Of a stretch of DNA of 64,000 bases, positions 1 through 64,000 are shown one piece after another. The notes under the pieces are model-generated. The model was not told the origin of the DNA, searched no databases, and was given only the letters and a program-made list of their open reading frames with translations. The translations under genes and the position numbers were made by a program. Source of the DNA: Martelella mediterranea DSM 17316 (GTDB lineage Bacteria > Pseudomonadota > Alphaproteobacteria > Rhizobiales > Rhizobiaceae); contig NZ_CP020330.1 in the NCBI RefSeq assembly GCF_002043005.1, positions 2,684,001 through 2,748,000 on the forward strand. The letters run 5' to 3'. Position 1 is the stretch's first letter. Each line of letters begins with the position of its first letter.

Positions 1-234
1 ATCGACGGTCGCTGGTCCTATCTCGGCTCGTCCAATCTCGATTCGCGCTCGCTGCGGCTGAACTTCGAAACCGATCTCGAAGTCTTCGATACGGGGTTTG
101 CAACGGAGCTTCACGCGCGCATCAGCGCCGCGCGCGCCAATTCCACCGAGGTGACGATCGCCAAGCTGAAGGAGAGGCCATTCCCCTACCGGCTCCGCGA
201 CCGGATTTTGTGGCTGGGATTGCCGTATCTCTGA
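1..234 (+). CDS. Phospholipase D / cardiolipin synthase family protein, 3' end only
   Basis: The first 77 codons visible are the C-terminus of a gene that starts before the window; it ends at TGA 232-234. The peptide opens with IDGRWSYLGSSNLDSRSLRL, the second half of the PLD HxKx4Dx6GSxN signature, so the catalytic His and Lys lie just upstream of base 1. Family members join or hydrolyse phosphatidyl groups at the inner membrane, typically cardiolipin synthesis from phosphatidylglycerol. The Asn and Ser of the motif are intact. The EEP-family gene 40 bp downstream on the same strand is probably cotranscribed. Another PLD-family function cannot be excluded without the N-terminal part. Confidence 0.85.
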   Translation: MDGRWSYLGSSNLDSRSLRLNFETDLEVFDTGFATELHARISAARANSTEVTIAKLKERPFPYRLRDRILWLGLPYL

Positions 235-274
235 AAACACCCCATATTCATGTTTATTGAATTGCGTGTGAAAC

Positions 275-1111
275 ATGATCCCGATCAAATCTCCACTCGC
301 CAATGCCGTGTTGCGCTCCTTCCGTGAGAACGGAAAGCGTCCGGATTCGGTCGTGCCGATGGCAGGCGAGGGGCTCAGGGTCGCGACCTATAACGTGCAT
401 AAATGTGTCGGCACCGACGGCCGTTTCGATCCCGACCGCACCTTTGAGGTGATCCGCGAGATCGGCGCCGACCTGATTGCACTTCAGGAGGCCGACACCC
501 GTTTCGGCGAGCGCACCGGGCTTTTGGATCTCAAGCGCATCGAGGATGAAACCGGCCTGGTCGCCGTGCCGGCGGAGGCAAGCGTTCGCGCCCATGGCTG
601 GCACGGCAACGTTCTCCTGTTCCGCGACGGCGCGGTGCGCGATATCCACCGCGAGAAACTGCCGGGGCTGGAACCTCGCGGCGCGTTGTTAACCGATATC
701 GAACTCAGGAGCGGCATACACTTGCGTGTTGTTGCCGTGCATCTCGGCCTGTTCCGCGCCTCGCGCCGCCAGCAGGCCGATCACATTATCGGCCTTCTCG
801 GAAACCGCGAGGAGAGCCCGACGCTGATCATGGGCGACATGAACGAGTGGCGGCTGGGCAATGGCTCGGCGCTGCGGCGGTTCGAGGACAGTTTCGGCGC
901 GCTGCCGCCGCCCAAGGCGAGCTTTCCCGCCCGCTGGCCGGTGCTGGCGCTCGACCGCATCATCGCCAATCGCGACGATCTGGTCGCCGACCTGGCGGCC
1001 CATGATTCGCTCTTGGCCCGGGTCGCCTCCGACCATCTGCCGCTGACGGCGTTGCTTGATACGGCGGCGTTGAGCGGCGAGACGACTGAGACGGCACGGG
1101 CTTCGGGGTGA
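275..1111 (+). CDS. Endonuclease/exonuclease/phosphatase (EEP) family protein
   Basis: The 278-residue product has the EEP fold landmarks in order: TYNVH near residue 39, the metal-binding Glu in LQEAD near residue 71, GDMNEW near residue 189 and the C-terminal SDHLPL pair (Asp-His). These residues coordinate Mg and cleave a phosphodiester or phosphomonoester. The substrate (DNA, phospholipid or inositol phosphate) cannot be told from sequence. No signal peptide is evident; the first ~30 residues are poorly conserved in character and the true start could be the internal Met near residue 29. It sits directly after a phospholipase D-type gene, which suggests a membrane-lipid context, but this is inference. 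Confidence 0.8.
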   Translation: MIPIKSPLANAVLRSFRENGKRPDSVVPMAGEGLRVATYNVHKCVGTDGRFDPDRTFEVIREIGADLIALQEADTRFGERTGLLDLKRIEDETGLVAVPAEASVRAHGWHGNVLLFRDGAVRDIHREKLPGLEPRGALLTDIELRSGIHLRVVAVHLGLFRASRRQQADHIIGLLGNREESPTLIMGDMNEWRLGNGSALRRFEDSFGALPPPKASFPARWPVLALDRIIANRDDLVADLAAHDSLLARVASDHLPLTALLDTAALSGETTETARASG

Positions 1112-1135
1112 ATGAACGTGCAGCCTGTTTCTGGA

Positions 1136-1214
1136 GTCATCCTCGGGCTTGACCCGAGGATCCAGGCCACACGGCGAAAGCTGCCTTGACCCTCGGGTCA
1201 AGCCCGAGGGCGAC
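1136..1214. repeat. Paired-hairpin palindromic repeat, copy R1
   Basis: Two hairpins in mirror order: an arm around CTCGGGCTTGACCCGAG (1142-1158) and its reverse complement CTCGGGTCAAGCCCGAG (1192-1208), separated by about 33 bp. The same arm recurs near 6.4, 27.3, 40.4 and 63.5 kb, always between genes. It separates the EEP gene from ligA and is close to the copy beside the IS110 element (same spacer start GGATCCAGGCCACACGG). Confidence 0.85.
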
Positions 1215-1319
1215 GCGCCGAAACGCGTTATGAAACAGAATGGAACGCTGCGGCGCGCGCGGCGCTGCTCTGGCCAATGAAGTCACAACCCGCTTCCATT
1301 TCGCGCCGAACCGCTCTAA

Positions 1320-3497
<2,178 letters not shown>

Positions 3498-3536
3498 CCC
3501 GGCTCAGTTTGGGAGACACGTGGTCTGCCGCTTGCT

Positions 3537-3680
3537 CCAAATACTCTCTCCCGCTGGCGGGAGAGATGCCCCGAAAGGGGCAGTGAGGGTGGCGCAGCGT
3601 ATCCAGCTGTGAGGGCGTTCGCGGGGACACTCTCCCCCCTCACTGTCGCTTTCGCGACATCTCTCCCCTCCGGGGCGAGA
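3537..3680. repeat. Four-hairpin composite palindromic element, copy C1
   Basis: About 144 bp containing, in order, hairpins CCCGCTGGCGGG, GCCCCGAAAGGGGC, GTCGCTTTCGCGAC and CCCCTCCGGGG, with the outer parts repeated in mirror order. A second copy, almost identical in the outer hairpins, lies in the opposite orientation at 51763-51907. It fills most of the 302 bp between ligA and creA; no gene is visible there. Confidence 0.9.
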
Positions 3681-3799
3681 AGATTGGGGGGCTATGCGTC
3701 AGAGCCATGTGCCATTCGCTCGCTTTCTCGCAGGCGGTTCGCTTGCATAGCGTCGGCGACAACCTATCTTGAGAGCATGGATTTTCAGGGAGTTTCGAT

Positions 3800-4282
3800 A
3801 TGAAGCGGTTTGGTTTTGCCCTTTGCGCGGGTCTGTTGACGGCGGGGCTTGCGCAGGCGGAGCAGGTGGGCGAGGTCGGGGTCGACTGGGTCGGCAACGA
3901 TATCGTCGTGGAAGCCCTGCATGATCCTGAAGTGGACGGCGTAACCTGCCACATCGCCTATTTCGACCGCTCGATCATCGACCGGCTGTCGAAGGGGAAC
4001 TGGTTCGAGGACCCGTCGAATTCCTCGATCGCCTGCCGCCAGACCGGACCCATCAGGATCGGTGACATCGACCTCGACGCAAATGGCGAGGAGGTGTTCC
4101 GCGAGGGGCGCTCGCTGATCTTCAAGCAACTCGTGATCAAGCGCATATACGACAAGGCCAATGAAACCCTGATCTATCTCGCCCACACCCGCGAGATCAC
4201 CGAGGGCTCCGCCAAGATGTCGATGTCGACCGTGCCGCTTTACGGCCAGGACGTCGTGTGGGAAAACGGAGCGCCCGAGTAA
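3800..4282 (+). CDS. creA: CreA family periplasmic protein
   Basis: 160 aa, the usual CreA size. A Sec signal peptide is visible (MKRFGFALCAGLLTAGLAQA, cleavage after AQA near residue 20). The mature part begins EQVGEVGVDWVGNDI and contains the conserved DPEVDGVTCHIA and FEDPSNSSIACRQTGP blocks, with two cysteines that may form a disulfide. CreA is conserved across proteobacteria but its biochemical role is not established. The start at 3800 is supported by CAGGGAG upstream. It heads a same-strand run with the GFA, SCO1 and prmA genes. Confidence 0.92.
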   Translation: MKRFGFALCAGLLTAGLAQAEQVGEVGVDWVGNDIVVEALHDPEVDGVTCHIAYFDRSIIDRLSKGNWFEDPSNSSIACRQTGPIRIGDIDLDANGEEVFREGRSLIFKQLVIKRIYDKANETLIYLAHTREITEGSAKMSMSTVPLYGQDVVWENGAPE

Positions 4283-4303
4283 AGCAGGCACGAGGAGAGC
4301 ATC

Positions 4304-4777
4304 ATGAGGCTTGAAGCGAGCTGCCAGTGCGGCAAGGTTTCCTATTCGGTCGAAAGCCGAACGCCCTATCCCTATATGCGCTGCTATTGCAGCATCTGCC
4401 GCAAGCACGCCGGCGGCGGCGGTTATGCGATCAATCTTGGCGCAGACTCGGATACTCTGGAGGTGAGGGGCGGCGAGCACAAGCGGTTCTACCACGCCCG
4501 CATGCATGACGGCGAAAGCGAGGGCGAGCGACACTTTTGCGGCAATTGCGGCAGCGCGCTCTATCTCTATGACGAGCGCTGGCCGGAACTGGTGCATCCA
4601 ATTGCCGCAGCGGTGGATACGCCCTTGCCGCATCCGCCCGAGATCGTGCATATCATGCTGGACTCCAAGGCCAATTGGGTGGACGTGCCGGAAGGCCCCG
4701 GCCATGTCCATTTCGGCGGCTATCCGGAGCTTTCGATCGAGGACTGGCACCGCAAGCACGGTCTTCTGGAGGAATAG
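4304..4777 (+). CDS. GFA (CENP-V/GFA) family zinc protein
   Basis: 157 aa with the GFA fold: CQCGKVSY near residue 8, CYCSICRKHAGG near residue 27 and CGNCGSAL near residue 79, giving the cysteine sets that bind two zinc ions. The family includes enzymes described as glutathione-dependent formaldehyde-activating, but most members lack tested activity. An AGGAGAG ribosome binding site precedes ATG 4304, 21 bp after creA, so co-transcription is likely. The substrate is unknown. Confidence 0.88.
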   Translation: MRLEASCQCGKVSYSVESRTPYPYMRCYCSICRKHAGGGGYAINLGADSDTLEVRGGEHKRFYHARMHDGESEGERHFCGNCGSALYLYDERWPELVHPIAAAVDTPLPHPPEIVHIMLDSKANWVDVPEGPGHVHFGGYPELSIEDWHRKHGLLEE

Positions 4778-4810
4778 GGCGGCGCTCGGCGCGCCGAACA
4801 AGGGATAAGC

Positions 4811-5407
4811 ATGAAAACCTTCCGTCGCGTGCTCTGGGCTTCCGTCGCTGTGATATGCGCGGTGCTGATCTGGCTGGTTTATGAAATCGGCGAGACCAAT
4901 GAGGAGATGATGAATGTCCCCTTCGGTCCCTCCTTCCAGTTGACCGCCGGCGACGGCCAGCCGATCACCGAACAGGCGCTGCGCGACAAGCCGACCGCGC
5001 TGTTCTTCGGCTTTACCCATTGCCCGGAAGTCTGCCCCACAACGCTCTACGAGTTGAACGGCTGGCTCAACGAGGTTGATCCCGATGGCGACAGGATCAA
5101 CGCCTACTGGATGTCCGTCGACCCAGAACGCGATAGGCCGGAAACCATGGAGCGCTACCTTTCCAATGTCTCCGATCGCATCGAGGCGATTTCGGGCGAT
5201 CCCGACAAGGTGCGCGCCGCGCTCGACAAGTTCGGGATCTACTACGAGAAGGTCCCGCTCGACCCCGATCAGCCGGATGGCGATTACACGATGAACCACA
5301 ATGCCTCGGTGTTTTTGCTCGATGATGGCGGGGTGCTGAAGGGCACGATCGCCTATGGCGAAAGCCCGGATGTGGCGGTGAAGAAGCTCGAAAACCTGAT
5401 CAACTGA
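4811..5407 (+). CDS. SCO1/SenC/PrrC family copper chaperone
   Basis: 198 aa with one N-terminal membrane anchor (residues about 7-25, VLWASVAVICAVLIWLVYEI) followed by a thioredoxin-fold domain outside the membrane. The copper motif CPEVCP (CxxxC, near residue 75) and the distal His in NHNASVFLL near residue 162 are present. SCO proteins deliver copper to the CuA site of cytochrome c oxidase or act as thiol-disulfide reductases. No cox genes are nearby, so the oxidase partner is elsewhere. The start is supported by AGGGATAAGC before ATG. Confidence 0.92.
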   Translation: MKTFRRVLWASVAVICAVLIWLVYEIGETNEEMMNVPFGPSFQLTAGDGQPITEQALRDKPTALFFGFTHCPEVCPTTLYELNGWLNEVDPDGDRINAYWMSVDPERDRPETMERYLSNVSDRIEAISGDPDKVRAALDKFGIYYEKVPLDPDQPDGDYTMNHNASVFLLDDGGVLKGTIAYGESPDVAVKKLENLIN

Positions 5408-5478
5408 CGGCTGTGGCCTTGCCATTGACGGCGGGCGGGCTTATCGCGGATGGCAGGAATTTCAGGAAAGGCCGCTCC

Positions 5479-6360
5479 GTGAGCCAGATCAGACTTTACG
5501 TCACCACCAATGAAGCCGGCGCGGGCCAGATGCTCGATGCGCTTTCCATGGCGCTCGGCGAGGAGCCCTATGCGCTGGCGACCATGGAGATCGACGAGAA
5601 GGCTGATCGCTGGGAGGCCTCTGTCTATCTCGACGCGGACGAGGAAGACGCGCTGCGGGCGATCTTCGCGGACGTGGTGAAATCCGTCTTTGGCGAGAGC
5701 GGTCCGGAAATCGAGAAGGAAGAGATCGAGGAAATCGACTGGATCGCGAAATCGCTGGAAGGGCTGAAGCCGGTGCGTGCGGGGCGCTTTCTGGTTCACG
5801 GTTCGCATGACCGCGATCACCGCCGCGCCGGCGATATCGCCATCGAGATCGAGGCGGGGCAGGCGTTCGGAACTGGCCATCACGGCACCACCAGCGGCTG
5901 CCTGGAAATGATCGATACCGTGCTGAAGGCCGAGCAGCCGCTGAACGCGCTCGATCTCGGCACGGGTACGGGCGTGCTGGCAATGGCGGTGCGCAAGCTC
6001 AGGCCGATCCCGGTTCTCGCCACCGACATCGACCCGGTCGCTGTCAAGGTGGCGCGCGACAATGCGCGCGCGAACGGCATCGCCTCCGGCATCGATTTCG
6101 TCACCGCGCCGGGCTTTCACCACGCGGCCTTTGCCGAATATGCGCCGTTCGACCTGATCATCGCCAATATTCTCGCCCGCCCGCTGATGAAGCTCGCGCC
6201 GGGCTTGAAGCGCAATCTGGCGCCGGGCGGCGCGGTCATCCTGTCCGGCATTCTCGCCGAGCAGCGCTGGAAGGTGCTCTCAGCTTACCGTACGCAAGGC
6301 ATGCGCCACGAGCGCACCTATTGGCGCAATGGCTGGGTGACGTTGCTGCTGAGAGGGTAG
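5479..6360 (+). CDS. prmA: Ribosomal protein L11 methyltransferase PrmA
   Basis: I place the start at GTG 5479, behind CAGGAAAGG, giving 293 aa beginning (M)SQIRLYVTTNEAG, the normal PrmA start; a GTG at 5413 would add 22 unconserved residues. The Rossmann-type SAM domain holds ALDLGTGTGVLAMAV (motif I), ATDIDPVAV and the catalytic-loop-like IIANILARPL. PrmA trimethylates lysines and the N-terminus of L11, using SAM. Residues 1-120 form the L11-recognition domain. It follows the SCO1 gene on the same strand with 71 bp between them. Confidence 0.95.
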   Translation: MSQIRLYVTTNEAGAGQMLDALSMALGEEPYALATMEIDEKADRWEASVYLDADEEDALRAIFADVVKSVFGESGPEIEKEEIEEIDWIAKSLEGLKPVRAGRFLVHGSHDRDHRRAGDIAIEIEAGQAFGTGHHGTTSGCLEMIDTVLKAEQPLNALDLGTGTGVLAMAVRKLRPIPVLATDIDPVAVKVARDNARANGIASGIDFVTAPGFHHAAFAEYAPFDLIIANILARPLMKLAPGLKRNLAPGGAVILSGILAEQRWKVLSAYRTQGMRHERTYWRNGWVTLLLRG

Positions 6361-6386
6361 GCCGTCACTTTCGGGACGGCATCAGA

Positions 6387-6600
6387 CTGCTGACAAAGTT
6401 CTCCCCACCTTCCTTCGTCACCCTCGGGCTTGTCCCGAGGGTCTAAGCACGTATCAATGCGACAAGCGTATCGGACGAAAGGTCAATTCAAAGCAAGATG
6501 TTACGGACCGCCGACTCCGCTCGTGCGAAGCGGTGGTTAGATCCTCGGGACAAGCCCGAGGATGACGTCCGTAAAAAGGGTTGGTTTGTAAGTAACCCGA
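6387..6600. repeat. ~210 bp hairpin-bounded dispersed element, copy R2
   Basis: Two mirror-image hairpin arms (CCCTCGGGCTTGTCCCGAGGG at 6421-6441 and CCTCGGGACAAGCCCGAGG at 6543-6561) bound a ~100 bp interior. Read on the minus strand, the whole block, interior included, aligns with 40370-40590 (shared GAGCGGAGTC, GGTACGCTT-like, GTGCTTAGACCCTCGGGAC and an ACTTTGTCAGCAG-like end). It lies between the convergent ends of prmA and the GlxA regulator. No coding capacity is apparent. Confidence 0.75.
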
Positions 6601-6605
6601 AGGCT

Positions 6606-7616
6606 CTACACCGCAACCCCGATCGCGCTTTCCCGCACAGACATGCGGGCCTGGCGGCGCTGGGCGCGTTCCTGCTGGGGGGAACACTGGTAGATTTCGC
6701 GGTAGCATTTTGAAAAATGCGAGGCGGAGACGAAACCGCAGGCGACCGCGACATCGACGATCGGCATGGTCGATTGTGCCAGCAGCCGGCGGGCGCGATC
6801 GAGGCGGATTTCGAGATAATAGCGCGCCGGCGAGCGGCCCATCTCCTGGCGGTACAGCCGTTCGATCTGGCGGCGCGACAGCCCGACCGCATCGGCAATC
6901 TCGATTAGCGAAAGCGGCTCGGCGAGGTTGGCCTCCATCAGCTCGATGATCTGCAGCACCTTGCCGTTCTGGACTCCGAGGCGGGCGCTGAGCGGCAGGC
7001 GCTGGCGCTCGGAGGACAGGCGCACCCGGTCGGTCAGCGCCTGTTCACAGATTGCGTTGACGAGGCCCTCGCCGAATTCCCGGCCGATCAGGTGCAGGAT
7101 CATGTCGAGCGAAGCGGTGCCGCCGGCCGAGGTATAGATGTTGCGGTCGATGACGAAGAGGTCGGCATGGGCGTCGATTTCCGGCCAGGTTTCGGTGAAG
7201 CCCGGCATATTCTCCCAATGGATCGCGCAGCGGCGGCCCTTGAGCAGGCCGGCGCGCGCCAGCAGGTGCGTGCCCGTGCACATCGCGCCGATGCCGCAGC
7301 CGCGATTGTTGAGCTCGCGCAGCCAGGCCTCGAAGGATTTGTTGTAGTAGTCCTCGACGTCGATGCCGGAACAGACCAGCACCAGATCCGGACGCTTCTC
7401 GCCCATCAGCGCGCGGCGCTCGTCGGCGAGCGAGGTGTCCGGCTCGATGGCGATGCCGCTCGAGGAACAGATTTTCAGCCCGCTATCGGAGGCGATCCGC
7501 CAGCGATAGGCCTCATAGCCGAGCATCCTGTTGGCGATGCGCAACGCCTCGATCGCGCTGGTAAAGGGCAGCAGCGAGAATTGCGGAACGAGATAAAAGA
7601 CAAACGATCTTACCAT
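6606..7616 (-). CDS. GlxA family AraC-type transcriptional regulator
   Basis: 336 aa from the start I prefer (M at 7616, MVRSFVFYLVPQFSLLPF, the usual N-terminus of the family). A longer reading to 7775 adds 53 hydrophobic residues not typical of these proteins. Residues ~1-180 are a DJ-1/PfpI-like domain, including GAMCTGTHLLARAGLL with the nucleophile-elbow Cys, but it acts as a ligand domain here. Residues ~230-330 are the AraC double helix-turn-helix (PLSLIEIADAVGLSRRQIERLYR and CGFVSASHFSKCYRE). Related regulators control choline, carnitine or arginine catabolism; no such target is adjacent. Confidence 0.88.
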   Translation of the reverse strand: MVRSFVFYLVPQFSLLPFTSAIEALRIANRMLGYEAYRWRIASDSGLKICSSSGIAIEPDTSLADERRALMGEKRPDLVLVCSGIDVEDYYNKSFEAWLRELNNRGCGIGAMCTGTHLLARAGLLKGRRCAIHWENMPGFTETWPEIDAHADLFVIDRNIYTSAGGTASLDMILHLIGREFGEGLVNAICEQALTDRVRLSSERQRLPLSARLGVQNGKVLQIIELMEANLAEPLSLIEIADAVGLSRRQIERLYRQEMGRSPARYYLEIRLDRARRLLAQSTMPIVDVAVACGFVSASHFSKCYREIYQCSPQQERAQRRQARMSVRESAIGVAV

Positions 7617-7823
7617 GATGGACACCGCCGCGCTGAGAGCCGGATTCGACACTTGAGAAAATACAATTTCCGCAAGAAACCGGGTCGCCAATAGTCTGTT
7701 TACGACATTGACACAGACAAATGCGGCGGGAAAGAGCACGACACTTAGAATGGTTCGATTTTTCCGGTCGGCCATGCCCTTTCAGGCGCAAAGGACGTGG
7801 CCGACCGGCGCTTCCGGCGCGCC

Positions 7824-7991
7824 TCAATCATGCCGCCAGTAGCGGTCATCGGAAAAGACATCCTGGCGCAGATGCGGCGGGACCCGCCTGATGTTTTTCT
7901 CAAGCTGCTGCTTGCGCGCAAGCTGGTCCTGCAGGTTGGCATATCCTGCGAGCGGCGCCACCAGATGGCGTAATATGATGAACAATCCCAT
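7824..7991 (-). CDS. Small protein of unknown function (55 aa)
   Basis: ATG at 7991 is preceded by GGAGAGAAGTC, an excellent ribosome binding site, and the frame runs 55 codons to TGA at 7824. The product starts MGLFIILRHLVAPLAGYANL (an amphipathic or short hydrophobic segment) and continues with a charged tail, QDQLARKQQLEKNIRRVPPH, ending in DDRYWRHD. I do not recognise the family. It is divergent from the LysR gene (111 bp between starts), the arrangement expected if LysR controls it. Short basic proteins of this sort often occur beside regulators in rhizobia, but no function is assigned. Confidence 0.6.
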   Translation of the reverse strand: MGLFIILRHLVAPLAGYANLQDQLARKQQLEKNIRRVPPHLRQDVFSDDRYWRHD

Positions 7992-8102
7992 GACTTCTCT
8001 CCTTCAAGCGGGGGTGATGAGAGAAAGGTAGGCGGATTTGACATTCAATCAAACGAAATGTAATCATAGGTTCAGTCAAAAATATTGATCCAAGAGGCAG
8101 CC

Positions 8103-9008
8103 ATGACCCTCAGCCTGCAAACGCCGCTCCCGGTTCTCGACAACGACATTCTGCGCACCTTCGTGGCGATCGCGGAAACCGGCAGTTTTTCCGGCGCCGC
8201 CGAGCGGGTTTTCAGAACGCCCTCGGCGGTGTCGATGCAGATCAAGCGCCTGGAAGAAGTTGTCGGCGCCTCTCTGTTCGTGCGGGACTCCCGATCCGTG
8301 CGGCTCACCCGCAGCGGCGAGACGTTGTTGTCCTATGCCAGACGGATGCTGGCGCTGTCCAATGAGGCGATGTCGCGTTTCCGCCATCCCGATATGCATG
8401 GCGTGGTGCGGCTCGGTGCGACCGACGATATCGGCGAGCGCGTCCTGCCGACCGTGCTCAAGCGTTTTGCCGAGGCATTTCCGAGCGTGATGGTCGACGT
8501 CACCATCGATAATTCCAACGGCCTTGCCCAGCGGCTGCGCGAGCAGCGGCTCGACCTCACCCTTCTGAACTCCGGCGACCTGCCGGGCAGGGATGAAGAC
8601 GGCGAACTGATCATGCGCGAACGGCTGGTCTGGGTCGGCGCGAAATGCGGCACGGCCTATCTCAAGGAGCCCTTGCCGGTGTCGATGTGGGAGCAGAGTT
8701 GCTGCTGGCGGCACGAGGCGGTGCGCAAGCTTGCCGAGGCCGGCCGGCCCTATCGCGTCGCCTATCTGAGCGCGACCACCATGGTTCAGCGCGCCGCGGT
8801 TCTCTCCGATCTCGCCGTCGCGCCGATGGCGGCTTATTACGTCACCGACGACATGGAAGTGCTGGGACCCGACAAGGGGCTTCCCGAACTCGGCCTTTAT
8901 GACATCCGGCTGAAGTTTTCCGACCAGCGCGGCGAGCTGATCGAGGCGGTGGCCGATGCGATCCGCCATGCCCTGCAGCCGACCCAGCTTGCCAACCGGG
9001 TTGCATGA
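8103..9008 (+). CDS. LysR family transcriptional regulator (LrhA-like)
   Basis: 301 aa. The N-terminal winged helix-turn-helix (LRTFVAIAETGSFSGAAERV...SAVSMQIKRLEEVVG) is followed by a periplasmic-binding-protein-like effector domain. The sequence resembles E. coli LrhA/PecT-type members more than metabolic CbbR types (LxLLNSGDLPGR, YRVAYLSATTMVQRAAV). ATG 8103 follows AGAGGCAGCC; a TTG at 8085 would add six residues. LrhA-like proteins control motility and surface traits in enterobacteria. The divergent small gene at 7824-7991 is a possible target. Confidence 0.9.
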   Translation: MTLSLQTPLPVLDNDILRTFVAIAETGSFSGAAERVFRTPSAVSMQIKRLEEVVGASLFVRDSRSVRLTRSGETLLSYARRMLALSNEAMSRFRHPDMHGVVRLGATDDIGERVLPTVLKRFAEAFPSVMVDVTIDNSNGLAQRLREQRLDLTLLNSGDLPGRDEDGELIMRERLVWVGAKCGTAYLKEPLPVSMWEQSCCWRHEAVRKLAEAGRPYRVAYLSATTMVQRAAVLSDLAVAPMAAYYVTDDMEVLGPDKGLPELGLYDIRLKFSDQRGELIEAVADAIRHALQPTQLANRVA

Positions 9009-9035
9009 ACTGCGTAAGACAAAGCCCGTAAGCCT

Positions 9036-9644
9036 TTAGAAAAGCAGTGCAATCAGTGCCCCTGCCGCAATCACCACGAGGCCCGCGAGCAGGATCGAAA
9101 TGACGCCGGTGATGATGCCGACGATAAGGCCATAGCCGTCCCGTTCGGTGTCCGACAACCCGATCACGGCGAGCGCGAATGCCGGCAGCCAGTTGCCGAA
9201 CGGGATCGGCATGAACACCACCAGCGACAGCAGAAAGGCGAAGGCGCCGAGCAGGCGCTCCGACCGACGGGTTTTCAGGAACCAGTATCGGGGCCGCACC
9301 GCGCTTTCGATCCAGCGCAACCAGGGCAGTATCCGTTCCAGCAACGCCATGAAGCGCGCGCCGTCCATCGAGAATTGTGCGATCCGCTCCGGCAACCAGA
9401 CGCGCTTGCGGCGCGATGCCATCATCTGCCAGCTCACGAGGATCAGCGGTATGCCGAGCACCAGTGTCGCGCCCGGCGGCAGCGGTATCAGGTTGGGGAT
9501 CGCAAACAGCACCAGAAAGGCGCCGAAGGACCGTTCGGCCAGCGCGCCATCGAGCTGATCGAGGCTGACGCGGCCATCCGGTCCAGGCTGGAGGCGGGCG
9601 AGAATGGCGGAGAGCTTGTCACTGTCTTCCGTATGTTCGTTCAC
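9036..9644 (-). CDS. ExoD family membrane protein
   Basis: 202 aa from GTG 9644 (behind GAGGAAACCGTC). The N-terminal ~60 residues are cytosolic (LSAILARLQPGPDGRVSLDQ), followed by the family core FGAFLVLFAIPNLIPLPPGA and several hydrophobic helices to the C-terminus (ILLAGLVVIAAGALIALLF). ExoD proteins were named for an exopolysaccharide-deficient rhizobial mutant; their molecular role is unsettled. It converges on the LysR gene with only 27 bp between stops. A longer reading to 9728 adds 28 unsupported residues. Confidence 0.88.
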   Translation of the reverse strand: MNEHTEDSDKLSAILARLQPGPDGRVSLDQLDGALAERSFGAFLVLFAIPNLIPLPPGATLVLGIPLILVSWQMMASRRKRVWLPERIAQFSMDGARFMALLERILPWLRWIESAVRPRYWFLKTRRSERLLGAFAFLLSLVVFMPIPFGNWLPAFALAVIGLSDTERDGYGLIVGIITGVISILLAGLVVIAAGALIALLF

Positions 9645-9916
9645 GACGGTTTCCTCTGCTTGGGCACGGAAGAAAGTAGGAACGCAATGCGGCTTTTGGA
9701 AGTGCCACCGGGCGTCTTCGCGGGGCATGGTGAAGCCTGTGGAAATCTCTGCTTTTCATTGTGGATAATGGAGGGAAGATCTGGGGAGAAACTGTGAAGA
9801 TCTTTTCGAGCCCGGTTCTGAGTAGGGATTAGTTTCGCTCTCGCAGGCATTGGCCCGGAACACGATGCGGTTCTGAACGTTTAAGAGACATCCGAACGAA
9901 AAATCAGGAGTTCGAA

Positions 9917-10078
9917 ATGTTCAAAGGTAAGGTCATCCTCGCTTCCATTCTTTTCGCCATGGGCAGCCTGCTTGCCTCTTGCGGCAACACCATCGAAGGC
10001 ATGGGCCAGGATACGGCGAACGCCATCGATGCGACGCAGAACGCCGGCCAGTCCGTAGACCGCGCTGCAAGCTATTAA
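9917..10078 (+). CDS. Entericidin A/B family lipoprotein
   Basis: A 53-residue product with a lipoprotein signal: MFKGKVILASILFAMGSLLA followed by the lipobox LLASC (lipidated Cys22). The mature peptide is CGNTIEGMGQDTANAIDA..., matching the entericidin pattern CNT-EG-G-D--A. In enterobacteria EcnA/EcnB act as a toxin/antidote lipoprotein pair; rhizobial homologues occur singly and their function is untested. ATCAGGAGTTCGAA gives a clear ribosome binding site, and a strong terminator follows at 10101. Confidence 0.85.
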   Translation: MFKGKVILASILFAMGSLLASCGNTIEGMGQDTANAIDATQNAGQSVDRAASY

Positions 10079-10100
10079 TCCAAGATTTTGATTTCATTGC

Positions 10101-10130
10101 AAAAGCCCGGGCCGAGCGCTCGGGCTTTTT
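10101..10130 (+). terminator. Rho-independent terminator of the entericidin-like gene
   Basis: AAAAGCCCG (10101-10109) pairs with CGGGCTTTT (10121-10129) around an 11-nt spacer and ends in a T run. The A/T flanks are symmetrical, so it can also stop the convergent oxidoreductase gene on the minus strand. Confidence 0.9.
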
Positions 10131-10146
10131 GGTTTCCGGAAGAAGG

Positions 10147-11226
10147 TCAGATCGCGTTCTGCCAGCCGTGGTAAAATGCGTGATCGGCCATCACCGGCAG
10201 GGGTACGGGGCTGTAGGTCTTTGCCGACCAGTATGCCGCCGTGGCGAAATCGAGGCTGTGGCGCGCGTCGGCAAGGGTCAGCGGCAGCGGCGTCTTGGTG
10301 CAGATGGCGTTATGGAAACCCTGCATCTGGCCCGCAAAGCCGGTGGGCGGCGGGGCGAACTCGGCCAGGGCCTCGTCGATCCGGCGCGCGATTTCGTCAT
10401 TCGCCGGGATAAAGCGCCACGGCGCGTCCTCGGCCGTGAAGTCGGGTCGGCTATCGGTCTCGATCACCATGTTCTCGAAGCACAGCCGCATGCGGCTCAG
10501 CGGCTCGACGGAGCCGAGCGTTGCCGATGTGGTGGCGAGCGCGCCGCAATGCAGTTCTACGGTCACGCTGGCGCAATCCTCGACCTCGATGCCGCGGTTG
10601 ACGCGGGTGGCGATGCGCGCGGACAGCGAGCGCACAGGACCGAGCAAATAGAACATCAGGTCGTTGGCGTGGATCGCGTGGTTCATCAGCACCCCGCCGA
10701 GCGCATCATTCCAGTGCCGCCGCCAGTCGTGCTCGTAATAATGCGCATCGCGCAGCCAGTGAACCTCGCATGTCGCGACATAGGGCTTGCCGGCAATGCC
10801 GGTGGTGATCAGATGCTTGGCCTTCTGGGCGCCGTCATTGTAGCGATACTGCATGATCGGCATGACATGGCCGCTGGAGCGCGATTCGGCATCGAGCAGC
10901 TCGTCGATATCGGCAAGCGAGCCGACCAGCGGCTTTTCGCAGATCACGTGTTTGCCGGCTTTCAGCGCCGCAAGCATCAGGGCCTTGTGGGTGCCGGGCG
11001 GCGTGCAGACGTCGATCACGTCGATATCGTCCATGCCCAGGATTTCGAGATAGTCGGTCTCGCGCCGCTCGATGCCGAACCGGTCGCCGACCGCGTTGAG
11101 GTGGCTGGCGTCGATGTCGCAGATGGCGGCGACTTCGAAGCGCTCCGGGTTGGGAAGATAACCGCGGCTGATATGCGTTTGGCCGACGCCCAGGCCGACG
11201 ACGGCGACTTTGAGTTTTCTCGTCAT
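10147..11226 (-). CDS. Gfo/Idh/MocA family NAD(P)-dependent oxidoreductase
   Basis: 359 aa. The N-terminal Rossmann domain (VAVVGLGVGQTHISRGYLPN, dinucleotide GxGxxG-type) and the family lysine motif HVICEKPLVGS near residue 98 are clear. The C-terminal alpha/beta domain contains HWLRDAHYYEHDWRRHW and GGVLMNHAIHANDL, where the His is the usual catalytic-site residue. Such enzymes oxidise sugars, inositols or sugar acids. It is not next to a transporter, so the substrate is unknown. The ribosome binding site AGGACATTGGA precedes ATG 11226. Confidence 0.9.
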   Translation of the reverse strand: MTRKLKVAVVGLGVGQTHISRGYLPNPERFEVAAICDIDASHLNAVGDRFGIERRETDYLEILGMDDIDVIDVCTPPGTHKALMLAALKAGKHVICEKPLVGSLADIDELLDAESRSSGHVMPIMQYRYNDGAQKAKHLITTGIAGKPYVATCEVHWLRDAHYYEHDWRRHWNDALGGVLMNHAIHANDLMFYLLGPVRSLSARIATRVNRGIEVEDCASVTVELHCGALATTSATLGSVEPLSRMRLCFENMVIETDSRPDFTAEDAPWRFIPANDEIARRIDEALAEFAPPPTGFAGQMQGFHNAICTKTPLPLTLADARHSLDFATAAYWSAKTYSPVPLPVMADHAFYHGWQNAI

Positions 11227-11543
11227 TCCAATGTCCTGTTATGCATATTTCGGACGTTTGCTTTCAATGCCGTTCCGTGCCTTCGGGCGCGGTCAAAGCC
11301 TGACGATCCGGCAGGGCGCGGCGCGCGGCGCTGGCAAGGGTTTCGGGGGCCAAAACAAACTCTGAGCAAGAATCATGCTTCCAGCAGGTAACCGCCAGCA
11401 TTATCCGATTTCGCGCTGGCGAAGCTTTGTCACTTTATCGCCATGTTCGGGCGCTCATGGCAAGCCCCTTGCGTGATTCGATCCGATGCGAATCGATTTT
11501 AAAAGTGAGCGAAGGCGGCTAAGTTTTTGACTAAAATCAGTTT
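11227..11543. other. Intergenic region with a small inverted repeat
   Basis: 317 bp between two minus-strand genes with no coding signal. It must hold the promoter of the oxidoreductase gene. An inverted repeat GATTCG-ATCCGATG-CGAATC lies near 11475-11494 and could be an operator or nothing. No terminator-like hairpin with a T run was seen. Confidence 0.4.
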
Positions 11544-12350
11544 TCAATGCCCGCTCTCAGTCAGAAAACCTTCGACCATCGCCCTGTAGCCCGATCCGAA
11601 AAGCCGGAAATGCACCAGCGCCGGCCAGAGACTGTAGACAGCGCGCCGCGTCTCGAAGCCGGGATCGAGCGTGCCATAACGTTCGTAGAATCGGTCGTCG
11701 AGATGGCCGAAAAGCGCGGCCATCGCCAGATCGACCTCACGGTCGCCATAATAGCAGGCCGGATCGATCAGCGCGGTCACGCGACCGCCCGACGTCATCA
11801 CATTGCCCGACCAGAGATCGCCGTGCAGCAGGGCCGCCGGCGGGGTGTCCGGAATGATATCGCCAAGCCGCGCGGCGAGGCTTTCGACCCGCCGGGCGAG
11901 CGGGGAAGGCAGGTCCGCGAGGTTGTTGAGCAGACGGTTGTCGCGCCAGAAGGCGACCCAGGACGGGGTCTCGTCATTGCGGATGGTAACCTTGCCGAAA
12001 GAAAAGTCCGCGCCGAAGCCGTAGGGTCTGTCGACCGGCTGGTGCAGGGCGGTCAGAACGCGCGCCAGATCGTCCTCCGCGCCCGAAAATCCGCTGCGGC
12101 CCTCGACCTCCTCCATGATGAGCAATGTATCGTCGGCCGCAATCACCCTGGGCGCGGGCGCGCCGGTCGCCGCGATCAGCCGCAGCATCGCGGCTTCCAG
12201 CGCCGGCGCCGGGCCGGTCTTCACGATGTAGCTCTGTTCCGTACTTGTCACGGCGCGCATCAATGCGGAGAGGTCGCCGCTTGAAAAATGGGTGAGTTCG
12301 ACGCTTTCGACGCCGAGCAGACGGGCGGTGTGGCGTGCAATCTGGTTCAT
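11544..12350 (-). CDS. Fructosamine/ketosamine-3-kinase family protein
   Basis: 268 aa with the aminoglycoside-phosphotransferase-like kinase fold: YIVKTGPAPALEAAML supplies the ATP-contacting lysine, LLHGDLWSGNVM near residue 180 is the catalytic loop with Asp and Asn, and ALIDPACYYGDREVDLAM is the Mg-binding segment. Bacterial members phosphorylate fructosamines or ribulosamines and so reverse protein or amine glycation. The start is ATG 12350, with only a weak ribosome binding site. It is divergent from the flavoprotein gene at 12455 (104 bp between starts). Confidence 0.9.
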   Translation of the reverse strand: MNQIARHTARLLGVESVELTHFSSGDLSALMRAVTSTEQSYIVKTGPAPALEAAMLRLIAATGAPAPRVIAADDTLLIMEEVEGRSGFSGAEDDLARVLTALHQPVDRPYGFGADFSFGKVTIRNDETPSWVAFWRDNRLLNNLADLPSPLARRVESLAARLGDIIPDTPPAALLHGDLWSGNVMTSGGRVTALIDPACYYGDREVDLAMAALFGHLDDRFYERYGTLDPGFETRRAVYSLWPALVHFRLFGSGYRAMVEGFLTESGH

Positions 12351-12454
12351 CGTCGTTCCGTGGCTGAGCGCGCTCTGGACGCCGGGGGCGGTGCTGTCTT
12401 AAAAGCAATCACCGCCGCCTGAAGGCTACGGCAATTTACCCGCGGAGTGCAAGA

Positions 12455-13858
12455 ATGGCGATCGAGGACGTAACAACCCGGCTGAGAAATCCAGAGGCGG
12501 CGCAGACCGTCATCGCCATCCTGCAACAGCGCTTCGCCGACAAGGTGCAGACCGGCGAGGCCTTCCGCGCCCAGCATGCCCACACCACCACCTATCTGCC
12601 GGCGCAGCTTCCCGACGCCGTGTTCTTCGCTGAAAGCGCCGAGGATGTGAAGGCGGTGGTCAAGGCCTGCGCCGCCCACAAGGTGCCGGTGATACCCTTC
12701 GGCACGGGCTCCTCGCTGGAGGGGCAGGTGAACGCGCCCGAGGGCGGCATCTCGATCGATTTCTCGCGCATGAACCGCGTGCTTGCGGTGAATGCAGAGG
12801 ATCTCGACTGCACGGTCGAGCCCGGCATCACCCGTGAGGAACTGAACGCATATCTGCGCGATACCGGCCTGTTTTTCCCGATTGATCCCGGCGCCAACGC
12901 CTCGATCGGCGGCATGGCCTCCACCCGCGCCTCCGGCACCAATGCCGTGCGCTACGGCACGATGAAGGACGTGGTCCTGGCGGTAACGGCGGTGACGGCG
13001 GATGGCGAGGAGATCACCACCGCCAGCCGCGCGCGCAAATCCTCGGCGGGCTACGACCTGACGCGGCTGTTCGTCGGCGCGGAGGGCACGCTCGGGGTGA
13101 TCACGTCCGTAACGCTGAAGCTTGCCGGCATCCCGGAAAAGATCGCCGGCGGCGTGTCCTCCTTCGCCACGCTGGAGGATGCCTGCAATGCGGTGATCAT
13201 GACCATCCAGATGGGCATTCCGGTCGCCCGCATCGAACTGCTCGATGCCCTGCAAGTGAAAGCCTGCAACGCCTATTCCGGCCTCGACTTTCCCGAAACG
13301 CCGCTGCTGCTGCTGGAATTCCACGGCAGCGAGCAGGCGGTGGCGATGCAGTCGGAGCAGTTCGCCGAGATCGCAGCGGAATGCGGCGGATCGGAGTTCG
13401 TGTGGACCGCCAATGCCGAGGAGCGCAATCGGCTCTGGAAAGCCCGCCACAATGCCTATTGGGCGGGCAGGGCGCTGAAGCCGGACTATGAGGGCTTTTC
13501 CACCGATGTCTGCGTCCCGATCTCGCGCCTTGCCGATTGCGTGCGCGAGACCCAGGCCGATATCGCAGCCGAGGGCATTCTGGCCCCGGTGGTCGGCCAT
13601 GCCGGCGACGGCAATTTTCATCTCCTGGTGCTGTTCGACAAGGACAAGCCCGGTGAGATCGAGAAGATCGAGGCGTTCACCGTCCGCCTTGCCGAGCGCG
13701 CGATCGCCATGGGCGGCACCTCGACGGGCGAGCACGGCGTTGGTCAGGGCAAGAAACGCGTTGTCGGCAAGGAGCTCGGAAGCGCGGTCGCGATGATGCG
13801 GGCGATCAAGCAGGCGCTCGACCCGGACAACATCTTCAACCCGGGCAAAATATTCTGA
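12455..13858 (+). CDS. FAD-linked oxidase, D-lactate dehydrogenase (cytochrome)-like
   Basis: 467 aa. Residues ~40-220 are a PCMH/VAO-type FAD domain (VIPFGTGSSLEGQVNAPEGG and DPGANASIGGMASTRASGTN), and the C-terminal half is the FAD-oxidase cap with GHAGDGNFHLLVLF and the terminal GTSTGEHGVGQGKK signature. These match mitochondrial-type D-lactate dehydrogenase, which oxidises D-lactate to pyruvate and passes electrons to cytochrome c or quinone. Glycolate oxidase GlcD and D-2-hydroxyglutarate dehydrogenase are close alternatives; absence of neighbouring glcE/glcF argues against GlcD. GGAGTGCAAGA precedes the start. Confidence 0.88.
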   Translation: MAIEDVTTRLRNPEAAQTVIAILQQRFADKVQTGEAFRAQHAHTTTYLPAQLPDAVFFAESAEDVKAVVKACAAHKVPVIPFGTGSSLEGQVNAPEGGISIDFSRMNRVLAVNAEDLDCTVEPGITREELNAYLRDTGLFFPIDPGANASIGGMASTRASGTNAVRYGTMKDVVLAVTAVTADGEEITTASRARKSSAGYDLTRLFVGAEGTLGVITSVTLKLAGIPEKIAGGVSSFATLEDACNAVIMTIQMGIPVARIELLDALQVKACNAYSGLDFPETPLLLLEFHGSEQAVAMQSEQFAEIAAECGGSEFVWTANAEERNRLWKARHNAYWAGRALKPDYEGFSTDVCVPISRLADCVRETQADIAAEGILAPVVGHAGDGNFHLLVLFDKDKPGEIEKIEAFTVRLAERAIAMGGTSTGEHGVGQGKKRVVGKELGSAVAMMRAIKQALDPDNIFNPGKIF

Positions 13859-14003
13859 TTGCAGCCGGTGCGGTGCCGCGCGGAAAAAGGGCATATCGCC
13901 CCGCACGGAACCGGCGCCTGAACTGGTTTGCCATTCTGCCCTGTGCTAGGTTCTGGCCAATGCGGCCGGAGCCGCAAACGCAAGTGACAGAGGAATAGCA
14001 GGT

Positions 14004-17000
14004 TTGCTGGCACGAATACTGGTTATCATTGGCGCTTTTCTGGTTTTCGTCCTCTGTGTCGCGCTGGTCGCCCCCTATTTCATCGACTGGAGCAGCTTCC
14101 GGCGGGAATTCGAGGTGCAGGCGAGCCGGGTGATCGGCAAGAAGGTCGAGGTGCTCGGCGACGTCGATGTCCGCATCCTGCCGTTTCCGGCGATCACCAT
14201 GCACGATGTCAGCGTCGGCCGGGATGCCGCCGGCCCGCCGCTTGCGACGGCGGAATCCTTCTCGATGGACGCGGAACTGGCGCCCTTCCTCAGCGGCGAA
14301 ATGCGCATCTTCAAGATGCAGCTCGAACACCCCGTGTTCAATCTCTCGCTTGATGAGAATGGCGCGCTCTCATGGACCGATACCGGCGAGAGTGCCATCG
14401 CCTCCCGCCGCGTGATCTTCGAGGATGTCGAGGTGCGCGATGGCGAAATCCACCTCTCGGATGCGGCAAGCGGGCGGATGCGCAGTCTGACCGATATCGA
14501 CGCCATGCTTTTCGCCAACGCGATCGAAGGCCCGTGGCGGATGGAGGGGACGGGTGTGCTCGACGGCCGCGCCGGAAGCTTCAGCATCCTTACCGGCAGA
14601 CCCGATCCCGAAACCCGCTCCGTGCGGGTGCGATTGACCGCCGCGCCGCTGCAATGGCCGCTTCTGGCGTCGATGGAAGGCGATGTCTCGCTTGCGACCG
14701 GCGCGCCGGTCTATGCCGGCGACTTCCGTCTCGCCGTGACCGCCGATGAGGAACAGGACGTGCCGCCGCCGCGCGTTGCCGGCAAGTTCGAGCTCACCAA
14801 CAACTCCTTCGCGGTGCCGGAATACCGGCTGGAAGTCGGCACCCGAGTCGATCCCTATGTGATTTCGGGAGAGGGCAATTTCGACACACGGCCGGGCGGC
14901 ACCTTCCTGCTGACGGCCAACGGCCAGCAATTCAATGTCGAGCGGCTTTCCGATTACGACACCAATCTGAAGAAGGGCCGGGTCGCGCCGCCAAGCGCGC
15001 GCGAGCGCCTCGACGTGCTGATCGGCTTCATCAGGGACGTGCCGATCCCGCAATTGCCGGGCAAGGTGACGTTCCGCCTGCCGGCGCTGGTCTCCGGCGA
15101 CACCACGATCCGCTCGATCGTGCTTGACGCCTCGCCCGACGGCGATGGCTGGCGGATCGAAAACGGCTCGGCGATCCTGCCCGGCCGCACCCAGGTGGAG
15201 GCGTCCGGGCGGCTGGCCGTCGGCGAGACCACGGATTTTTCGGGCTCGCTCCTGGTCGCCTCGCGCCAGCCAAGCGGACTTTCGCAATGGCTGACCGGCA
15301 AGGTCAGCCCGGAAATCCGCGAACTCGACCGCGCCGGCTTTTCCGCCGACGTTATTCTGACGCCGCAGACCCAAGCCTTCGAAAATCTGCAGATCGTCGC
15401 CGGCGACGCCGTGCTTGACGGCACCTTGTCGCGACAGGCCGATGGCGCCGCCACGCCGACGCTCGATTTCGACCTCTCCGGAAATGTCATCGATCTGAAC
15501 GCGCTCAGGGCGCTTGCCGGGCTGATGGTGGGCGAGGATATCGATACCGGCCTCAGCCAGCACCGCATTCACGCCACGCTCAGGGCCGGCGCAGTCAACG
15601 CCTTCGACCTGACGGCCAATGTGGTCGATACCGATTTCACCTATCAGGCCGGCGCGGTGACGATCGACAGCCTGAAGATCGACGATCTCGCGGGCGCGGC
15701 GATCACGCTTTCGGGGCAGGCGCAGACGATGCGGGATATGCCGACCGGCTCCGCCCGCCTGACGCTGTCCGCCGGAGACATTACCGATTTCGTGGCGATG
15801 CTCCGCCAGCGGGCCGGTGATCACCCGCTGCTGACGATGCTTGGCGATGGAGCGATCTGGTACAACGATACCAGTCTCGAGGCGGACCTGACCTTCGGGC
15901 AGGATGGAACCGCAGCCGCCGCCGTGATCCAGGGGAGCGCCAATGGCAGCCGCATTTCCGGCTCGTGGCGGATGGACTCGCTCACGGGGCAGGGCGGCAT
16001 GAGCGGCCAGCTTCAGGCCTCGAACCCGGATGCCGCGGTGCTGTTCGGGCAGGCGGGCCTGATGCCGCTGCCGATCCCGGCGCCGGCGGGCGCGCAGGTG
16101 TCGCTCTCCGTTGATCGCGCCGATGCCGAAGGGCCGGCCGCCATCGGCTTTCGCGCGGCAAGCGGCGAGACCCGGTTCTCCGCCAGCGGCGAGGCGAGCC
16201 TTGCGGCGGGCGATTTCCTGAGCGGCCGCTATTCGGTTTCGCTCGAAAGCCCTGATCTTGAACCTTATCTGGCGATGAACGCCTTTGCGGTGCCCGGCAC
16301 GGCCTTCGGGGTGCCGGTGTCGCTGAAGGCGGCGCTCGATATCGACGATGAGGCCTACACGCTTTCGGCCATTGACGGAACGCTTGACGGCAACGGTCTT
16401 GCCGGTCGGCTTTCGCTCGCAAGGGGCGGGCCAGTGGCCTCGCTCAAGGGGGCGCTCGCGCTCGACCGGCTCGACATGGCCTGGCTGACGGAGGCCGTTT
16501 TCGGTCCCGATTTCACCGATTCCGAGGGCAATCTCTCGGATGTGCCCTTCGACCGCGCCTATTTCGGAACGGCTGAGGCGAGCGTGGACCTGCAGGCGGG
16601 CGCCTTCGATCTCGGTCTTGCCGAGCCCGTGACCGGCATGGGCGGCAAGCTCGATTTCCGCGGCGGCGGCATGGCGCTCAACGGGCTTTCTGGCCGGCTG
16701 ATGGGCGGCACGCTTTCCGGCGACATGCGGCTCGGAAACACCGATGGCAATGGCTATTTCCAGGCCCAGCTCAATCTTGCCGACGCGACCCTGCCCGAAA
16801 ATCTCTGGCAGGCGGACGGGACGCCCGTCGTCTCCGGCGCGTTCGATCTCGGCCTTGTGGTGGAGACCACCGCCGATACCGCGCGGGGTCTGAAATCGCA
16901 GGCCAGCGGTTCCGGCATCGTCACGCTCAAATCGCCGATCTTCAACGGCCTCGATCTCGGCTTCAGGGACGAGCTTCTCGCCTGGGCGGATGCCGAGGGC

Positions 17001-17747
17001 ACGGAAATCACCAATGAGGCCATCGAGGACAAGGTTCGCGCGCTGCTCTTCGGTGGCGGCAGCTTCCAGGCGGGCGATATCGCGATCCCGTTTGCGATCA
17101 CCGACGGAACGCTGCAGGCGCGCAATGTGCTGGTCGATCTGCCCGAGGCCAGCGTCTACGCGGCGATGGAGGCCGATCTGGATACGCGCGATCTGGACGC
17201 CGCGCTCGATGTCGCGCTCAAGCTTGGCGACGAGGGCGAGGAGGGGGCGAGCGCCGGCTTTACGATCGGCTTCAACGGCCCGCTTGCTGCGCCGGACCGC
17301 ACCCTTGATCTCACCGAGATCGATAATTATCTGGCGCTGAGGGCGGTCGAGCGCGAGCGCGAGCGCGTGGAACGCCTGCAGGCCGACATTCTCGAAAAGC
17401 AGCGCCTGCGCCGTGAGGCGGCCCTCTATCAGGGCCGGGAAGAGGCGCGCGAGCGCCAGCGTCAGGAGGAGGCGGAACGGCAGCGGCGGGAAGAAGAGGC
17501 GCGCCGCGCCGCGGAAGCCGCCCGAAGCGCCGAGGCGGGTGCCTCCGGTGAGCCTTCGTCAGATCAGCCATCGCCGGGCGGCGCTGGCGAGACAGCGCCC
17601 GATCGGCCGGCTGAAGCCGCGCCGATTTCCGCCGCGCCAGCGGAGGTCGTTCCCGAAGCGCCGGCAAAGAGCGATTGGGACCGACTGATTGAATCGATCA
17701 TCGACGGGGCGGAGGAAGTGCGCCAGGACGGCGCACCCAGCCCCTGA
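14004..17747 (+). CDS. AsmA family envelope protein, 1247 aa
   Basis: TTG start behind AGAGGAATAGCAGG. The product has an N-terminal membrane anchor (residues ~3-25, LVIIGAFLVFVLCVALVAPY), then the AsmA signature FIDWSSFRREFEVQASRVIGKKVEVLGDV, and a very long beta-rich periplasmic body. The C-terminal AsmA-like region lies around residues 850-1100. AsmA/TamB/YhdP proteins form hydrophobic-grooved bridges for phospholipid traffic between membranes. Residues ~1115-1180 are an extremely charged Arg/Glu stretch, likely coiled coil, followed by an Ala/Pro/Glu-rich tail. The tail is odd for the family. The gene stands alone. Confidence 0.92.
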   Translation: MLARILVIIGAFLVFVLCVALVAPYFIDWSSFRREFEVQASRVIGKKVEVLGDVDVRILPFPAITMHDVSVGRDAAGPPLATAESFSMDAELAPFLSGEMRIFKMQLEHPVFNLSLDENGALSWTDTGESAIASRRVIFEDVEVRDGEIHLSDAASGRMRSLTDIDAMLFANAIEGPWRMEGTGVLDGRAGSFSILTGRPDPETRSVRVRLTAAPLQWPLLASMEGDVSLATGAPVYAGDFRLAVTADEEQDVPPPRVAGKFELTNNSFAVPEYRLEVGTRVDPYVISGEGNFDTRPGGTFLLTANGQQFNVERLSDYDTNLKKGRVAPPSARERLDVLIGFIRDVPIPQLPGKVTFRLPALVSGDTTIRSIVLDASPDGDGWRIENGSAILPGRTQVEASGRLAVGETTDFSGSLLVASRQPSGLSQWLTGKVSPEIRELDRAGFSADVILTPQTQAFENLQIVAGDAVLDGTLSRQADGAATPTLDFDLSGNVIDLNALRALAGLMVGEDIDTGLSQHRIHATLRAGAVNAFDLTANVVDTDFTYQAGAVTIDSLKIDDLAGAAITLSGQAQTMRDMPTGSARLTLSAGDITDFVAMLRQRAGDHPLLTMLGDGAIWYNDTSLEADLTFGQDGTAAAAVIQGSANGSRISGSWRMDSLTGQGGMSGQLQASNPDAAVLFGQAGLMPLPIPAPAGAQVSLSVDRADAEGPAAIGFRAASGETRFSASGEASLAAGDFLSGRYSVSLESPDLEPYLAMNAFAVPGTAFGVPVSLKAALDIDDEAYTLSAIDGTLDGNGLAGRLSLARGGPVASLKGALALDRLDMAWLTEAVFGPDFTDSEGNLSDVPFDRAYFGTAEASVDLQAGAFDLGLAEPVTGMGGKLDFRGGGMALNGLSGRLMGGTLSGDMRLGNTDGNGYFQAQLNLADATLPENLWQADGTPVVSGAFDLGLVVETTADTARGLKSQASGSGIVTLKSPIFNGLDLGFRDELLAWADAEGTEITNEAIEDKVRALLFGGGSFQAGDIAIPFAITDGTLQARNVLVDLPEASVYAAMEADLDTRDLDAALDVALKLGDEGEEGASAGFTIGFNGPLAAPDRTLDLTEIDNYLALRAVERERERVERLQADILEKQRLRREAALYQGREEARERQRQEEAERQRREEEARRAAEAARSAEAGASGEPSSDQPSPGGAGETAPDRPAEAAPISAAPAEVVPEAPAKSDWDRLIESIIDGAEEVRQDGAPSP

Positions 17748-17936
17748 ACGGTTCCGTCAAAATATCGCCGGTATTGCGGAGCATGTGAGGCGCAAGCCGG
17801 GCACTGTCGGAGCCAGTTGAAGAACGGCGCAATAATCTTTTTGCCGCAGAAACGCACTATGGATTCGGCAAAGTTGTAGCGGTAAAACAATGTGATAGAG
17901 CCATAGTGTGATGAATGAGATGAAGGGCAGACTTGA

Positions 17937-18326
17937 ATGAAAACGGTGAAGCGCAGGCTTTTGATCGGGCTTGGTTGGGTGATGGTGGCGCTTGCCCTTA
18001 TCGGCGCGGTTCTGCCTATCATGCCGACCGTGCCGTTCCTGATCGTTGCCGCCGCCGCCTTTGCCCGTTCGTCGCCGGAGCTTGAGGCGCGGCTGATGAA
18101 CCATCCGCATTTCGGCCCGCATCTCGGCCGCTGGCGGCGCGAGGGCGCGATCTCGCTGCCGGCCAAGCTGCTTGCCGTGGCGGCCATGGGCTGCAGCATG
18201 GTCTCGGTTCTGCTGTTTGCCGGCGCATGGCCGTGGCTGCAGGCCGGCGTCGCGTTTGTGCTCGCCTGTTGCGCGCTCTACGTCCTCACCCGCCCTTCGC
18301 CTTCCTCAATCGCCGCGGACGGCTGA
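17937..18326 (+). CDS. YbaN (DUF454) family inner-membrane protein
   Basis: 129 aa with the DUF454 hallmark VMVALALIGAVLPIMPTVPFLIVAAAAFARSS split across two transmembrane segments, then LMNHPHFGPHLGRWRREGAI, then two further hydrophobic helices (LLAVAAMGCSMVSVLLFA and WLQAGVAFVLACCALYVL). No activity is known for the family. The ribosome binding site is weak (GCAGACTTGA). It converges on the LacI-type regulator with 12 bp between stop codons. Confidence 0.9.
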   Translation: MKTVKRRLLIGLGWVMVALALIGAVLPIMPTVPFLIVAAAAFARSSPELEARLMNHPHFGPHLGRWRREGAISLPAKLLAVAAMGCSMVSVLLFAGAWPWLQAGVAFVLACCALYVLTRPSPSSIAADG

Positions 18327-18338
18327 TTTCGTCAGGTT

Positions 18339-19433
18339 TTAGCTGTTTTCCCGCGCCTTTGCCGCTGGCGCCTTCGACCAGTCGGGCTTGCTGATGCTTT
18401 GCAGCGGCTTCGATCCGGCATTGTCGATGCGGGCGAGAACGGCGCGGGCGAGTTCGCGCCCGGCCTGGCTGAAATCCTCGCTCATGGCGATGAGTTCCGG
18501 GTTGATCCAGTTCAGGAAATCGGCCGGCTGCTTGGCCACCACGTCGACCTCGCGGCCGAGCGTCAGGTTGCAGTCTCTCAGCGCCGCCATGATCGGGATC
18601 GCGCTGCTGCCGCTGCAGGCGATCACGGCGTCCGGCGGATGGCTGGAGCGCAGCGTCGCGAGCATGCCGCTGCGGATCTCGGTCAGGGGCGAATCGGTCG
18701 AGATCGATGTCAGCGGCGTCTCCTCCAGGGAGAACTGGCTGAGGCCGCGTTCGAAGCCGGAGCGGAAATACTTGTAATAGGTCAGGTGGCTCGGTGGCTG
18801 CAGGCTGACGATCCGCCGCCGCCCGCGCCCCGCCAGCATTTCCACGGCGTCGAAGGCATAGGCGTCATTGTCGAAATCATGGAACGGATAGTCGATACTG
18901 CCTTCCGTGCGGCCATGGGCGGCAAACGGCATGCCGCGCTCGCGCATCAGCTTGATGCGGGGATCGTCGGGCTCGATGCGCGAGATGATCACGCCATCGG
19001 CCGAGCCGGTATCCAGGATATAGCGCACCGGCGCCATCTGGTCGTGATGGATCGGCTGCGGCATCAGCACGAGATGATAGGGCGTGTCGGCCAGGATTTC
19101 AGAGATGCCGAAGATCATCTGACCGGCCATGCCCATGATTTCCTCTTCCAAATTGAGGATGAGGGCGATGACATTGGTCTTGCCGGTCCTGAGCCTGACG
19201 CCGGCGCGATTCGGCATGTAGCCGAGCTGCTTGGCGACCAGCCGCACCCGTTCCTTGGTGTGCTCGGCGATATCCGGCGCATCCTTCAGCGCGCGCGAGA
19301 CGGTGGTGACGCCGAGCCCGGTCATATAGGCGATCGTCTTCAGCGTCGGCCGGGCGTTTGCGGTTTCGCCTGTCCGGGTCTCTGCGCGGCGGCCTTCCGT
19401 GCGGCCATCTGTGCGGCTTGTCGTCGGTTTCAT
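18339..19433 (-). CDS. LacI family regulator of the adjacent sugar operon
   Basis: 364 aa. The first ~27 residues are an Arg/Thr-rich extension; the LacI helix-turn-helix follows (TLKTIAYMTGLGVTTVSRALKDAP) with hinge KQLGYMPNRAGVRLRTGKTN, and then a sugar-binding core. GAGGAGACGCA precedes ATG 19433. It is divergently transcribed from the sugar ABC operon (561 bp between starts), so it very likely represses that operon in the absence of an inducer sugar. Similar arrangements (aglR-aglEFGAK) exist in rhizobia. The inducer is unknown. Confidence 0.92.
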   Translation of the reverse strand: MKPTTSRTDGRTEGRRAETRTGETANARPTLKTIAYMTGLGVTTVSRALKDAPDIAEHTKERVRLVAKQLGYMPNRAGVRLRTGKTNVIALILNLEEEIMGMAGQMIFGISEILADTPYHLVLMPQPIHHDQMAPVRYILDTGSADGVIISRIEPDDPRIKLMRERGMPFAAHGRTEGSIDYPFHDFDNDAYAFDAVEMLAGRGRRRIVSLQPPSHLTYYKYFRSGFERGLSQFSLEETPLTSISTDSPLTEIRSGMLATLRSSHPPDAVIACSGSSAIPIMAALRDCNLTLGREVDVVAKQPADFLNWINPELIAMSEDFSQAGRELARAVLARIDNAGSKPLQSISKPDWSKAPAAKARENS

Positions 19434-19696
19434 TGCGTCTCCTCATTCGCCGGCAACCGGATTGATTGCAAACGCGCCTTGCCGCGCGAAACTGGTCGCG
19501 CGCCCCGGTTCGTCTGCGGCTCGAGGTTGCGCCTCTCCCGCCCCGCCCTGAACAGCCCTGCCTGCCGCCGACGCTTATAGCGTCTCCCGGCAATCCATGC
19601 GCAAAAAAAAGCGCTGTTCGCCGGGCGTCAGGCAGTCTCCTCCCGTCAGGGAAAGGGGATGATGGTAGTCTAGCGCGGCAAGAACTGAAACGATAC

Positions 19697-19712
19697 AGAA
19701 AAGTGTTTCTGG
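19697..19712. promoter_or_regulatory. Candidate operator in the LacI-sugar operon intergenic region (I)
   Basis: Perfect inverted repeat CAGAAA-AGTG-TTTCTG, 6+4+6, in the 561 bp divergent promoter region. The even spacing and position fit a LacI-family operator; binding is not shown by sequence alone. Confidence 0.45.
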
Positions 19713-19852
19713 CCGTTCGATCCCCTGATTTTCAAGGCCTACGCGGCGTCATGACGCATAGGTCACCACATTGTTTGCGTTAGCGAAGAAGCGCCGCTTT
19801 GAAAGCCGATTTCTTAGAAAAAAACCAATTAAAATAACATTTTAATGGGGTA

Positions 19853-19865
19853 TTTGCATTGCAAA
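19853..19865. promoter_or_regulatory. Candidate operator in the LacI-sugar operon intergenic region (II)
   Basis: Perfect odd-length inverted repeat TTTGCA-T-TGCAAA, 130 bp upstream of the binding-protein start. It abuts an AT-rich tract (19810-19852) that stands out from the surrounding GC-rich DNA and probably holds the operon promoter. Between the two candidate sites and the regulator gene I see no coding signal. Confidence 0.5.
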
Positions 19866-19994
19866 AATGAGGACGGCGGGGGAGCCCTGAACTCCAACTA
19901 AAGTCGCACGGAAACAAAAACTTCGACAAAAAGGTTGCCAGCTTCCGGGAATTTGAATACCGTTTTCCGGCAACGTTTCAGTTGGGAGGACAAG

Positions 19995-21227
19995 ATGAAA
20001 CATGCAATTCTCACCGCAGCGCTCGCTGCCGGCGTCGCGATGCCGCTTTCCGCCAGCGCGACCGATCTCGAAGTAACCCATTGGTGGACCTCCGGCGGCG
20101 AGGCTGCCGCCGTGAAGGTGCTCGCCGACAATTTCAATGAGACGGGCAATACCTGGGTTGATAGCGCCATCGCCGGTTCCGGCACCACCGCCAACCCGAT
20201 CATCGTCAGTCGTATTCTCGGCGGCAACCCCATGGGCGCGACCCAGATGAACACCGGCCGCGATGCCGAGGAGCTCATCAAGGCTGGCCTGATGCTCGAT
20301 CTGACCGAGCTTGCCGAGAAGGAAGACTGGGCCAGCAAGATCCGCCCCGCCAAGCTTCTCGAAGCCTGCGAATATGATGGCCGCATCTATTGCGTTCCGA
20401 TCAACATCCACTCCTGGCAGTGGATGTGGCTGAACCGGCATGTGTTCGAGGACAATGGCATTCCGGTTCCGACCAACTGGGCCGAACTGGTGGAGGCCGC
20501 GCCGAAACTGGAAGAAGCTGGCGTCATTCCTCTTGCCACCGGCCAGCCCTGGCAGGTCGACGGTATTCGCAACGTGATGCAGGTCGCGATCGGCGGCGTC
20601 GACAATTATCTCGCCGTCAATGGCGACAAGGATCCCGATGCGGTGATGAGCGATGAAAACCGCGCCATCTGGGAAGCCTTCGCACAGGCCCGCACCATGG
20701 TCGACGATGCCTATTCCGGCCGCGACTGGAACGTCGCCACCAATATGGTGATCCAGGGCGATGCCGCGGCACAGATCATGGGCGACTGGGCGCAGGGCGA
20801 GTTCGCCCAGGCCGGCCAGGAAGCCGGCGTCGACTATGATTGCCTGCCCGGCCTCGGCAACAACCCGGTGCTTGATACCGGCGGCGATGCCTTCTACTTC
20901 CCGAAGACGGATGATCCGGAAATCACGGCCGCCCAGCTTGAGCTCGCCTCGATGCTGGTCTCGCCCGAAACCCAGGTCGAGTTCAATCTGGTCAAGGGCT
21001 CGCTGCCGGTGCGCGGCGATGTCGATCTGGAAGCCGCCAATGCCTGCATGAAGAAGGGTATCGAGATTCTCGCCAACCCGGAAAACGTGCTGCCCTCGAC
21101 CGAGCAGTTGCTCGATTCCGATACGCAGGGGCAGATCACCGACCTCGCGCTCGAGTTCTTCTCTTCCGACATGTCGGTGGATGATGCCATGGAGCGGCAG
21201 AAGGAAATCATCGAACAGGCAATGTAA
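19995..21227 (+). CDS. Sugar ABC transporter periplasmic binding protein (CUT1)
   Basis: 410 aa. ATG 19995 follows GGGAGGACAAG, and the N-terminus is a Sec signal peptide, MKHAILTAALAAGVAMPLSA, cleaved near ASA-TDLEV. The mature protein begins LEVTHWWTSGGEAAAVKVLA, characteristic of the glucose/mannose-type binding proteins (GtsA-like), and retains NIHSWQWMWLN and FSGRDWN-like blocks (YSGRDWNVATNMVIQGDAAA). It captures the substrate in the periplasm for the two permeases immediately downstream. The ligand cannot be read from sequence; a glucoside or hexose is the best guess. Confidence 0.93.
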   Translation: MKHAILTAALAAGVAMPLSASATDLEVTHWWTSGGEAAAVKVLADNFNETGNTWVDSAIAGSGTTANPIIVSRILGGNPMGATQMNTGRDAEELIKAGLMLDLTELAEKEDWASKIRPAKLLEACEYDGRIYCVPINIHSWQWMWLNRHVFEDNGIPVPTNWAELVEAAPKLEEAGVIPLATGQPWQVDGIRNVMQVAIGGVDNYLAVNGDKDPDAVMSDENRAIWEAFAQARTMVDDAYSGRDWNVATNMVIQGDAAAQIMGDWAQGEFAQAGQEAGVDYDCLPGLGNNPVLDTGGDAFYFPKTDDPEITAAQLELASMLVSPETQVEFNLVKGSLPVRGDVDLEAANACMKKGIEILANPENVLPSTEQLLDSDTQGQITDLALEFFSSDMSVDDAMERQKEIIEQAM

Positions 21228-21302
21228 TTTGCCCGGTTGAGCGGCGGGGCGGTTGATCCGCTCCGCCTTTCTTTCTGCACCAATCTCGTGAGGGGAGCAG
21301 CA

Positions 21303-22196
21303 ATGGCTGATGTCGCTCGCCGTCCGATGGGTCTGTTCAAGAACCTGAACGCCAAGATCGCGGCCATACCGATGATGCTCACCGCGGTGGTCATCTTCAT
21401 CGGTTGCACCGCCTGGACGGTTATCTATTCATTCACCGATTCAAGGCTTCTGCCGAGCGAGAATTTCGTCGGTTTCGCCCAGTATGATCGCCTGTTCGGC
21501 ACCACGCGCTGGAATGTCGCGATCGGCAATCTGCTGATCTACGGCTGCCTCAGCCTGATCTTCTCTTTCGTCGTGGGCTTCATTCTGGCAACGCTGCTCG
21601 ACCAGAAGATCCGCTTCGAAAACACATTTCGCACCATCTTCCTCTATCCCTTCGCGCTTTCCTTCATCGTGACCGGTCTGGTCTGGCAGTGGATTCTCGA
21701 TCCCGGCCTCGGCCTGCCGAAGTTTCTCGATGAACTCGGGCTTCCCGGCGGCAATCTCGCGCTGCTCGGTAACAAGCACACCGTGATTTACGCGCTCGTG
21801 ATCGCCGGGCTGTGGCAGGGCACGGGCCTCGTCATGGTGCTGATGCTGGCGGGGCTCCGCGGCATTGACACGGAAATCTGGAAGGCCTCGAAGATCGACG
21901 GCATTCCGGCATGGCGCACCTATATCTTCATCGTCATTCCGATGATGCGCGGCGTGTTCGTCACCACGCTGGTGATCGTCGCCTCCGGCATCGTCCGGGT
22001 CTACGACCTTGTCGTGGCCATGACCCAAGGGGGACCCGGCTTCGCCTCCGAAGTGCCGGCGAAATATGTCTACGACCTGATGTTCCAGCGCGGCAATATC
22101 GGGCAGGGACTGGCGGCCTCCACCGTCATGCTGGTCACTGTGTTCATCATCCTCGTGCCTTGGGCATTGATGGAATTCAGAGGCAAGAAGAGGTAG
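21303..22196 (+). CDS. Sugar ABC transporter permease 1 (MalF/UgpA-like)
   Basis: 297 aa from ATG 21303, behind GAGGGGAGCAGCA; a TTG at 21237 would add 22 residues over the intergenic gap. Six hydrophobic helices are visible, starting MMLTAVVIFIGCTAWTVIYS. The EAA loop that docks on the ATPase reads EIWKASKIDGIPAWRTYIFIVIP. The gene is second in the operon, 75 bp after the binding protein and 4 bp before permease 2. Confidence 0.93.
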   Translation: MADVARRPMGLFKNLNAKIAAIPMMLTAVVIFIGCTAWTVIYSFTDSRLLPSENFVGFAQYDRLFGTTRWNVAIGNLLIYGCLSLIFSFVVGFILATLLDQKIRFENTFRTIFLYPFALSFIVTGLVWQWILDPGLGLPKFLDELGLPGGNLALLGNKHTVIYALVIAGLWQGTGLVMVLMLAGLRGIDTEIWKASKIDGIPAWRTYIFIVIPMMRGVFVTTLVIVASGIVRVYDLVVAMTQGGPGFASEVPAKYVYDLMFQRGNIGQGLAASTVMLVTVFIILVPWALMEFRGKKR

Positions 22197-22200
22197 CAAC

Positions 22201-23097
22201 ATGGCTGACATCGCTTTGAACGGACCTGCGGGTCCGCGTCCGAAACGCCGGCTCGCCCCCTCCAGGATCATTCTCTATTCCATCCTGTTCGTGGCCGCAG
22301 TCTATTATCTGATCCCGCTTTACGTGATGATCGTGACCTCGTTGAAGGGCATGCCGGAAATCCGCATGGGCAACATCTTCGCCCCGCCGGTGGAAATCAC
22401 CTTCGAACCCTGGGTCAAGGCCTGGAGCGGGGCCTGTACCGGGCTTTACTGCGAAGGCATCAGCGTCGGTTTCTGGAACTCGGTCAAGATCACCGTTCCC
22501 GGCATCATCATCTCGATCGCGGTTGCCTCGGTCAACGGCTATGCGCTCGCCAACTGGCGCTTCAAGGGCTCGGAATTCTTCTTCACCGTGCTCCTGTTCG
22601 GCGCCTTCATCCCCTATCAGGTGATGCTCTATCCGCTGGTGATCATCCTGCGCGAGCTGCACATGTTCTCGACGCTGCCGGGCATCGTGCTGGTGCATAC
22701 GATTTTCGGCATGCCGATCCTGACGCTTCTGTTCCGCAACTATTTCGCCTCGCTGCCGGAGGAGCTGTTCAAGGCGGCGCGCGTCGATGGCGCGGGGTTC
22801 TGGCAGATCTTCTTCAAGATCATGCTGCCGATGTCGTTGCCGATCTTCGTGGTTGGCATGATCATCCAGACCACCGGCATCTGGAACGACTTCCTGTTCG
22901 GGGTGATCTTCGCAGGCCAGCAGAACTATCCGATGACGGTCCAGCTCAACAACATCGTCAACGCGGTGCAGGGCGTGAAGGAGTACAATGTCAACATGGC
23001 GGCGACCCTTCTGACCGGCCTCGTCCCGCTCGCCGTCTATTTCGTTTCCGGACCGCTGTTCGTGCGCGGCATCGCCGCCGGCGCGGTGAAAGGGTAA
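22201..23097 (+). CDS. Sugar ABC transporter permease 2 (MalG/UgpE-like)
   Basis: 298 aa. The N-terminal helix (IILYSILFVAAVYYLIPLYV) is followed by the typical MalG-type periplasmic loop, five more helices and the EAA loop ELFKAARVDGAGFWQIFFKI. AAGAGGTAGCAAC precedes ATG 22201. Its stop codon is directly followed by the ATG of the ATPase gene, indicating translational coupling. Confidence 0.93.
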   Translation: MADIALNGPAGPRPKRRLAPSRIILYSILFVAAVYYLIPLYVMIVTSLKGMPEIRMGNIFAPPVEITFEPWVKAWSGACTGLYCEGISVGFWNSVKITVPGIIISIAVASVNGYALANWRFKGSEFFFTVLLFGAFIPYQVMLYPLVIILRELHMFSTLPGIVLVHTIFGMPILTLLFRNYFASLPEELFKAARVDGAGFWQIFFKIMLPMSLPIFVVGMIIQTTGIWNDFLFGVIFAGQQNYPMTVQLNNIVNAVQGVKEYNVNMAATLLTGLVPLAVYFVSGPLFVRGIAAGAVKG

Positions 23098-24195
23098 ATG
23101 ATGAATACCAGTGTTTCCATCAAGGACCTCTCGCTCTCCTTCGGGGCGATCGACGTCCTCAAGAACCTCGATCTCGATATCCATGACGGCGAGTTCCTCG
23201 TGCTGCTCGGCTCGTCCGGCTGCGGCAAGTCCACGCTTTTGAACTGCATCGCGGGACTGCTGGACGTGACCGGCGGGCAGATATTCATCAAGGACAAGAA
23301 CGTCACCTGGCTGGAGCCGAAGGATCGCGGCATCGGCATGGTGTTCCAGTCCTATGCGCTCTATCCGCAGATGACGGTGGAGAAGAACCTGTCCTTCGGC
23401 CTTCAGGTCGCCAAGGTGCCGAAGGCGGAGATCGACAAGCGCGTCAAGCGCGCCTCCGAAATCCTGCAGATCGAGCCGCTCCTGAAACGCAAGCCTGCCG
23501 AGCTTTCTGGCGGGCAGCGCCAGCGCGTCGCGATCGGTCGCGCGCTGGTGCGCGATGTCGACGTGTTCCTGTTCGACGAGCCCTTGTCGAACCTCGACGC
23601 CAAGCTCAGGTCGGAGTTGAGGGTTGAGATCAAGCGGCTGCACCAGTCGCTTGAAAACACGATGGTTTACGTGACCCATGACCAGATCGAGGCGATGACG
23701 CTGGCCGACCGGATCGCGATCATGCGCGGCGGCGTGATCCAGCAGCTCGACGAGCCGACCACGATCTATAACCGCCCGGTCAATCGCTATGTCGCCGGCT
23801 TCATCGGCTCGCCGCCGATGAACTTCATGGATGGCGAATTGCGCCACGAGAACGGCAAGCCGGTGTTCCGCACCAATGATGTCGACTTCTCGCTCGAAGG
23901 CTATGATGCCAATGGCGAACTGCCGGAAACCGACAAGGTGACGCTCGGCGTCAGGCCGGAGCATATCGTCATCGACAAGGCGCTGTCGGAAGAAAACCTC
24001 GAAGTGCATGAGGCGACGGTCGACCTCGAGGAGCCGATGGGCGCCGACAGCCTGCTATGGCTGAAATATGCCGGTCATCTGATGACCGTCAGGGTGAACG
24101 GCAATGTCCGCTACAAGGTCGGCCAGAAGATCCGCTTCGCCTTTGATATTCCGCTTGCCTCGGTCTTCGATGCGAAGACCGAACTGCGGCTTTGA
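23098..24195 (+). CDS. Sugar ABC transporter ATPase (MalK/UgpC family)
   Basis: 365 aa. Walker A GSSGCGKST is at residues ~38-46, Q-loop VFQSYALYPQMTV, ABC signature LSGGQRQRVAIGRALVR, Walker B VFLFDEPLSNLDAKLR and H-loop THDQIEAM. The C-terminal ~110 residues are the TOBE regulatory domain typical of MalK-type CUT1 ATPases (GVRPEHIVID). It powers the two upstream permeases. Start and preceding stop are contiguous (TAA-ATG). Confidence 0.95.
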   Translation: MMNTSVSIKDLSLSFGAIDVLKNLDLDIHDGEFLVLLGSSGCGKSTLLNCIAGLLDVTGGQIFIKDKNVTWLEPKDRGIGMVFQSYALYPQMTVEKNLSFGLQVAKVPKAEIDKRVKRASEILQIEPLLKRKPAELSGGQRQRVAIGRALVRDVDVFLFDEPLSNLDAKLRSELRVEIKRLHQSLENTMVYVTHDQIEAMTLADRIAIMRGGVIQQLDEPTTIYNRPVNRYVAGFIGSPPMNFMDGELRHENGKPVFRTNDVDFSLEGYDANGELPETDKVTLGVRPEHIVIDKALSEENLEVHEATVDLEEPMGADSLLWLKYAGHLMTVRVNGNVRYKVGQKIRFAFDIPLASVFDAKTELRL

Positions 24196-24275
24196 AGCAA
24201 GGCCGCGCTCCCGCGCGGCATGAATAACAGACAGGGCATGCCGGCCGGATCGATGGCGGCAGCCGGAGGAAACAG

Positions 24276-25037
24276 ATGACAAAACTAGGATTCCAGCTTT
24301 ACAGCGCGCGCAACTACCAGCCGTTTTCTACCATCTTCAAGAAACTCGCGGCAGCGGGCTACAGCGAAGTGGAAGGCTACGGCGCGCTTTACGACGATCT
24401 CGACCAGGCGGCGCTCGACCGGCTTTCTACCGATCTGGCGACGATCGGGCTTGCCATGCCGACCGGTCACTTCAGCCTCAACATGCTTGAAAACGAGCCC
24501 GAACGCGTGCTCGAGATCACATCGGCGCTGAAGATGGACAGCGTGTTCTGCCCCTTCCTGATGCCGGATGACCGCCCGACGACGGCCGAGGGCTGGCGCG
24601 ATTTCGGGGCCCGGCTGGAGAAGGCCGGCGCGCTCATGCGCGATGCCGGCCTCGTGTTCGGCTGGCATAACCACGATTTCGAATTTGCAGCCCTTGAAGA
24701 TGGCAGCGTGCCGATGACGCATTTGATGGAGGGCGGGCCTACGCTGGCCTGGGAGGCCGATATCGCCTGGATCATCCGCGGCGGCGCAGATCCGCGCCAC
24801 TGGATCGAGACCTACAGCGATCGTATCAGCGCCGTCCATGTCAAGGATATCGCGGAACCGGGCGAAAACGAGGATGAGGATGGCTGGGCCGATGTCGGCC
24901 ATGGCACGGTCGACTGGAAGGGGCTGATGGGCGTCCTGAAGCCGCTGCCGATCCGCCACTACATCGTCGAGCACGACAATCCGAACGATATCGATCGCCT
25001 GATCGAGCGGTCCATCGCATCTTTCCAGTCTTTCTGA
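24276..25037 (+). CDS. Sugar phosphate isomerase/epimerase-type TIM barrel protein
   Basis: 253 aa with the xylose-isomerase-like TIM barrel (AP endonuclease 2 fold): GFQLYSARNY at the first strand, FGWHNHDFEF, WEADIAW, ISAVHVKDIA and IVEHDNPNDI supply the metal-binding Glu, Asp and His residues. Members isomerise or epimerise ketoses, or process 3-keto sugars. GCCGGAGGAAACAG precedes ATG 24276. Position between a sugar ATPase and a Gfo/Idh/MocA dehydrogenase places it in catabolism of the imported sugar. Confidence 0.88.
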   Translation: MTKLGFQLYSARNYQPFSTIFKKLAAAGYSEVEGYGALYDDLDQAALDRLSTDLATIGLAMPTGHFSLNMLENEPERVLEITSALKMDSVFCPFLMPDDRPTTAEGWRDFGARLEKAGALMRDAGLVFGWHNHDFEFAALEDGSVPMTHLMEGGPTLAWEADIAWIIRGGADPRHWIETYSDRISAVHVKDIAEPGENEDEDGWADVGHGTVDWKGLMGVLKPLPIRHYIVEHDNPNDIDRLIERSIASFQSF

Positions 25038-25048
25038 ACGAGGCTTTC

Positions 25049-26170
25049 ATGACCAGGGAACTTGGTGTCGGCATCCTCGGATGCGGCAATATTTCCGCGA
25101 CCTATTTTTCTCTCGCGCCGCTGTTTCGCGGCCTCAAGGTGCTCGCCTGCGCCGACATCAATCCGGCGGCGGCCACCGCGCGCGCGGAGCAATACGGCGT
25201 GACGGCACAGAGCGTCGACGAACTGCTCCAGAACGATGAGCTTGACGTGATCGTCAACCTCACCATTCCGGGCGCGCATTACGAAATGTCGAAGCGGATT
25301 CTCGAGGCCGGCAAGCATGTCTATTCGGAAAAGCCGCTGGTGCTTTCCGTCGACGAGGGCAAGGAACTCGGCCGCATCGCCGCCGAAAAGAGGCTTTCGG
25401 TCGGCTGCGCGCCGGATACGTTTCTGGGCGGCGCCCACCAGCGCGCCCGCAAATATATCGATGAGGGCGGGATCGGGCGGGTCACCTCCGGCACCTGCCA
25501 CGTGATGAGCCCGGGCATGGAGATGTGGCATCCCAATCCGGATTTCTTCTTCTTGCCCGGCGGCGGCCCCGTGCTCGATCTTGGCCCCTATTACATCGCC
25601 AACCTGATCAACCTGATCGGTCCGGTGAAACAGGTGGCGGCGCTGACCTCGATGGCGAACGAGACCCGCACCATCACCTCCGAACCGCGCCGCGGCGAGA
25701 TCATTCCGGTGAAGACCCCGACCAATATCCATGCGCTGCTGGAGTTTCAAAGCGGGGCGACCATTTCTCTTTCCGCAAGCTGGGATGTGTGGGCGCACCG
25801 TCATTCCAACATGGAGCTTTACGGAACCGAGGGAACGCTGTTCGTGCCGGATCCCAATTTCTTCGGCGGCAAGGTCGAGGCGGCGGGCCGCGACGGCAAG
25901 ACATCCGAGCTCGACAGCCAGGATCACCCCTTCGGCAAGCCCAATCAGGGCGAGCGCGCCAATTACCGCACGGCGGGCCTTGCCGATATGGCGGTGGCGC
26001 TGATCGAAGGTCGCGATGCCCGCTGCTCGCTCGCTCGTGCGCTGCACGGCGTCGACGTCATGGCCGCGATCCTGAAATCCGGGGAGACCGGCGCCTTCGT
26101 CCCGCTGTCGACGACCTGCTCCCAGCCGGCGGCGCTGGATGCGGAGGCGGCCAGGGCGCTGTTGCGGTAG
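25049..26170 (+). CDS. Gfo/Idh/MocA family oxidoreductase of the sugar operon
   Basis: 373 aa. Rossmann start VGILGCGNISATYFSLAPLF, the family lysine motif HVYSEKPLVLSVDEG near residue 95, and a C-terminal domain with GGGPVLDLGPYYIANLINLI. Only 11 bp after the TIM-barrel gene, so it is the last gene of the operon. Such enzymes oxidise sugars at C1 or C3 with NAD(P)+. Pairing with the isomerase fits a 3-keto-glycoside or aldose-oxidation route (inference). The stop codon at 26170 lies only 18 bp from the IS110 insertion. Confidence 0.9.
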   Translation: MTRELGVGILGCGNISATYFSLAPLFRGLKVLACADINPAAATARAEQYGVTAQSVDELLQNDELDVIVNLTIPGAHYEMSKRILEAGKHVYSEKPLVLSVDEGKELGRIAAEKRLSVGCAPDTFLGGAHQRARKYIDEGGIGRVTSGTCHVMSPGMEMWHPNPDFFFLPGGGPVLDLGPYYIANLINLIGPVKQVAALTSMANETRTITSEPRRGEIIPVKTPTNIHALLEFQSGATISLSASWDVWAHRHSNMELYGTEGTLFVPDPNFFGGKVEAAGRDGKTSELDSQDHPFGKPNQGERANYRTAGLADMAVALIEGRDARCSLARALHGVDVMAAILKSGETGAFVPLSTTCSQPAALDAEAARALLR

Positions 26171-26189
26171 TTCCCCTAGTCATGCGTCA

Positions 26190-27125
26190 TCAACTCTGTT
26201 GGATGACTTTCTCTGTGAACCTTGCATTGAGGGTCACGACGATTTTTCGCATGACTGCTGCGATCGCGACGATTGGCTTTTTGCCGGCTTCGACAAGGCG
26301 CTTGTAGAAGGCGGCGAACTCGCCCCTTCCGCGGGCGGCCTGCATGGCCGGCATGAACAGGATGGTGCGCATGACGGGTCTGCCGCCGCGCATTCTCCGG
26401 TAACCGATCTTGTTGCCGCTCTCGTTTGGGTGCGGCGCCAGGCCGGCCAGCGCCGCCGCCTTTTTTCGATCCAGCGTCCCGAGTTCGGGCATTGTGGCGA
26501 TCAGGGCGGCGGCGGTTGTCTCCGCGATGCCGGTCATCGCCATTGCGATGCTGGCCCTGGCTGCAAAGGCTTCGCTGCGCATGAGCATGCGGATTTCCTT
26601 GTCGAGCAGCGCGATCTGGCGATTGATGGCAGCGAGCATGGCCTTGAAGGTGACGGCAAGTTCACGTCCGCCCGGCGCCATGGCGCGGTTTTGCTCGGCG
26701 ACCCTGATGGCGACCAGATCGGCGCGGCGGCGCACAAGGGCCTTGAGCCTTGCCTCTTCAGGGTTTTCAGCCTGCCACAGGGACAGGCTTGCCCAGCGTT
26801 CCATGCCATAGGCGACCATTTCCCGGGCATCGATCGCATCGCTCTTGCCGACCCGTCCACGCGAACGAATGAAGGCCTTGAGCCTGCGCGTATCGGCCCG
26901 GTGGACGGCAAGGCCGCGCCGCAGGCACTCTTCGATCAGGACGGTTTCATACCCGCCGGTGGGTTCGCAGATGACCAGATCTGCCTCGCAGTTTCGCAGG
27001 AAGCGACGAATATCCCTGCTGCGATTGGCGATGACGGTGGCCGGACCGCCGCAGGAAACGGCGATCGTGTCCTTTGCAACGTCGCAACCAAGACAGATGT
27101 GCGGAGGGTGATGCAAAACGACCAT
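26190..27125 (-). CDS. IS110 family transposase (bridge-RNA-guided recombinase)
   Basis: 311 aa. The N-terminal RuvC-like domain keeps the DEDD set: Asp15 (CDVAKDT), Glu54 (CEPTGGYE), Asp96 and Asp99 (KSDAIDAREM). A central coiled coil is predicted near residues 120-185. The C-terminal Tnp domain contains Gly-Leu-Ala-Pro followed by NESGNKIGYRRMRGG, with Ser236 the expected catalytic serine. All catalytic residues and an uninterrupted frame suggest an active enzyme. ATG 27125 follows AAAGGATAGCATCGCC. IS110 recombinases use a bridge RNA made from the element's non-coding end to select donor and target. Confidence 0.95.
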   Translation of the reverse strand: MVVLHHPPHICLGCDVAKDTIAVSCGGPATVIANRSRDIRRFLRNCEADLVICEPTGGYETVLIEECLRRGLAVHRADTRRLKAFIRSRGRVGKSDAIDAREMVAYGMERWASLSLWQAENPEEARLKALVRRRADLVAIRVAEQNRAMAPGGRELAVTFKAMLAAINRQIALLDKEIRMLMRSEAFAARASIAMAMTGIAETTAAALIATMPELGTLDRKKAAALAGLAPHPNESGNKIGYRRMRGGRPVMRTILFMPAMQAARGRGEFAAFYKRLVEAGKKPIVAIAAVMRKIVVTLNARFTEKVIQQS

Positions 27126-27149
27126 GGCGATGCTATCCTTTCAAGGCAT

Positions 27150-27202
27150 GCTTGGGATTGTTTGCGGGCGTGGCAATCAGCGGCCCAATCAACTCTTCAA
27201 GC
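27150..27202 (-). other. Bridge RNA donor-binding loop
   Basis: Left donor guide AGAGTTGAT (27196-27188) is identical to the element's right terminus plus core (complement of 26197-26189). Right donor guide CAAACAAT (27164-27157) is the reverse complement of ATTGTTTG, the core plus left terminus (27339-27332). They are separated by a GGGC/GCCC stem (27186-27183 with 27169-27166). Confidence 0.82.
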
Positions 27203-27212
27203 GGTTGCTCGG

Positions 27213-27274
27213 TGCAACAGTGACCTTGATGACAGCGGGTGTTCCACCCAATGCTCGGACGGTCGGCTGTTGCA
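27213..27274 (-). other. Bridge RNA target-binding loop
   Basis: Inside the outer stem and an inner GACC/GGTC stem (27264-27261 with 27225-27222), the left guide GTCCGAGCAT (27260-27251) faces the right guide GTCAT (27233-27229), separated by hairpin GGGTG-GAA-CACCC (27249-27237). The left guide equals 9 of 10 bases of the occupied target GCCCGAGCAT, the exception being a U-G wobble. The right guide is the complement of ATGAC on the other flank. Both include the AT core. Confidence 0.82.
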
Positions 27275-27313
27275 GCAGCTGCGGGCAAGCCAACGGCCCG
27301 CAGCTGCATCACA

Positions 27314-27338
27314 ACAATAGCGCAGATCCGACAAACAA
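27314..27338 (-). promoter_or_regulatory. Circle-junction promoter for the bridge RNA
   Basis: A -10 like TATTGT lies at 27319-27314. When the two IS ends are joined through the AT core, the right end TTG plus AT plus the first T of the left end makes TTGATT exactly 17 nt upstream. Transcription would start near 27307, the base of the 5' stem-loop. In the integrated form the -35 is broken. Confidence 0.6.
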
Positions 27339-27417
27339 TGCTCGGGCTTGACCCGAGGATCCAGGCCACACGGAGAGCGTCGCCTGGACCCTCGGGTCAA
27401 CCCCGAGGGTGACACGG
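27338..27417. repeat. Paired-hairpin palindromic repeat, copy R3, split by the IS110 element
   Basis: Arms CTCGGGCTTGACCCGAG (27341-27357) and CCCTCGGGTCAACCCCGAGGG (27390-27410) share the GGATCCAGGCCACACGG spacer start with copy R1. The outer edge of the first arm (GTC and CAT-side bases) is found across the insertion at 26181-26190. Confidence 0.85.
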
Positions 27418-27445
27418 AGAGCGGGGTGGGATATTCCAAAATCAG

Positions 27446-27472
27446 AGGCGGCGGCGTTCTGCCGCCTTTTTC
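27446..27472 (+). terminator. Rho-independent terminator, probably of the sugar operon
   Basis: AGGCGGC pairs with GCCGCCT around an 8-nt loop and runs into TTTTTC. It lies upstream of the aldo/keto reductase gene and reads rightward. The nearest rightward gene ending before it is the sugar-operon oxidoreductase at 26170, now separated from it by the IS. Confidence 0.75.
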
Positions 27473-27513
27473 ATGGTCGGGCCGTCCCGGCCCTCTTCAG
27501 GCAGGAGGATATG

Positions 27514-28563
27514 ATGCGCTGGACACCCTCGAAGACCCGCTACGATACGATGCAATACAACCGCTGCGGCGCCTCCGGCCTCAAGCTGCCGGCGATATCG
27601 CTCGGCCTGTGGCACAATTTCGGCGACGATACCGAGCGCGCCCGCAAGGTGGCGATCTGCCAGACCGCGTTTGATGCCGGCATCACCCATTTTGATCTCG
27701 CCAATAATTACGGCCCGCCGCCCGGCTCCGCCGAAAAGGCCTTTGGCGATATCCTGCGCAACGAATTTGCCGGCTTGCGCGACGAGTTGATCATCTCGTC
27801 CAAGGCCGGCTATGGCATGTGGGAGGGGCCCTATGGCGAGTGGGGCAGCCGCAAGAACCTTCTCGCATCCTGCGACCAGAGCCTGAAACGGCTCGGCCTC
27901 GACTATGTCGATATCTTCTATTCCCACCGCTTCGATCCCGATACGCCGCTGGAGGAGACGATGATGGCGCTCGACCAGATCGTGCGGTCGGGCAGGGCGC
28001 TTTATGTGGGAATTTCTTCCTATAATTCTGAGCGCACCCGCGCGGCCTATAAGATCCTGAAGGAGTTGAAGACGCCCTTCGTCATCCACCAGCCGAGCTA
28101 TTCGATGATCAATCGCTGGGTGGAAGAGGACGGGCTGCTCGATACGCTTGCGGAACTCGGGCTCGGCTCGATCGTGTTCTCGCCGCTGGCGCAGGGCATG
28201 CTGACGTCCAAATATCTGAAGGGCATACCCGATGACAGCCGGGCGGCGCAGGGCAAATCGCTGCGCCATGAATTCCTGCGCGAGGACACGCTTGAGCATA
28301 TCCGGGCGTTGAACGCGATCGCCGAGCGGCGCGGCCAGACGCTGGCGCAGATGGCGTTGGCCTGGGTGCTGCGCGGCGGGCGGGTTACCACCGCGCTGAT
28401 TGGCGCAAGCCGTCCCGAACAGGTGCTCGATTGCGTGAAGGCGCTCGACAACCCCGATTTCACTGAAGCCGAGCTTGCCGAAATCGACAAATATGCTCGC
28501 GAGGCCGACATCAATCTCTGGGCGAAATCGGCCGAACGCAAGGGTCCGGAGCGGCAGAAGTAA
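27514..28563 (+). CDS. Aldo/keto reductase, YghZ/MgrA (L-glyceraldehyde 3-phosphate reductase) type
   Basis: 349 aa. ATG 27514 sits at good spacing behind GCAGGAGG; ATG 27511, one codon earlier, is the alternative. The product begins MRWTPSKTRYDTMQYNRCG, and has the AKR catalytic Asp/Tyr in FDLANNYGPPPGSAEKAFG, Lys in ISSKAGYGMWEGPYGEWGS, and His in YVDIFYSHRFDPDTPLEET. The C-terminal NADPH-binding IGASRPEQVLD is present. Length and motifs match YghZ, which reduces L-glyceraldehyde 3-phosphate and detoxifies methylglyoxal. Confidence 0.92.
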   Translation: MRWTPSKTRYDTMQYNRCGASGLKLPAISLGLWHNFGDDTERARKVAICQTAFDAGITHFDLANNYGPPPGSAEKAFGDILRNEFAGLRDELIISSKAGYGMWEGPYGEWGSRKNLLASCDQSLKRLGLDYVDIFYSHRFDPDTPLEETMMALDQIVRSGRALYVGISSYNSERTRAAYKILKELKTPFVIHQPSYSMINRWVEEDGLLDTLAELGLGSIVFSPLAQGMLTSKYLKGIPDDSRAAQGKSLRHEFLREDTLEHIRALNAIAERRGQTLAQMALAWVLRGGRVTTALIGASRPEQVLDCVKALDNPDFTEAELAEIDKYAREADINLWAKSAERKGPERQK

Positions 28564-28584
28564 TCGCGCCCAGAAACGGCGGAC

Positions 28585-28621
28585 AAAAAAGGCCTGCGGG
28601 GGCACTACTCGCCCGCAGGCC
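28585..28621 (-). terminator. Rho-independent terminator of znuA
   Basis: Perfect 10-bp stem GGCCTGCGGG (28591-28600) with CCCGCAGGCC (28612-28621). On the minus strand the stem is followed by a run of six T, so it terminates znuA transcription. Confidence 0.9.
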
Positions 28622-28667
28622 ACATCGCCCCGGCCATGCGCGCCCGGGGCGATGCCTTCATGGCGGA

Positions 28668-29690
28668 TTACTCGGCCACAAAGCAGTCGGTGAGGTTGCC
28701 GGCGAGGTTTTCCAGAAGCAGGAAATAGAGATCCGGACCATCCTCCAGGCCGGCGCCCAGCGGATCGAGAACGCCGGTGCGGGCATCCGTGCCCTCGATC
28801 ACCGTGTCGACGATCTTCGGCGGGAACTGCGGTTCGGAGAACACGCAGGCAGCACCCAGTTCGGTCAGCTTGTCGTGGATTTCGCGGATGCGCTGTGCGC
28901 TCGGCGGGGCTTCGGGGTTGACGGTGATCGAACCCGCGGCCTCGATGCCGAAGCGATGGCCGAAATAGTGGTAGGCATCGTGGAAGACGACATAGGGCTT
29001 GGCGTTCACGGCGTCAATCTGGGCCTGAATGTCGGTCGTCAGCGCATCGAGCCGTGCCTCGAGCTTTTCGGCATTGTCGGCATAGATCTCGGCGTTGGCG
29101 GGGTCGTTTTCCGAAAGCGTTTCCGCCATCGCGGCGGCAAAGGCCTTCGCATTCATCGGGTCGAGCCACATATGCGGATCGACCTCGCCGTGGTGGTGGT
29201 CGTCATGACCGGCTTCGTGGTCATGGTCGGCATGGTCGTCGTGGTCATGCCCGTCTTCATCATGACCCCCGTGATCATGGTCTTCGTGATCATGGCCTTC
29301 GTGATCATGGTCATGCGCATCGAAAGCGCCGCCTTCGCGCGGGGCGAGCGTCTCCACGCCGGGGGCGTCTTCCAGTTCCACGATCTCGGCATTGCCACCG
29401 AGCGCGTCGAGGGGCTTGTCGAGAAAATGCTCCAGCGCCGGACCGATCCAGAACACGACATCGGCATTCTGCAGCGCGCGCGCCTCGGATGGCGTCATGC
29501 TGTAGGTGTGGGGCGAGGCGGCGCCCTTTACCAGAAGCGTCGTTTCGGTCGCCGTTCCCGCGGTAAGCGCGGTCGTCAGCGAATAGAGCGGCTTGATCGA
29601 CGTCACGACCTTGAGGGCATCTTCTGCCGCTGCGGTCTGGGCGAGGGCCATCGCGGCCGTCGTGAGGAGAAGCAAGCGGGACGTTTTCAT
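28668..29690 (-). CDS. znuA: Zinc ABC transporter binding protein ZnuA
   Basis: 340 aa. Signal peptide MKTSRLLLLTTAAMALAQTA cleaved near AAA-EDAL. Cluster A-I metal-binding fold: His in SPHTYSMTPSEA, the charged His/Asp-rich loop near residues 123-167 (dozens of alternating His and Asp residues), the His of VDPHMWLDP, and His in VVFHDAYHYFGHRFG, ending with a conserved Glu/Asp site. It captures Zn2+ in the periplasm for ZnuB/ZnuC encoded divergently. A GAGGATCTC ribosome binding site precedes ATG 29690. Expression is expected to be repressed by Zur through the sites at 29741-29775. Confidence 0.96.
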   Translation of the reverse strand: MKTSRLLLLTTAAMALAQTAAAEDALKVVTSIKPLYSLTTALTAGTATETTLLVKGAASPHTYSMTPSEARALQNADVVFWIGPALEHFLDKPLDALGGNAEIVELEDAPGVETLAPREGGAFDAHDHDHEGHDHEDHDHGGHDEDGHDHDDHADHDHEAGHDDHHHGEVDPHMWLDPMNAKAFAAAMAETLSENDPANAEIYADNAEKLEARLDALTTDIQAQIDAVNAKPYVVFHDAYHYFGHRFGIEAAGSITVNPEAPPSAQRIREIHDKLTELGAACVFSEPQFPPKIVDTVIEGTDARTGVLDPLGAGLEDGPDLYFLLLENLAGNLTDCFVAE

Positions 29691-29740
29691 GAGATCCTCA
29701 TTATTTTTGAAGGCGGGAAGCCTGGGGATTGCAGTTCTAC

Positions 29741-29775
29741 GTAATGTTATTACATCAATTGCGTTACGCTATAAC
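29741..29775. promoter_or_regulatory. Two candidate Zur boxes in the znuA-znuC intergenic region
   Basis: GTAATGTTATTAC (29741-29753) is a perfect 5-3-5 inverted repeat; GTTACGCTATAAC (29763-29775) is a second, related palindrome 22 bp away. Both match the alternating GTTATA/TATAAC character of Zur sites and lie between divergent znu genes, with the zur gene itself in the rightward operon. They should give zinc-dependent repression in both directions. Confidence 0.75.
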
Positions 29776-29813
29776 GTATGCCATAGACGCGGACAAGACG
29801 GAGTTTTGAAAAA

Positions 29814-30626
29814 ATGCACTCGAATGACCTGCTGGTCTCGCTCGACAATGCCGGGCTCCACCGCAATGGAAGGTGGCTCGTGCGCGGCGTGGGCTTCAGC
29901 GTGCGTCGTGGCGAGATCGTCACCCTGATCGGACCGAACGGCGCCGGCAAATCCACCAGCGCGCGGATGGCGCTCGGGGTTCTCGCTCCCGATGAGGGCA
30001 GCGTCGAGCGCGCCGCGGGGCTGACCGTCGGCTATGTGCCGCAAAAGCTCGCCATCGATCATTCCCTGCCGCTGACGGTGCGTCGCTTGATGACCCTGAC
30101 CGGGCCGCTCCCAGCCGCCGCGATCGCCGAAGCGCTGGAGGAGGTCGGCATCGCCCATCTCGCAAGGGCCGAAGTCCAGACGCTGTCCGGCGGCGAGTTC
30201 CAGCGCGCGATGCTGGCGCGTGCGATTGCCCGCAAGCCCGACCTGCTGGTGCTGGACGAGCCGGTGCAGGGCGTCGACCATGCCGGCGAGATCGCGCTTT
30301 ACGCTCTGATCTCGCGCATCCGGGAACGCCAGGGCTGCGGCATATTGATGATCTCGCACGACCTGCATGTGGTGATGGCGCGGACCGATACGGTCGTCTG
30401 CCTCAACGGCCATGTCTGCTGCACCGGCACGCCGGAGGCCGTGAGCGGAAGCGAGGCCTATCAGTCGCTGCTCGGCGCCCGCGGCGATGGCGCGCTCGCG
30501 CTCTATCGCCATGATCACGATCATACCCATCTGCCCGATGGCAAGGTGCGCCATGCCGATGGCTCGGTCACCGAACATTGCCATCCCGATGACGGCCATC
30601 ATCACGAGGCGCAGGAACATGCTTGA
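29814..30626 (+). CDS. znuC: Zinc ABC transporter ATPase ZnuC
   Basis: 270 aa with Walker [13 protein letters not shown] near residue 42, signature LSGGEFQRAMLARAIA, Walker B LLVLDEPVQGVDHAGE and H-loop ISHDLHVV. The C-terminal ~35 residues are His-rich (RHDHDHTHLPDG, HCHPDDGHHHEAQEH), a zinc-binding tail seen in ZnuC. It energises ZnuB, whose gene overlaps its 3' end by 8 bp. Confidence 0.96.
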   Translation: MHSNDLLVSLDNAGLHRNGRWLVRGVGFSVRRGEIVTLIGPNGAGKSTSARMALGVLAPDEGSVERAAGLTVGYVPQKLAIDHSLPLTVRRLMTLTGPLPAAAIAEALEEVGIAHLARAEVQTLSGGEFQRAMLARAIARKPDLLVLDEPVQGVDHAGEIALYALISRIRERQGCGILMISHDLHVVMARTDTVVCLNGHVCCTGTPEAVSGSEAYQSLLGARGDGALALYRHDHDHTHLPDGKVRHADGSVTEHCHPDDGHHHEAQEHA

Positions 30627-31416
30627 CGATTTCTTCGTGCGCGCTCTGGTCGCCGGCATCGGCGTCGCGCTGATGGCGGGTCCGCTCGGCTGCTTCATCA
30701 TCTGGCGCAAGATGGCCTATTTCGGCGACACCATGGCGCATTCGGCCCTGCTCGGCGTGGCGCTCTCCCTGCTGTTCACGGTCAACCTGACGCTCAGCGT
30801 GTTCGTGGTCGCCACCATCGTTTCGGTGATGCTGATCATGCTGGAGCGCCGGCGGGCTCTGTCCACCGACAGCCTGCTCGGCATTCTCGCCCATTCCACG
30901 CTGGCGATCGGCCTGGTGATCGTGTCGTTCCTGACCTGGATCCGGGTCGATCTGATCAGCTTCCTGTTCGGCGACATCCTCTCGGTGACCCGCGTCGATA
31001 TCGCCACGATCTGGCTCGGCGGGCTGGTGGTGGTCGCGGCCGTCGCGGGCCTGTGGCGACCGCTTTTGGCAGCCACGGTCTCGCCCGAGATCGCCCAGGC
31101 CGAGGGCATGCGGCCGGAAACGGTGCGCTTCATCTTCATGCTGCTGATGGCGCTGGTGATCGCGATCGCGATGAAGATCGTCGGCATCATGCTGATCACC
31201 TCGCTCCTGATCGTGCCGGCCGCCACCGCCCGCCGTTTCGCGCGGACCCCGGAGATGATGGCCGTATTCGCATCGCTGATCGGGGTTGTGAGCGTGGTGG
31301 CAGGACTATATTCCTCGCTCTATTATGACACGCCATCCGGTCCGTCGATCGTGGTGGCCGCCATGCTGATCTTTCTGGTGACGCTGGTGCCCGAAGCGGC
31401 GAGGCGGCCGCGATGA
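30619..31416 (+). CDS. znuB: Zinc ABC transporter permease ZnuB
   Basis: 265 aa from ATG 30619 (behind GCAGGAAC), overlapping znuC. The N-terminus is MLDDFFVRALVAGIGVALMA with IIWRKMAYFGDTMAHSALLG, the family signature (conserved His). Multiple hydrophobic helices follow to LIFLVTLVPEAARR. Its TGA overlaps the ATG of zur (ATGA), so the operon is translationally coupled. Confidence 0.96.
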   Translation: MLDDFFVRALVAGIGVALMAGPLGCFIIWRKMAYFGDTMAHSALLGVALSLLFTVNLTLSVFVVATIVSVMLIMLERRRALSTDSLLGILAHSTLAIGLVIVSFLTWIRVDLISFLFGDILSVTRVDIATIWLGGLVVVAAVAGLWRPLLAATVSPEIAQAEGMRPETVRFIFMLLMALVIAIAMKIVGIMLITSLLIVPAATARRFARTPEMMAVFASLIGVVSVVAGLYSSLYYDTPSGPSIVVAAMLIFLVTLVPEAARRPR

Positions 31417-31844
31417 AAACGAGGGACGATATGAAAAGGCCCGATGAAAAGCTGACACGCAACCAGGCGCTTGTGTTCGACTGCCTCAGCGGCAGCGAGG
31501 CGCCGATCAGCGCCTATACCATTCTGGACCGGTTGCGCGATCAGGGCTTCAAGGCGCCGTTGCAGGTCTACCGCGCGCTGGAGAAGCTCACCGAGGCCGG
31601 GCTGGTCCACCGGCTGGAGAGCCTGAATGCCTATGTCGCCTGCGCCCATCCGCATCAGGATTGCAGCCATCACGGCATGACGGCCTTTGCGATTTGCGAG
31701 GGGTGCGGCGCGGTGATCGAGTTCCATGCCCACGATATCGAGGAGGCGCTTGGCCGGCTGGCGCGCTCGAAAGGGTTTCGGCCGGGCGCGATGACCGTGG
31801 AGATGCGGGGACTATGCGCGGCATGCGCTTCTGGCGAAGCATGA
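31413..31844 (+). CDS. zur: Zinc uptake regulator Zur (Fur family)
   Basis: 143 aa. Winged helix (ISAYTILDRLRDQGFKAPLQVYRALEKLTEAGLVHRLES) with the CAHPHQDCSHHGM region and AICEGCGAVIEFHAHD; the CxxC pair here and in CAAC at the end form the structural zinc site, and His/Asp residues the sensory one. It represses the znu genes when zinc is sufficient. ATG 31413 overlaps the znuB stop; ATG 31431 is a possible alternative start. Placement within the znuCB operon gives autoregulation. Confidence 0.95.
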   Translation: MKTRDDMKRPDEKLTRNQALVFDCLSGSEAPISAYTILDRLRDQGFKAPLQVYRALEKLTEAGLVHRLESLNAYVACAHPHQDCSHHGMTAFAICEGCGAVIEFHAHDIEEALGRLARSKGFRPGAMTVEMRGLCAACASGEA

Positions 31845-31860
31845 TGCCGGCTATGCGACC

Positions 31861-33141
31861 TCAGTTCCGCAGGGCGGCCGTTGCGGCATTGTCCCCGAAT
31901 TCCGGGGCGGGATCCATGGAGATATCAACCCGCGTGCAGTTGCGGCCGGCGCGCTTGGCGGCATAAAGCGCCCGGTCGGCCCTGATCAGCAGGTTGCGCG
32001 AATCGTGCTGGGTCGTCGCCGGGTGCTCGACGGCGATCCCGATGCTGACCGACAGTCGTTTGCTCGGACTCGATGCGTGCGGGATGGCGAGTTCTGCGAT
32101 CGCGTCATGAATGCGGTCGCTGAGGGCAAGGGCCGCATCTTCGTCGCTGTTCGGCAGCACCAGTGCGAACTCCTCGCCGCCGAAGCGCGCGGGAAGATCC
32201 TCGTCGGACCGGGTGGATGCCTTGAGCGCGGCGGCAACCCGTTTCAAACACTCGTCGCCGGCGGGATGGCCATAGGTATCGTTATAGCCCTTGAAATGGT
32301 CGATATCGATCATCAGCATGGCGAGCGGCCGGTCCGCCTCCGCGGCTGCCGTCCAGCTCTGCTTCAGGAAATCGTCAAACAGGCGGCGGTTGGCGAGCGC
32401 TGTCAGGGCATCCGTGTTGGAGATATCGTTGAGCGAGCGATATTTGGCATAGAGCGCCTCGGCATAGACCTTTTCGCGCAGATAGAGGAGGAACACCTTG
32501 CGCTCGACCGACTCGATGCGATAGCTCGCCAGCAAAGTGAGCAGACTTGTCACGCCGAGAAAGATCAGCGGAGAGGCCTTTTCCATCGGCAGCAGTGTCG
32601 GCAGCGGAAGAATGAAGAAGGCGGCGATGGCGAAGTTTACCGATGCGGCAACCACGGCCTGTGACGTGCGCAGCGGCAGCGCGATATTGCCGACGATGGC
32701 AAGCAGTATAAAAGTGTACGGCTCGAATTCCACGATCGGATTGCCGGGCGATTTCAGCATCAGCCCGGTGCCGACCGCCGATACCGCGACGCCGAAAACC
32801 GAAATCCAGCCCGGAAGGCGGGTGTCGAGATCGCGCATGATCAAAACTGTTAGCGCTGACAGCAAGGCCAGAACAACGCCAGATCTGATCAGGGTCATGC
32901 GGGCCAGCAATTCTTCCCGATAAATCAGATCGATAAAGGCAAAACCCGCGATCACGAGGATGCCGATCGCGCCTGCCCAGACGAGCTGGCGGTGGCGGTT
33001 GCGATGCATCTCCTCCACGAACCGGCGTTCGAGCGGGCGCGTGAATCGGAGCAACACCCCTCTTTTTTTCAGGTTGAGTTCAATCTGCTCGTCGAGCAAC
33101 TGGTCTTCGCTCGACAGGCTTTTGACGCGCCGCAACATCAT
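31861..33141 (-). CDS. Membrane-bound diguanylate cyclase (GGDEF)
   Basis: 426 aa. Residues ~50-220 hold about six hydrophobic helices (for example LVWAGAIGILVIAGFAFIDL and FFILPLPTLLP), with no recognisable sensor domain. The GGDEF domain occupies ~250-410, with TDALTALANRR, IDIDHFKGYNDTYGH and active-site ARFGGEEFALVL. The inhibitory I-site RxxD five residues before the motif reads SDED, so product inhibition is probably absent or altered. It makes the second messenger c-di-GMP. Its ATG overlaps the stop of the carbonic-anhydrase-like gene (ATGA). Confidence 0.93.
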   Translation of the reverse strand: MMLRRVKSLSSEDQLLDEQIELNLKKRGVLLRFTRPLERRFVEEMHRNRHRQLVWAGAIGILVIAGFAFIDLIYREELLARMTLIRSGVVLALLSALTVLIMRDLDTRLPGWISVFGVAVSAVGTGLMLKSPGNPIVEFEPYTFILLAIVGNIALPLRTSQAVVAASVNFAIAAFFILPLPTLLPMEKASPLIFLGVTSLLTLLASYRIESVERKVFLLYLREKVYAEALYAKYRSLNDISNTDALTALANRRLFDDFLKQSWTAAAEADRPLAMLMIDIDHFKGYNDTYGHPAGDECLKRVAAALKASTRSDEDLPARFGGEEFALVLPNSDEDAALALSDRIHDAIAELAIPHASSPSKRLSVSIGIAVEHPATTQHDSRNLLIRADRALYAAKRAGRNCTRVDISMDPAPEFGDNAATAALRN

Positions 33142-33686
33142 GGCGCGCGCGACCCCGCAGGTCCCAGATCGCGGCTGAAGCGCTTCCAGTTGGCGATGTA
33201 GTTCTCGGCCGACTGACGAAGGCCGGCGATCGCTTCACCATCGAGTTCGCGCACGGCGCGCGCCGGCGCGCCGACGATCAGGCTGTTGTCGGGAAAGGAT
33301 TTGCCCTCGGTCACCAGCGCGTTCGCGCCGATCAACGAGTTGCGGCCGATCGTCGCGCCGTTCAGGATCGTGGCGCCCATGCCGACAAGGCTGTTTTCGC
33401 CGATGGTGCAGCCATGGAGGATTGCGCGATGGCCGACGGTGCAGCCTTCGCCGATCGTGGTCGGGAAGCCCATATCGGTATGGATGATGACCCCGTCCTG
33501 GATATTGCTGCCCCTGCCGATGGTGATCGGCTCGTTGTCGCCGCGCAGCACGGCCGCAAACCATATGCCGACATCCTCGCCGATAATGATGTCGCCGATC
33601 ACCGAGGCGTCGGGAGCGATCCAGAATTGGCCTTCGGGCGGCAATCGCGGCTGTTTATCGGCCAAGTTGTAAAGGGGCACTTGCAT
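33138..33686 (-). CDS. Gamma carbonic anhydrase family protein
   Basis: 182 aa left-handed beta-helix with hexapeptide repeats (VIGDIIIGEDVGIWFAAVLR, SNIQDGVIIHTDMGFP, CTVGHRAILHGCTIGENSLV). The His residues of IHTD, VGHRAILHGC are the metal ligands of gamma-class enzymes. Bacterial YrdA/CaiE/PaaY relatives may be acyltransferase-like or carbonic anhydrases, so activity is not certain. Overlaps the diguanylate cyclase gene by 4 bp, so the two are cotranscribed. Confidence 0.9.
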   Translation of the reverse strand: MQVPLYNLADKQPRLPPEGQFWIAPDASVIGDIIIGEDVGIWFAAVLRGDNEPITIGRGSNIQDGVIIHTDMGFPTTIGEGCTVGHRAILHGCTIGENSLVGMGATILNGATIGRNSLIGANALVTEGKSFPDNSLIVGAPARAVRELDGEAIAGLRQSAENYIANWKRFSRDLGPAGSRAP

Positions 33687-33714
33687 CTCCTCTCAAACGC
33701 AGACAGACACTATA

Positions 33715-34404
33715 TCAGATCACCTCGAATGCAAGGTCTCCAACGCCTTCGATGCTACACGCGATGCGATCACCACGCTCGACCGGGCCGACGCCAGCCG
33801 GCGTGCCCGTCAGAATGATGTCGCCGGCGGCAAGGCAAACGTATCGAGACAGTTCCGCGATGATTTCCGCGGTCTTCCATATCATCTGCGAGAGATCGCC
33901 ATGCTGGATCACCGTGCCGTTGCGCACAAGGCTGATCGCACCGTGCTCGGGATGGCCGATTTCGGTGGCGGGCGCGATGTCGGAGACGGGCGCGGACGCC
34001 TCGAAGGCCTTGGACATTTCCCACGGCCTCGATTTCGCCTTGGCTTCGTCCTGAATATCGCGCCGGGTGAAATCCACCGCGACGCCGTAACCGTATACAC
34101 AATCCAGGGCCTGATTAACGCCGATATCGGCGCCGCCATTTTTCAGGGCAACAAAACATTCCACCTCATGGTGGACGTTTCGCGACAGGACGGGGTAGGG
34201 AAAGGGTCTGCCGCCAGGGACGAGATTGTCGGGGTTCTTCTGGAAGAAGAACGGCGCTTCGCGGCTGGGATCATGACCCATCTCCACCGCGTGTGCGGCG
34301 TAATTTCGACCGACGCAATAGACCCGGCGAACGGGAAAGGTGCTTTCACTGCCTCTGACGGGCAGGGTCACGGCGGGCGGGGAGGGAATGACGGTTGACG
34401 ACAT
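33715..34404 (-). CDS. Fumarylacetoacetate hydrolase (FAH) family protein
   Basis: 229 aa from ATG 34404. Starts MSSTVIPSPPAVTLPVRGSE, then VYCVGRNYAAHAVEMG, the FAH substrate-loop signature, FFFQKNPDNLVPGG, the metal-binding EVE of HHEVECFVALK and Asp in VDFTRRDIQ. The family cleaves C-C bonds of diketo or acylpyruvate compounds, or decarboxylates oxaloacetate. Glu/Asp metal ligands are retained. A longer upstream reading (to 34683) lacks family similarity and overlaps the divergent promoter region. Same strand as the carbonic anhydrase-like gene, 28 bp upstream of it. Confidence 0.9.
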   Translation of the reverse strand: MSSTVIPSPPAVTLPVRGSESTFPVRRVYCVGRNYAAHAVEMGHDPSREAPFFFQKNPDNLVPGGRPFPYPVLSRNVHHEVECFVALKNGGADIGVNQALDCVYGYGVAVDFTRRDIQDEAKAKSRPWEMSKAFEASAPVSDIAPATEIGHPEHGAISLVRNGTVIQHGDLSQMIWKTAEIIAELSRYVCLAAGDIILTGTPAGVGPVERGDRIACSIEGVGDLAFEVI

Positions 34405-34682
34405 TGGTGCTTGTCCTGAAAGCGAGAGCCACGGCAGGTGCATTTTGACGCCGGCCCGGATTGAAGATCTTGGCCGGATGACGCCAAACAGGCCACTAAG
34501 TAGGGAGTGTAAGTGCGTCGGTCCAGTGTTAACCCTACCAACTCGTCGGCATATCGGTATATATTGGACATTCCTCGCTCTCACGGCGCCCTGGAGCGAA
34601 CCGCGCGCCTTGTCGTTGAAATTCGACGCCCGTGCTTCCGCGGGTTCGAAGGTTGAAGAAAGGCCTGGCGGTTCAGGACGCA

Positions 34683-35786
34683 ATGCTTGAGAATCTGGAA
34701 ATCATCATCGCCATGCTGGAAAAGGTCGGCATGGCGGCCCTCATCGTGCTCGCCTATAGGTTGATCCGCTACGCGCGCTTCTCAATCGTCCGTTCATCGC
34801 TCGCGATCGGGCTGTTGTTCGGCTTCGGGGCGGTGGTCACGATGGTCGATCCGCTGGAGGTGCTGCCGGGCATCATCGTCGATATCCGGGCGGTCATGGT
34901 TGCCCTTGCGGCGCTTTTCGGCGGCCCGCTCGCCGCCTTGATCGCATCGGCCGTGACCATTGCGATGCGGATTTATATCGGCGGCGCCGGTGCGCTTGCG
35001 GGCTGCGTCAGCATTGCGCTGGCCGCGGTGATCGGGCTTGTCTATGCACGCCTCAGCGGCGGACGGCGCGACCCTGTCGGCCTTGCCATTCTGGGCCTGT
35101 TGCTGTCGCTCACCCTGGTCGCGGGCGTTTTTGCGCCCGTTCCGATAGTGTCGTCGACAACGCCGGCGCTGATCATCCGCAATCTGCTCGGAACCATGAT
35201 CCTCGGCTATCTGCTTGCCGTGGAGGAACGGCGCGAGGCCGAATATCGCGCCTACAAGCGCGAGGCGGAGCGCGATCCGCTCACCGGACTCAAGAACAGG
35301 CGGGCGCTCGAGGCGTTTGACCGGCAGGTCACCACCGAGGCGGAGCGTCGCCCCTTCGCCGTACTGATGATCGACATCGATGGCTTCAAATCGCTGAACG
35401 ACCTTCACGGCCACGCCTTTGGCGACATGGTTCTGCGCCGGCTTGCCGAGGTTGTCCGCGGACGCATGCGCGGCTTCGATCTGGTGGTGCGCTATGGCGG
35501 GGAGGAATTCTGCGTGGTGGTCAAGGAGGCGACGCTGCACAATGCCAGGCGCATCGCGGAGGATATCAGGCTTCAGATCATGGAAGAGCGTTTCCAGGCC
35601 GCGACAGAGGAGATCGGGGTGACGGTCAGCGTCGGGGTCGCCGAAGCGAACGCCTCCACCCTCTCCGTGTTCCACGTCATAGAGCATGCCGACAAGGCGC
35701 TCTATGATGCCAAGAACGACGGCCGCAATCGCGTGTGCATCTATAGCCTGGAAACCGATCGCAGGCAGAAGCTACATCAGGCCTGA
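34683..35786 (+). CDS. Diguanylate cyclase with 5TM LytS-like sensor region
   Basis: 367 aa from ATG 34683. Residues ~10-190 are hydrophobic helices with the 5TM-LYT character (GFGAVVTMVDPLEV, IIVDIRAVMVALAALFGGPLAALIASAV), a membrane sensor of unknown ligand. The GGDEF domain (residues ~205-360) has DPLTGLKNRRALEAF, IDIDGFKSLNDLHGH and VRYGGEEFCVVV. A canonical I-site RGFD precedes it, so feedback inhibition by c-di-GMP is expected, unlike the cyclase at 31861-33141. Confidence 0.93.
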   Translation: MLENLEIIIAMLEKVGMAALIVLAYRLIRYARFSIVRSSLAIGLLFGFGAVVTMVDPLEVLPGIIVDIRAVMVALAALFGGPLAALIASAVTIAMRIYIGGAGALAGCVSIALAAVIGLVYARLSGGRRDPVGLAILGLLLSLTLVAGVFAPVPIVSSTTPALIIRNLLGTMILGYLLAVEERREAEYRAYKREAERDPLTGLKNRRALEAFDRQVTTEAERRPFAVLMIDIDGFKSLNDLHGHAFGDMVLRRLAEVVRGRMRGFDLVVRYGGEEFCVVVKEATLHNARRIAEDIRLQIMEERFQAATEEIGVTVSVGVAEANASTLSVFHVIEHADKALYDAKNDGRNRVCIYSLETDRRQKLHQA

Positions 35787-35802
35787 GGTTCGTCCGGAAT
35801 GG

Positions 35803-35827
35803 AAAAAGCCCCGTCTCCGGGGCTTTC
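35803..35827 (+). terminator. Bidirectional rho-independent terminator
   Basis: AAAGCCCCG (35805-35813) pairs with CGGGGCTTT (35818-35826), loop TCTC. It stands between the convergent cyclase and gnd genes; A and T flanks on either side let it work both ways. Confidence 0.88.
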
Positions 35828-35852
35828 TGATTTTGCATGTCTTGCGACCGGC

Positions 35853-37277
35853 TCAGATCGCGCCGCTGCCCCAGGGGCCGTGATGGATATCGAGGCCGTC
35901 GAGGCGGTCGAAACCATGGGCGCCGAAGAAATCACGCTGGGCCTGGATCAGGTTGGCGGTGCCGCGCGACTGGCGATAGGCATCGAAATAGCCGAGCGCC
36001 GAGGCAAGGCCGGGCACAGGAAGGCCGGCGCCGGTTGCCGCAGAGACGATCCGGCGCAGCGACGGGAGGCACTCGTTGACCATTTCCGAGAATGCCGGCG
36101 TCACGATCAGGTTGGCAACGTCCGGCGTGTCGGAGAACGCCTTTGTGATGTCGTCGAGGAACTGCGAGCGGATGATGCAGCCGGCGCGCCAGATGCGGGC
36201 GATCTCCGGCATCGGCAGCTTCCAGCCATATTCCTGCGACGCGGAATCCATCACGTCGAAGCCCTGGGCATAGGCCGCGATCTTGGCGGCAAAAAGCGCC
36301 AGTTCGAGATCGCGGTTGAGCCAGGGACCGGCCTCGATGCCGAAGGAAAGTTCCTCCTTGTTGAACATTGGCTCGGCCGCGGCGCGTTCGCCGCGCATGG
36401 CGGAGATGCAGCGTGCGGCAACGGCCGCCTCGATCACGGTGGCGGGGACCGCGAGCTGCTGGGCCTCGATCGCGGACCAGCGGCCGGTGCCCTTCTGGCC
36501 GGCGGCATCGACGATCACGTCGGGCATCGGCTTTCCGGTCTCGGGGTCGCTGGCGCGCAGTACCTTCTCGGTGATCTCGATCAGGAAGGAATTCAGGCGG
36601 CCCTTGTTCCACTCACCGAAGACATTGGCGATATCGGACGCTTCCATGCCGCAGCCATCGCGCAGAATGCCGTAGATTTCGGCGATCATCTGCATGTCGG
36701 CATATTCGATGCCATTATGGATGGTCTTGACGAAATGGCCTGCGCCATCGGTCCCGAGCCAGGCGCAGCAGGGATCGTTGTCGAATTTTGCGGAGATCGA
36801 AGTCAGCACCTTTTCAACGCGTTTGTAGCTGTCCTCTGTGCCGCCGACCATGATCGAGGGGCCGTGGCGCGCGCCTTCCTCGCCACCCGATACGCCCATG
36901 CCGATAAAGGTCAGGCCGGTGCCGTCGAGCTCCTTGAAGCGGCGGCGGGTGTCGTGGAAATTGGCGTTGCCGGCATCGATGATGATGTCGCCCTTGCCGA
37001 GATAGGGGCGCAGCTTTTCCATTTCCTCGTCGACCGGGTCGCCGGCCTTGATCATGATGATGATCGGGCGGGGCGGGCGGATGGCCGCGACGAAATCCGA
37101 AAGCGTTTCGGTCGGGACGATGTTCTTCTGCAACTCGCCGGCGCCGGCGTAGAATGCGCGCGTCTTGTCGGCGGTGCGGTTGTAGACCGCGATCCTGTTG
37201 CCCTTCTCGGCAATGTTGAGGGCGAGATTGGAGCCCATGACTCCAAGCCCGATCAGTCCGATTTCTGCTTTTTCCAA
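35853..37277 (-). CDS. gnd: 6-phosphogluconate dehydrogenase, decarboxylating
   Basis: 474 aa from TTG 37277 (behind AGAGGTGATGTC), giving (M)EKAEIGLIGLGVMGSNLALN, the standard N-terminus. NADP-binding GLGVMGSN, the catalytic-lysine region (GHFVKTIHNGIEY) and GGEEGARHGPSIMVGG are all present. It oxidises 6-phosphogluconate to ribulose 5-phosphate, CO2 and NADPH. An upstream in-frame ATG near 37334 would add 19 residues that do not resemble Gnd. It feeds pentose phosphates that the phosphoketolase at 59767 can cleave. Confidence 0.95.
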   Translation of the reverse strand: MEKAEIGLIGLGVMGSNLALNIAEKGNRIAVYNRTADKTRAFYAGAGELQKNIVPTETLSDFVAAIRPPRPIIIMIKAGDPVDEEMEKLRPYLGKGDIIIDAGNANFHDTRRRFKELDGTGLTFIGMGVSGGEEGARHGPSIMVGGTEDSYKRVEKVLTSISAKFDNDPCCAWLGTDGAGHFVKTIHNGIEYADMQMIAEIYGILRDGCGMEASDIANVFGEWNKGRLNSFLIEITEKVLRASDPETGKPMPDVIVDAAGQKGTGRWSAIEAQQLAVPATVIEAAVAARCISAMRGERAAAEPMFNKEELSFGIEAGPWLNRDLELALFAAKIAAYAQGFDVMDSASQEYGWKLPMPEIARIWRAGCIIRSQFLDDITKAFSDTPDVANLIVTPAFSEMVNECLPSLRRIVSAATGAGLPVPGLASALGYFDAYRQSRGTANLIQAQRDFFGAHGFDRLDGLDIHHGPWGSGAI

Positions 37278-37521
37278 GACATCACCTCTTGTCTTTGGCG
37301 CATCATGTGGGTTGCCGTCGGCAATGATGCGCAATTTCGAAAACCCGGATCGCCTTCAGGCGCGCCGAAGGGCAGGCGGCGGGCCGGGGTTGGCCTTTTG
37401 TGGCACCGCGACGGGCAAACGGCAAGACGTGGCGGCGCAAAACCGGCGCTTTTCACCGGGTGGCCGAAAAGTTTTGCCGTTCTGTCATAATGGGAGATAA
37501 CCTGTGGCGGAAAGTGATGAA

Positions 37522-38367
37522 TTATCGTTTGGCGGCAGTAAGCGCGGAGAAGTCGAACAACGAGGGATCGAGCAGATGCGAGGGATTGACGCTCGAAAGC
37601 GCCCTCAGCATCACGTCCTTCCGGCCGGGCATGCGCGCCTCCATATCCGACAGCATTTCTTTCATGGTATTGCGCTCCAGCCCGTCCTGCGAGCCGCAGA
37701 GATCGCAGGGGATGATCGGAAACCGCATCGCCTCGGCAAACCGCGCGAGATCGTCCTCTGCGGCGTAGGCGAGGGGGCGCAGCACCATCAGGTCGCCCTC
37801 ATCATTCAGCAGTTTTGCCGGCATGGTGGCGAGCTTGCCGCCATGGAACAGGTTCATGAAGAAGGTCTCGAGGATATCCTCGCGGTGGTGGCCAAGCACC
37901 AGCGCATCGCAGCCCTCCTCGCGCGCGATCCGGTAGAGATTGCCGCGCCTTAGCCTGGAGCAGAGCGCGCAATAGGTCGAGCCCGGCGCGAGCTTCTCGG
38001 TGACGATCGAATAGGTGTCGCGATATTCGATCCGGTGCGGGACGCCGAGCTTCGTCAGGTAATCGGGCAGGACATGCTTGGGGAAATTCGGCTGGCCCTG
38101 ATCGAGATTGCAGGCAAGGATGTCGACCGGCAGCAGGCCGCGCCATTTCAGCTCCAGCAGAACGGCCAGCAGGCCATAGCTGTCCTTGCCGCCCGACAGC
38201 GCCACGAGCCAGCGCTTCTGATCCTTCAGCATGTCGAAATCGGCAATCGCCTGGCGCACCTGCCGGAGCAGCCGCTTGCGCAGCTTGGAAAAGCCGACGG
38301 AGGAGGGCGCATCGGCAAACAGAGCCTGGAAGGCATCGGGCAGTGTATCTTCGGCCAGTTCGTTCAT
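37522..38367 (-). CDS. ttcA: tRNA 2-thiocytidine biosynthesis protein TtcA
   Basis: 281 aa from ATG 38367 (best spacing to GGAGCG; the ATG one codon earlier is possible). PP-loop ATPase motif SGGKDS near residue 60, the two CxxC pairs ([10 protein letters not shown] and CDLCGSQDG) for the Fe-S cluster, and [16 protein letters not shown]. TtcA makes 2-thiocytidine at tRNA position 32. Upstream reading to 38475 would begin inside a dispersed motif and is rejected. Confidence 0.94.
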
Positions 38368-38450
38368 CATCGCTCCGGGCGCTTGGTTTGCTAGAGCCTG
38401 TTCGCTTTTCGTTGAATCGCGAACCGGCTTTAACCTTTTGTTTTCCGCTC

Positions 38451-38490
38451 GTCCGGACGGAAAACCGGTATCCACTTTTCCTGGACGCGC
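38451..38490. repeat. Dispersed Rhizobiales-type oligo motif, copy F1
   Basis: Contains CCGGACGGAAAACCGGTATC followed by CACTTTTCCTGGACGCGCT. A close copy (F2) is at 42131-42174. Both lie in short gaps between same-strand genes. The motif family is widespread in rhizobial intergenic DNA. Confidence 0.7.
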
Positions 38491-38521
38491 TCAAAGGCAA
38501 TGCCTGTTTACGCCGAAAGGT

Positions 38522-39448
38522 TCAACCCGCAAAGACCGACCAGCCGGTGCGCGCCGCCAGCATTTCGAGCGCGACCGAGCCAAGCGCGGGATTGCCGGTC
38601 GCATCCAGCCCCGGCGACCACACCGCCATCGATGCCTTGCCGGGCGCGACCGCCAGAATGCCGCCGCCGACCCCGGATTTGCCGGGAAGGCCGACGCGGA
38701 ACGCGAAATCGCCGGAGCCATCATAATGGCCGCAGGTCAGCATCATCGCGTTGATGCGGCGCGCCCTTCGCGGCGAGACCACCGAAAAACCGGTCAGCGG
38801 ATTGGTGCCGTGATTGGCCAGATAAAGCCCGGCATGGGCAAGCTGGACGCAGTTCATCATCAGCGCGCATTGATGGAAATAGACGCCGAGCACGTGATCG
38901 ACCGGGTGGTGGATATTCCTGAAGCCGCGCATGAAATTGGCGAGCGCGAAATTGCGGAAGCCCGTGCGCTGTTCCGATTGCGCCACCTTCTCGTCGATCG
39001 AGAGCGTCTCGTCATTGGCGATGAAATGCATGAAGCGCAGGAATTCGCCGATCGCCTCGCGCGGCGCATGCCCGGCCAGCACGATATCGGTCACCACGAT
39101 CGCTCCGGCATTGATGAAGGGGTTGCGTGGGATGCCGTGCTCGTGCTCGAGCTGGACGATCGAATTGAAGGAGGAGCCCGAGGGCTCGCGCCCGACCCTT
39201 TTCCATATCGCCTCGCCGACCTTGCCGAGCGCCAGCGTCAGCATGAACACCTTGGAAATGCTCTGGATCGAAAAATGCGTCTCCGCATCGCCCGCATGGT
39301 AGGTCTTGCCATCGACGGTGGCGATGGCAATGCCAAACTGATTGGGGTCGACCTTGGCGAGTTCGGGAATGTAATCGGCCACCTTGCCTTCGCCCAGGCG
39401 GGGCTGGAGCTCGCGCACGATATCGTCAGCAATGGTCTGCAGGTTCAT
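38522..39448 (-). CDS. glsA: Glutaminase A
   Basis: 308 aa, the usual GlsA length. The serine-dependent glutaminase fold shows the SxxK catalytic pair in [11 protein letters not shown], plus [32 protein letters not shown] and [21 protein letters not shown]. It hydrolyses L-glutamine to glutamate and ammonia. GAAGGGAGATC precedes ATG 39448. Minus strand, same direction as ttcA, but separated from it by the F1 motif, so co-transcription is uncertain. Confidence 0.95.
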
Positions 39449-39624
39449 GCCCGCGATCTCCCTTCAGAGCCTTTCGCGACCGGAACCCGCCATCCGGTCC
39501 CCGCGACGATGCGGCAGGTGAGTGGCATAGAGAAATCCGCCCTCGCGGTAAACGCCGATTTTTCTGCAATGTAGTCGATCGCGCAGCGAAGCGAAAACGC
39601 ATCCGGCACCGAAATCACAATTTT

Positions 39625-39674
39625 CGATATATCGTATCTTGCAAATTTCGATGGAGATTATATCTTTAGATATA
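39625..39674. promoter_or_regulatory. Candidate PadR operator(s)
   Basis: TATATCT-TT-AGATATA (39659-39674) is a perfect 7-2-7 inverted repeat just upstream of the PadR gene, and CGATATATCG (39625-39634) is a perfect palindrome 25 bp before it. PadR regulators commonly bind such AT-rich dyads and repress their own genes. A related CGATATAACGAAAGATATA block follows the gene near 40334. Confidence 0.6.
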
Positions 39675-39695
39675 TCGTAAACAACAGGAGCGATA

Positions 39696-40319
39696 GTGGT
39701 GAGACATTTTCATGAGCGCCCGGCCGAGGAAGGCCAGGGGCGGTTTCGCGAATATATGATGATGGCGCGCGGCGGCGGCGGTTTCGGCCGGGGCGGCTTT
39801 GGCGGCCCGTTCGGTTTCGGCGACGGCGATGGTCCCGGCAGGCCGGGCCGCTTTCTCGGCCAGGGGCAGATCCGCCTGCTGGTTCTCCATCTGATCGGCG
39901 AGGAGCCCCGTCACGGCTACGACATCATCAAGGCGATCGAGGAAATGAGCGGCGGCTTCTATGCGCCGAGCCCCGGCGTCATCTACCCCACGCTGTCCTA
40001 CCTCGAGGAAGCTGGATATGTGGTGGCCGCCGATGACGGAAACAAGAAGCGCTATTCGATCACCGACGAGGGCAGCGCCTATCTCGCCGACAACATGTTC
40101 GAGGCATCCATGGCGTTGAAGGCGTTGTCGACGATCGGCGACAAGATGAAGCGCCGGAAAGAGCGGCATAAGGCCGAAGCCGGCCCCGAACTGCCGCGAA
40201 GCGTCGATGTCGCGATGCTGAACCTGCGGGAGGTGATCGCCCGCAAGCTCGACGACGACCCCGCCGCCGCAAGCGAAATCGTCCGCGCCCTCTTGGAGTT
40301 CACGGCGCGTTATGAGTAG
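39696..40319 (+). CDS. PadR family transcriptional regulator
   Basis: 207 aa. GTG 39696 follows ACAGGAGCGATA. An unusual Gly/Arg/Phe-rich N-terminus (~residues 20-50, GGGGFGRGGFGGPFGFGDG) precedes the PadR winged helix (RLLVLHLIGEEPRHGYDIIKAIEEM, YAPSPGVIYPTLSYLEEAGYVV, KKRYSITDEG). PadR proteins repress efflux or phenolic-stress genes. The Gly-rich N-terminus is common in rhizobial members. The target gene is unknown; no transporter is adjacent, so autoregulation is the best guess. Confidence 0.92.
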   Translation: MVRHFHERPAEEGQGRFREYMMMARGGGGFGRGGFGGPFGFGDGDGPGRPGRFLGQGQIRLLVLHLIGEEPRHGYDIIKAIEEMSGGFYAPSPGVIYPTLSYLEEAGYVVAADDGNKKRYSITDEGSAYLADNMFEASMALKALSTIGDKMKRRKERHKAEAGPELPRSVDVAMLNLREVIARKLDDDPAAASEIVRALLEFTARYE

Positions 40320-40352
40320 GCTGCCGATAATTTCGATATAACGAAAGATATA

Positions 40353-40372
40353 ACTCGGCGTTTTCGCCGGGT
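40353..40372 (+). terminator. Weak hairpin after the PadR gene
   Basis: CTCGGCG pairs with CGCCGGG around TTTT; only two T follow, so it is a weak terminator at best. Confidence 0.35.
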
Positions 40373-40590
40373 TCCTGGCTGCTCACAAAGTTATCCTTTC
40401 TGACGGACGTCATCCTCGGCCCTGTGCCGAGGATCTAATCACCTCTCTATGCGAGCGGAGTCTGCGGTTATCAATGTGCTGTTTTTTATGCATTTCTTAA
40501 TCCGGTACGCTTCTCGCGCGGGTAAGTGCTTAGACCCTCGGGACAAGCCCGAGGGTGACGGAAGAGGGTGGGGCAGCTTTTGTCAACAGG
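40370..40590. repeat. ~210 bp hairpin-bounded dispersed element, copy R4
   Basis: Hairpin arms CCTCGGCCCTGTGCCGAGG (40414-40432) and CCCTCGGGACAAGCCCGAGGG (40535-40555) enclose a ~100 bp interior. It aligns with copy R2 (6387-6600) in the opposite orientation, including interior GAGCGGAGTC, GGTACGCTT and AGTGCTTAGACCC. It fills the gap between the PadR gene and the GNAT gene; no coding signal is seen. Confidence 0.75.
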
Positions 40591-40635
40591 TCGAAACCGG
40601 TGCCTGCGCCGGGTTACTGCCGCGCTCGACGGTTT

Positions 40636-41199
40636 CTAGAACCGCCGCGCCAGTTCCAGAAGCTCGGTGTCCGACAACGGCGCGATTTCGCTTTCGTGGG
40701 TGGAGACCGGCGAGAAGCCGAACTGCTGGTAGAGCTGGAGCGCGCGCGGGTGATCGAGATTGTTTGTCTCGGTGATCACTTTTTCCGGCTGGTCGGCCCA
40801 GATCGCCTTCAGGGCCTGGAGCAGGAACCACTTGCCGACGCCGAAGCCGAGCGCGCGTTCGAACAGGCCGAAATGCACCAGCCGGGTGACGCTGTCATCC
40901 TCGCGGTGGTATTCGTAAAAGCCGGCCGGCGCGCCTTCCAGATAGAACACGGTCACCGTGGTGCGGTCATTGTGGATGGTGGCGGCAAGGTCCTCGTCGC
41001 TCATGCGCACCCGGTCGACCCACTCCCAGCGGGAGCCGACCTGGCGATAGAGAAAACGGTAGTAGGCAAGCGGAATTTCCGGCACCCGCATCAGCGCGAT
41101 ATGAAGGTTTGCCGGCGCCAGCAAATGGGCTTTCGGCGGCGTGGTCATTTCAAGCCGGGTGACGTGAACCGGGATCGGTGCCGTAGTCTTTTTCGTCAT
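40636..41199 (-). CDS. GNAT family N-acetyltransferase
   Basis: 187 aa from ATG 41199; a longer start at 41259 overlaps the sulfurtransferase gene. The GNAT core is the beta strand TVTVFYLEGAPAGFYEYHR, acetyl-CoA-binding FERALGFGVGKWFLLQALKAIW (Gly-rich loop weaker than usual) and TETNNLDHPRALQLYQQFGFSPV, the classical motif B tyrosine loop. Substrate unknown. Five bp after the sulfurtransferase stop, so it is the last gene of the cysK-alaX-sseA unit. Confidence 0.86.
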   Translation of the reverse strand: MTKKTTAPIPVHVTRLEMTTPPKAHLLAPANLHIALMRVPEIPLAYYRFLYRQVGSRWEWVDRVRMSDEDLAATIHNDRTTVTVFYLEGAPAGFYEYHREDDSVTRLVHFGLFERALGFGVGKWFLLQALKAIWADQPEKVITETNNLDHPRALQLYQQFGFSPVSTHESEIAPLSDTELLELARRF

Positions 41200-41204
41200 C
41201 GCGC

Positions 41205-42044
41205 TCAGGCCTCTCCGGTCGCCACGGGCGTATCGTCGCGGCTGCCCCATTCCGACCACGAGCCGTCATAAAGCGTATTGTCGGCGTGGTCGAGCGTTTC
41301 GAGCGCAAGCGTGATGATGGCGGCAGTGACGCCGGAGCCGCAGGTTGTGACCACCGGTTTCGAAAGGTCGATGCCGGCGTCCGCAAACAGGGCGCGCAGT
41401 TCCTCGGGCGATTTGAACCGGCCGTCCTTCGCGAAGGAGGAGGATGGCAGGCTTTTCGCGCCCGGCATGTGGCCGGATCGCATGCCCGCGCGCGGTTCCG
41501 GCTCGGCCGCCTCGAACCGGGCGGCGCTGCGTGCATCCGCGATCTGGCGACTGCCGGAGGCGACGATTTCGCGCATGTCTTCAAAAGAGGTAACGCGGTG
41601 CGGCTTGGCGTCGAGCTTGAACGTCGCCGGCGCGGGCGCGGGAGTGCCGGTCTCCTGGGCGCGGCCTTCGCCGCGCCAGCCGTCAAGGCCGCCATCGAGG
41701 ACGTAGACGTCGCTCGCTCCCATCATCCGCAGCATCCACCACAGGCGGGGGGCTGCCAGGTAGCCTGGGCCGTCATAGACCACGATCGTGTGATCGCTGC
41801 CAACGCCGAGCGCTTCCATTTCGGCTGCAAACACTTCCGGCGCCGGCAGGGTGTGCGGCAGGCCTGAGGAGGTGTCGGCAATCGCATCGTGATCGAAGAA
41901 CACCGCGCCCGGCAGGTGGCCGGCCAGGTACTCGGCCTTCGGGTCGCGGTTATGGGCCGGCAGGTACCAGGAGGCATCGATGACCGAAAAGCCCGGCTTG
42001 CCCAGCCTTTCCTCGACCCATTCCGGCGAAACGATAAAACTCAT
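41205..42044 (-). CDS. sseA: 3-mercaptopyruvate/thiosulfate sulfurtransferase
   Basis: 279 aa in two tandem rhodanese domains. Start ATG 42044 follows GAGGAGTGTCGCCAG. Domain 1 has WYLPAHNRDPKAEYLAGHLP, domain 2 the persulfide-accepting cysteine in the loop TTCGSGVTAA near residue 227; the CGSGVT loop is typical of 3-mercaptopyruvate sulfurtransferase. It transfers sulfur from 3-mercaptopyruvate to thiol acceptors or cyanide. Downstream of cysK and alaX on the same strand, linking it to cysteine metabolism. Confidence 0.93.
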   Translation of the reverse strand: MSFIVSPEWVEERLGKPGFSVIDASWYLPAHNRDPKAEYLAGHLPGAVFFDHDAIADTSSGLPHTLPAPEVFAAEMEALGVGSDHTIVVYDGPGYLAAPRLWWMLRMMGASDVYVLDGGLDGWRGEGRAQETGTPAPAPATFKLDAKPHRVTSFEDMREIVASGSRQIADARSAARFEAAEPEPRAGMRSGHMPGAKSLPSSSFAKDGRFKSPEELRALFADAGIDLSKPVVTTCGSGVTAAIITLALETLDHADNTLYDGSWSEWGSRDDTPVATGEA

Positions 42045-42067
42045 CTGGCGACACTCCTCATGCGATG

Positions 42068-42113
42068 GCTGGAATATGTCCGATGAACACGGGTTCACCG
42101 GACATATTCCAGC
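42068..42113. other. Long perfect intercistronic hairpin upstream of sseA
   Basis: GCTGGAATATGTCCG (42068-42082) is the exact reverse complement of CGGACATATTCCAGC (42099-42113). The 16-base loop contains a further TGAAC/GTTCA pair, so nearly the whole 46 nt is one hairpin. It ends 24 bp before sseA's start and just upstream of its ribosome binding site on the minus strand. There is no T run on that strand. Confidence 0.85.
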
Positions 42114-42130
42114 TTATTGTTTTTACGCAT

Positions 42131-42174
42131 TTCCGGACGGAAAACCGTGATTACACTTTTCCTGGAAATGCTTT
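42131..42174. repeat. Dispersed Rhizobiales-type oligo motif, copy F2
   Basis: TTTCCGGACGGAAAACCGTG followed by ATTACACTTTTCCTGGAAAT resembles F1 (38451-38490). It lies between alaX and the sseA hairpin. Confidence 0.7.
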
Positions 42175-42895
42175 AGGCGTCAAACCGTATCCGAAAACGG
42201 CGGTTCTCGCGGCCCTTCTTTTCGATCTTGCCGATATGGATGCCGCCGACCTCGCCGGTGGAGCGCACATGGGTGCCGCCGCAGGGCTGGCTGTCCACGC
42301 TGGCGTTCTCGCCGATCGCGATCAGCGAGATCCGGCCCATGCCCATCGGCGGGCGGACATTCTTCGATTTGACAATGCCGGGATTGGCGGCCAGCTCCTC
42401 ATCGGTGATCCACTGCACATAGACCGGATGGTCTTCGGCAACCAGCTTCATCATCGCAGCCGTGACCGCGTCCTTGTCGATCGTTTCCGACATGTCGAAA
42501 TCGACGCGGGATTCCTCTTCGCCGACGGAGGCGCCGGTGATCGGATAGGGACAGACGACGGAAAGCAAATGGCAGGCGGTGTGCATGCGCATCAGCTTCA
42601 GCCGCCGCGGCCAATCGATTTCGAGGCGGAGCCTGTCGCCGACGGCGGGCGGCGTCTCGCCTTCGGCCGGCACGTGCAGGATGATGTCCTTGGTCTCGCC
42701 ATGGCGGGTAACGGCAAGCGCGATCGCCGAGCCGTCAGCGCGCCGGGCGATGCCGGTATCCCCCGGCTGGCCACCGGAGGTGGCGTAAAAACAGGTGCGG
42801 TCGGTCTCGAACGTGCCGTCCTGATGCACTGAAGTGACCACCGCATCGCAACTCGCCAGGGTGAAATCGTTGCGGTAGAGGGCATCAACAGGCAT
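42173..42895 (-). CDS. Alanyl-tRNA editing (AlaX-type) protein
   Basis: 240 aa. The freestanding editing domain of AlaRS: the HxxxH zinc motif RMHTACHLLSV near residue 104 and the CxxxH motif SQPCGGTHVRS near residue 205, which together bind zinc. Such proteins hydrolyse Ser-tRNA(Ala) or Gly-tRNA(Ala). Eleven bp downstream of cysK, so they are cotranscribed. The association with cysteine synthesis may reflect serine supply, since serine is both the cysK pathway precursor and the misacylated amino acid (inference). Confidence 0.92.
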   Translation of the reverse strand: MPVDALYRNDFTLASCDAVVTSVHQDGTFETDRTCFYATSGGQPGDTGIARRADGSAIALAVTRHGETKDIILHVPAEGETPPAVGDRLRLEIDWPRRLKLMRMHTACHLLSVVCPYPITGASVGEEESRVDFDMSETIDKDAVTAAMMKLVAEDHPVYVQWITDEELAANPGIVKSKNVRPPMGMGRISLIAIGENASVDSQPCGGTHVRSTGEVGGIHIGKIEKKGRENRRFRIRFDA

Positions 42896-42905
42896 GGGTC
42901 ACTTT

Positions 42906-43937
42906 CTATTCAAACGGAGCGGCAATCTCCGTTTTCCGGGTCAGCCATTGCGGCAGCGGCAGCCCTTTATCCTTCAGGAATTCGGGGTTGAAAAGCTTCG
43001 ACTGATACCGGTTGCCATAGTCGCACAATATGGTGACGATGGTGTGGCCGGGGCCGAACTCGCGCGCCAGACGCATGGCGCCCGCTATATTGATGCCCGA
43101 TGAGCCGCCGAGGCACAAGCCCTCATCCGTTACCAGATCGAATATCAGCGGCAGCGCCTCGCTGTCGGGAATGCGGTAGGCAAAATCGGGGGTGAAGCCT
43201 TCCAGATTGGCGGTGATCCGGCCCTGGCCGATGCCCTCGGTGATCGAGCCGCCCTCGCTCTTCAATTCGCCATGGGCATAGAATTCGTAAAGCGCGGCCC
43301 CTTCCGGATCGGCGATCCCGATCTTGATGTCGTTGTTCTTCGCCTTCAGTCCCATGGCGGTGCCGGCAAGCGTGCCGCCGGAACCGACCGCGCAGATGAA
43401 GCCGTCGACCTTGCCGTCGGTGTCGCGCCAGATTTCCTCGGCCGTGGTCTCTATATGGGCGTTGCGGTTGGCGACATTGTCGAACTGGTTGGCCCAGATG
43501 GCGCCATTCGGGTTTTCCTTCGCAAGCTTTTCGGCAAGCCGGCCCGAAAGTTTTACGTAATTGTTCGGATCGCGATAGGGCTTGGCCGGCACCTCGACCA
43601 GTTCCGCGCCGAGCAGGCGGAGCGCGTCCTTCTTCTCCTGCGCCTGGGTTTCGGGGATCACGATCACGGTCTTGTAGCCGAGCGCGTTGGCGACCATGGT
43701 CAGCCCGATGCCGGTATTGCCGGCAGTGCCTTCCACGATCGTGCCGCCGGGCTTCAGCAGACCGCGCCTCTCCGCATCGCGGATGATGTAGAGTGCTGCG
43801 CGGTCCTTGACCGACTGGCCGGGGTTCAGGAATTCGGCCTTGCCGAGAATGGTGCAGCCGGTCGCTTCCGAGGCGGCGCGAAGCTTCACCAGCGGTGTAT
43901 TGCCGATCAGGTCGATGACGGAGGAATGCGTGGTCAT
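42906..43937 (-). CDS. Cysteine synthase A-type PLP enzyme
   Basis: 343 aa. PLP lysine in NPGQSVKDRAALYI near residue 44, the substrate loop VEGTAGNTGIGLTMVA, the phosphate loop GSGGTLAGT and C-terminal GGSSGINIAGAM. It makes cysteine from O-acetylserine and sulfide. The Thr-Ala-Gly-Asn (TAGNTG) loop in place of the usual TSGNTG, together with the length, are more like rhizobial cysK2-type paralogues than canonical CysK. GAAAGCGAGATC precedes ATG 43937. First gene of a four-gene unit with alaX, sseA and the GNAT. Confidence 0.9.
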   Translation of the reverse strand: MTTHSSVIDLIGNTPLVKLRAASEATGCTILGKAEFLNPGQSVKDRAALYIIRDAERRGLLKPGGTIVEGTAGNTGIGLTMVANALGYKTVIVIPETQAQEKKDALRLLGAELVEVPAKPYRDPNNYVKLSGRLAEKLAKENPNGAIWANQFDNVANRNAHIETTAEEIWRDTDGKVDGFICAVGSGGTLAGTAMGLKAKNNDIKIGIADPEGAALYEFYAHGELKSEGGSITEGIGQGRITANLEGFTPDFAYRIPDSEALPLIFDLVTDEGLCLGGSSGINIAGAMRLAREFGPGHTIVTILCDYGNRYQSKLFNPEFLKDKGLPLPQWLTRKTEIAAPFE

Positions 43938-44032
43938 GATCTCGCTTTCAATTTTTCCGTACTTGTGCCGCCGGGGTCGGGCTTTGCCAAGGATTTAGTT
44001 TTCGCCGCTTTCGGCTTTGGCGCAAAGCCATT

Positions 44033-45457
44033 TCATTCCTTGATCGCCTCGAAGGCGGAAAGTGCGCGCTTTCGCGCGGCCTTGTGGTCGACGAGCGGCT
44101 TTGGGTAGGTCTCGCCAAGCGTTACGCCGGCTTGGCTGAGCACATCGTCGGGCGCATCGAACGGGGCGTGGATGTGCTTCTTCGGCATATCCTTCAGTTC
44201 CGGCACGTAGGCGCGGACATAATCGCCGGCCGGATCGAACTTTTCGCCCTGGAGGACCGGGTTGAAGATCCGGAAGAACGGGGCCGCGTCCGCGCCCGAG
44301 CCCGCGACCCACTGCCAGTTCGCCGCGTTGGAGGCGGGATCGGCGTCGACCAACGTGTCGCGAAACCATTTCTCGCCGTGTCGCCAGTCGATCATCAGGT
44401 CCTTGATCAGGAAGGAGGCCGCGATCATGCGGACGCGGTTATGCATATAGCCCTCGCGCCAGAGCTGGCGCATGCCGGCATCGACAATCGGATAGCCGGT
44501 CTCGCCCCGGGTCCAGGCCGCAAACGCCTCCTCGTCGTCCTTCCAGGCGAAATCGTCGAAGCGCCCGTTCCAGTTCTTCTCGGCAAGGTCCGGCGCATGA
44601 AACAGCAGGTGATGGCAGAAATCGCGCCAGACGAGTTCCTGCAGGAATTTCTTCCTGTTTTCGGCGGAGATCGATTGCGTCCCATTGATGCGGTGCCAGA
44701 TCGTTGCCGGCGAAATCTCGCCGAGCGCCAGATGCGGGGAGAGCATGGAGGTCGCCTGCCGGTCCGGCCGGTCGCGCTTTGCGGCATAATCCTGCACGAC
44801 ATCCGCGACAAAATGATTGAGACGAGCGATCGCGCCATCCTCGCCCGGCTGCCAGATATCGGAAAAGCCCGCCGCCCAGTCGGGCCTGGCCTCGTAGAGC
44901 TTCCAGTCTTTCAGTTTCTCGGATTTGATTTTTTTCGCCACGCCTTCAAGGCTTTTCGGGGCGTCAATCGGATCGGGCACATGCTGATCCGCCGAAAACG
45001 CCTTCCAGAACGGGGTGTAGACCTTGTAGGGCCCGCCCGACTTGGTCTTGAAGTTTGAAGGCTCGTGCAGGATCTGGCCGGCAAAGCTCCTGACCGTGAT
45101 CCCGTCCTCGCCGAGCGCTGCCTTCACCGCCTTGTCGGCGCGGATGCCTTCAGTGCTGTAGCGCCGGTTCCAGAACACGGCCTCGGCCTCGGATTCCTCG
45201 ATCATCGCGCGCAACACGTTCAGCGGGTCGCCGCTCCGCAACACCAGCGGCGCGCCAAGTTCGTCATAGCGGGATGCCAGCTTTTCCAGCGAGCGCTCCA
45301 GCCACCACGCCTGCGCCGCGCCAAGCGGCCCGTTGCCGTTATCCTCGCGGATATAGACCGGCACCACGGCCCGGCCATCTTCCAAGGCGGCGGCGAGCGC
45401 GCGGTTGTCGGAAAGGCGCAGATCGTTGCGGATCCAGTAGATTGCCGGTTTGGCCAT
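44033..45457 (-). CDS. phrB: Deoxyribodipyrimidine photolyase
   Basis: 474 aa, close to E. coli PhrB. N-terminal antenna domain (YWIRNDLRLSDNRALAAAL), C-terminal FAD domain with LHLAL-like ASMLSPHLALGEISP, FLQELVWRDFCHHLLFH, GYPIVDAGMRQLWREGYMHNRVRMI and the Trp-rich NWQWVAGSGADAAP tail. It uses blue light to split cyclobutane pyrimidine dimers. ACGAGGGACA precedes ATG 45457. The C-terminus extends slightly past the last conserved block. Minus strand, same direction as the cysK unit, but 95 bp away. Confidence 0.95.
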   Translation of the reverse strand: MAKPAIYWIRNDLRLSDNRALAAALEDGRAVVPVYIREDNGNGPLGAAQAWWLERSLEKLASRYDELGAPLVLRSGDPLNVLRAMIEESEAEAVFWNRRYSTEGIRADKAVKAALGEDGITVRSFAGQILHEPSNFKTKSGGPYKVYTPFWKAFSADQHVPDPIDAPKSLEGVAKKIKSEKLKDWKLYEARPDWAAGFSDIWQPGEDGAIARLNHFVADVVQDYAAKRDRPDRQATSMLSPHLALGEISPATIWHRINGTQSISAENRKKFLQELVWRDFCHHLLFHAPDLAEKNWNGRFDDFAWKDDEEAFAAWTRGETGYPIVDAGMRQLWREGYMHNRVRMIAASFLIKDLMIDWRHGEKWFRDTLVDADPASNAANWQWVAGSGADAAPFFRIFNPVLQGEKFDPAGDYVRAYVPELKDMPKKHIHAPFDAPDDVLSQAGVTLGETYPKPLVDHKAARKRALSAFEAIKE

Positions 45458-45548
45458 TGTCCCTCGTCATCCGTTTGTTCCGCGCTTGATGTAGGGCGCT
45501 GACAACGGATGGCAAAGGCCGCAAGGCGATGCGGCGTGGCAAACGGGC

Positions 45549-46883
45549 TCAGTCGATGAATTCGACCGTCACGCCGGGCGAGACCATCCCGGCGAGTTCA
45601 TTTGCATCCCAATTGGTCAGCCGCACGCAGCCATGACTTGAGGTCTTGCCGATCTTGTCGGGATCGGGGGTGCCGTGAATGCCGTAGCTCGGCTTCGACA
45701 GCGCAATCCAGACATTGCCGACGGGACCGTTGGGACCGGGATTGATCGTCAACACCTGGTTGTTGTCGCCCTGCTTGAAGTTCTTGTGCGGATTATAGGT
45801 GTAGTTCGGGTCGATCGCGATCCGCTCCACCGAGACGGTGCCGGAAGGCGAGGGCGTGTCCGCCGAGCCGATCGTGGCCGGATAGGCCGCGATCAGCGTG
45901 CCCTCGGCGTCATAGGCGCGCAACTGCTTCAGGGCCTTGTCCGCGAGGATTCGCTCGACTTTGGCTTTTTTCGGCTTGCCGATGCTGATGACCTTGACCG
46001 TGGTTCCCGGCCGCGAGAAATCGGCATCCGGATTCATCCTTTTCAGGAAACCCTCATCCATGTGGAATTTCTCGGCCAGCATTTCGGAGACCGATGTATA
46101 GGACATCTCCGGTAATTCGGCCTTTTCGGCGTAGTCGGACGGGATCGCGGCGACATAGGGGCCTGCGGCATCCGTCGCGGTGATGGTGTAGGTGGTGAAC
46201 GGCAGTCCGCCCTCCAGCGACAGCGATTGCATGATCTTTTCGCTGTCGGCAACGGGATCGAGCCGCTCGCCGGTGGCCTCGGCATAGGCGTCCAGTGCCT
46301 TCCTGACATTGTCGCCCATCAACCCGTCGATCACGCCCGGGGAAAAGCCCTTGCGGTCGAGAAACACCTGGGTCGCGACCACGTTCATATCCGGCTTCGC
46401 CGATGTCCTGGCAACAGGGGGGCTGGTTTCCGTGCGGTCGGGCGTCACGGTTTGCGGCGCTGAAGGAAAATCATTGGACGGCGGCGGAGGGTAGGCGTTC
46501 TGATTGCCGAAATCGCGGCTCCAGCGGGCGCGACCATTCGTGCCGAACGGTCGTTCGCCCCAGTTGCCGCCGCCTTGCCATGTCCGGTCGAAGCCTGACG
46601 CGGTATCGTAACCGGCATTGGCGGGACGATATTCGTCAGCATAAAACTCGGTCGCCACGAGGTTTCCATACGCGTCGAGCAGGATCTGGCGGCCATCGGC
46701 GTCGCGGCTCAAAACCACGCTGCCGGCTTCCGGCACATAGTCGAGCATTGCGCCATCGGGCGCGATCAGCAGGATCTGCCGGCCATCCCTGTAGAGCGGC
46801 TCATGCGCATGGACCGGCGTGACCGCGGGCGCCGTCGCCAGCGCCAGGTAGAAGGGAATGGTGTACAATGTCGCTTTTCGCAT
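45549..46883 (-). CDS. L,D-transpeptidase (YkuD) with peptidoglycan-binding region
   Basis: 444 aa from ATG 46883 with signal peptide MRKATLYTIPFYLALATAPA (cleavage near VHA-HEP). A Pro/Ser/Thr-rich region with aromatic residues follows to about residue 170, then a peptidoglycan-binding-like domain (QVFLDRKGFSPGVIDGLMGD) and a LysM-like segment near residue 285. The C-terminal YkuD domain carries YGIHGTPDPDKIGKTSSHGCV, with catalytic cysteine in SHGCVRL. It forms 3-3 crosslinks or attaches proteins to peptidoglycan. An ATG upstream (47015) would disrupt the signal peptide. Confidence 0.92.
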   Translation of the reverse strand: MRKATLYTIPFYLALATAPAVTPVHAHEPLYRDGRQILLIAPDGAMLDYVPEAGSVVLSRDADGRQILLDAYGNLVATEFYADEYRPANAGYDTASGFDRTWQGGGNWGERPFGTNGRARWSRDFGNQNAYPPPPSNDFPSAPQTVTPDRTETSPPVARTSAKPDMNVVATQVFLDRKGFSPGVIDGLMGDNVRKALDAYAEATGERLDPVADSEKIMQSLSLEGGLPFTTYTITATDAAGPYVAAIPSDYAEKAELPEMSYTSVSEMLAEKFHMDEGFLKRMNPDADFSRPGTTVKVISIGKPKKAKVERILADKALKQLRAYDAEGTLIAAYPATIGSADTPSPSGTVSVERIAIDPNYTYNPHKNFKQGDNNQVLTINPGPNGPVGNVWIALSKPSYGIHGTPDPDKIGKTSSHGCVRLTNWDANELAGMVSPGVTVEFID

Positions 46884-47049
46884 GTCTTCGACCGTGTGAC
46901 CGTTATAATCGGCAAAACCCTTGCCGGATTCGCATTGGCCCGGATTCGCACTGGATGGATTCAAGGCCCTGGAGAATGAACGTCGGCTGAACCGGCATGT
47001 TTCATTATCATCCAAACGTGGTTAAATTTGGTTTTATGACGGACGCCTC

Positions 47050-47886
47050 ATGATCGATTTCAGCATCCCGGACGGCCCTTCCTTTCAACTTGATCCGACA
47101 TCGGTTCTCGATATCGGCGGCTGCGTCGTGGCGGGCGTCGACATTGCCCCCAAACGGGCCATTCCGGATGATGGCGATCTGCGCATCGATCATTCGCTGG
47201 AAGGCTTTCTGTTCACATGCGGCCCGGAGCATATCCGCCATCCGGAGCCGGTGGAGGGTGAGGACGGGCGGTTCTATCCGCTGCACGGCTCCGCCTCCGC
47301 CAATGCGGCGGTGGTCAAGTCTCTGGAAACCGGCGCGACCGGCGCGGAATGCGTTGCCGCGATCCCGGTGAAGACCGCCAATGGCGGCGACATGCTGATC
47401 GAGCGCCGCTGGACACTGGAGGCCGCGACCGGCGAATTGACGCTCGCCGATACCGTGATCAACCGGTCCGACCGGGCGCTGCCGATCATGATGATGTATC
47501 ATATCAATTTCGGCGCGAAGCATTTCGATGACGGCGTGCGGCTCGAAAGCGCCTCGCTGCCCGAGGGCGCATTGCCCTGGCGGTTCGGCGAGGGCGATCA
47601 CGGCATCTTCTGCGTTCCGGCGGCAGGCAGCGAGGGCGGCTGGTCGACGACCCGGCTCGGCCCGATCGCGGCCCTTGGCGGGCGCTCCTTTGTGCTTTCC
47701 GTGGATACGGCGACGCTGCCTTACCTGCAGATATGGCGCAATCAGGAAGCGCCGGCGCATATTCTCGGCATCGAGCCGGTCTCCCATCGCTGGACCTCGC
47801 GGCGCAAGCTCGCCGAAGCCGGCGAGCTGGAACCGGTGGCGCCGGGCGGCTCGAAGCGGTTTTCGCTAAAAATTCGTTTCGAATAG
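47050..47886 (+). CDS. DUF4432 (galactose mutarotase-like) protein
   Basis: 278 aa beta-sandwich of the aldose-epimerase superfamily. Visible features: LDIGGCVVAGVDIA early on, the HGSASANAAV motif with catalytic-site-like His near residue 79, IERRWTLEAATGELTLADTV, MMYHINFG near residue 149 and WRNQEAPAHILGIEP. Members bind sugars and are mostly uncharacterised. GGACGCCTC is a modest ribosome binding site before ATG 47050. Divergent from the transpeptidase gene with 167 bp between starts. Confidence 0.85.
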   Translation: MIDFSIPDGPSFQLDPTSVLDIGGCVVAGVDIAPKRAIPDDGDLRIDHSLEGFLFTCGPEHIRHPEPVEGEDGRFYPLHGSASANAAVVKSLETGATGAECVAAIPVKTANGGDMLIERRWTLEAATGELTLADTVINRSDRALPIMMMYHINFGAKHFDDGVRLESASLPEGALPWRFGEGDHGIFCVPAAGSEGGWSTTRLGPIAALGGRSFVLSVDTATLPYLQIWRNQEAPAHILGIEPVSHRWTSRRKLAEAGELEPVAPGGSKRFSLKIRFE

Positions 47887-47961
47887 CCAGACCGTCCGCC
47901 GACTTGCAAATCGTCAAAATCTTCTTAGTTTCGGCGTACCAAACGCAAAAGGGATACCGTC

Positions 47962-48300
47962 ATGAATATCCGCCCGATCGATGAGTTTTATGCTGTCAGC
48001 CCGCAGATCACGCCGGACCAGATCGCCGAGATCAAGGCGGCCGGGTTCAAGTCCATCGTCTGCAACCGGCCGGACGGCGAGGAGCCGGGCCAGCCGACCT
48101 TTGCCGAGATCAAGCAGGCGGCCGAGGATGCCGGCCTCTATTTCGCCCATGTGCCCGTCGGCGGCATGGGTCTGACGCCCGAGGCCGTGACCGGCATGGT
48201 CGATGCGCTGGATGACATGGAAAAGCCGGTGCTGGCCTATTGCCGCTCGGGCGCGCGCTCGACCCGGATCTACGAGGAAGCCAAGCGCCTGCGCGGCTGA
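47962..48300 (+). CDS. TIGR01244/DUF442 family sulfur transferase or phosphatase domain
   Basis: 112 aa. The fold resembles dual-specificity phosphatases: IRPIDEFYAVSPQITPDQIA, CNRPDGEEPGQPTF, HVPVGGMGLT and the C(x5)R loop CRSGARSTRIYEEA with Cys81-equivalent nucleophile. In rhizobia and Burkholderia the domain is fused to a metallo-beta-lactamase fold as Blh for sulfide/biofilm control; here it stands alone. GGGATACCGTC precedes the ATG. Confidence 0.88.
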   Translation: MNIRPIDEFYAVSPQITPDQIAEIKAAGFKSIVCNRPDGEEPGQPTFAEIKQAAEDAGLYFAHVPVGGMGLTPEAVTGMVDALDDMEKPVLAYCRSGARSTRIYEEAKRLRG

Positions 48301-48312
48301 GTTCCTTTAATC

Positions 48313-48344
48313 AAGGCGGTCCCGGTGGGCCGCCTTCTGTTTCT
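48313..48344 (+). terminator. Hairpin after the DUF442 gene
   Basis: AAGGCGG (48313-48319) pairs with CCGCCTT (48330-48336), loop 10 nt, followed by CTGTTTCTG. Thymine-containing but not a strong T run, so a partial terminator before the RidA gene. Confidence 0.55.
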
Positions 48345-48367
48345 GCATGCAAAAGAAAGTGAATGCG

Positions 48368-48712
48368 ATGACGGTAAAACGTATCAATCCCGGCCCCCTC
48401 ATGTCCGGCGCGGTGGTCCACGGCAACACGGTCTATCTCTCCGGCCAGACCGGTGAGGGCGCGGACGTCACGACGCAGGCGAAGGAATGCCTCGCCAAGG
48501 TTGACGCGCTTCTGGCCGAGGCCGGGACCGACAAGTCGAAAATCCTGCAGACGCTGGTTTATCTGAAGGACATGGGCAATTTCGCCGAGATGAACGCGGT
48601 TTGGAAAGACTGGATCGATCCGGCGAACACGCCGGCGCGCGCCACCAGCCAGGCCGAACTTGCCGCGCCGCATATCCTCGTCGAGTTCACCGTGATCGCC
48701 GCGCTCGACTGA
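48368..48712 (+). CDS. RidA (YjgF/YER057c/UK114) family protein
   Basis: 114 aa from ATG 48368; the ATG at 48347 lacks a ribosome binding site. TVYLSGQTGEGADVTTQA, KVDALLAEAGTDKSKILQTLVYLKDM and ATSQAELAAPHILVEFTVIAAL match the RidA trimer core. The usual deaminase arginine (near residue 105 in RidA) is replaced around PHILVE, suggesting a subfamily with a different substrate. RidA proteins hydrolyse reactive enamines/imines made by PLP enzymes. Confidence 0.88.
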   Translation: MTVKRINPGPLMSGAVVHGNTVYLSGQTGEGADVTTQAKECLAKVDALLAEAGTDKSKILQTLVYLKDMGNFAEMNAVWKDWIDPANTPARATSQAELAAPHILVEFTVIAALD

Positions 48713-48835
48713 TCCGCGGCGCCGTTTGCCGCCGGAATGGCTTGGCGCTCATCCAGGCCATTTTCTGCGATATGTATTAAAACTGTGCGGTCGGCAGCTA
48801 TTCTGCGACGGTTTCAACTTGGGGAGGGGGAAGAA

Positions 48836-49552
48836 ATGAAAATCAAGGCAGCATTGATCGGAATTGCGATGGTGGCGACTGCGGCGACGCCGGCGATGGC
48901 CCGCGAAACCGCGGCGATCCTGGCCGTCAGCTGGCAGCCGGCCTTCTGCGAAGGCCATCAGGATAAGCCCGAATGCAAGAGCCAGACGGAAAGCCGCTAT
49001 GATGCCGGCCATTTCGCGCTGCACGGGCTCTGGCCGCTCGGCGAGAACTATTGCGGCGTTGCCGCGGACGTCCGCGCCGAAGATGAAAACGGGAACTGGA
49101 ATGCCTTGCCGGCGCTGTCGTTGAGCGATGGTCTGCGGGAAACGCTGGCGAAGGTAATGCCGGGGACGCAATCCAATCTCCAGCGCCACGAATGGGTGAA
49201 GCACGGCACCTGCACCAAGTTCACGCCGGAAAACTACTACCAGACGTCCGTGGACCTGCTCGAGCAATTGAACGGTTCCGAGGTCGCCAGGCTGTTTCAG
49301 TCGAATATCGGCATGGAACTCTCGGCCGACGAGATTGCCAGGGCGTTTGATAGCGCATTCGGGCGCAACGCCAGGAATCGCATCAAGATCAGCTGTGTCT
49401 CCGATGGAGATCGCCAGTTGATCGACGAGATTACGATCGGCCTTTCGGACAAATATGCGCCGGGCACGTCTCTGGAAGACCTGATACAGGGCGCCGGCCG
49501 AACCGCGATCGGCTGCGACGGCGGGATCGTCGACCCCGCCGGTCTGCAATAA
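48836..49552 (+). CDS. Secreted ribonuclease T2 family protein
   Basis: 238 aa. ATG 48836 is preceded by GGGGAGGGGGAAG, and a signal peptide MKIKAALIGIAMVATAATPA (cleaved near AMA-RE) exports it. Active-site CAS I reads FALHGLWP and CAS II RHEWVKHGTC, giving the two catalytic His and the Glu. Cysteines at WQPAFCEGH, CKS and elsewhere would form disulfides. RNase T2 proteins degrade RNA in the periplasm or outside the cell. It ends 4 bp from the convergent BON gene. Confidence 0.93.
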   Translation: MKIKAALIGIAMVATAATPAMARETAAILAVSWQPAFCEGHQDKPECKSQTESRYDAGHFALHGLWPLGENYCGVAADVRAEDENGNWNALPALSLSDGLRETLAKVMPGTQSNLQRHEWVKHGTCTKFTPENYYQTSVDLLEQLNGSEVARLFQSNIGMELSADEIARAFDSAFGRNARNRIKISCVSDGDRQLIDEITIGLSDKYAPGTSLEDLIQGAGRTAIGCDGGIVDPAGLQ

Positions 49553-49556
49553 TTCG

Positions 49557-49883
49557 TCAGAGCGTGCGGCTCTGGGCACGGGCATCGTCTTCCTTGCCGG
49601 AGCTGCGCAGATGGCGCTGTTTCGGGCGGATGGCGTTGCGCACCCGCTTGATGCCCTCGACGGAGAGCGCGATATTGCCGGCGACCGCGATTTCCTCGCG
49701 CATATAGACCTCGCCGGTCAGCCGCGCCTCCTCGCCCTTGACGGTGACGTGGACTTCCGTGGCATCGAGCAGGCCGGAGGAAGCCAGTTCGCTGGCGATC
49801 GCATCCTCGCGGCGGGCGTCGGGATTCCATTCCTCGGTGTCTTCAACCGGTTCGCCATAGAAAGCCGCTTTTTTGAGTACCAT
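49557..49883 (-). CDS. BON domain protein
   Basis: 108 aa with one BON domain (residues ~25-90): AIASELASSGLLDATEVHVT, VKGEEARLTGEVYMREEIAV and NIALSVEGIKRVRNAIR. No signal peptide is seen, so a cytosolic location is likelier than the periplasm usual for BON proteins. The domain is thought to bind membranes. GGAAGGAAGCGACA is a strong ribosome binding site. Convergent with the RNase T2 gene. Confidence 0.88.
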   Translation of the reverse strand: MVLKKAAFYGEPVEDTEEWNPDARREDAIASELASSGLLDATEVHVTVKGEEARLTGEVYMREEIAVAGNIALSVEGIKRVRNAIRPKQRHLRSSGKEDDARAQSRTL

Positions 49884-50061
49884 TGTCGCTTCCTTCCAAA
49901 TGCCGTTTCAATTCTAAAGCCTTAAACGTCTGACGCGGGCGATTGTTCATTTCATGACGTCTTTGTGACGGCGCAGGCAATTCCGGAAGGCGCATTGTTT
50001 CCTAGGCCGCTTTCGCATACATAGCGGCCCAAGCATCCAATTGACGGGAAGCAGGAAAGAT

Positions 50062-51711
50062 ATGGCACGACAGTTCATCTACCACATGGCCGGGCTCAAG
50101 AAGGCCTACGGCGCCAAGAAGATTCTCGAAGACATCCATCTGTCGTTCTACCCGGACGCCAAGATCGGCATTCTCGGCCCGAACGGCGCCGGTAAGTCGA
50201 CCGTGCTCAAGATCATGGCCGGTCTCGACAAGGAGTGGACCGGCGAGGCCTGGCTCGCCGAGGGCGCAACCCTTGGCTACCTGCCGCAGGAACCGCAGCT
50301 CGATCCGGAAAAGACGGTGTTCGAAAACGTGATGGAAGGCGTCGCCCACAAGAAGGCGATCGTCGACCGCTACAACGAACTGATGATGAATTATTCCGAT
50401 GAGACGGCGGACGAGGGCGCGCGCCTTCAGGACGAGATCGACGCACAGAACCTCTGGGACCTCGAAAACCAGGTCGAGATGGCGATGGACGCGCTGCGCT
50501 GCCCGCCGGGCGACGCCAATGTCGAAAATCTCTCCGGCGGCGAAAAGCGCCGCGTCGCGCTCTGCCAGCTTCTGCTGCGTCAGCCCGACCTGCTGCTCCT
50601 CGACGAACCGACCAACCATCTCGACGCCGAGACCATCGCCTGGCTCGAAAAGCACCTGCGCGAATATCCGGGCGCGATCCTGATGGTCACCCATGACCGT
50701 TACTTCCTCGACAATGTCACCGGCTGGATCCTCGAGCTCGACCGCGGCCGCGGCATTCCCTATGAGGGCAATTACTCGGCCTATCTGCAGGCCAAGGCCA
50801 AGCGCCTGGCCCAGGAAGCCCGCGAGGAAGGCAGCCGCCAGAAGGCGCTGTCGCGCGAGCAGGAGTGGATCGCCTCCAGCCCCAAGGCCCGACAGGCCAA
50901 GTCGAAGGCCCGTATCCGCGCCTATGACGAACTGGTGGCATCCGCCGAAAACCGTCGTCCCGGCGATGCCCAGATCATCATTCCGGTCGGCGAGCGTCTC
51001 GGCAATGTCGTGATCGAGGCCGAGAACCTGTCGAAAGCCTATGACGGTCGGGTGCTGTTCGAGAACCTGTCCTTCAAGCTGCCGCCCGGCGGCATTGTCG
51101 GCGTCATCGGCCCGAACGGCGCGGGTAAATCGACGCTGTTCAAGCTGATCACCGGTCAGGAAAAGCCGGATTCCGGCGATATCCGCGTCGGCGAGACCGT
51201 CGATCTCGGCTATGTCGACCAGAGCCGCGATTCGCTCGATGGCGACAAGAATGTCTGGGAGGAGATTTCCGGCGGCAACGACATCATCAAGCTCGGCAAG
51301 TTCGAGATGAACTCGCGCGCCTATTGCGGCGCCTTCAACTTCAAGGGCGGCGACCAGCAGCAGAAGGTCGGCAATCTCTCCGGCGGCCAGCGCAACCGCG
51401 TCCACCTCGCCAAGATGCTGAAGTCGGGCTCCAACGTCCTTCTCCTCGACGAACCGACCAACGATCTCGACACAGAGACGCTCGGCGCGCTGGAAGACGC
51501 GCTCGAAAATTTCGCCGGCTGCGCCGTGGTCATCAGCCATGACCGCATGTTCCTCGACCGTCTCGCCACCCACATCCTCGCCTTCGAGGGCGACAGCCAC
51601 GTGGAATGGTTCGAGGGCAACTTCGAAGACTACGAGGAAGACAAGATCAGAAGGCTCGGGCCTGAGAGCGTCAAGCCCAGCCGGGTGTCGTATAAGCGGC
51701 TGACTCGGTAA
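50062..51711 (+). CDS. ettA: Energy-dependent translational throttle protein EttA
   Basis: 549 aa ABC-F protein with two ATPase cassettes: Walker [10 protein letters not shown] near residues 40 and 355, signatures [12 protein letters not shown] and [12 protein letters not shown], and Walker [13 protein letters not shown] and [12 protein letters not shown]. The arm and linker between the cassettes (residues ~180-290) match EttA, which binds the E-site and gates the first peptide bond according to the ADP/ATP ratio. CAGGAAAGAT precedes ATG 50062. A TTG seven codons earlier is unlikely. Alone on its strand. Confidence 0.96.
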
Positions 51712-51762
51712 TTGTCGACGGCTTTGCGGCACTGGCAATCGCTGCCGCAAAGCCCACAAACC

Positions 51763-51907
51763 TTCTCGCCCCGGAGGGGAGAGATGTCGCGAAAGCGACA
51801 GTGAGGGGGGAGCCTATCCCAGCAAACGCCCTCACGATTGGAAATACCGAGCCACCCTCACTGCCCCTTTCGGGGCATCTCTCCCGCCAGCGGGAGAGAG
51901 TATTGGG
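51763..51907. repeat. Four-hairpin composite palindromic element, copy C2
   Basis: Reverse-complement copy of C1 (3537-3680); the outer hairpins are almost identical and the central ~30 bp differs. It occupies most of the 262 bp between ettA and the DUF815 gene, both ends of which are convergent. Confidence 0.9.
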
Positions 51908-51973
51908 AGCAAGCTGCATCACCTCGGGCAACATGCCTGCTTTTGCTAGCCCGAGGACTTCTCAAACCGTTTC

Positions 51974-52843
51974 TCACAAATCCAGCCGCTTCCGCTGCCG
52001 CCCCGCGATGTCCTGCACGAACTGCCACGCCACGCGGCCGGAGCGGCCGCCGCGGGTGGTGGCCCAGGTGAGGGCTTCGGCGTGGAGGGTTTCGGGCGTG
52101 CCTTCGAGGCCGAAATGGGCGGCGTAGCCGTCGATCATCGCCAGATAGTCGTCCTGCGAGCATTTGTGGAAGCCGAGCCAGAGGCCGAAACGATCCGACA
52201 GCGATACCTTTTCCTCGACCGCCTCGGACGGGTTGATCGCGGTGGAGCGCTCGTTTTCGATCATGTCGCGCGGCATCAGGTGGCGGCGGTTGGAGGTGGC
52301 GTAGAGCAGCACGTTTTCCGGCCGCCCCTCGACCCCGCCATCGAGCGCCGCCTTCAGCGATTTATAGGCGGCGTCATCGTGATCGAAGGAGAGGTCGTCG
52401 GAAAACAAGAGGAAGCGGTGAGAGGACGCCTTGATGATCTCGAGCAGGTCGCCGAGCGTGCCGATATCCTCGCGGTAGAGCTCCACCAGCTTCAGCGGCA
52501 GCTTGTGTTCGGCGATGATCGCGGCGTGAACCGACTTCACCAGCGAGGACTTGCCCATCCCGCGCGCGCCCCAGAGCAGCGCGTTGTTGGCCGGAAAGCC
52601 CTCGGCGAAGCGCAGCGTGTTTTCAAACAGGATGTTGCGGACATGATCGACGCCGCGGATCAGCGACAGATCGACGCGGCTGGGGCTTGCGACCGGCGCG
52701 AGGTAGCGCTGCTCCGGCTTCCAGACGAAGCAATCGGCGGCGTCGAGATCGCTCTCACGGTATTGCGGTCCGGCGATGCGTTCCAGCGCGTCGGCGAGCC
52801 GGGTTACCTCGGCAAGGAACCTGTCTGTGGTTTCGGTGTTCAT
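51974..52843 (-). CDS. DUF815 family AAA-type ATPase
   Basis: 289 aa from ATG 52843 (behind GGGAGAAAAAC). Walker A GARGMGKSSLVK near residue 92, Walker B FRFLLFSDDLSFD near residue 140 and a sensor-like LLYATSNRRHLMPRDM. It resembles DUF815/AAA ATPases widespread in proteobacteria; function is unknown. Upstream in-frame ATG 52861 adds six residues. Divergent from yajC. Confidence 0.9.
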   Translation of the reverse strand: MNTETTDRFLAEVTRLADALERIAGPQYRESDLDAADCFVWKPEQRYLAPVASPSRVDLSLIRGVDHVRNILFENTLRFAEGFPANNALLWGARGMGKSSLVKSVHAAIIAEHKLPLKLVELYREDIGTLGDLLEIIKASSHRFLLFSDDLSFDHDDAAYKSLKAALDGGVEGRPENVLLYATSNRRHLMPRDMIENERSTAINPSEAVEEKVSLSDRFGLWLGFHKCSQDDYLAMIDGYAAHFGLEGTPETLHAEALTWATTRGGRSGRVAWQFVQDIAGRQRKRLDL

Positions 52844-53074
52844 GTTTTTCTCCCGATGCATCGTCTTTGGCCTTCAGATTTCCGGTTTCGGAGGCGGATG
52901 CAAGGTCGATTCCCGGGCAAAAAGGCCACTAAAACGCAAAAAGCATCGGTGTTTCATAGGCTATTGTTGCATTGAACGGGGCTCCGACTATATACCGGCG
53001 ACACGTTTGCGGGGGTGGGCCCCGTCTTGACGCCGGGCGTGGCCCTGGTTCTGGTTTGAGGAGTTTTTGACAAC

Positions 53075-53419
53075 ATGTTTAGCACGGCTTACGCCCAGGC
53101 AGCGGGCGCCGCAGGTCCGTTCGGATCCGGCATGGAAATGATCTTTCTGTTCGTGCCGCTGATGGCGATCTGGTATTTCCTGCTGATCCGGCCGCAGCGC
53201 CGTCAGGCCAAGAAGCGCCAGGAAACGCTCTCCGCCATTCGCCGCGGCGATCAGGTCGTCACCGGCGGCGGCATTGTCGGCAAGGTGGTCAAGGTCATCG
53301 ACGACAACGAGCTTGAAGTCGAGATTGCCGACGGCGTCCGCATCCGTATCATGCGCAGCTACGTCTCCGACGTGCGCGTCAAGGGCGAGCCGGTCAAATC
53401 CGAGGACGCCAAGTCCTGA
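53075..53419 (+). CDS. yajC: Preprotein translocase accessory subunit YajC
   Basis: 114 aa with one membrane span (EMIFLFVPLMAIWYFLLIRP) and the YajC core RPQRRQAKKRQETLSAIRRGDQVVTGGGIVGKV. It joins SecDF in the Sec holotranslocon. TGAGGAGTTTTTGACAAC precedes ATG 53075. A 136-bp gap with a strong hairpin separates it from secDF. Confidence 0.95.
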   Translation: MFSTAYAQAAGAAGPFGSGMEMIFLFVPLMAIWYFLLIRPQRRQAKKRQETLSAIRRGDQVVTGGGIVGKVVKVIDDNELEVEIADGVRIRIMRSYVSDVRVKGEPVKSEDAKS

Positions 53420-53423
53420 TTTC

Positions 53424-53463
53424 ATTACGGCCGAACCGTGAAAAAGCCCGGTTCGGCCGTAAT
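53424..53463. other. Perfect 14-bp hairpin between yajC and secDF
   Basis: ATTACGGCCGAACC (53424-53437) and GGTTCGGCCGTAAT (53450-53463) are exact complements with a 12-base loop containing AAAAAG. No T run follows, so it may act as an RNA stabiliser or partial attenuator setting different yajC and secDF levels. Confidence 0.75.
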
Positions 53464-53554
53464 TCTATTGCATGCCTTCGGCCCGAGCGCCGAAATTGAG
53501 GCGGGGCCTTCCAGGCTGCCGCCTGCTTCGTGAAACCGACGAACCGAGACCTTC

Positions 53555-56113
53555 ATGCTGTATTTTTCCCGTTGGAAGACCTTCTTCATCTGGCTAGTCG
53601 TTGCGGTGGGCATCGTCATCGCTTTGCCGAATGTATTCAGCGACCAGCAATTGTCGAAGCTCCCGGGATGGATGCCCGACAGCAAGATCACGCTCGGCCT
53701 CGACCTGCAGGGCGGTTCCTACATCATGCTGCAGGTCGATCGGAATGACATCGTCACCGATCGGCTGAACACGCTGGTCGATGATGTGCGCTCCGATCTG
53801 CGCGAGGCGCAGGTTCGCTATACCGGCCTTTCCGGCTCCGGTGACAGCGCGCAGGTGCGGATCACCGATCCGGCGCAGTATGTGGAAGCCGAAACCGCGC
53901 TCGAGCCGCTTGCCGAATATATCAATGCCGGCACGCTGAACGGCGGCACGTTCCAGGAAGTCACGATGGATGATGACGGCAACGGCCTCATCCGGCTGAC
54001 GCTCACGGAACAGGGCATCGATTACCGCATGCGCTCCGCCGTCGAACAGTCGATCGAGGTGATCCGTCGCCGCGTCGACGAACTCGGCACCACCGAGCCG
54101 CTGATCCAGCGCCAGGGCGACGACCGCATCATCGTGCAGGTGCCGGGTCTGGATGATCCCCAGCGCCTGAAGGCGCTTTTGAACAAGACCGCGAAGCTGA
54201 CCTTTCATATGGTCGACACCACGGTCTCGGCGCAGGACGCGATCGAGGGAAGGCCGCCGGCGGGCACCGAAGTGCTCTACTCGATGGACGATCCGCCGGT
54301 GCCCTACGTGATCGAGAAGCGCGCGCTGATCTCGGGCGAAGACCTGGTCGACGCCAAGGCCGCCTTCGACCAGCGCACCAACGAGCCGGTGGTCAATTTC
54401 CGCTTCGATTCGCGCGGCGCCCAGCGATTCGCCCAGGCGACCCAGCAAAATGTTGGCCGCCCCTTCGCGATCGTGCTCGACGACCAGATCGTTTCCGCGC
54501 CGGTGATCAACGAGCCGATCCTTGGCGGGTCGGGGCAGATTTCGGGCAATTTCACCGTCCAGGGCGCCAACGACCTTGCCGTGCTGCTGCGCGCCGGCGC
54601 GCTGCCTGCAACGCTGACGGTGGTCGAGGAACGCACGGTCGGGCCGAGCCTCGGCGCTGATTCGATCCGCGCCGGCGTCATGGCATCGGTCATCGGTGCG
54701 GCCGCCGTGGTCGTGTTCATGGTCGCTTTCTACGGCATGTTCGGCCTCGTCGCCAACATCGCGCTGGTCTTCAACATCGTGCTGCTGCTGGCGCTGCTCA
54801 GCATTATCGGCTCGACGCTGACCCTGCCAGGGATCGCCGGTATCGTGCTGACGATCGGCATGGCGGTGGATTCCAACGTGCTGATCTACGAGCGCATTCG
54901 AGAGGAACGCCGCAATGGCCGCAGCATCGTGCAGGCCGTCGACGCCGGTTTCTCGCGTGCCTTCGGCACCATCATCGACGCCAACCTGACGACGCTGATT
55001 GCCGCCGTCATCCTGTTCTTCCTCGGCTCCGGCCCGGTGCGCGGTTTCGCGGTGACGCTGGCGATCGGCATCATCACCACAATCTTCAGCGCCTTCTATC
55101 TGACGCGCTGGATGATTGCCGAATGGGTGCGCCGCAAGCGGCCGAAGGAACTGCCGAAGGGCATCCGCACCGGCATGTTCGACGGCATCAATTTCTCGTT
55201 CATGAACTTCCGCCGCGTCACCTTCATCATCTCCGTGGTGCTGGTCATCGCATCGGTCGTCGGCTTCGGCACCAAGGGCATGAATCTCGGCATCGACTTC
55301 ACCGGCGGCTCGGTCGTGCAGGTGGAGGCGAAATCTGGTCCGGCCGATCTTTCCGAAATTCGCACGACGCTCAACGGATTGAATATCGGCGCGGTTCAGG
55401 CTCAGGGCTTCGGTTCCGACAAGGACGTGCTGATCCGCATCCCGGCCCAGGATGGCGGCGCGAATGCAGAGCAGAGCGCGATTTCAAAGATCCGCTCCGC
55501 GCTGGAGAGCGACTACACCTTCTCGCGCGTCGAGGTGGTCGGTCCCGTGGTCTCCGGCGAGCTCAGCCGCTCGGCGACGATCGGCGTGCTCGCCTCGCTG
55601 ATCGCGATCCTGATGTATATCTGGTTCCGCTTCGAATGGCAGTTCGCCGTCGGCGCGATCATCGCCACCGCCCACGACGTGATCCTGACCATCGGTATCT
55701 TCGTGCTGACGGGGGTCGAGTTCAATCTCACCAGTATCGCGGCGGTGCTGACCATCGTCGGCTATTCGCTGAACGATACGGTGGTGGTCTATGACCGCGT
55801 ACGCGAAAATCTGAGACGCTATCAGAAGATGCCGCTGCCGGAGCTGATCGATATCTCGATCAACCACACCCTGTCGCGCACCATCCTGACGGCGGTGACG
55901 ACGATGCTGGCGCTGGCTGCCCTCTACGTCTTCGGCGGCGAGGTGATCCGCTCCTTTACCTTCGCGATGCTGTTCGGCGTCGCGGTCGGCACCTTCTCCT
56001 CGATCTACATCGCGGCCCCCGTGCTGATTGCTTTCAAGCTGCGTCCCGATACCTTCAACAAGAAGAAGGACGAGGGCGCGCCCGAAGAGCAGGGCACGGT
56101 GGAGACGATCTGA
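53555..56113 (+). CDS. secDF: SecDF fusion protein (protein translocase)
   Basis: 852 aa; SecD (residues ~1-530) and SecF (~540-840) are one polypeptide, as often in alphaproteobacteria. SecD part: TM1 WLVVAVGIVIALPNVFSDQQ-like, the periplasmic P1 with GLDLQGGSYIMLQVD, and GVMASVIGAAAVVVFMVAFY. SecF part: GTKGMNLGIDFTGGSVVQVE and SLNDTVVVYDRVRENLR. About twelve membrane spans in total. It uses the proton gradient to pull exported proteins across. Continues directly into the Mth938-like gene (4 bp). Confidence 0.96.
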   Translation: MLYFSRWKTFFIWLVVAVGIVIALPNVFSDQQLSKLPGWMPDSKITLGLDLQGGSYIMLQVDRNDIVTDRLNTLVDDVRSDLREAQVRYTGLSGSGDSAQVRITDPAQYVEAETALEPLAEYINAGTLNGGTFQEVTMDDDGNGLIRLTLTEQGIDYRMRSAVEQSIEVIRRRVDELGTTEPLIQRQGDDRIIVQVPGLDDPQRLKALLNKTAKLTFHMVDTTVSAQDAIEGRPPAGTEVLYSMDDPPVPYVIEKRALISGEDLVDAKAAFDQRTNEPVVNFRFDSRGAQRFAQATQQNVGRPFAIVLDDQIVSAPVINEPILGGSGQISGNFTVQGANDLAVLLRAGALPATLTVVEERTVGPSLGADSIRAGVMASVIGAAAVVVFMVAFYGMFGLVANIALVFNIVLLLALLSIIGSTLTLPGIAGIVLTIGMAVDSNVLIYERIREERRNGRSIVQAVDAGFSRAFGTIIDANLTTLIAAVILFFLGSGPVRGFAVTLAIGIITTIFSAFYLTRWMIAEWVRRKRPKELPKGIRTGMFDGINFSFMNFRRVTFIISVVLVIASVVGFGTKGMNLGIDFTGGSVVQVEAKSGPADLSEIRTTLNGLNIGAVQAQGFGSDKDVLIRIPAQDGGANAEQSAISKIRSALESDYTFSRVEVVGPVVSGELSRSATIGVLASLIAILMYIWFRFEWQFAVGAIIATAHDVILTIGIFVLTGVEFNLTSIAAVLTIVGYSLNDTVVVYDRVRENLRRYQKMPLPELIDISINHTLSRTILTAVTTMLALAALYVFGGEVIRSFTFAMLFGVAVGTFSSIYIAAPVLIAFKLRPDTFNKKKDEGAPEEQGTVETI

Positions 56114-56117
56114 CGGC

Positions 56118-56504
56118 ATGGCGCGCGGCATCGAAATACGCGAGGCGCATTTTCCCGGTCGCGCGCCGATCGACACCTACGGCAATGGCGGCTTCCGCTT
56201 TGCCGACATGTCGCATCGCGGCTCGCTTCTGTGCCTGCCGTCCGGCATCCACGGCTGGGATGTGACGTCGCCGCAGGAAATGGCGGTCGAGACGTTCGAG
56301 CGGGTACTGGCCGAAGCGGATGGGATTGAGGTTCTGCTGGTCGGCACGGGCCTGGATCTGTCGTTGCTGCCGCGTCCGTTGAAGGAAGCGCTCAAGGAAC
56401 GCGGTATTGTCGCCGATCCGATGAATACGGGTGCCGCTGTCCGCACCTACAATATCCTGCTGGAAGAATCCCGCGCGGTGGCCGCGGCGCTGATCGCGGT
56501 ATAG
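56118..56504 (+). CDS. Mth938-like protein (NDUFAF3 homologue)
   Basis: 128 aa from ATG 56118, only 4 bp after secDF. The Mth938/DUF498 fold shows IREAHFPGRAPIDTYGNGGF, GSLLCLPSGIHGWD and GTGLDLSLLPRPL. Human NDUFAF3 is the eukaryotic homologue and helps assemble the peripheral arm of respiratory complex I. Gene order with secDF and the next gene is conserved in alphaproteobacteria, from knowledge of this locus. Confidence 0.88.
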   Translation: MARGIEIREAHFPGRAPIDTYGNGGFRFADMSHRGSLLCLPSGIHGWDVTSPQEMAVETFERVLAEADGIEVLLVGTGLDLSLLPRPLKEALKERGIVADPMNTGAAVRTYNILLEESRAVAAALIAV

Positions 56505-56540
56505 TTTCAAGTAGCCTCGATCCTGATACCGGAGAAACCA

Positions 56541-57392
56541 TTGGCCGACGCACAAGAAGGGCCGGATCCGCTACTCGCCGAGCTTCGCGAGGCCGATCGC
56601 GATCGCTATCTCGCGGTGCTGCTTTCGCCGTCGGAACACCGGCCGGCGCTGACGGCGCTCTATCTGTTCAATGCCGAACTGGCCCGGGTGCGCGAGCGGA
56701 TCAGTGAGCCGCTGCCGGGCGAGGTGCGCCTGCAATACTGGCGCGACCTGCTTGAGGGAAGCGAACATGGCGAGAGCCAGCGCAACCCCTTGGCTGCCCA
56801 CTTGTTGCAGACTCTTGAAACATACCGCCTGCCGGCAGCCCCGCTGATCGGCATGAGCGAGGCGCGGATCTTCGATCTCTATGACGATCCGATGGGCAGT
56901 CTTTCCGAATTCGAAGGCTATGCCGGCGAAACCGCCTCCGCCCTGATCCAGCTTGCAAGCCTGGTGCTCGACAGCGGGAAGGCCGCCGCCGCTTCGACCG
57001 CTGCCGGTCATGCCGGCGTGGCGCAGGCGGTGGCGGGCTCGCTGCTGCTGATGAGCCGGCATCGCGCCAATGGCCAGGTCTTCATCCCGACCGAAATCCT
57101 GTCGGCGACGGGGCTCGACCGCGAATCATTCCTGATCGCCAGCGATCGCGATCGCGTGGGCAACGCGATCCGCGCCTTTGCCGGGTTCGGGCGCTCCCAT
57201 CTGGAGAAATTCGAGGTGGAGGGCCCGGTTGCCAGGGAAATCGCGCCCGCCTATCTGCCCATAGCGAGCTGCAAGAACATTCTTGTAAAGGCCGAGCGTT
57301 TGGGTGAAAATGTGCTCGATAACTCAATCCAGCCGCCGCAGTGGAAGAGGCAGTTTGCGATGATGCGCTCTTTGCTGTTTCGTAAGTTTTGA
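56541..57392 (+). CDS. Squalene/phytoene synthase-like protein (NDUFAF6-type)
   Basis: 283 aa from TTG 56541 (behind GGAGAAACCA). The all-helical isoprenoid-synthase fold is visible (LTALYLFNAELARVRERISE, LQYWRDLLEG). The two Asp-rich motifs are degraded: only LYDDP near residue 114 remains, and the usual DxxxD after QxxN is absent around RVGNAIRAFAGF. That fits a non-catalytic NDUFAF6 homologue rather than a real phytoene synthase. Human NDUFAF6 is also a complex I assembly factor. Same strand, 36 bp after the Mth938-like gene. Confidence 0.85.
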   Translation: MADAQEGPDPLLAELREADRDRYLAVLLSPSEHRPALTALYLFNAELARVRERISEPLPGEVRLQYWRDLLEGSEHGESQRNPLAAHLLQTLETYRLPAAPLIGMSEARIFDLYDDPMGSLSEFEGYAGETASALIQLASLVLDSGKAAAASTAAGHAGVAQAVAGSLLLMSRHRANGQVFIPTEILSATGLDRESFLIASDRDRVGNAIRAFAGFGRSHLEKFEVEGPVAREIAPAYLPIASCKNILVKAERLGENVLDNSIQPPQWKRQFAMMRSLLFRKF

Positions 57393-57511
57393 TTTATATA
57401 ACGCGTCGACCATGGGTTCTCCTGCCGGTTCCGGGCACAGGCTTTCAACCATTCAGCATTTCCGTCCGGTGGGCAGGGCGCGCGTGATGCAGCAGCAGAG
57501 GAAGTGGGCGC

Positions 57512-57934
57512 ATGGAAACTTGGATATGGGTCGCAATCGCCATCGCGGCCGTCGTCGCAGCCTATTATTTCCTGCTCCGTCCCAAGAGCCAGCCCACCGC
57601 GTCTGATGTTTCGGTCGACGAGACCTATAAATGGGCGGCGAGCGAGTTCAGGCGCAGCTATCCCGATGAGAGGGTTGCGGCGGTGATTGGCGACAAGGAG
57701 ATGGAGACCTTCTTCCTGCGGCTCGTTAATGGCAAGGTCGGCATTTACCGCTCGCGGCGCGGCAAGGGGCAGGCGATCATCGTGGTGCAGAGCGATTACC
57801 GTCTGCGGGCGCTGCCGGAGGCGAACGGTCTTCAGGTGGATTACCCGGAGGCGGATTTCTTCAGCGGCAACTACCTGTTTCAGACCGAACGCGATGCCGC
57901 CGACGTTTCCACCTGGATGCTCAACGCTCGCTGA
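57512..57934 (+). CDS. Hypothetical protein with N-terminal membrane anchor
   Basis: 140 aa. Residues ~4-22 (WIWVAIAIAAVVAAYYFLL) are a single membrane helix with a cytosolic tail containing DVSVDETYKWAASEFRRSYP and WMLNAR at the end. No family is recognised. Same strand as the NDUFAF6-like gene, 119 bp downstream; CAGAGGAAGTGGGCGC lies before ATG 57512 but spacing is wide. Real coding is supported by the length and typical third-position GC. Confidence 0.6.
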   Translation: METWIWVAIAIAAVVAAYYFLLRPKSQPTASDVSVDETYKWAASEFRRSYPDERVAAVIGDKEMETFFLRLVNGKVGIYRSRRGKGQAIIVVQSDYRLRALPEANGLQVDYPEADFFSGNYLFQTERDAADVSTWMLNAR

Positions 57935-57952
57935 GCCCCGGCCGGCTCCCTA

Positions 57953-59353
57953 TCAGCCCTCAAGCCAGGCCTTGCAGGCCGTGAGCGCGCGCGTTGCCAT
58001 GAGTTGTTTCTTCACGCTGGATTTCGCCTTGCCGCGCGGCTTCTTGCCGGTCTCGGGATCGATCAGCGCGCCGGGCTCCAGTTCCGGAAACAGGCCGAAA
58101 TTGACGTTCATCGGCTGGAATGACCGCTTGCCGCCTTCTTCCTGATGGGCAAGATGCCCGCCGGTGACATGGCCGAGCAGCGCGCCGAGCGCCGTTTCCG
58201 GCGGCGGGACGACCGGCGTTTTGCCAAGACGCTCGGCGGCGGCGAACCGGCCGGCGAGCAGGCCGATGCCGGCGCTTTCCACATAACCCTCGCAGCCGGT
58301 GATCTGGCCGGCGAACCGCAGACCCGGCCGGCCCTTCAGCACCAGCGTGCCGTCGAGCAGCACCGGCGAATTCAGATAGGTGTTGCGGTGGAGGCCGCCG
58401 AGCCGTGCGAACTCGGCCTCGGCGAGGCCGGGGATCATCTGCAGCACATCCTTTTGCGCGCCATAGCGCAGCTTGGTCTGGAAGCCGACCATGTTGTAGA
58501 GCGTGCCGAGCGCATTGTCCTGGCGGAGCTGGACGACGGCATAGGGCTTCACCTCCGGATTATGGGCATTGGTGAGGCCCATCGGCTTCATGGGGCCGTG
58601 ACGCAGGGTCTCGCGGCCGCGCTCGGCCATCACCTCGATCGGCAGGCAGCCGTCGAAATAGGGCGTGCCCTCCCATTCGTGGAAATCGGTCTTGTCTCCG
58701 GCAATCAGCGCGTCGATGAAGGCGTTATACTGCGCCTCGTCCATCGGGCAGTTGATATAGTCCTTGCCCGTGCCGCCGGGGCCGACCTTGTCGTAGCGCG
58801 ACTGGAACCAGCAGATATCCATGTCGATCGTGTCGCGGTAGACGATCGGCGCGATCGCGTCGAAAAAGGCCAGCGCCTCGCTGCCTGTCTTTTCCTGGAT
58901 CGCTTCGGCCAGCGCCGGCGCGGTGAGCGGCCCGGTAGCGATGATCGCCTGGTCCCAGTCTTCCGGCGGCAGGGCCGCGACTTCCTCGCGCACGATCGTG
59001 ACCAGCGGATGTTCGGCAAGCTTGGCCGTCACGGCGGCGGAAAAGCCGTCGCGATCGACCGCGAGCGCGCCGCCCGCCGGCACCTGGTGGGTATCCGCCG
59101 AGGCCATGATCAGCGATCCGGCAAGGCGCATTTCGGCATGGATCACGCCCACCGCATTGCTGGTGGCATCATCGGAGCGGAACGAGTTGGAACAGACCAG
59201 TTCGGCAAGACCGTCGGTCTTATGGGCGGCGGTTTCGCGAACGCCGCGCATTTCATGCAGAATGACCGGGATGCCGGCATTGGCGATCTGCCACGCGGCC
59301 TCGGAACCGGCAAGGCCGCCGCCGATGACATGAATGGGGTTGTGCTCGGACAT
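57953..59353 (-). CDS. trmFO: tRNA uracil-54 methyltransferase TrmFO (folate-dependent)
   Basis: 466 aa. FAD-binding [20 protein letters not shown] at the N-terminus, [20 protein letters not shown], the Cys of [14 protein letters not shown] near residue 223 that supports the reaction, and C-terminal [11 protein letters not shown]. TrmFO uses methylene-tetrahydrofolate and FADH2 to make ribothymidine-54. GATTGAGGCACCC precedes ATG 59353. The C-terminal tail ends in a Lys-rich stretch then [11 protein letters not shown]. Convergent with the hypothetical gene. Confidence 0.95.
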
Positions 59354-59766
59354 GGGTGCCTCAATCAGACTGGAGTTCAGGGGCTCATCGCGCTTCTGCG
59401 CGGCCGCGGCTCAATACCGCATTGCCCCTGCACATGCCAGAAGCCGCCGCCGCCGTCGAGGTCCGGCGCGCAGAAATTGCGGGAAGGGCCGGGTGGAAAA
59501 TTCTTGTGCCTCGTCAAACCCGCGACATCTTTTATGAGGTAGGCTGTTGAAAGGCGCTTTGCAATTGTCAAACTATTGGAAGGGAAGCAGTGCCCGACGG
59601 AATTCGGCTGCCGGCGCAAGGCGGCATCAAACCTGACGGGTTATCCGATTTCAAAAGCTTTGCCGCAGTGCGAGAAAAACTTGACTTATATCATGTCGCC
59701 AGCGGCGGGGTTGCGGGATACCGATAGCGGTTCAGAATGACCTTCCACTTGAAAGGGGAAACCGAG
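59354..59766. other. 413-bp divergent intergenic region before xfp
   Basis: No gene is supported here. It must hold promoters for trmFO (left) and xfp (right). A candidate FNR/FixK-like site is at 59681-59694. No hairpins or repeat copies were seen in the central part. Confidence 0.5.
59681..59694 (+). promoter_or_regulatory. FNR/FixK-like site upstream of xfp
   Basis: TTGACTTATATCAT fits TTGAT-N4-ATCAA with two mismatches (8 of 10). It ends 72 bp before the xfp start. The TTGACT could equally be a -35 element, so the assignment is tentative. Confidence 0.4.
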
Positions 59767-62166
59767 ATGGAACAGATAACGCCAGACGCCACTCGAAATA
59801 TTCTCGAGCAGGACGAGCTCGATCTGATGAACAGATACTGGCAGGCGGCCAACTACCTGTCGGTCGGCCAGATCTATCTGATGGACAATCCCCTGCTGAA
59901 GGCGCCGCTTGCCGCCGAACATGTGAAGCCGCGCCTGCTTGGCCACTGGGGCACGACGCCGGGTCTCAATTTCCTCTATGTGCACCTCAACCGCATCATC
60001 AGGAAGCATGACGCGGACATGATTTATATCGCCGGCCCCGGTCACGGCGGGCCCGGCCTTGTCGCCAATGCCTATCTCGACGGGACCTACACCGAGGTCT
60101 ATCCCGAGATCACCGAGGACGAGGAGGGGATGCAGAAACTGTTCAAGCAGTTCTCGTTCCCCGGCGGCATTCCGAGCCACGTTGCGCCGGAAACGCCCGG
60201 TTCGATTCACGAGGGCGGCGAACTTGGCTACGCGCTGGTCCATGCCTTCGGCGCGGCCTTCGACAATCCGAACCTGATCGTCGCCTGCGTCGTCGGCGAT
60301 GGCGAGGCCGAGACCGGCCCGCTTGCCGCCTCGTGGCACTCGAACAAATTCCTGAACCCGATCGTGGACGGCGCGGTTCTGCCGATCCTGCATCTGAACG
60401 GCTACAAGATCGCCAATCCGACCGTGCTTGCGCGCATGAAGAAGTCGGATCTCACCGATCTCTTCACCGGCTATGGCTACGAGCCTTTCTATGTGGAAGG
60501 CGACGATCCGGAATACATGCATCAGCGCATGGCCGAGGTGATGGAGGATTGCTACGCCCGCATCCGCGAAATCCAGGAGACGGCGCGGGCCGACGGCACG
60601 GTCTACGAGATGCCGCGCTGGCCGATGATCATCCTGCGCAGCCCCAAGGGCTGGACCGGGCCAAAATTCGTCGACAACAAGAAGGTCGAGAATTTCTGGC
60701 GTGCCCATCAGGTGCCGATCGCCGAAGCCCGCCAGAACGGCGAGCATCGCGCCCTGCTGGAAGAGTGGATGCGCGGCTATGTACCCGAGAGACTGTTTGA
60801 CGAAAGCGGCCGGCTCGTGCCCGAATTGAAGGCGCTCGCGCCCACAGGCAATCGCCGGATGAGCGCCAATCCGCACACCAATGGCGGCCTGTTGCGCAAG
60901 GAACTGAACATGCCCGATTTCCGGGCGCTCGCCGTCGATGTGAAGCAGCCGGGCGAGGTGATGGCCTCGGCCACCAAGCATCTCGGCATGCTGCTCGCAG
61001 AGGTGATGAAGCTCAACAAGGACGAGCGCAATTTCCGCCTTATGGGCCCGGACGAGACCGCTTCGAACCGGCTTCAGGACGTGTTCACCACGACCGACCG
61101 CGTCTGGATGGCCGACATTCTCGAATATGACGAGGGCATTGCCCGCGATGGCCGGGTCATGGAGGTGCTGAGCGAACATCTGTGCCAGGGCTGGCTGGAA
61201 GGCTATCTGCTGACCGGGCGTCACGGCCTGTTCTCGTGCTACGAGGCCTTCATCCACATCATCGATTCGATGTTCAACCAGCATGCCAAATGGCTGAAGA
61301 CCACCCGCACCATGCCGTGGCGCAAGCCGATCTCGTCGCTGAACTATCTGTTGACCTCGCATGTCTGGCGTCAGGATCATAACGGTTTCAGCCATCAGGA
61401 TCCGGGCTTCGTCGACCATGTCGTCAACAAGAAGGCGGATGTGGTGCGCACCTATTTCCCGCCGGATGCCAACACGCTGCTGTGGGTCGGCGACCATATT
61501 CTGCGCACCTATAACCGCGTCAATGTGGTGGTCGCGGGCAAGCAGCCGAGCCCGCAATGGCTGTCGATCGAGGAAGCGATCGTGCATTGCGAGGCCGGAC
61601 TTGGCGAATGGCGCTGGGCCAGCAACGTACCCGACGGCGAGGAGCCCGACGTAGTCATGGCCGCCGCCGGCGACGTGCCGACGCTGGAAATGATGGCCGC
61701 GGTCGATCTTCTGCGCCAGAAGCTGCCGGAAATGAAGGTCAAGGTGGTCAACGTCGTCGACCTGATGGCCTTGCAGCCGAAGGAAGAGCATCCGCACGGG
61801 TTGCGCGATGCCGATTTCGACGCGATCTTCACCGAAAACAAGCCGGTGATCTTCGCCTATCACGGCTATCCGTGGCTGATCCATCGGCTCGCCTATCGCC
61901 GCCACAACCACAACAACATCCATGTGCGCGGTTATGTGGAAGAGGGGACCACGACGACGCCGTTCGACATGGTTGTCCTCAACCGTCTCGACCGTTACCA
62001 TCTGGCCATCGATGCGATCGAGCGGGCCGGCGGGTTTGGCGAACGGGGTGCCGCGGCGATCAACTACCTGAACGACATGCGCGCCAAGCATCACGATTAT
62101 GTGCGTGAGCACGGCGAGGACATGCCGGAGATCGCCGACTGGAAGTGGCCCTATCCCAGGGGCTGA
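59767..62166 (+). CDS. xfp: Xylulose-5-phosphate/fructose-6-phosphate phosphoketolase
   Basis: 799 aa from ATG 59767 (behind GGGGAAACCGAG); ATG 59737 would add ten residues. TPP-binding [38 protein letters not shown], substrate His in [17 protein letters not shown] and the C-terminal [20 protein letters not shown]. It splits Xu5P or F6P with phosphate into acetyl-phosphate plus a sugar phosphate, with loss of water. The acetyl-phosphate goes to AckA encoded directly downstream, forming a bypass that also uses pentose phosphates from gnd. Confidence 0.95.
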
Positions 62167-62190
62167 TCCGGGGACCAGACAACACGCATG

Positions 62191-62212
62191 CCGCCGCCGC
62201 GACAGGCGGCGG
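62191..62212 (+). other. Intercistronic hairpin between xfp and ackA
   Basis: CCGCCGCC (62191-62198) pairs with GGCGGCGG (62205-62212), loop GCGACA; followed by TGTG, not a T run. It sits in the 72-bp gap and may modulate ackA relative to xfp. Confidence 0.65.
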
Positions 62213-62238
62213 TGTGCGCTACATTATGGAAAGTCACT

Positions 62239-63441
62239 ATGAACGGCAGCATTCTGGCGCTGAACGCCGGTTCCTCCAGCCTGAAATTCCGTCTTTATGA
62301 AGTGCATGGCGAGCAGTTTACGCTCATTCTGCGCGGTCAGTTCGACGGGCTCAACGCCACCCCGCATCTGACGGTCAAGGAGGCGAGCGGCAAGGAAATC
62401 GCCGATCTCGACCTGGAACTGGAAGACAATATGCGCGAGGACATGCTCTCGCGCATCTTCGAGATCATCGTACCCTATACCGTCAACAACCCGCTGCGCG
62501 CCGTCGGCCACCGCGTGCTGCATGGCGGCGAGCGGTTCTCCGCGCCGGTGCTGCTGGACGATGCCGTGCTTGACTATCTGGAAACGCTGGTGCCGATGGG
62601 GCCGCTGCACCAGCCGGCCAATCTTGCCTCGGTCAAGCTGTTCCGCAAGATCCGGCCCGACCTGCCGCAGGTCGCCTGTTTCGATACCGCCTTTCACGTC
62701 AACATTGACGAGCGCGCGGCGCGTTATCCGATCCCGCGTCGCTATGGCGACAAGGGCTATCGCCGCTTCGGCTTTCACGGCCTGTCCTATACCTATATCG
62801 CGGAACGCCTCCACCAGATTTCCGACTATCTGGCGCGCAAGCGCAGCGTGGTGGCGCATCTGGGCAACGGCTCCAGCCTGTGCGCCATGCGCAACGGCAA
62901 GGCCGTCGACACTACGATGGGGATGACGCCGCTTGGCGGGCTGATGATGGGAACGCGCTCCGGCACGGTCGACCCCGGCCTGGTGCTGGCGCTGATCGAG
63001 ACCGAGGGGCTTTCTCCCGCCGATCTCAAACACATGCTCTATTATGATTCCGGCCTGCTCGGCGTCTCCGGCATTTCGCCGGACCTGCGCGACCTGCTTG
63101 CGAGCGACGAACCGTATGCCGCCCAGGCGATCGCGCTCTACGTGTTTTCCGCAACCCGCGAAATCGCGTCGATGGCGGCCAGCATGGAGGGCATGGACGC
63201 GCTGGTGTTCACCGCCGGCATCGGCGAGAATTCCGCGGTCATACGCAAGATGATCTGCGACCGGCTGGCCTGGATCGGGGTGACGCTCGACGAGGAGGCC
63301 AACCAGGCCAACGCCGCCATCATCTCAGCACCGGAAAGCCGAATCGAGGTGCGGATCATCCCGACCGACGAGGAAGTTGTGCTGGCCAAGCAGACCGCGA
63401 AGGTGATCGGGGAAGGGGAGCATGGCGAGGCGGCGGCGTGA
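62239..63441 (+). CDS. ackA: Acetate kinase
   Basis: 400 aa from ATG 62239 (behind GGAAAGTCACT). N-terminal LALNAGSSSLKFRLYE, PMGPLHQPANL, FDTAFH with the catalytic Asp, HLGNGSSLCAM, GMTPLGGLMMGTRSG and FTAGIGENSAVIRK form the ASKHA kinase signature. It converts acetyl-phosphate and ADP to acetate and ATP. Directly follows xfp, so the pair yields ATP from sugar phosphates. Confidence 0.96.
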   Translation: MNGSILALNAGSSSLKFRLYEVHGEQFTLILRGQFDGLNATPHLTVKEASGKEIADLDLELEDNMREDMLSRIFEIIVPYTVNNPLRAVGHRVLHGGERFSAPVLLDDAVLDYLETLVPMGPLHQPANLASVKLFRKIRPDLPQVACFDTAFHVNIDERAARYPIPRRYGDKGYRRFGFHGLSYTYIAERLHQISDYLARKRSVVAHLGNGSSLCAMRNGKAVDTTMGMTPLGGLMMGTRSGTVDPGLVLALIETEGLSPADLKHMLYYDSGLLGVSGISPDLRDLLASDEPYAAQAIALYVFSATREIASMAASMEGMDALVFTAGIGENSAVIRKMICDRLAWIGVTLDEEANQANAAIISAPESRIEVRIIPTDEEVVLAKQTAKVIGEGEHGEAAA

Positions 63442-63507
63442 GCGCTGCAGCGTGTTGGTTGACATAGCCGGAGACGCACAGCTGTTTGTCTGCTCCAGCC
63501 TTCCCAT

Positions 63508-63632
63508 ACGGGTCATGCTCGGACTTGATCCGAGCATCCATGCGGCTTAAGCCATTGATCAAAAAGATATTTTGGTAAGTGCCCGTCGTATTTCCTGGAT
63601 CCTCGGGTCAAGCCCGAGGATGACCCGGAGTG
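63508..63632. repeat. Paired-hairpin palindromic repeat, copy R5, with perfect IS110 target match
   Basis: Arm GTCATGCTCGGACTTGATCC (63511-63530, continuing GAGCAT) and arm GGATCCTCGGGTCAAGCCCG (63598-63617) lie in mirror order. The first arm contains GTCCGAGCATGAC on the minus strand (63523-63511), matching the IS110 bridge-RNA left guide 10 of 10 and the right guide 5 of 5. The 312 bp between ackA and the XRE gene otherwise hold no coding signal. Confidence 0.85.
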
Positions 63633-63753
63633 TGGGGAACTGCTTACCAGGATGACGAGGCCACTTGGCGGACGCCTTCCTCTTGATGACGTCAGAAGCC
63701 GCCCGCTGAAGGCCATGTGGCGATAGGGCTTGAACCCTGTTGCCAGTGCGCTG

Positions 63754-64000
63754 TCACCCGTCGTTGGCCGAATTCAAATTCTCCGGCCGAATACTGCCGC
63801 ACTTGCCGATCTGCTGCTTCAGCCGGACGCCGGGGCCGAAGCCGCCCTCGCCATCCTCGATGAACACGATGCCCTGCTTCACGAATGCCTTTTCAAGCGC
63901 GTCGGCGATGGCGAGATCGCGCTCGGCCGCGTCGTCTTCCGCCTGCAACAAAAGGTCGCGGTCAATGCCGGTCAAGGCGGCGGCCTGGTCGTGCGAGAGG
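63754..64000 (-). CDS. XRE-family transcriptional regulator, 5' end outside the window
   Basis: The C-terminal 81 residues are visible; the gene continues past base 64000. LSHDQAAALTGIDRDLLLQAE is the second half of a Cro/C1-type helix-turn-helix, and the tail (KAFVKQGIVFIEDGEGGFGPGVRLKQQ) is typical of single-domain rhizobial XRE regulators that end FI-DE-GGPGVRL. Target unknown. Ends at TGA 63754-63756. Confidence 0.8.
   Translation of the reverse strand, partial: LSHDQAAALTGIDRDLLLQAEDDAAERDLAIADALEKAFVKQGIVFIEDGEGGFGPGVRLKQQIGKCGSIRPENLNSANDG

Follow-up and report, generated by a model that had tools for sequence, protein, structure and literature searches.

A predicted bridge RNA in an IS110 element of Martelella, with left target guides that follow the REP palindromes it interrupts

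How does an insertion element come to interrupt one short palindrome ten times over in a single genome, and what in the element specifies that site? The question is raised by a 64,000-nucleotide stretch of Martelella mediterranea DSM 17316 (NZ_CP020330.1, positions 2,684,001 to 2,748,000; hereafter the window), which carries an IS110 element with the parts given below in window coordinates.

26189..27339, minus strand: complete IS110 element, 1151 bp including both AT cores (copy comparison and fused flanks)
27340..27360, minus strand: REP palindrome left of the insertion, ATCCTCGGGTCAAGCCCGAGC (flank reading, copy comparison, genome pattern search)
27314..27319, minus strand: putative -10 box TATTGT, which circularisation of the element would place 17 bp from TTGATT
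27140..27309, minus strand: predicted bridge RNA (fold z -3.77, covariation in 27 homologues)
27275..27307, minus strand: 5′ stem-loop, 12 bp (fold; helix 1 in the homologue alignment)
27213..27274, minus strand: target-binding stem-loop (fold; helix 2)
27251..27260, minus strand: left target guide (LTG) GTCCGAGCAT, core-binding AT included (9/10 match to the left flank)
27253, minus strand: polymorphic guide base beside the core, C in six copies including this one and T in four (element position 87)
27229..27233, minus strand: right target guide (RTG) GTCAT (exact complement of the right flank ATGAC)
27150..27202, minus strand: donor-binding stem-loop (fold; helices 4 and 5)
27188..27196, minus strand: left donor guide (LDG) AGAGTTGAT (identical to the right end)
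27157..27164, minus strand: right donor guide (RDG) CAAACAAT (reverse complement of the left end ATTGTTTG)
26190..27125, minus strand: IS110 recombinase (DEDD and Transposase_20), 311 aa, intact frame (Pfam, IS621 alignment)
26189..26197, minus strand: left donor AGAGTTGAT, overlapping the recombinase stop TGA, the core and the would-be -35 box of the circle

Very probably these are the parts of a mobile element of the IS110 group, which recombines into the ATGAC tail of a REP under the guidance of a bridge RNA. As an IS110-group element with a bridge RNA it is a member of a known group and not a new kind of system.

The ends of the element were located by aligning ten near-identical copies in its own genome (G000, 5.69 Mb), with 0-6 mismatches to the window copy over 1151 bp. 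On the minus strand the left core AT lies at 27339-27338 and the right core AT at 26190-26189, and the REP tail resumes right of the element as AT-GAC (26190-26186). All ten copies interrupt one extragenic palindrome, a REP, at YCCGAGS^AT^GAC with AT at both junctions, in the palindrome form CTCGGGTCAAGCCCGAG(C/G)^AT^GAC, whose upstream arm and loop are somewhat variable. The 20-base sequence GGNTCAAGYCCGAGNATGAC occurs uninterrupted 53 times in the same genome (reversed control, 0 matches), and because 6 of these 53 sites are identical to the window's fused flanks GGGTCAAGCCCGAGCATGAC, the ends of the element are fixed. The initial annotation, made from the window alone, had proposed an AT core common to the four guides and an alignment of other copies as a check; both are borne out by the ten copies, while the REP nature of the insertion site was absent from it. 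Five uninterrupted REP tails CCGAGNATGAC lie in the window (1136-1146, 6556-6566, 40409-40419, 63512-63522 and 63614-63624; expected 0.22). One in-frame TAG each is found in copies L016, L017 and L018, and the three have an A-to-T change at element position 929 in common. Within window 23098-28563 the element sits between two plus-strand frames that we take to be a Gfo/Idh-type oxidoreductase and an aldo/keto-reductase-like protein, with what are presumably an ABC transporter ATPase and an isomerase-like frame adjoining these neighbours (named by the look of their sequences), and may split an operon there.

The recombinase matches PF01548 (37.7 bits, cut-off 29) and PF02371 (57.4 bits, cut-off 21.3), and its closest solved relatives, found with a seven-sequence profile (A1), are IS621 (8wt6, E 1.7e-35) and ISCro4 (9t56, E 5.2e-32). 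Residues D15, E54, D96, D99 and S236 align with the IS621 catalytic residues D11, E60, D102, D105 and S241, as named in the available parts of PMC11208158 (residue numbers in the 8wt6 chain are two higher than in IS621 numbering). The stop codon TGA lies inside the left donor and has its A in common with the core, and the right end is without non-coding sequence. GAGTTGAT was found in the fetched DNA of 23 of 27 elements, and in 22 of these the frame stays open for 181 codons or more ahead of that TGA, against 70 in L153. Joining of the ends would create TTGATT-17-TATTGT, a sequence match to a promoter of which the -35 box is missing while the element is integrated. In 25 of 27 elements a TANNNT lies at a spacing of exactly 17 bp, a count that assumes the right end TTGAT in all 27 and sees it in 23, and in 7/27 another spacing gives a better -10 score. 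As far as its sequence can be read, coding end, donor site, core and putative -35 box overlap in this element, in the layout reported for IS621.

The predicted bridge RNA lies upstream of the gene, in the IS110 order, rather than downstream of it as IS1111-type RNA does. Read on the minus strand, 27309-27140 has a folding energy of -74.7 kcal/mol where shuffled versions average -58.96 (z -3.77; 0/200 shuffles as good), with the 5′ hairpin arms GCAGCTGCGGGC (27307-27296) and GCCCGCAGCTGC (27286-27275) paired; the complete bridge RNA with a 12-bp 5′ hairpin and two guide loops that the initial annotation had read at 27140-27309 is thereby supported. All four guides end in the AT core. The donor guides stand as they were first read, the LDG equal to the right end and the RDG complementing the left end ATTGTTTG. 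The claim that the target guides match the flanks holds exactly for the RTG and falls one base short for the LTG, which matches the left flank GCCCGAGCAT at nine of ten bases; at the second base the guide has T against C in the flank, a possible rU:dG wobble. No Rfam family matched anywhere in the window at gathering scores. Five miRNA-family matches at a relaxed E-value, one of them over the REP palindrome, were far below gathering scores and were rejected as chance.

Conserved structure among homologous elements, on which the first reading had been staked, is what we found in an alignment of 27 homologous left ends. In the named structure 89.5% of cells are paired against 81.0 when shuffled, 18 of 35 pairs carry changes on both sides and the covariation score is 0.261 against 0.111, each with 0/500 shuffles as high; further pair types lend weaker support, reached by 12/500 shuffles. 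The structure was taken from the window fold and its pairs were then counted, an origin in one aligned sequence that favours this structure over slid versions of it, and the double-sided changes in helix 2 (the target loop), present in 10 of its 12 pairs, are the stronger evidence. Donor helices 4 and 5 are paired in 100% of lettered cells across the 27 sequences; since the donor arms are nearly invariant, these helices are conserved and consistent, with covariation giving no test of them. RNAalifold missed the 5′ stem in the 27-sequence alignment, at least partly since MAFFT shifts the loop by one column in Pleomorphomonas-type sequences. In L130/L148 an unrelated sequence replaces the left end upstream of the target loop, and there the 5′ stem-loop is gone and the guide segments of both loops are kept.

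Guides and insertion sites were compared in 30 element groups with 65 copies, guide strings and end motifs being read by eye. Across 24 distinct guide-target pairs (16 distinct guides), a mean of 5.58 of the six bases beside the core are paired with wobble and 5.33 without, against a mean of 4.20 and a best of 4.96 for shuffled guide-target pairings, 0/20,000 of which reach the observed 5.58. Over eight bases the mean is 6.90 against 5.34 shuffled (0/20,000), with only 7 of 29 distinct pairs fully paired. All six bases pair in 50 of 63 full-flank copies, a count in which copies within one genome are related and perhaps not independent events; the 13 incomplete cases include L009 and all four own-genome copies with a U guide, which lie at G sites and so face a U-C mismatch. 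A later set from order- and class-wide searches (17 loci minus four repeats, of L143, L150, L155 and L152, and minus L206 with its cut flank) comprises 12 full-flank loci with 9 distinct pairs and gives 5.33 of six against 3.84 (27/20,000), with full six-base pairing in 6/12 loci. Hosts include Phyllobacterium, Mesorhizobium, Aquibium, Rhizobium rhizogenes, Pleomorphomonas, Stappia and Acetobacteraceae or Rhodospirillales bins; in the family, order and class searches at most five candidates were scored per genome, so copy numbers there are lower bounds. The permutation test was run without L153 and L154, whose flanks are cut by contig ends (2/65 rows), and with L151, whose core register is off by one. 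Left out of the survey were L126, L129 and L131 (the same elements as L139, L149 and L162), L130/L148 (left end replaced), L161 (the same contig end as L104), L159 and L168 (no left end of their own), L164-L166 and L169-L173 (distant) and L177-L190 (distant or fragmentary), and the elements of G009 and G010 (30-33% identical) were left out of the guide counts.

On the right side there is little variation to follow, ATGAC being nearly constant at the right junction (46 of 48 copies read; that of L156 is irregular). The right guide varies in one element only, L162 of Mesorhizobium camelthorni (L131 has the same left and right ends), and in it guide and site change together, with RTG CTCAT at ATGAG. 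The initial annotation had expected guides to covary with sites and ends in other copies; this applies to the left target guides, rests on one element for the right guide and finds little purchase in the donor arms, which hardly vary. Left guides with AC opposite the AT core, a mismatch at the second core base, occur in 7/65 copies, six of them in Mesorhizobium (L141, L144-L147 and L163), the seventh, L151, perhaps through a register shift; TT and AA stand there in one guide each, and left cores are GT in 2/65.

Two genomes that hold several REP families set the guide against the abundance of the repeats. In G187, sites ending in ATGAC number 109 for GTTCCGGGATGAC, 60 for YCCGAGSATGAC and 34 for RMCCCGGAATGAC, the first of which has 0 occurrences in the other five genomes searched; all five copies examined, with LTG TTTCCGGGAT, lie at GTTCCGGGAT, in the 109-site family. 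G260 has 27 RMCCCGGAATGAC and 39 YCCGAGSATGAC sites, and its four copies, with LTG GTCCCGGAAT, all lie at CCCGGAAT, in the RMCCCGGAATGAC family (reversed-pattern controls in these REP site searches gave 0-2 matches per genome). Because the copies in both genomes match their guide despite the presence of other REPs, the guide and not repeat abundance predicts the site.

Apparent discrimination by a single guide base can be followed in the Martelella genome G006, where two sister elements have LTGs one base apart, GTCCGAGCAT and GTCCGAGGAT. Among the 13 left ends, all that are listed for that genome, those with LTG ..GAGCAT lie at GTCCGAGCAT in 4/4 cases and those with ..GAGGAT at GCCCGAGGAT in 9/9 (Fisher p 0.0014); a further difference between the site classes is T or C at the second base, a position at which the two guides both carry T. 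Contigs break inside the G006 elements, so that sequence identity is all that connects left ends with gene parts: against the window recombinase, identity is 93-95% and about 59-66% for the C-terminal pieces and 83-85% and 50-59% for the N-terminal ones. The first 90 of 124 sites, read by eye, comprise 10 TCCGAGC, 24 CCCGAGC, 1 TCCGAGG and 55 CCCGAGG, so both kinds of site are available to both sisters. When the two C-guide sets of this LTG are pooled with its three G-guide sets (G006, G012 and R. rhizogenes), C guides lie at C sites in 9 of 10 copies and G guides at G sites in 18 of 18 (p 1.4e-6, with copies related). In the genome of the window element, C-guide copies are at C sites in 5/6 and T-guide copies at G sites in 4/4 (p 0.048), the latter not significant alone against a background of 31/53 (p 0.12). 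The T at this guide base is probably derived, because the close sister in G006 has C, and the T-guide/G-site pattern is suggestive only, because U in the guide is left unpaired at a G site. Handshake pairing of a donor-loop C with G was considered for the U-guide copies at G sites; it is a guess, as by eye the handshake bases of the donor loop show no such agreement with the sites of the clade (G260, Acetobacteraceae).

The same REP tail is also used from its other strand. A second IS110 element of the genome, 33-34% identical and 1142 bp long, with a CT core and five copies (L010, L021, L022, L023 and L024), has LTG GTCATCCT and RTG CCCGAG on the two sides of a loop in its predicted fold, and all five copies lie at GTCATC^CT^CGGGCTTGACCC, in the opposite orientation. 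On one strand the cores of the two elements read CCCG-AG-G-AT-GAC, with 1 bp between them, and insertion of either element would disrupt the site of the other; at L010 both elements are present, in two REPs of one pair. Two further IS110 elements of the genome (2 and 6 copies; L019, L020 and L025-L029), with apparent CT cores, lie in other repeats, which their guides seem by eye to fit; those of the larger group are of the TCACC^CT^CACTC type. On balance we favour a reading in which guides evolve with the repeats of their hosts: one base beside the core would decide the REP subfamily in Martelella, with sister elements sharing out the repeats, and a pair of unrelated IS110 lineages would have arrived by convergence at one REP tail, each from its own strand, their motifs exchanged between arms and each insertion destroying the other's site. 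The C-to-T guide change in 4/10 copies of the window element, all at the other REP variant, may then be a shift in progress.

IS621 of E. coli, as described in the available parts of PMC11208160 and PMC11208158, has in common with this element its recombinase domains, catalytic residues and REP targets, and a left-end RNA with a 5′ stem-loop, a target loop and a donor loop of the same guide polarity. Its joined ends rebuild a promoter (PMC11208158), for which the present element has a matching sequence layout, and it tolerates a mismatch between its natural guide and its common natural site, as do the guides described here. It differs in its core (CT, against AT here) and its REP sequence, and in that the right end of our element has no non-coding sequence. 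An AT core supported IS621 recombination in E. coli, and T as second core base is the rule in that system, where the base is called almost invariant (PMC11208158, available parts); AT at both junctions of our ten copies agrees with it. At the handshake positions, CA after the RTG (27227-27228) fits the donor TG and CC after the RDG (27155-27156) fits the target GG. Handshake bases that pair with cognate DNA are reported to stall exchange in IS621 (PMC11208158, available parts), in which donor and target differ there. In our element both first positions are C; with G before the core in the donor and in 49/65 targets, the IS621 handshake rule cannot hold in the same form, and cognate and non-cognate DNA must be told apart in some other way. 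ISCro4 (PDB 9t56, E 5.2e-32), the second solved relative of the recombinase, was compared at the sequence level.

Insertion of IS110 elements into REPs was reported in 2006 for ISPpu9, ISPpu10, ISPa11 and ISRm19, all counted copies of which, like those described here, lie in REPs of their hosts, the dissimilar ISPpu9 and ISPpu10 at the same REP position (PMC1525189, available parts). That work predates bridge RNAs, and guides were therefore left unread in it. ISRm19 is probably not close to our element, because none of the Sinorhizobium plasmid records matched the recombinase at E 1e-30. The IS1111 group with its seekRNA shares a DEDD recombinase and a target-setting RNA, which however, by the available account in PMC11187229, usually lies downstream of the gene with the guide order reversed, whereas here it lies upstream in the IS110 order. 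The M. soudanensis relative already bears the NCBI name 'IS110 family RNA-guided transposase'.

Exact ends, four guides, a common AT core, covariation in the RNA structure and, between as well as within genomes, agreement of left target guides with their sites can all be read from the DNA; transcription of the RNA and movement of the element we infer by analogy. On the model of IS621, excision would join the ends, so that TTGATT (right end and core) and TATTGT (left end, 17 bp on) would form a promoter driving the RNA, which would bind the recombinase. Its first loop would pair with both strands of the REP and its second with both strands of the joined ends, and the top strands would be cut after AT and then exchanged. 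Relatives would keep the donor loop and alter the target loop to suit the REPs of their own host, and point changes in the left guide could, from the pattern of sequences, shift an element between REP families.

Could the copies instead be dead, descended from a former bridge-RNA element and spread by homologous recombination between REPs? The internal TAG in 3/10 copies and the flanks of L015 and L018, which resemble each other by eye, would suit such a history, but the frame is intact in seven copies, that of the window among them, both junctions are exact in all ten, and copies 0-6 bases from the window copy look young; we regard it as improbable. It is rather less probable still that the RNA is real and mainly controls expression of the recombinase. 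Two small RNAs do so for the REP-inserted ISPpu9, according to the available text of PMC8450116, and the RNA here lies directly upstream of its gene, yet control of expression does not account for the match of four segments to four DNA half-sites or for a left guide that varies along with its site. The two roles can coexist.

Least probable, in our judgement, is that recognition of the REP lies with the recombinase rather than the RNA, and that the segments resembling guides are captured REP sequence kept by descent. Capture would also give guides that resemble the repeat each element occupies, and the IS621 recombinase itself contacts the core (PMC11208158, available parts). Capture sits poorly, however, with matching bases on two sides of one internal loop, one sense and one antisense, in a covarying RNA with a conserved donor loop beside them, or with an unrelated second IS110 element in which these two motifs have changed arms and whose insertions are oriented the other way; IS621, moreover, has been shown to depend on its RNA and to obey that RNA when reprogrammed (PMC11208160, available parts).

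Earlier work already covers bridge RNAs, the targeting of REPs by IS621, covariation across the family and the toleration of mismatches between guide and site (PMC11208160 and PMC11208158, available parts). Among the listed matches of a search of the open-access literature, with most subscription papers and bioRxiv outside its scope, no paper dealt with Martelella elements, a one-base REP partition or mirror guides. New here are the one-base partition of REPs by sister elements, the mirror guides and the overlap of stop codon, donor site, core and putative -35 box.

Bridge RNAs can be reprogrammed in the laboratory, and covariation over thousands of elements implied the same in nature; here guide change is seen one base at a time within single genomes, with the competing sites as an internal control. 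The competing REP variants CCGAGCAT^GAC and CCGAGGAT^GAC differ beside the core, and for the targets CCGAGCATGAC and CCGAGGATGAC the pattern of the sister elements predicts that a C guide will choose the C site and a G guide the G site; these natural parts make guide-site discrimination beside the core directly testable. A compact clade of AT-core recombinases with a minimal donor end is also on offer. REPs may attract IS110 elements by offering many safe sites that a short guide can follow.
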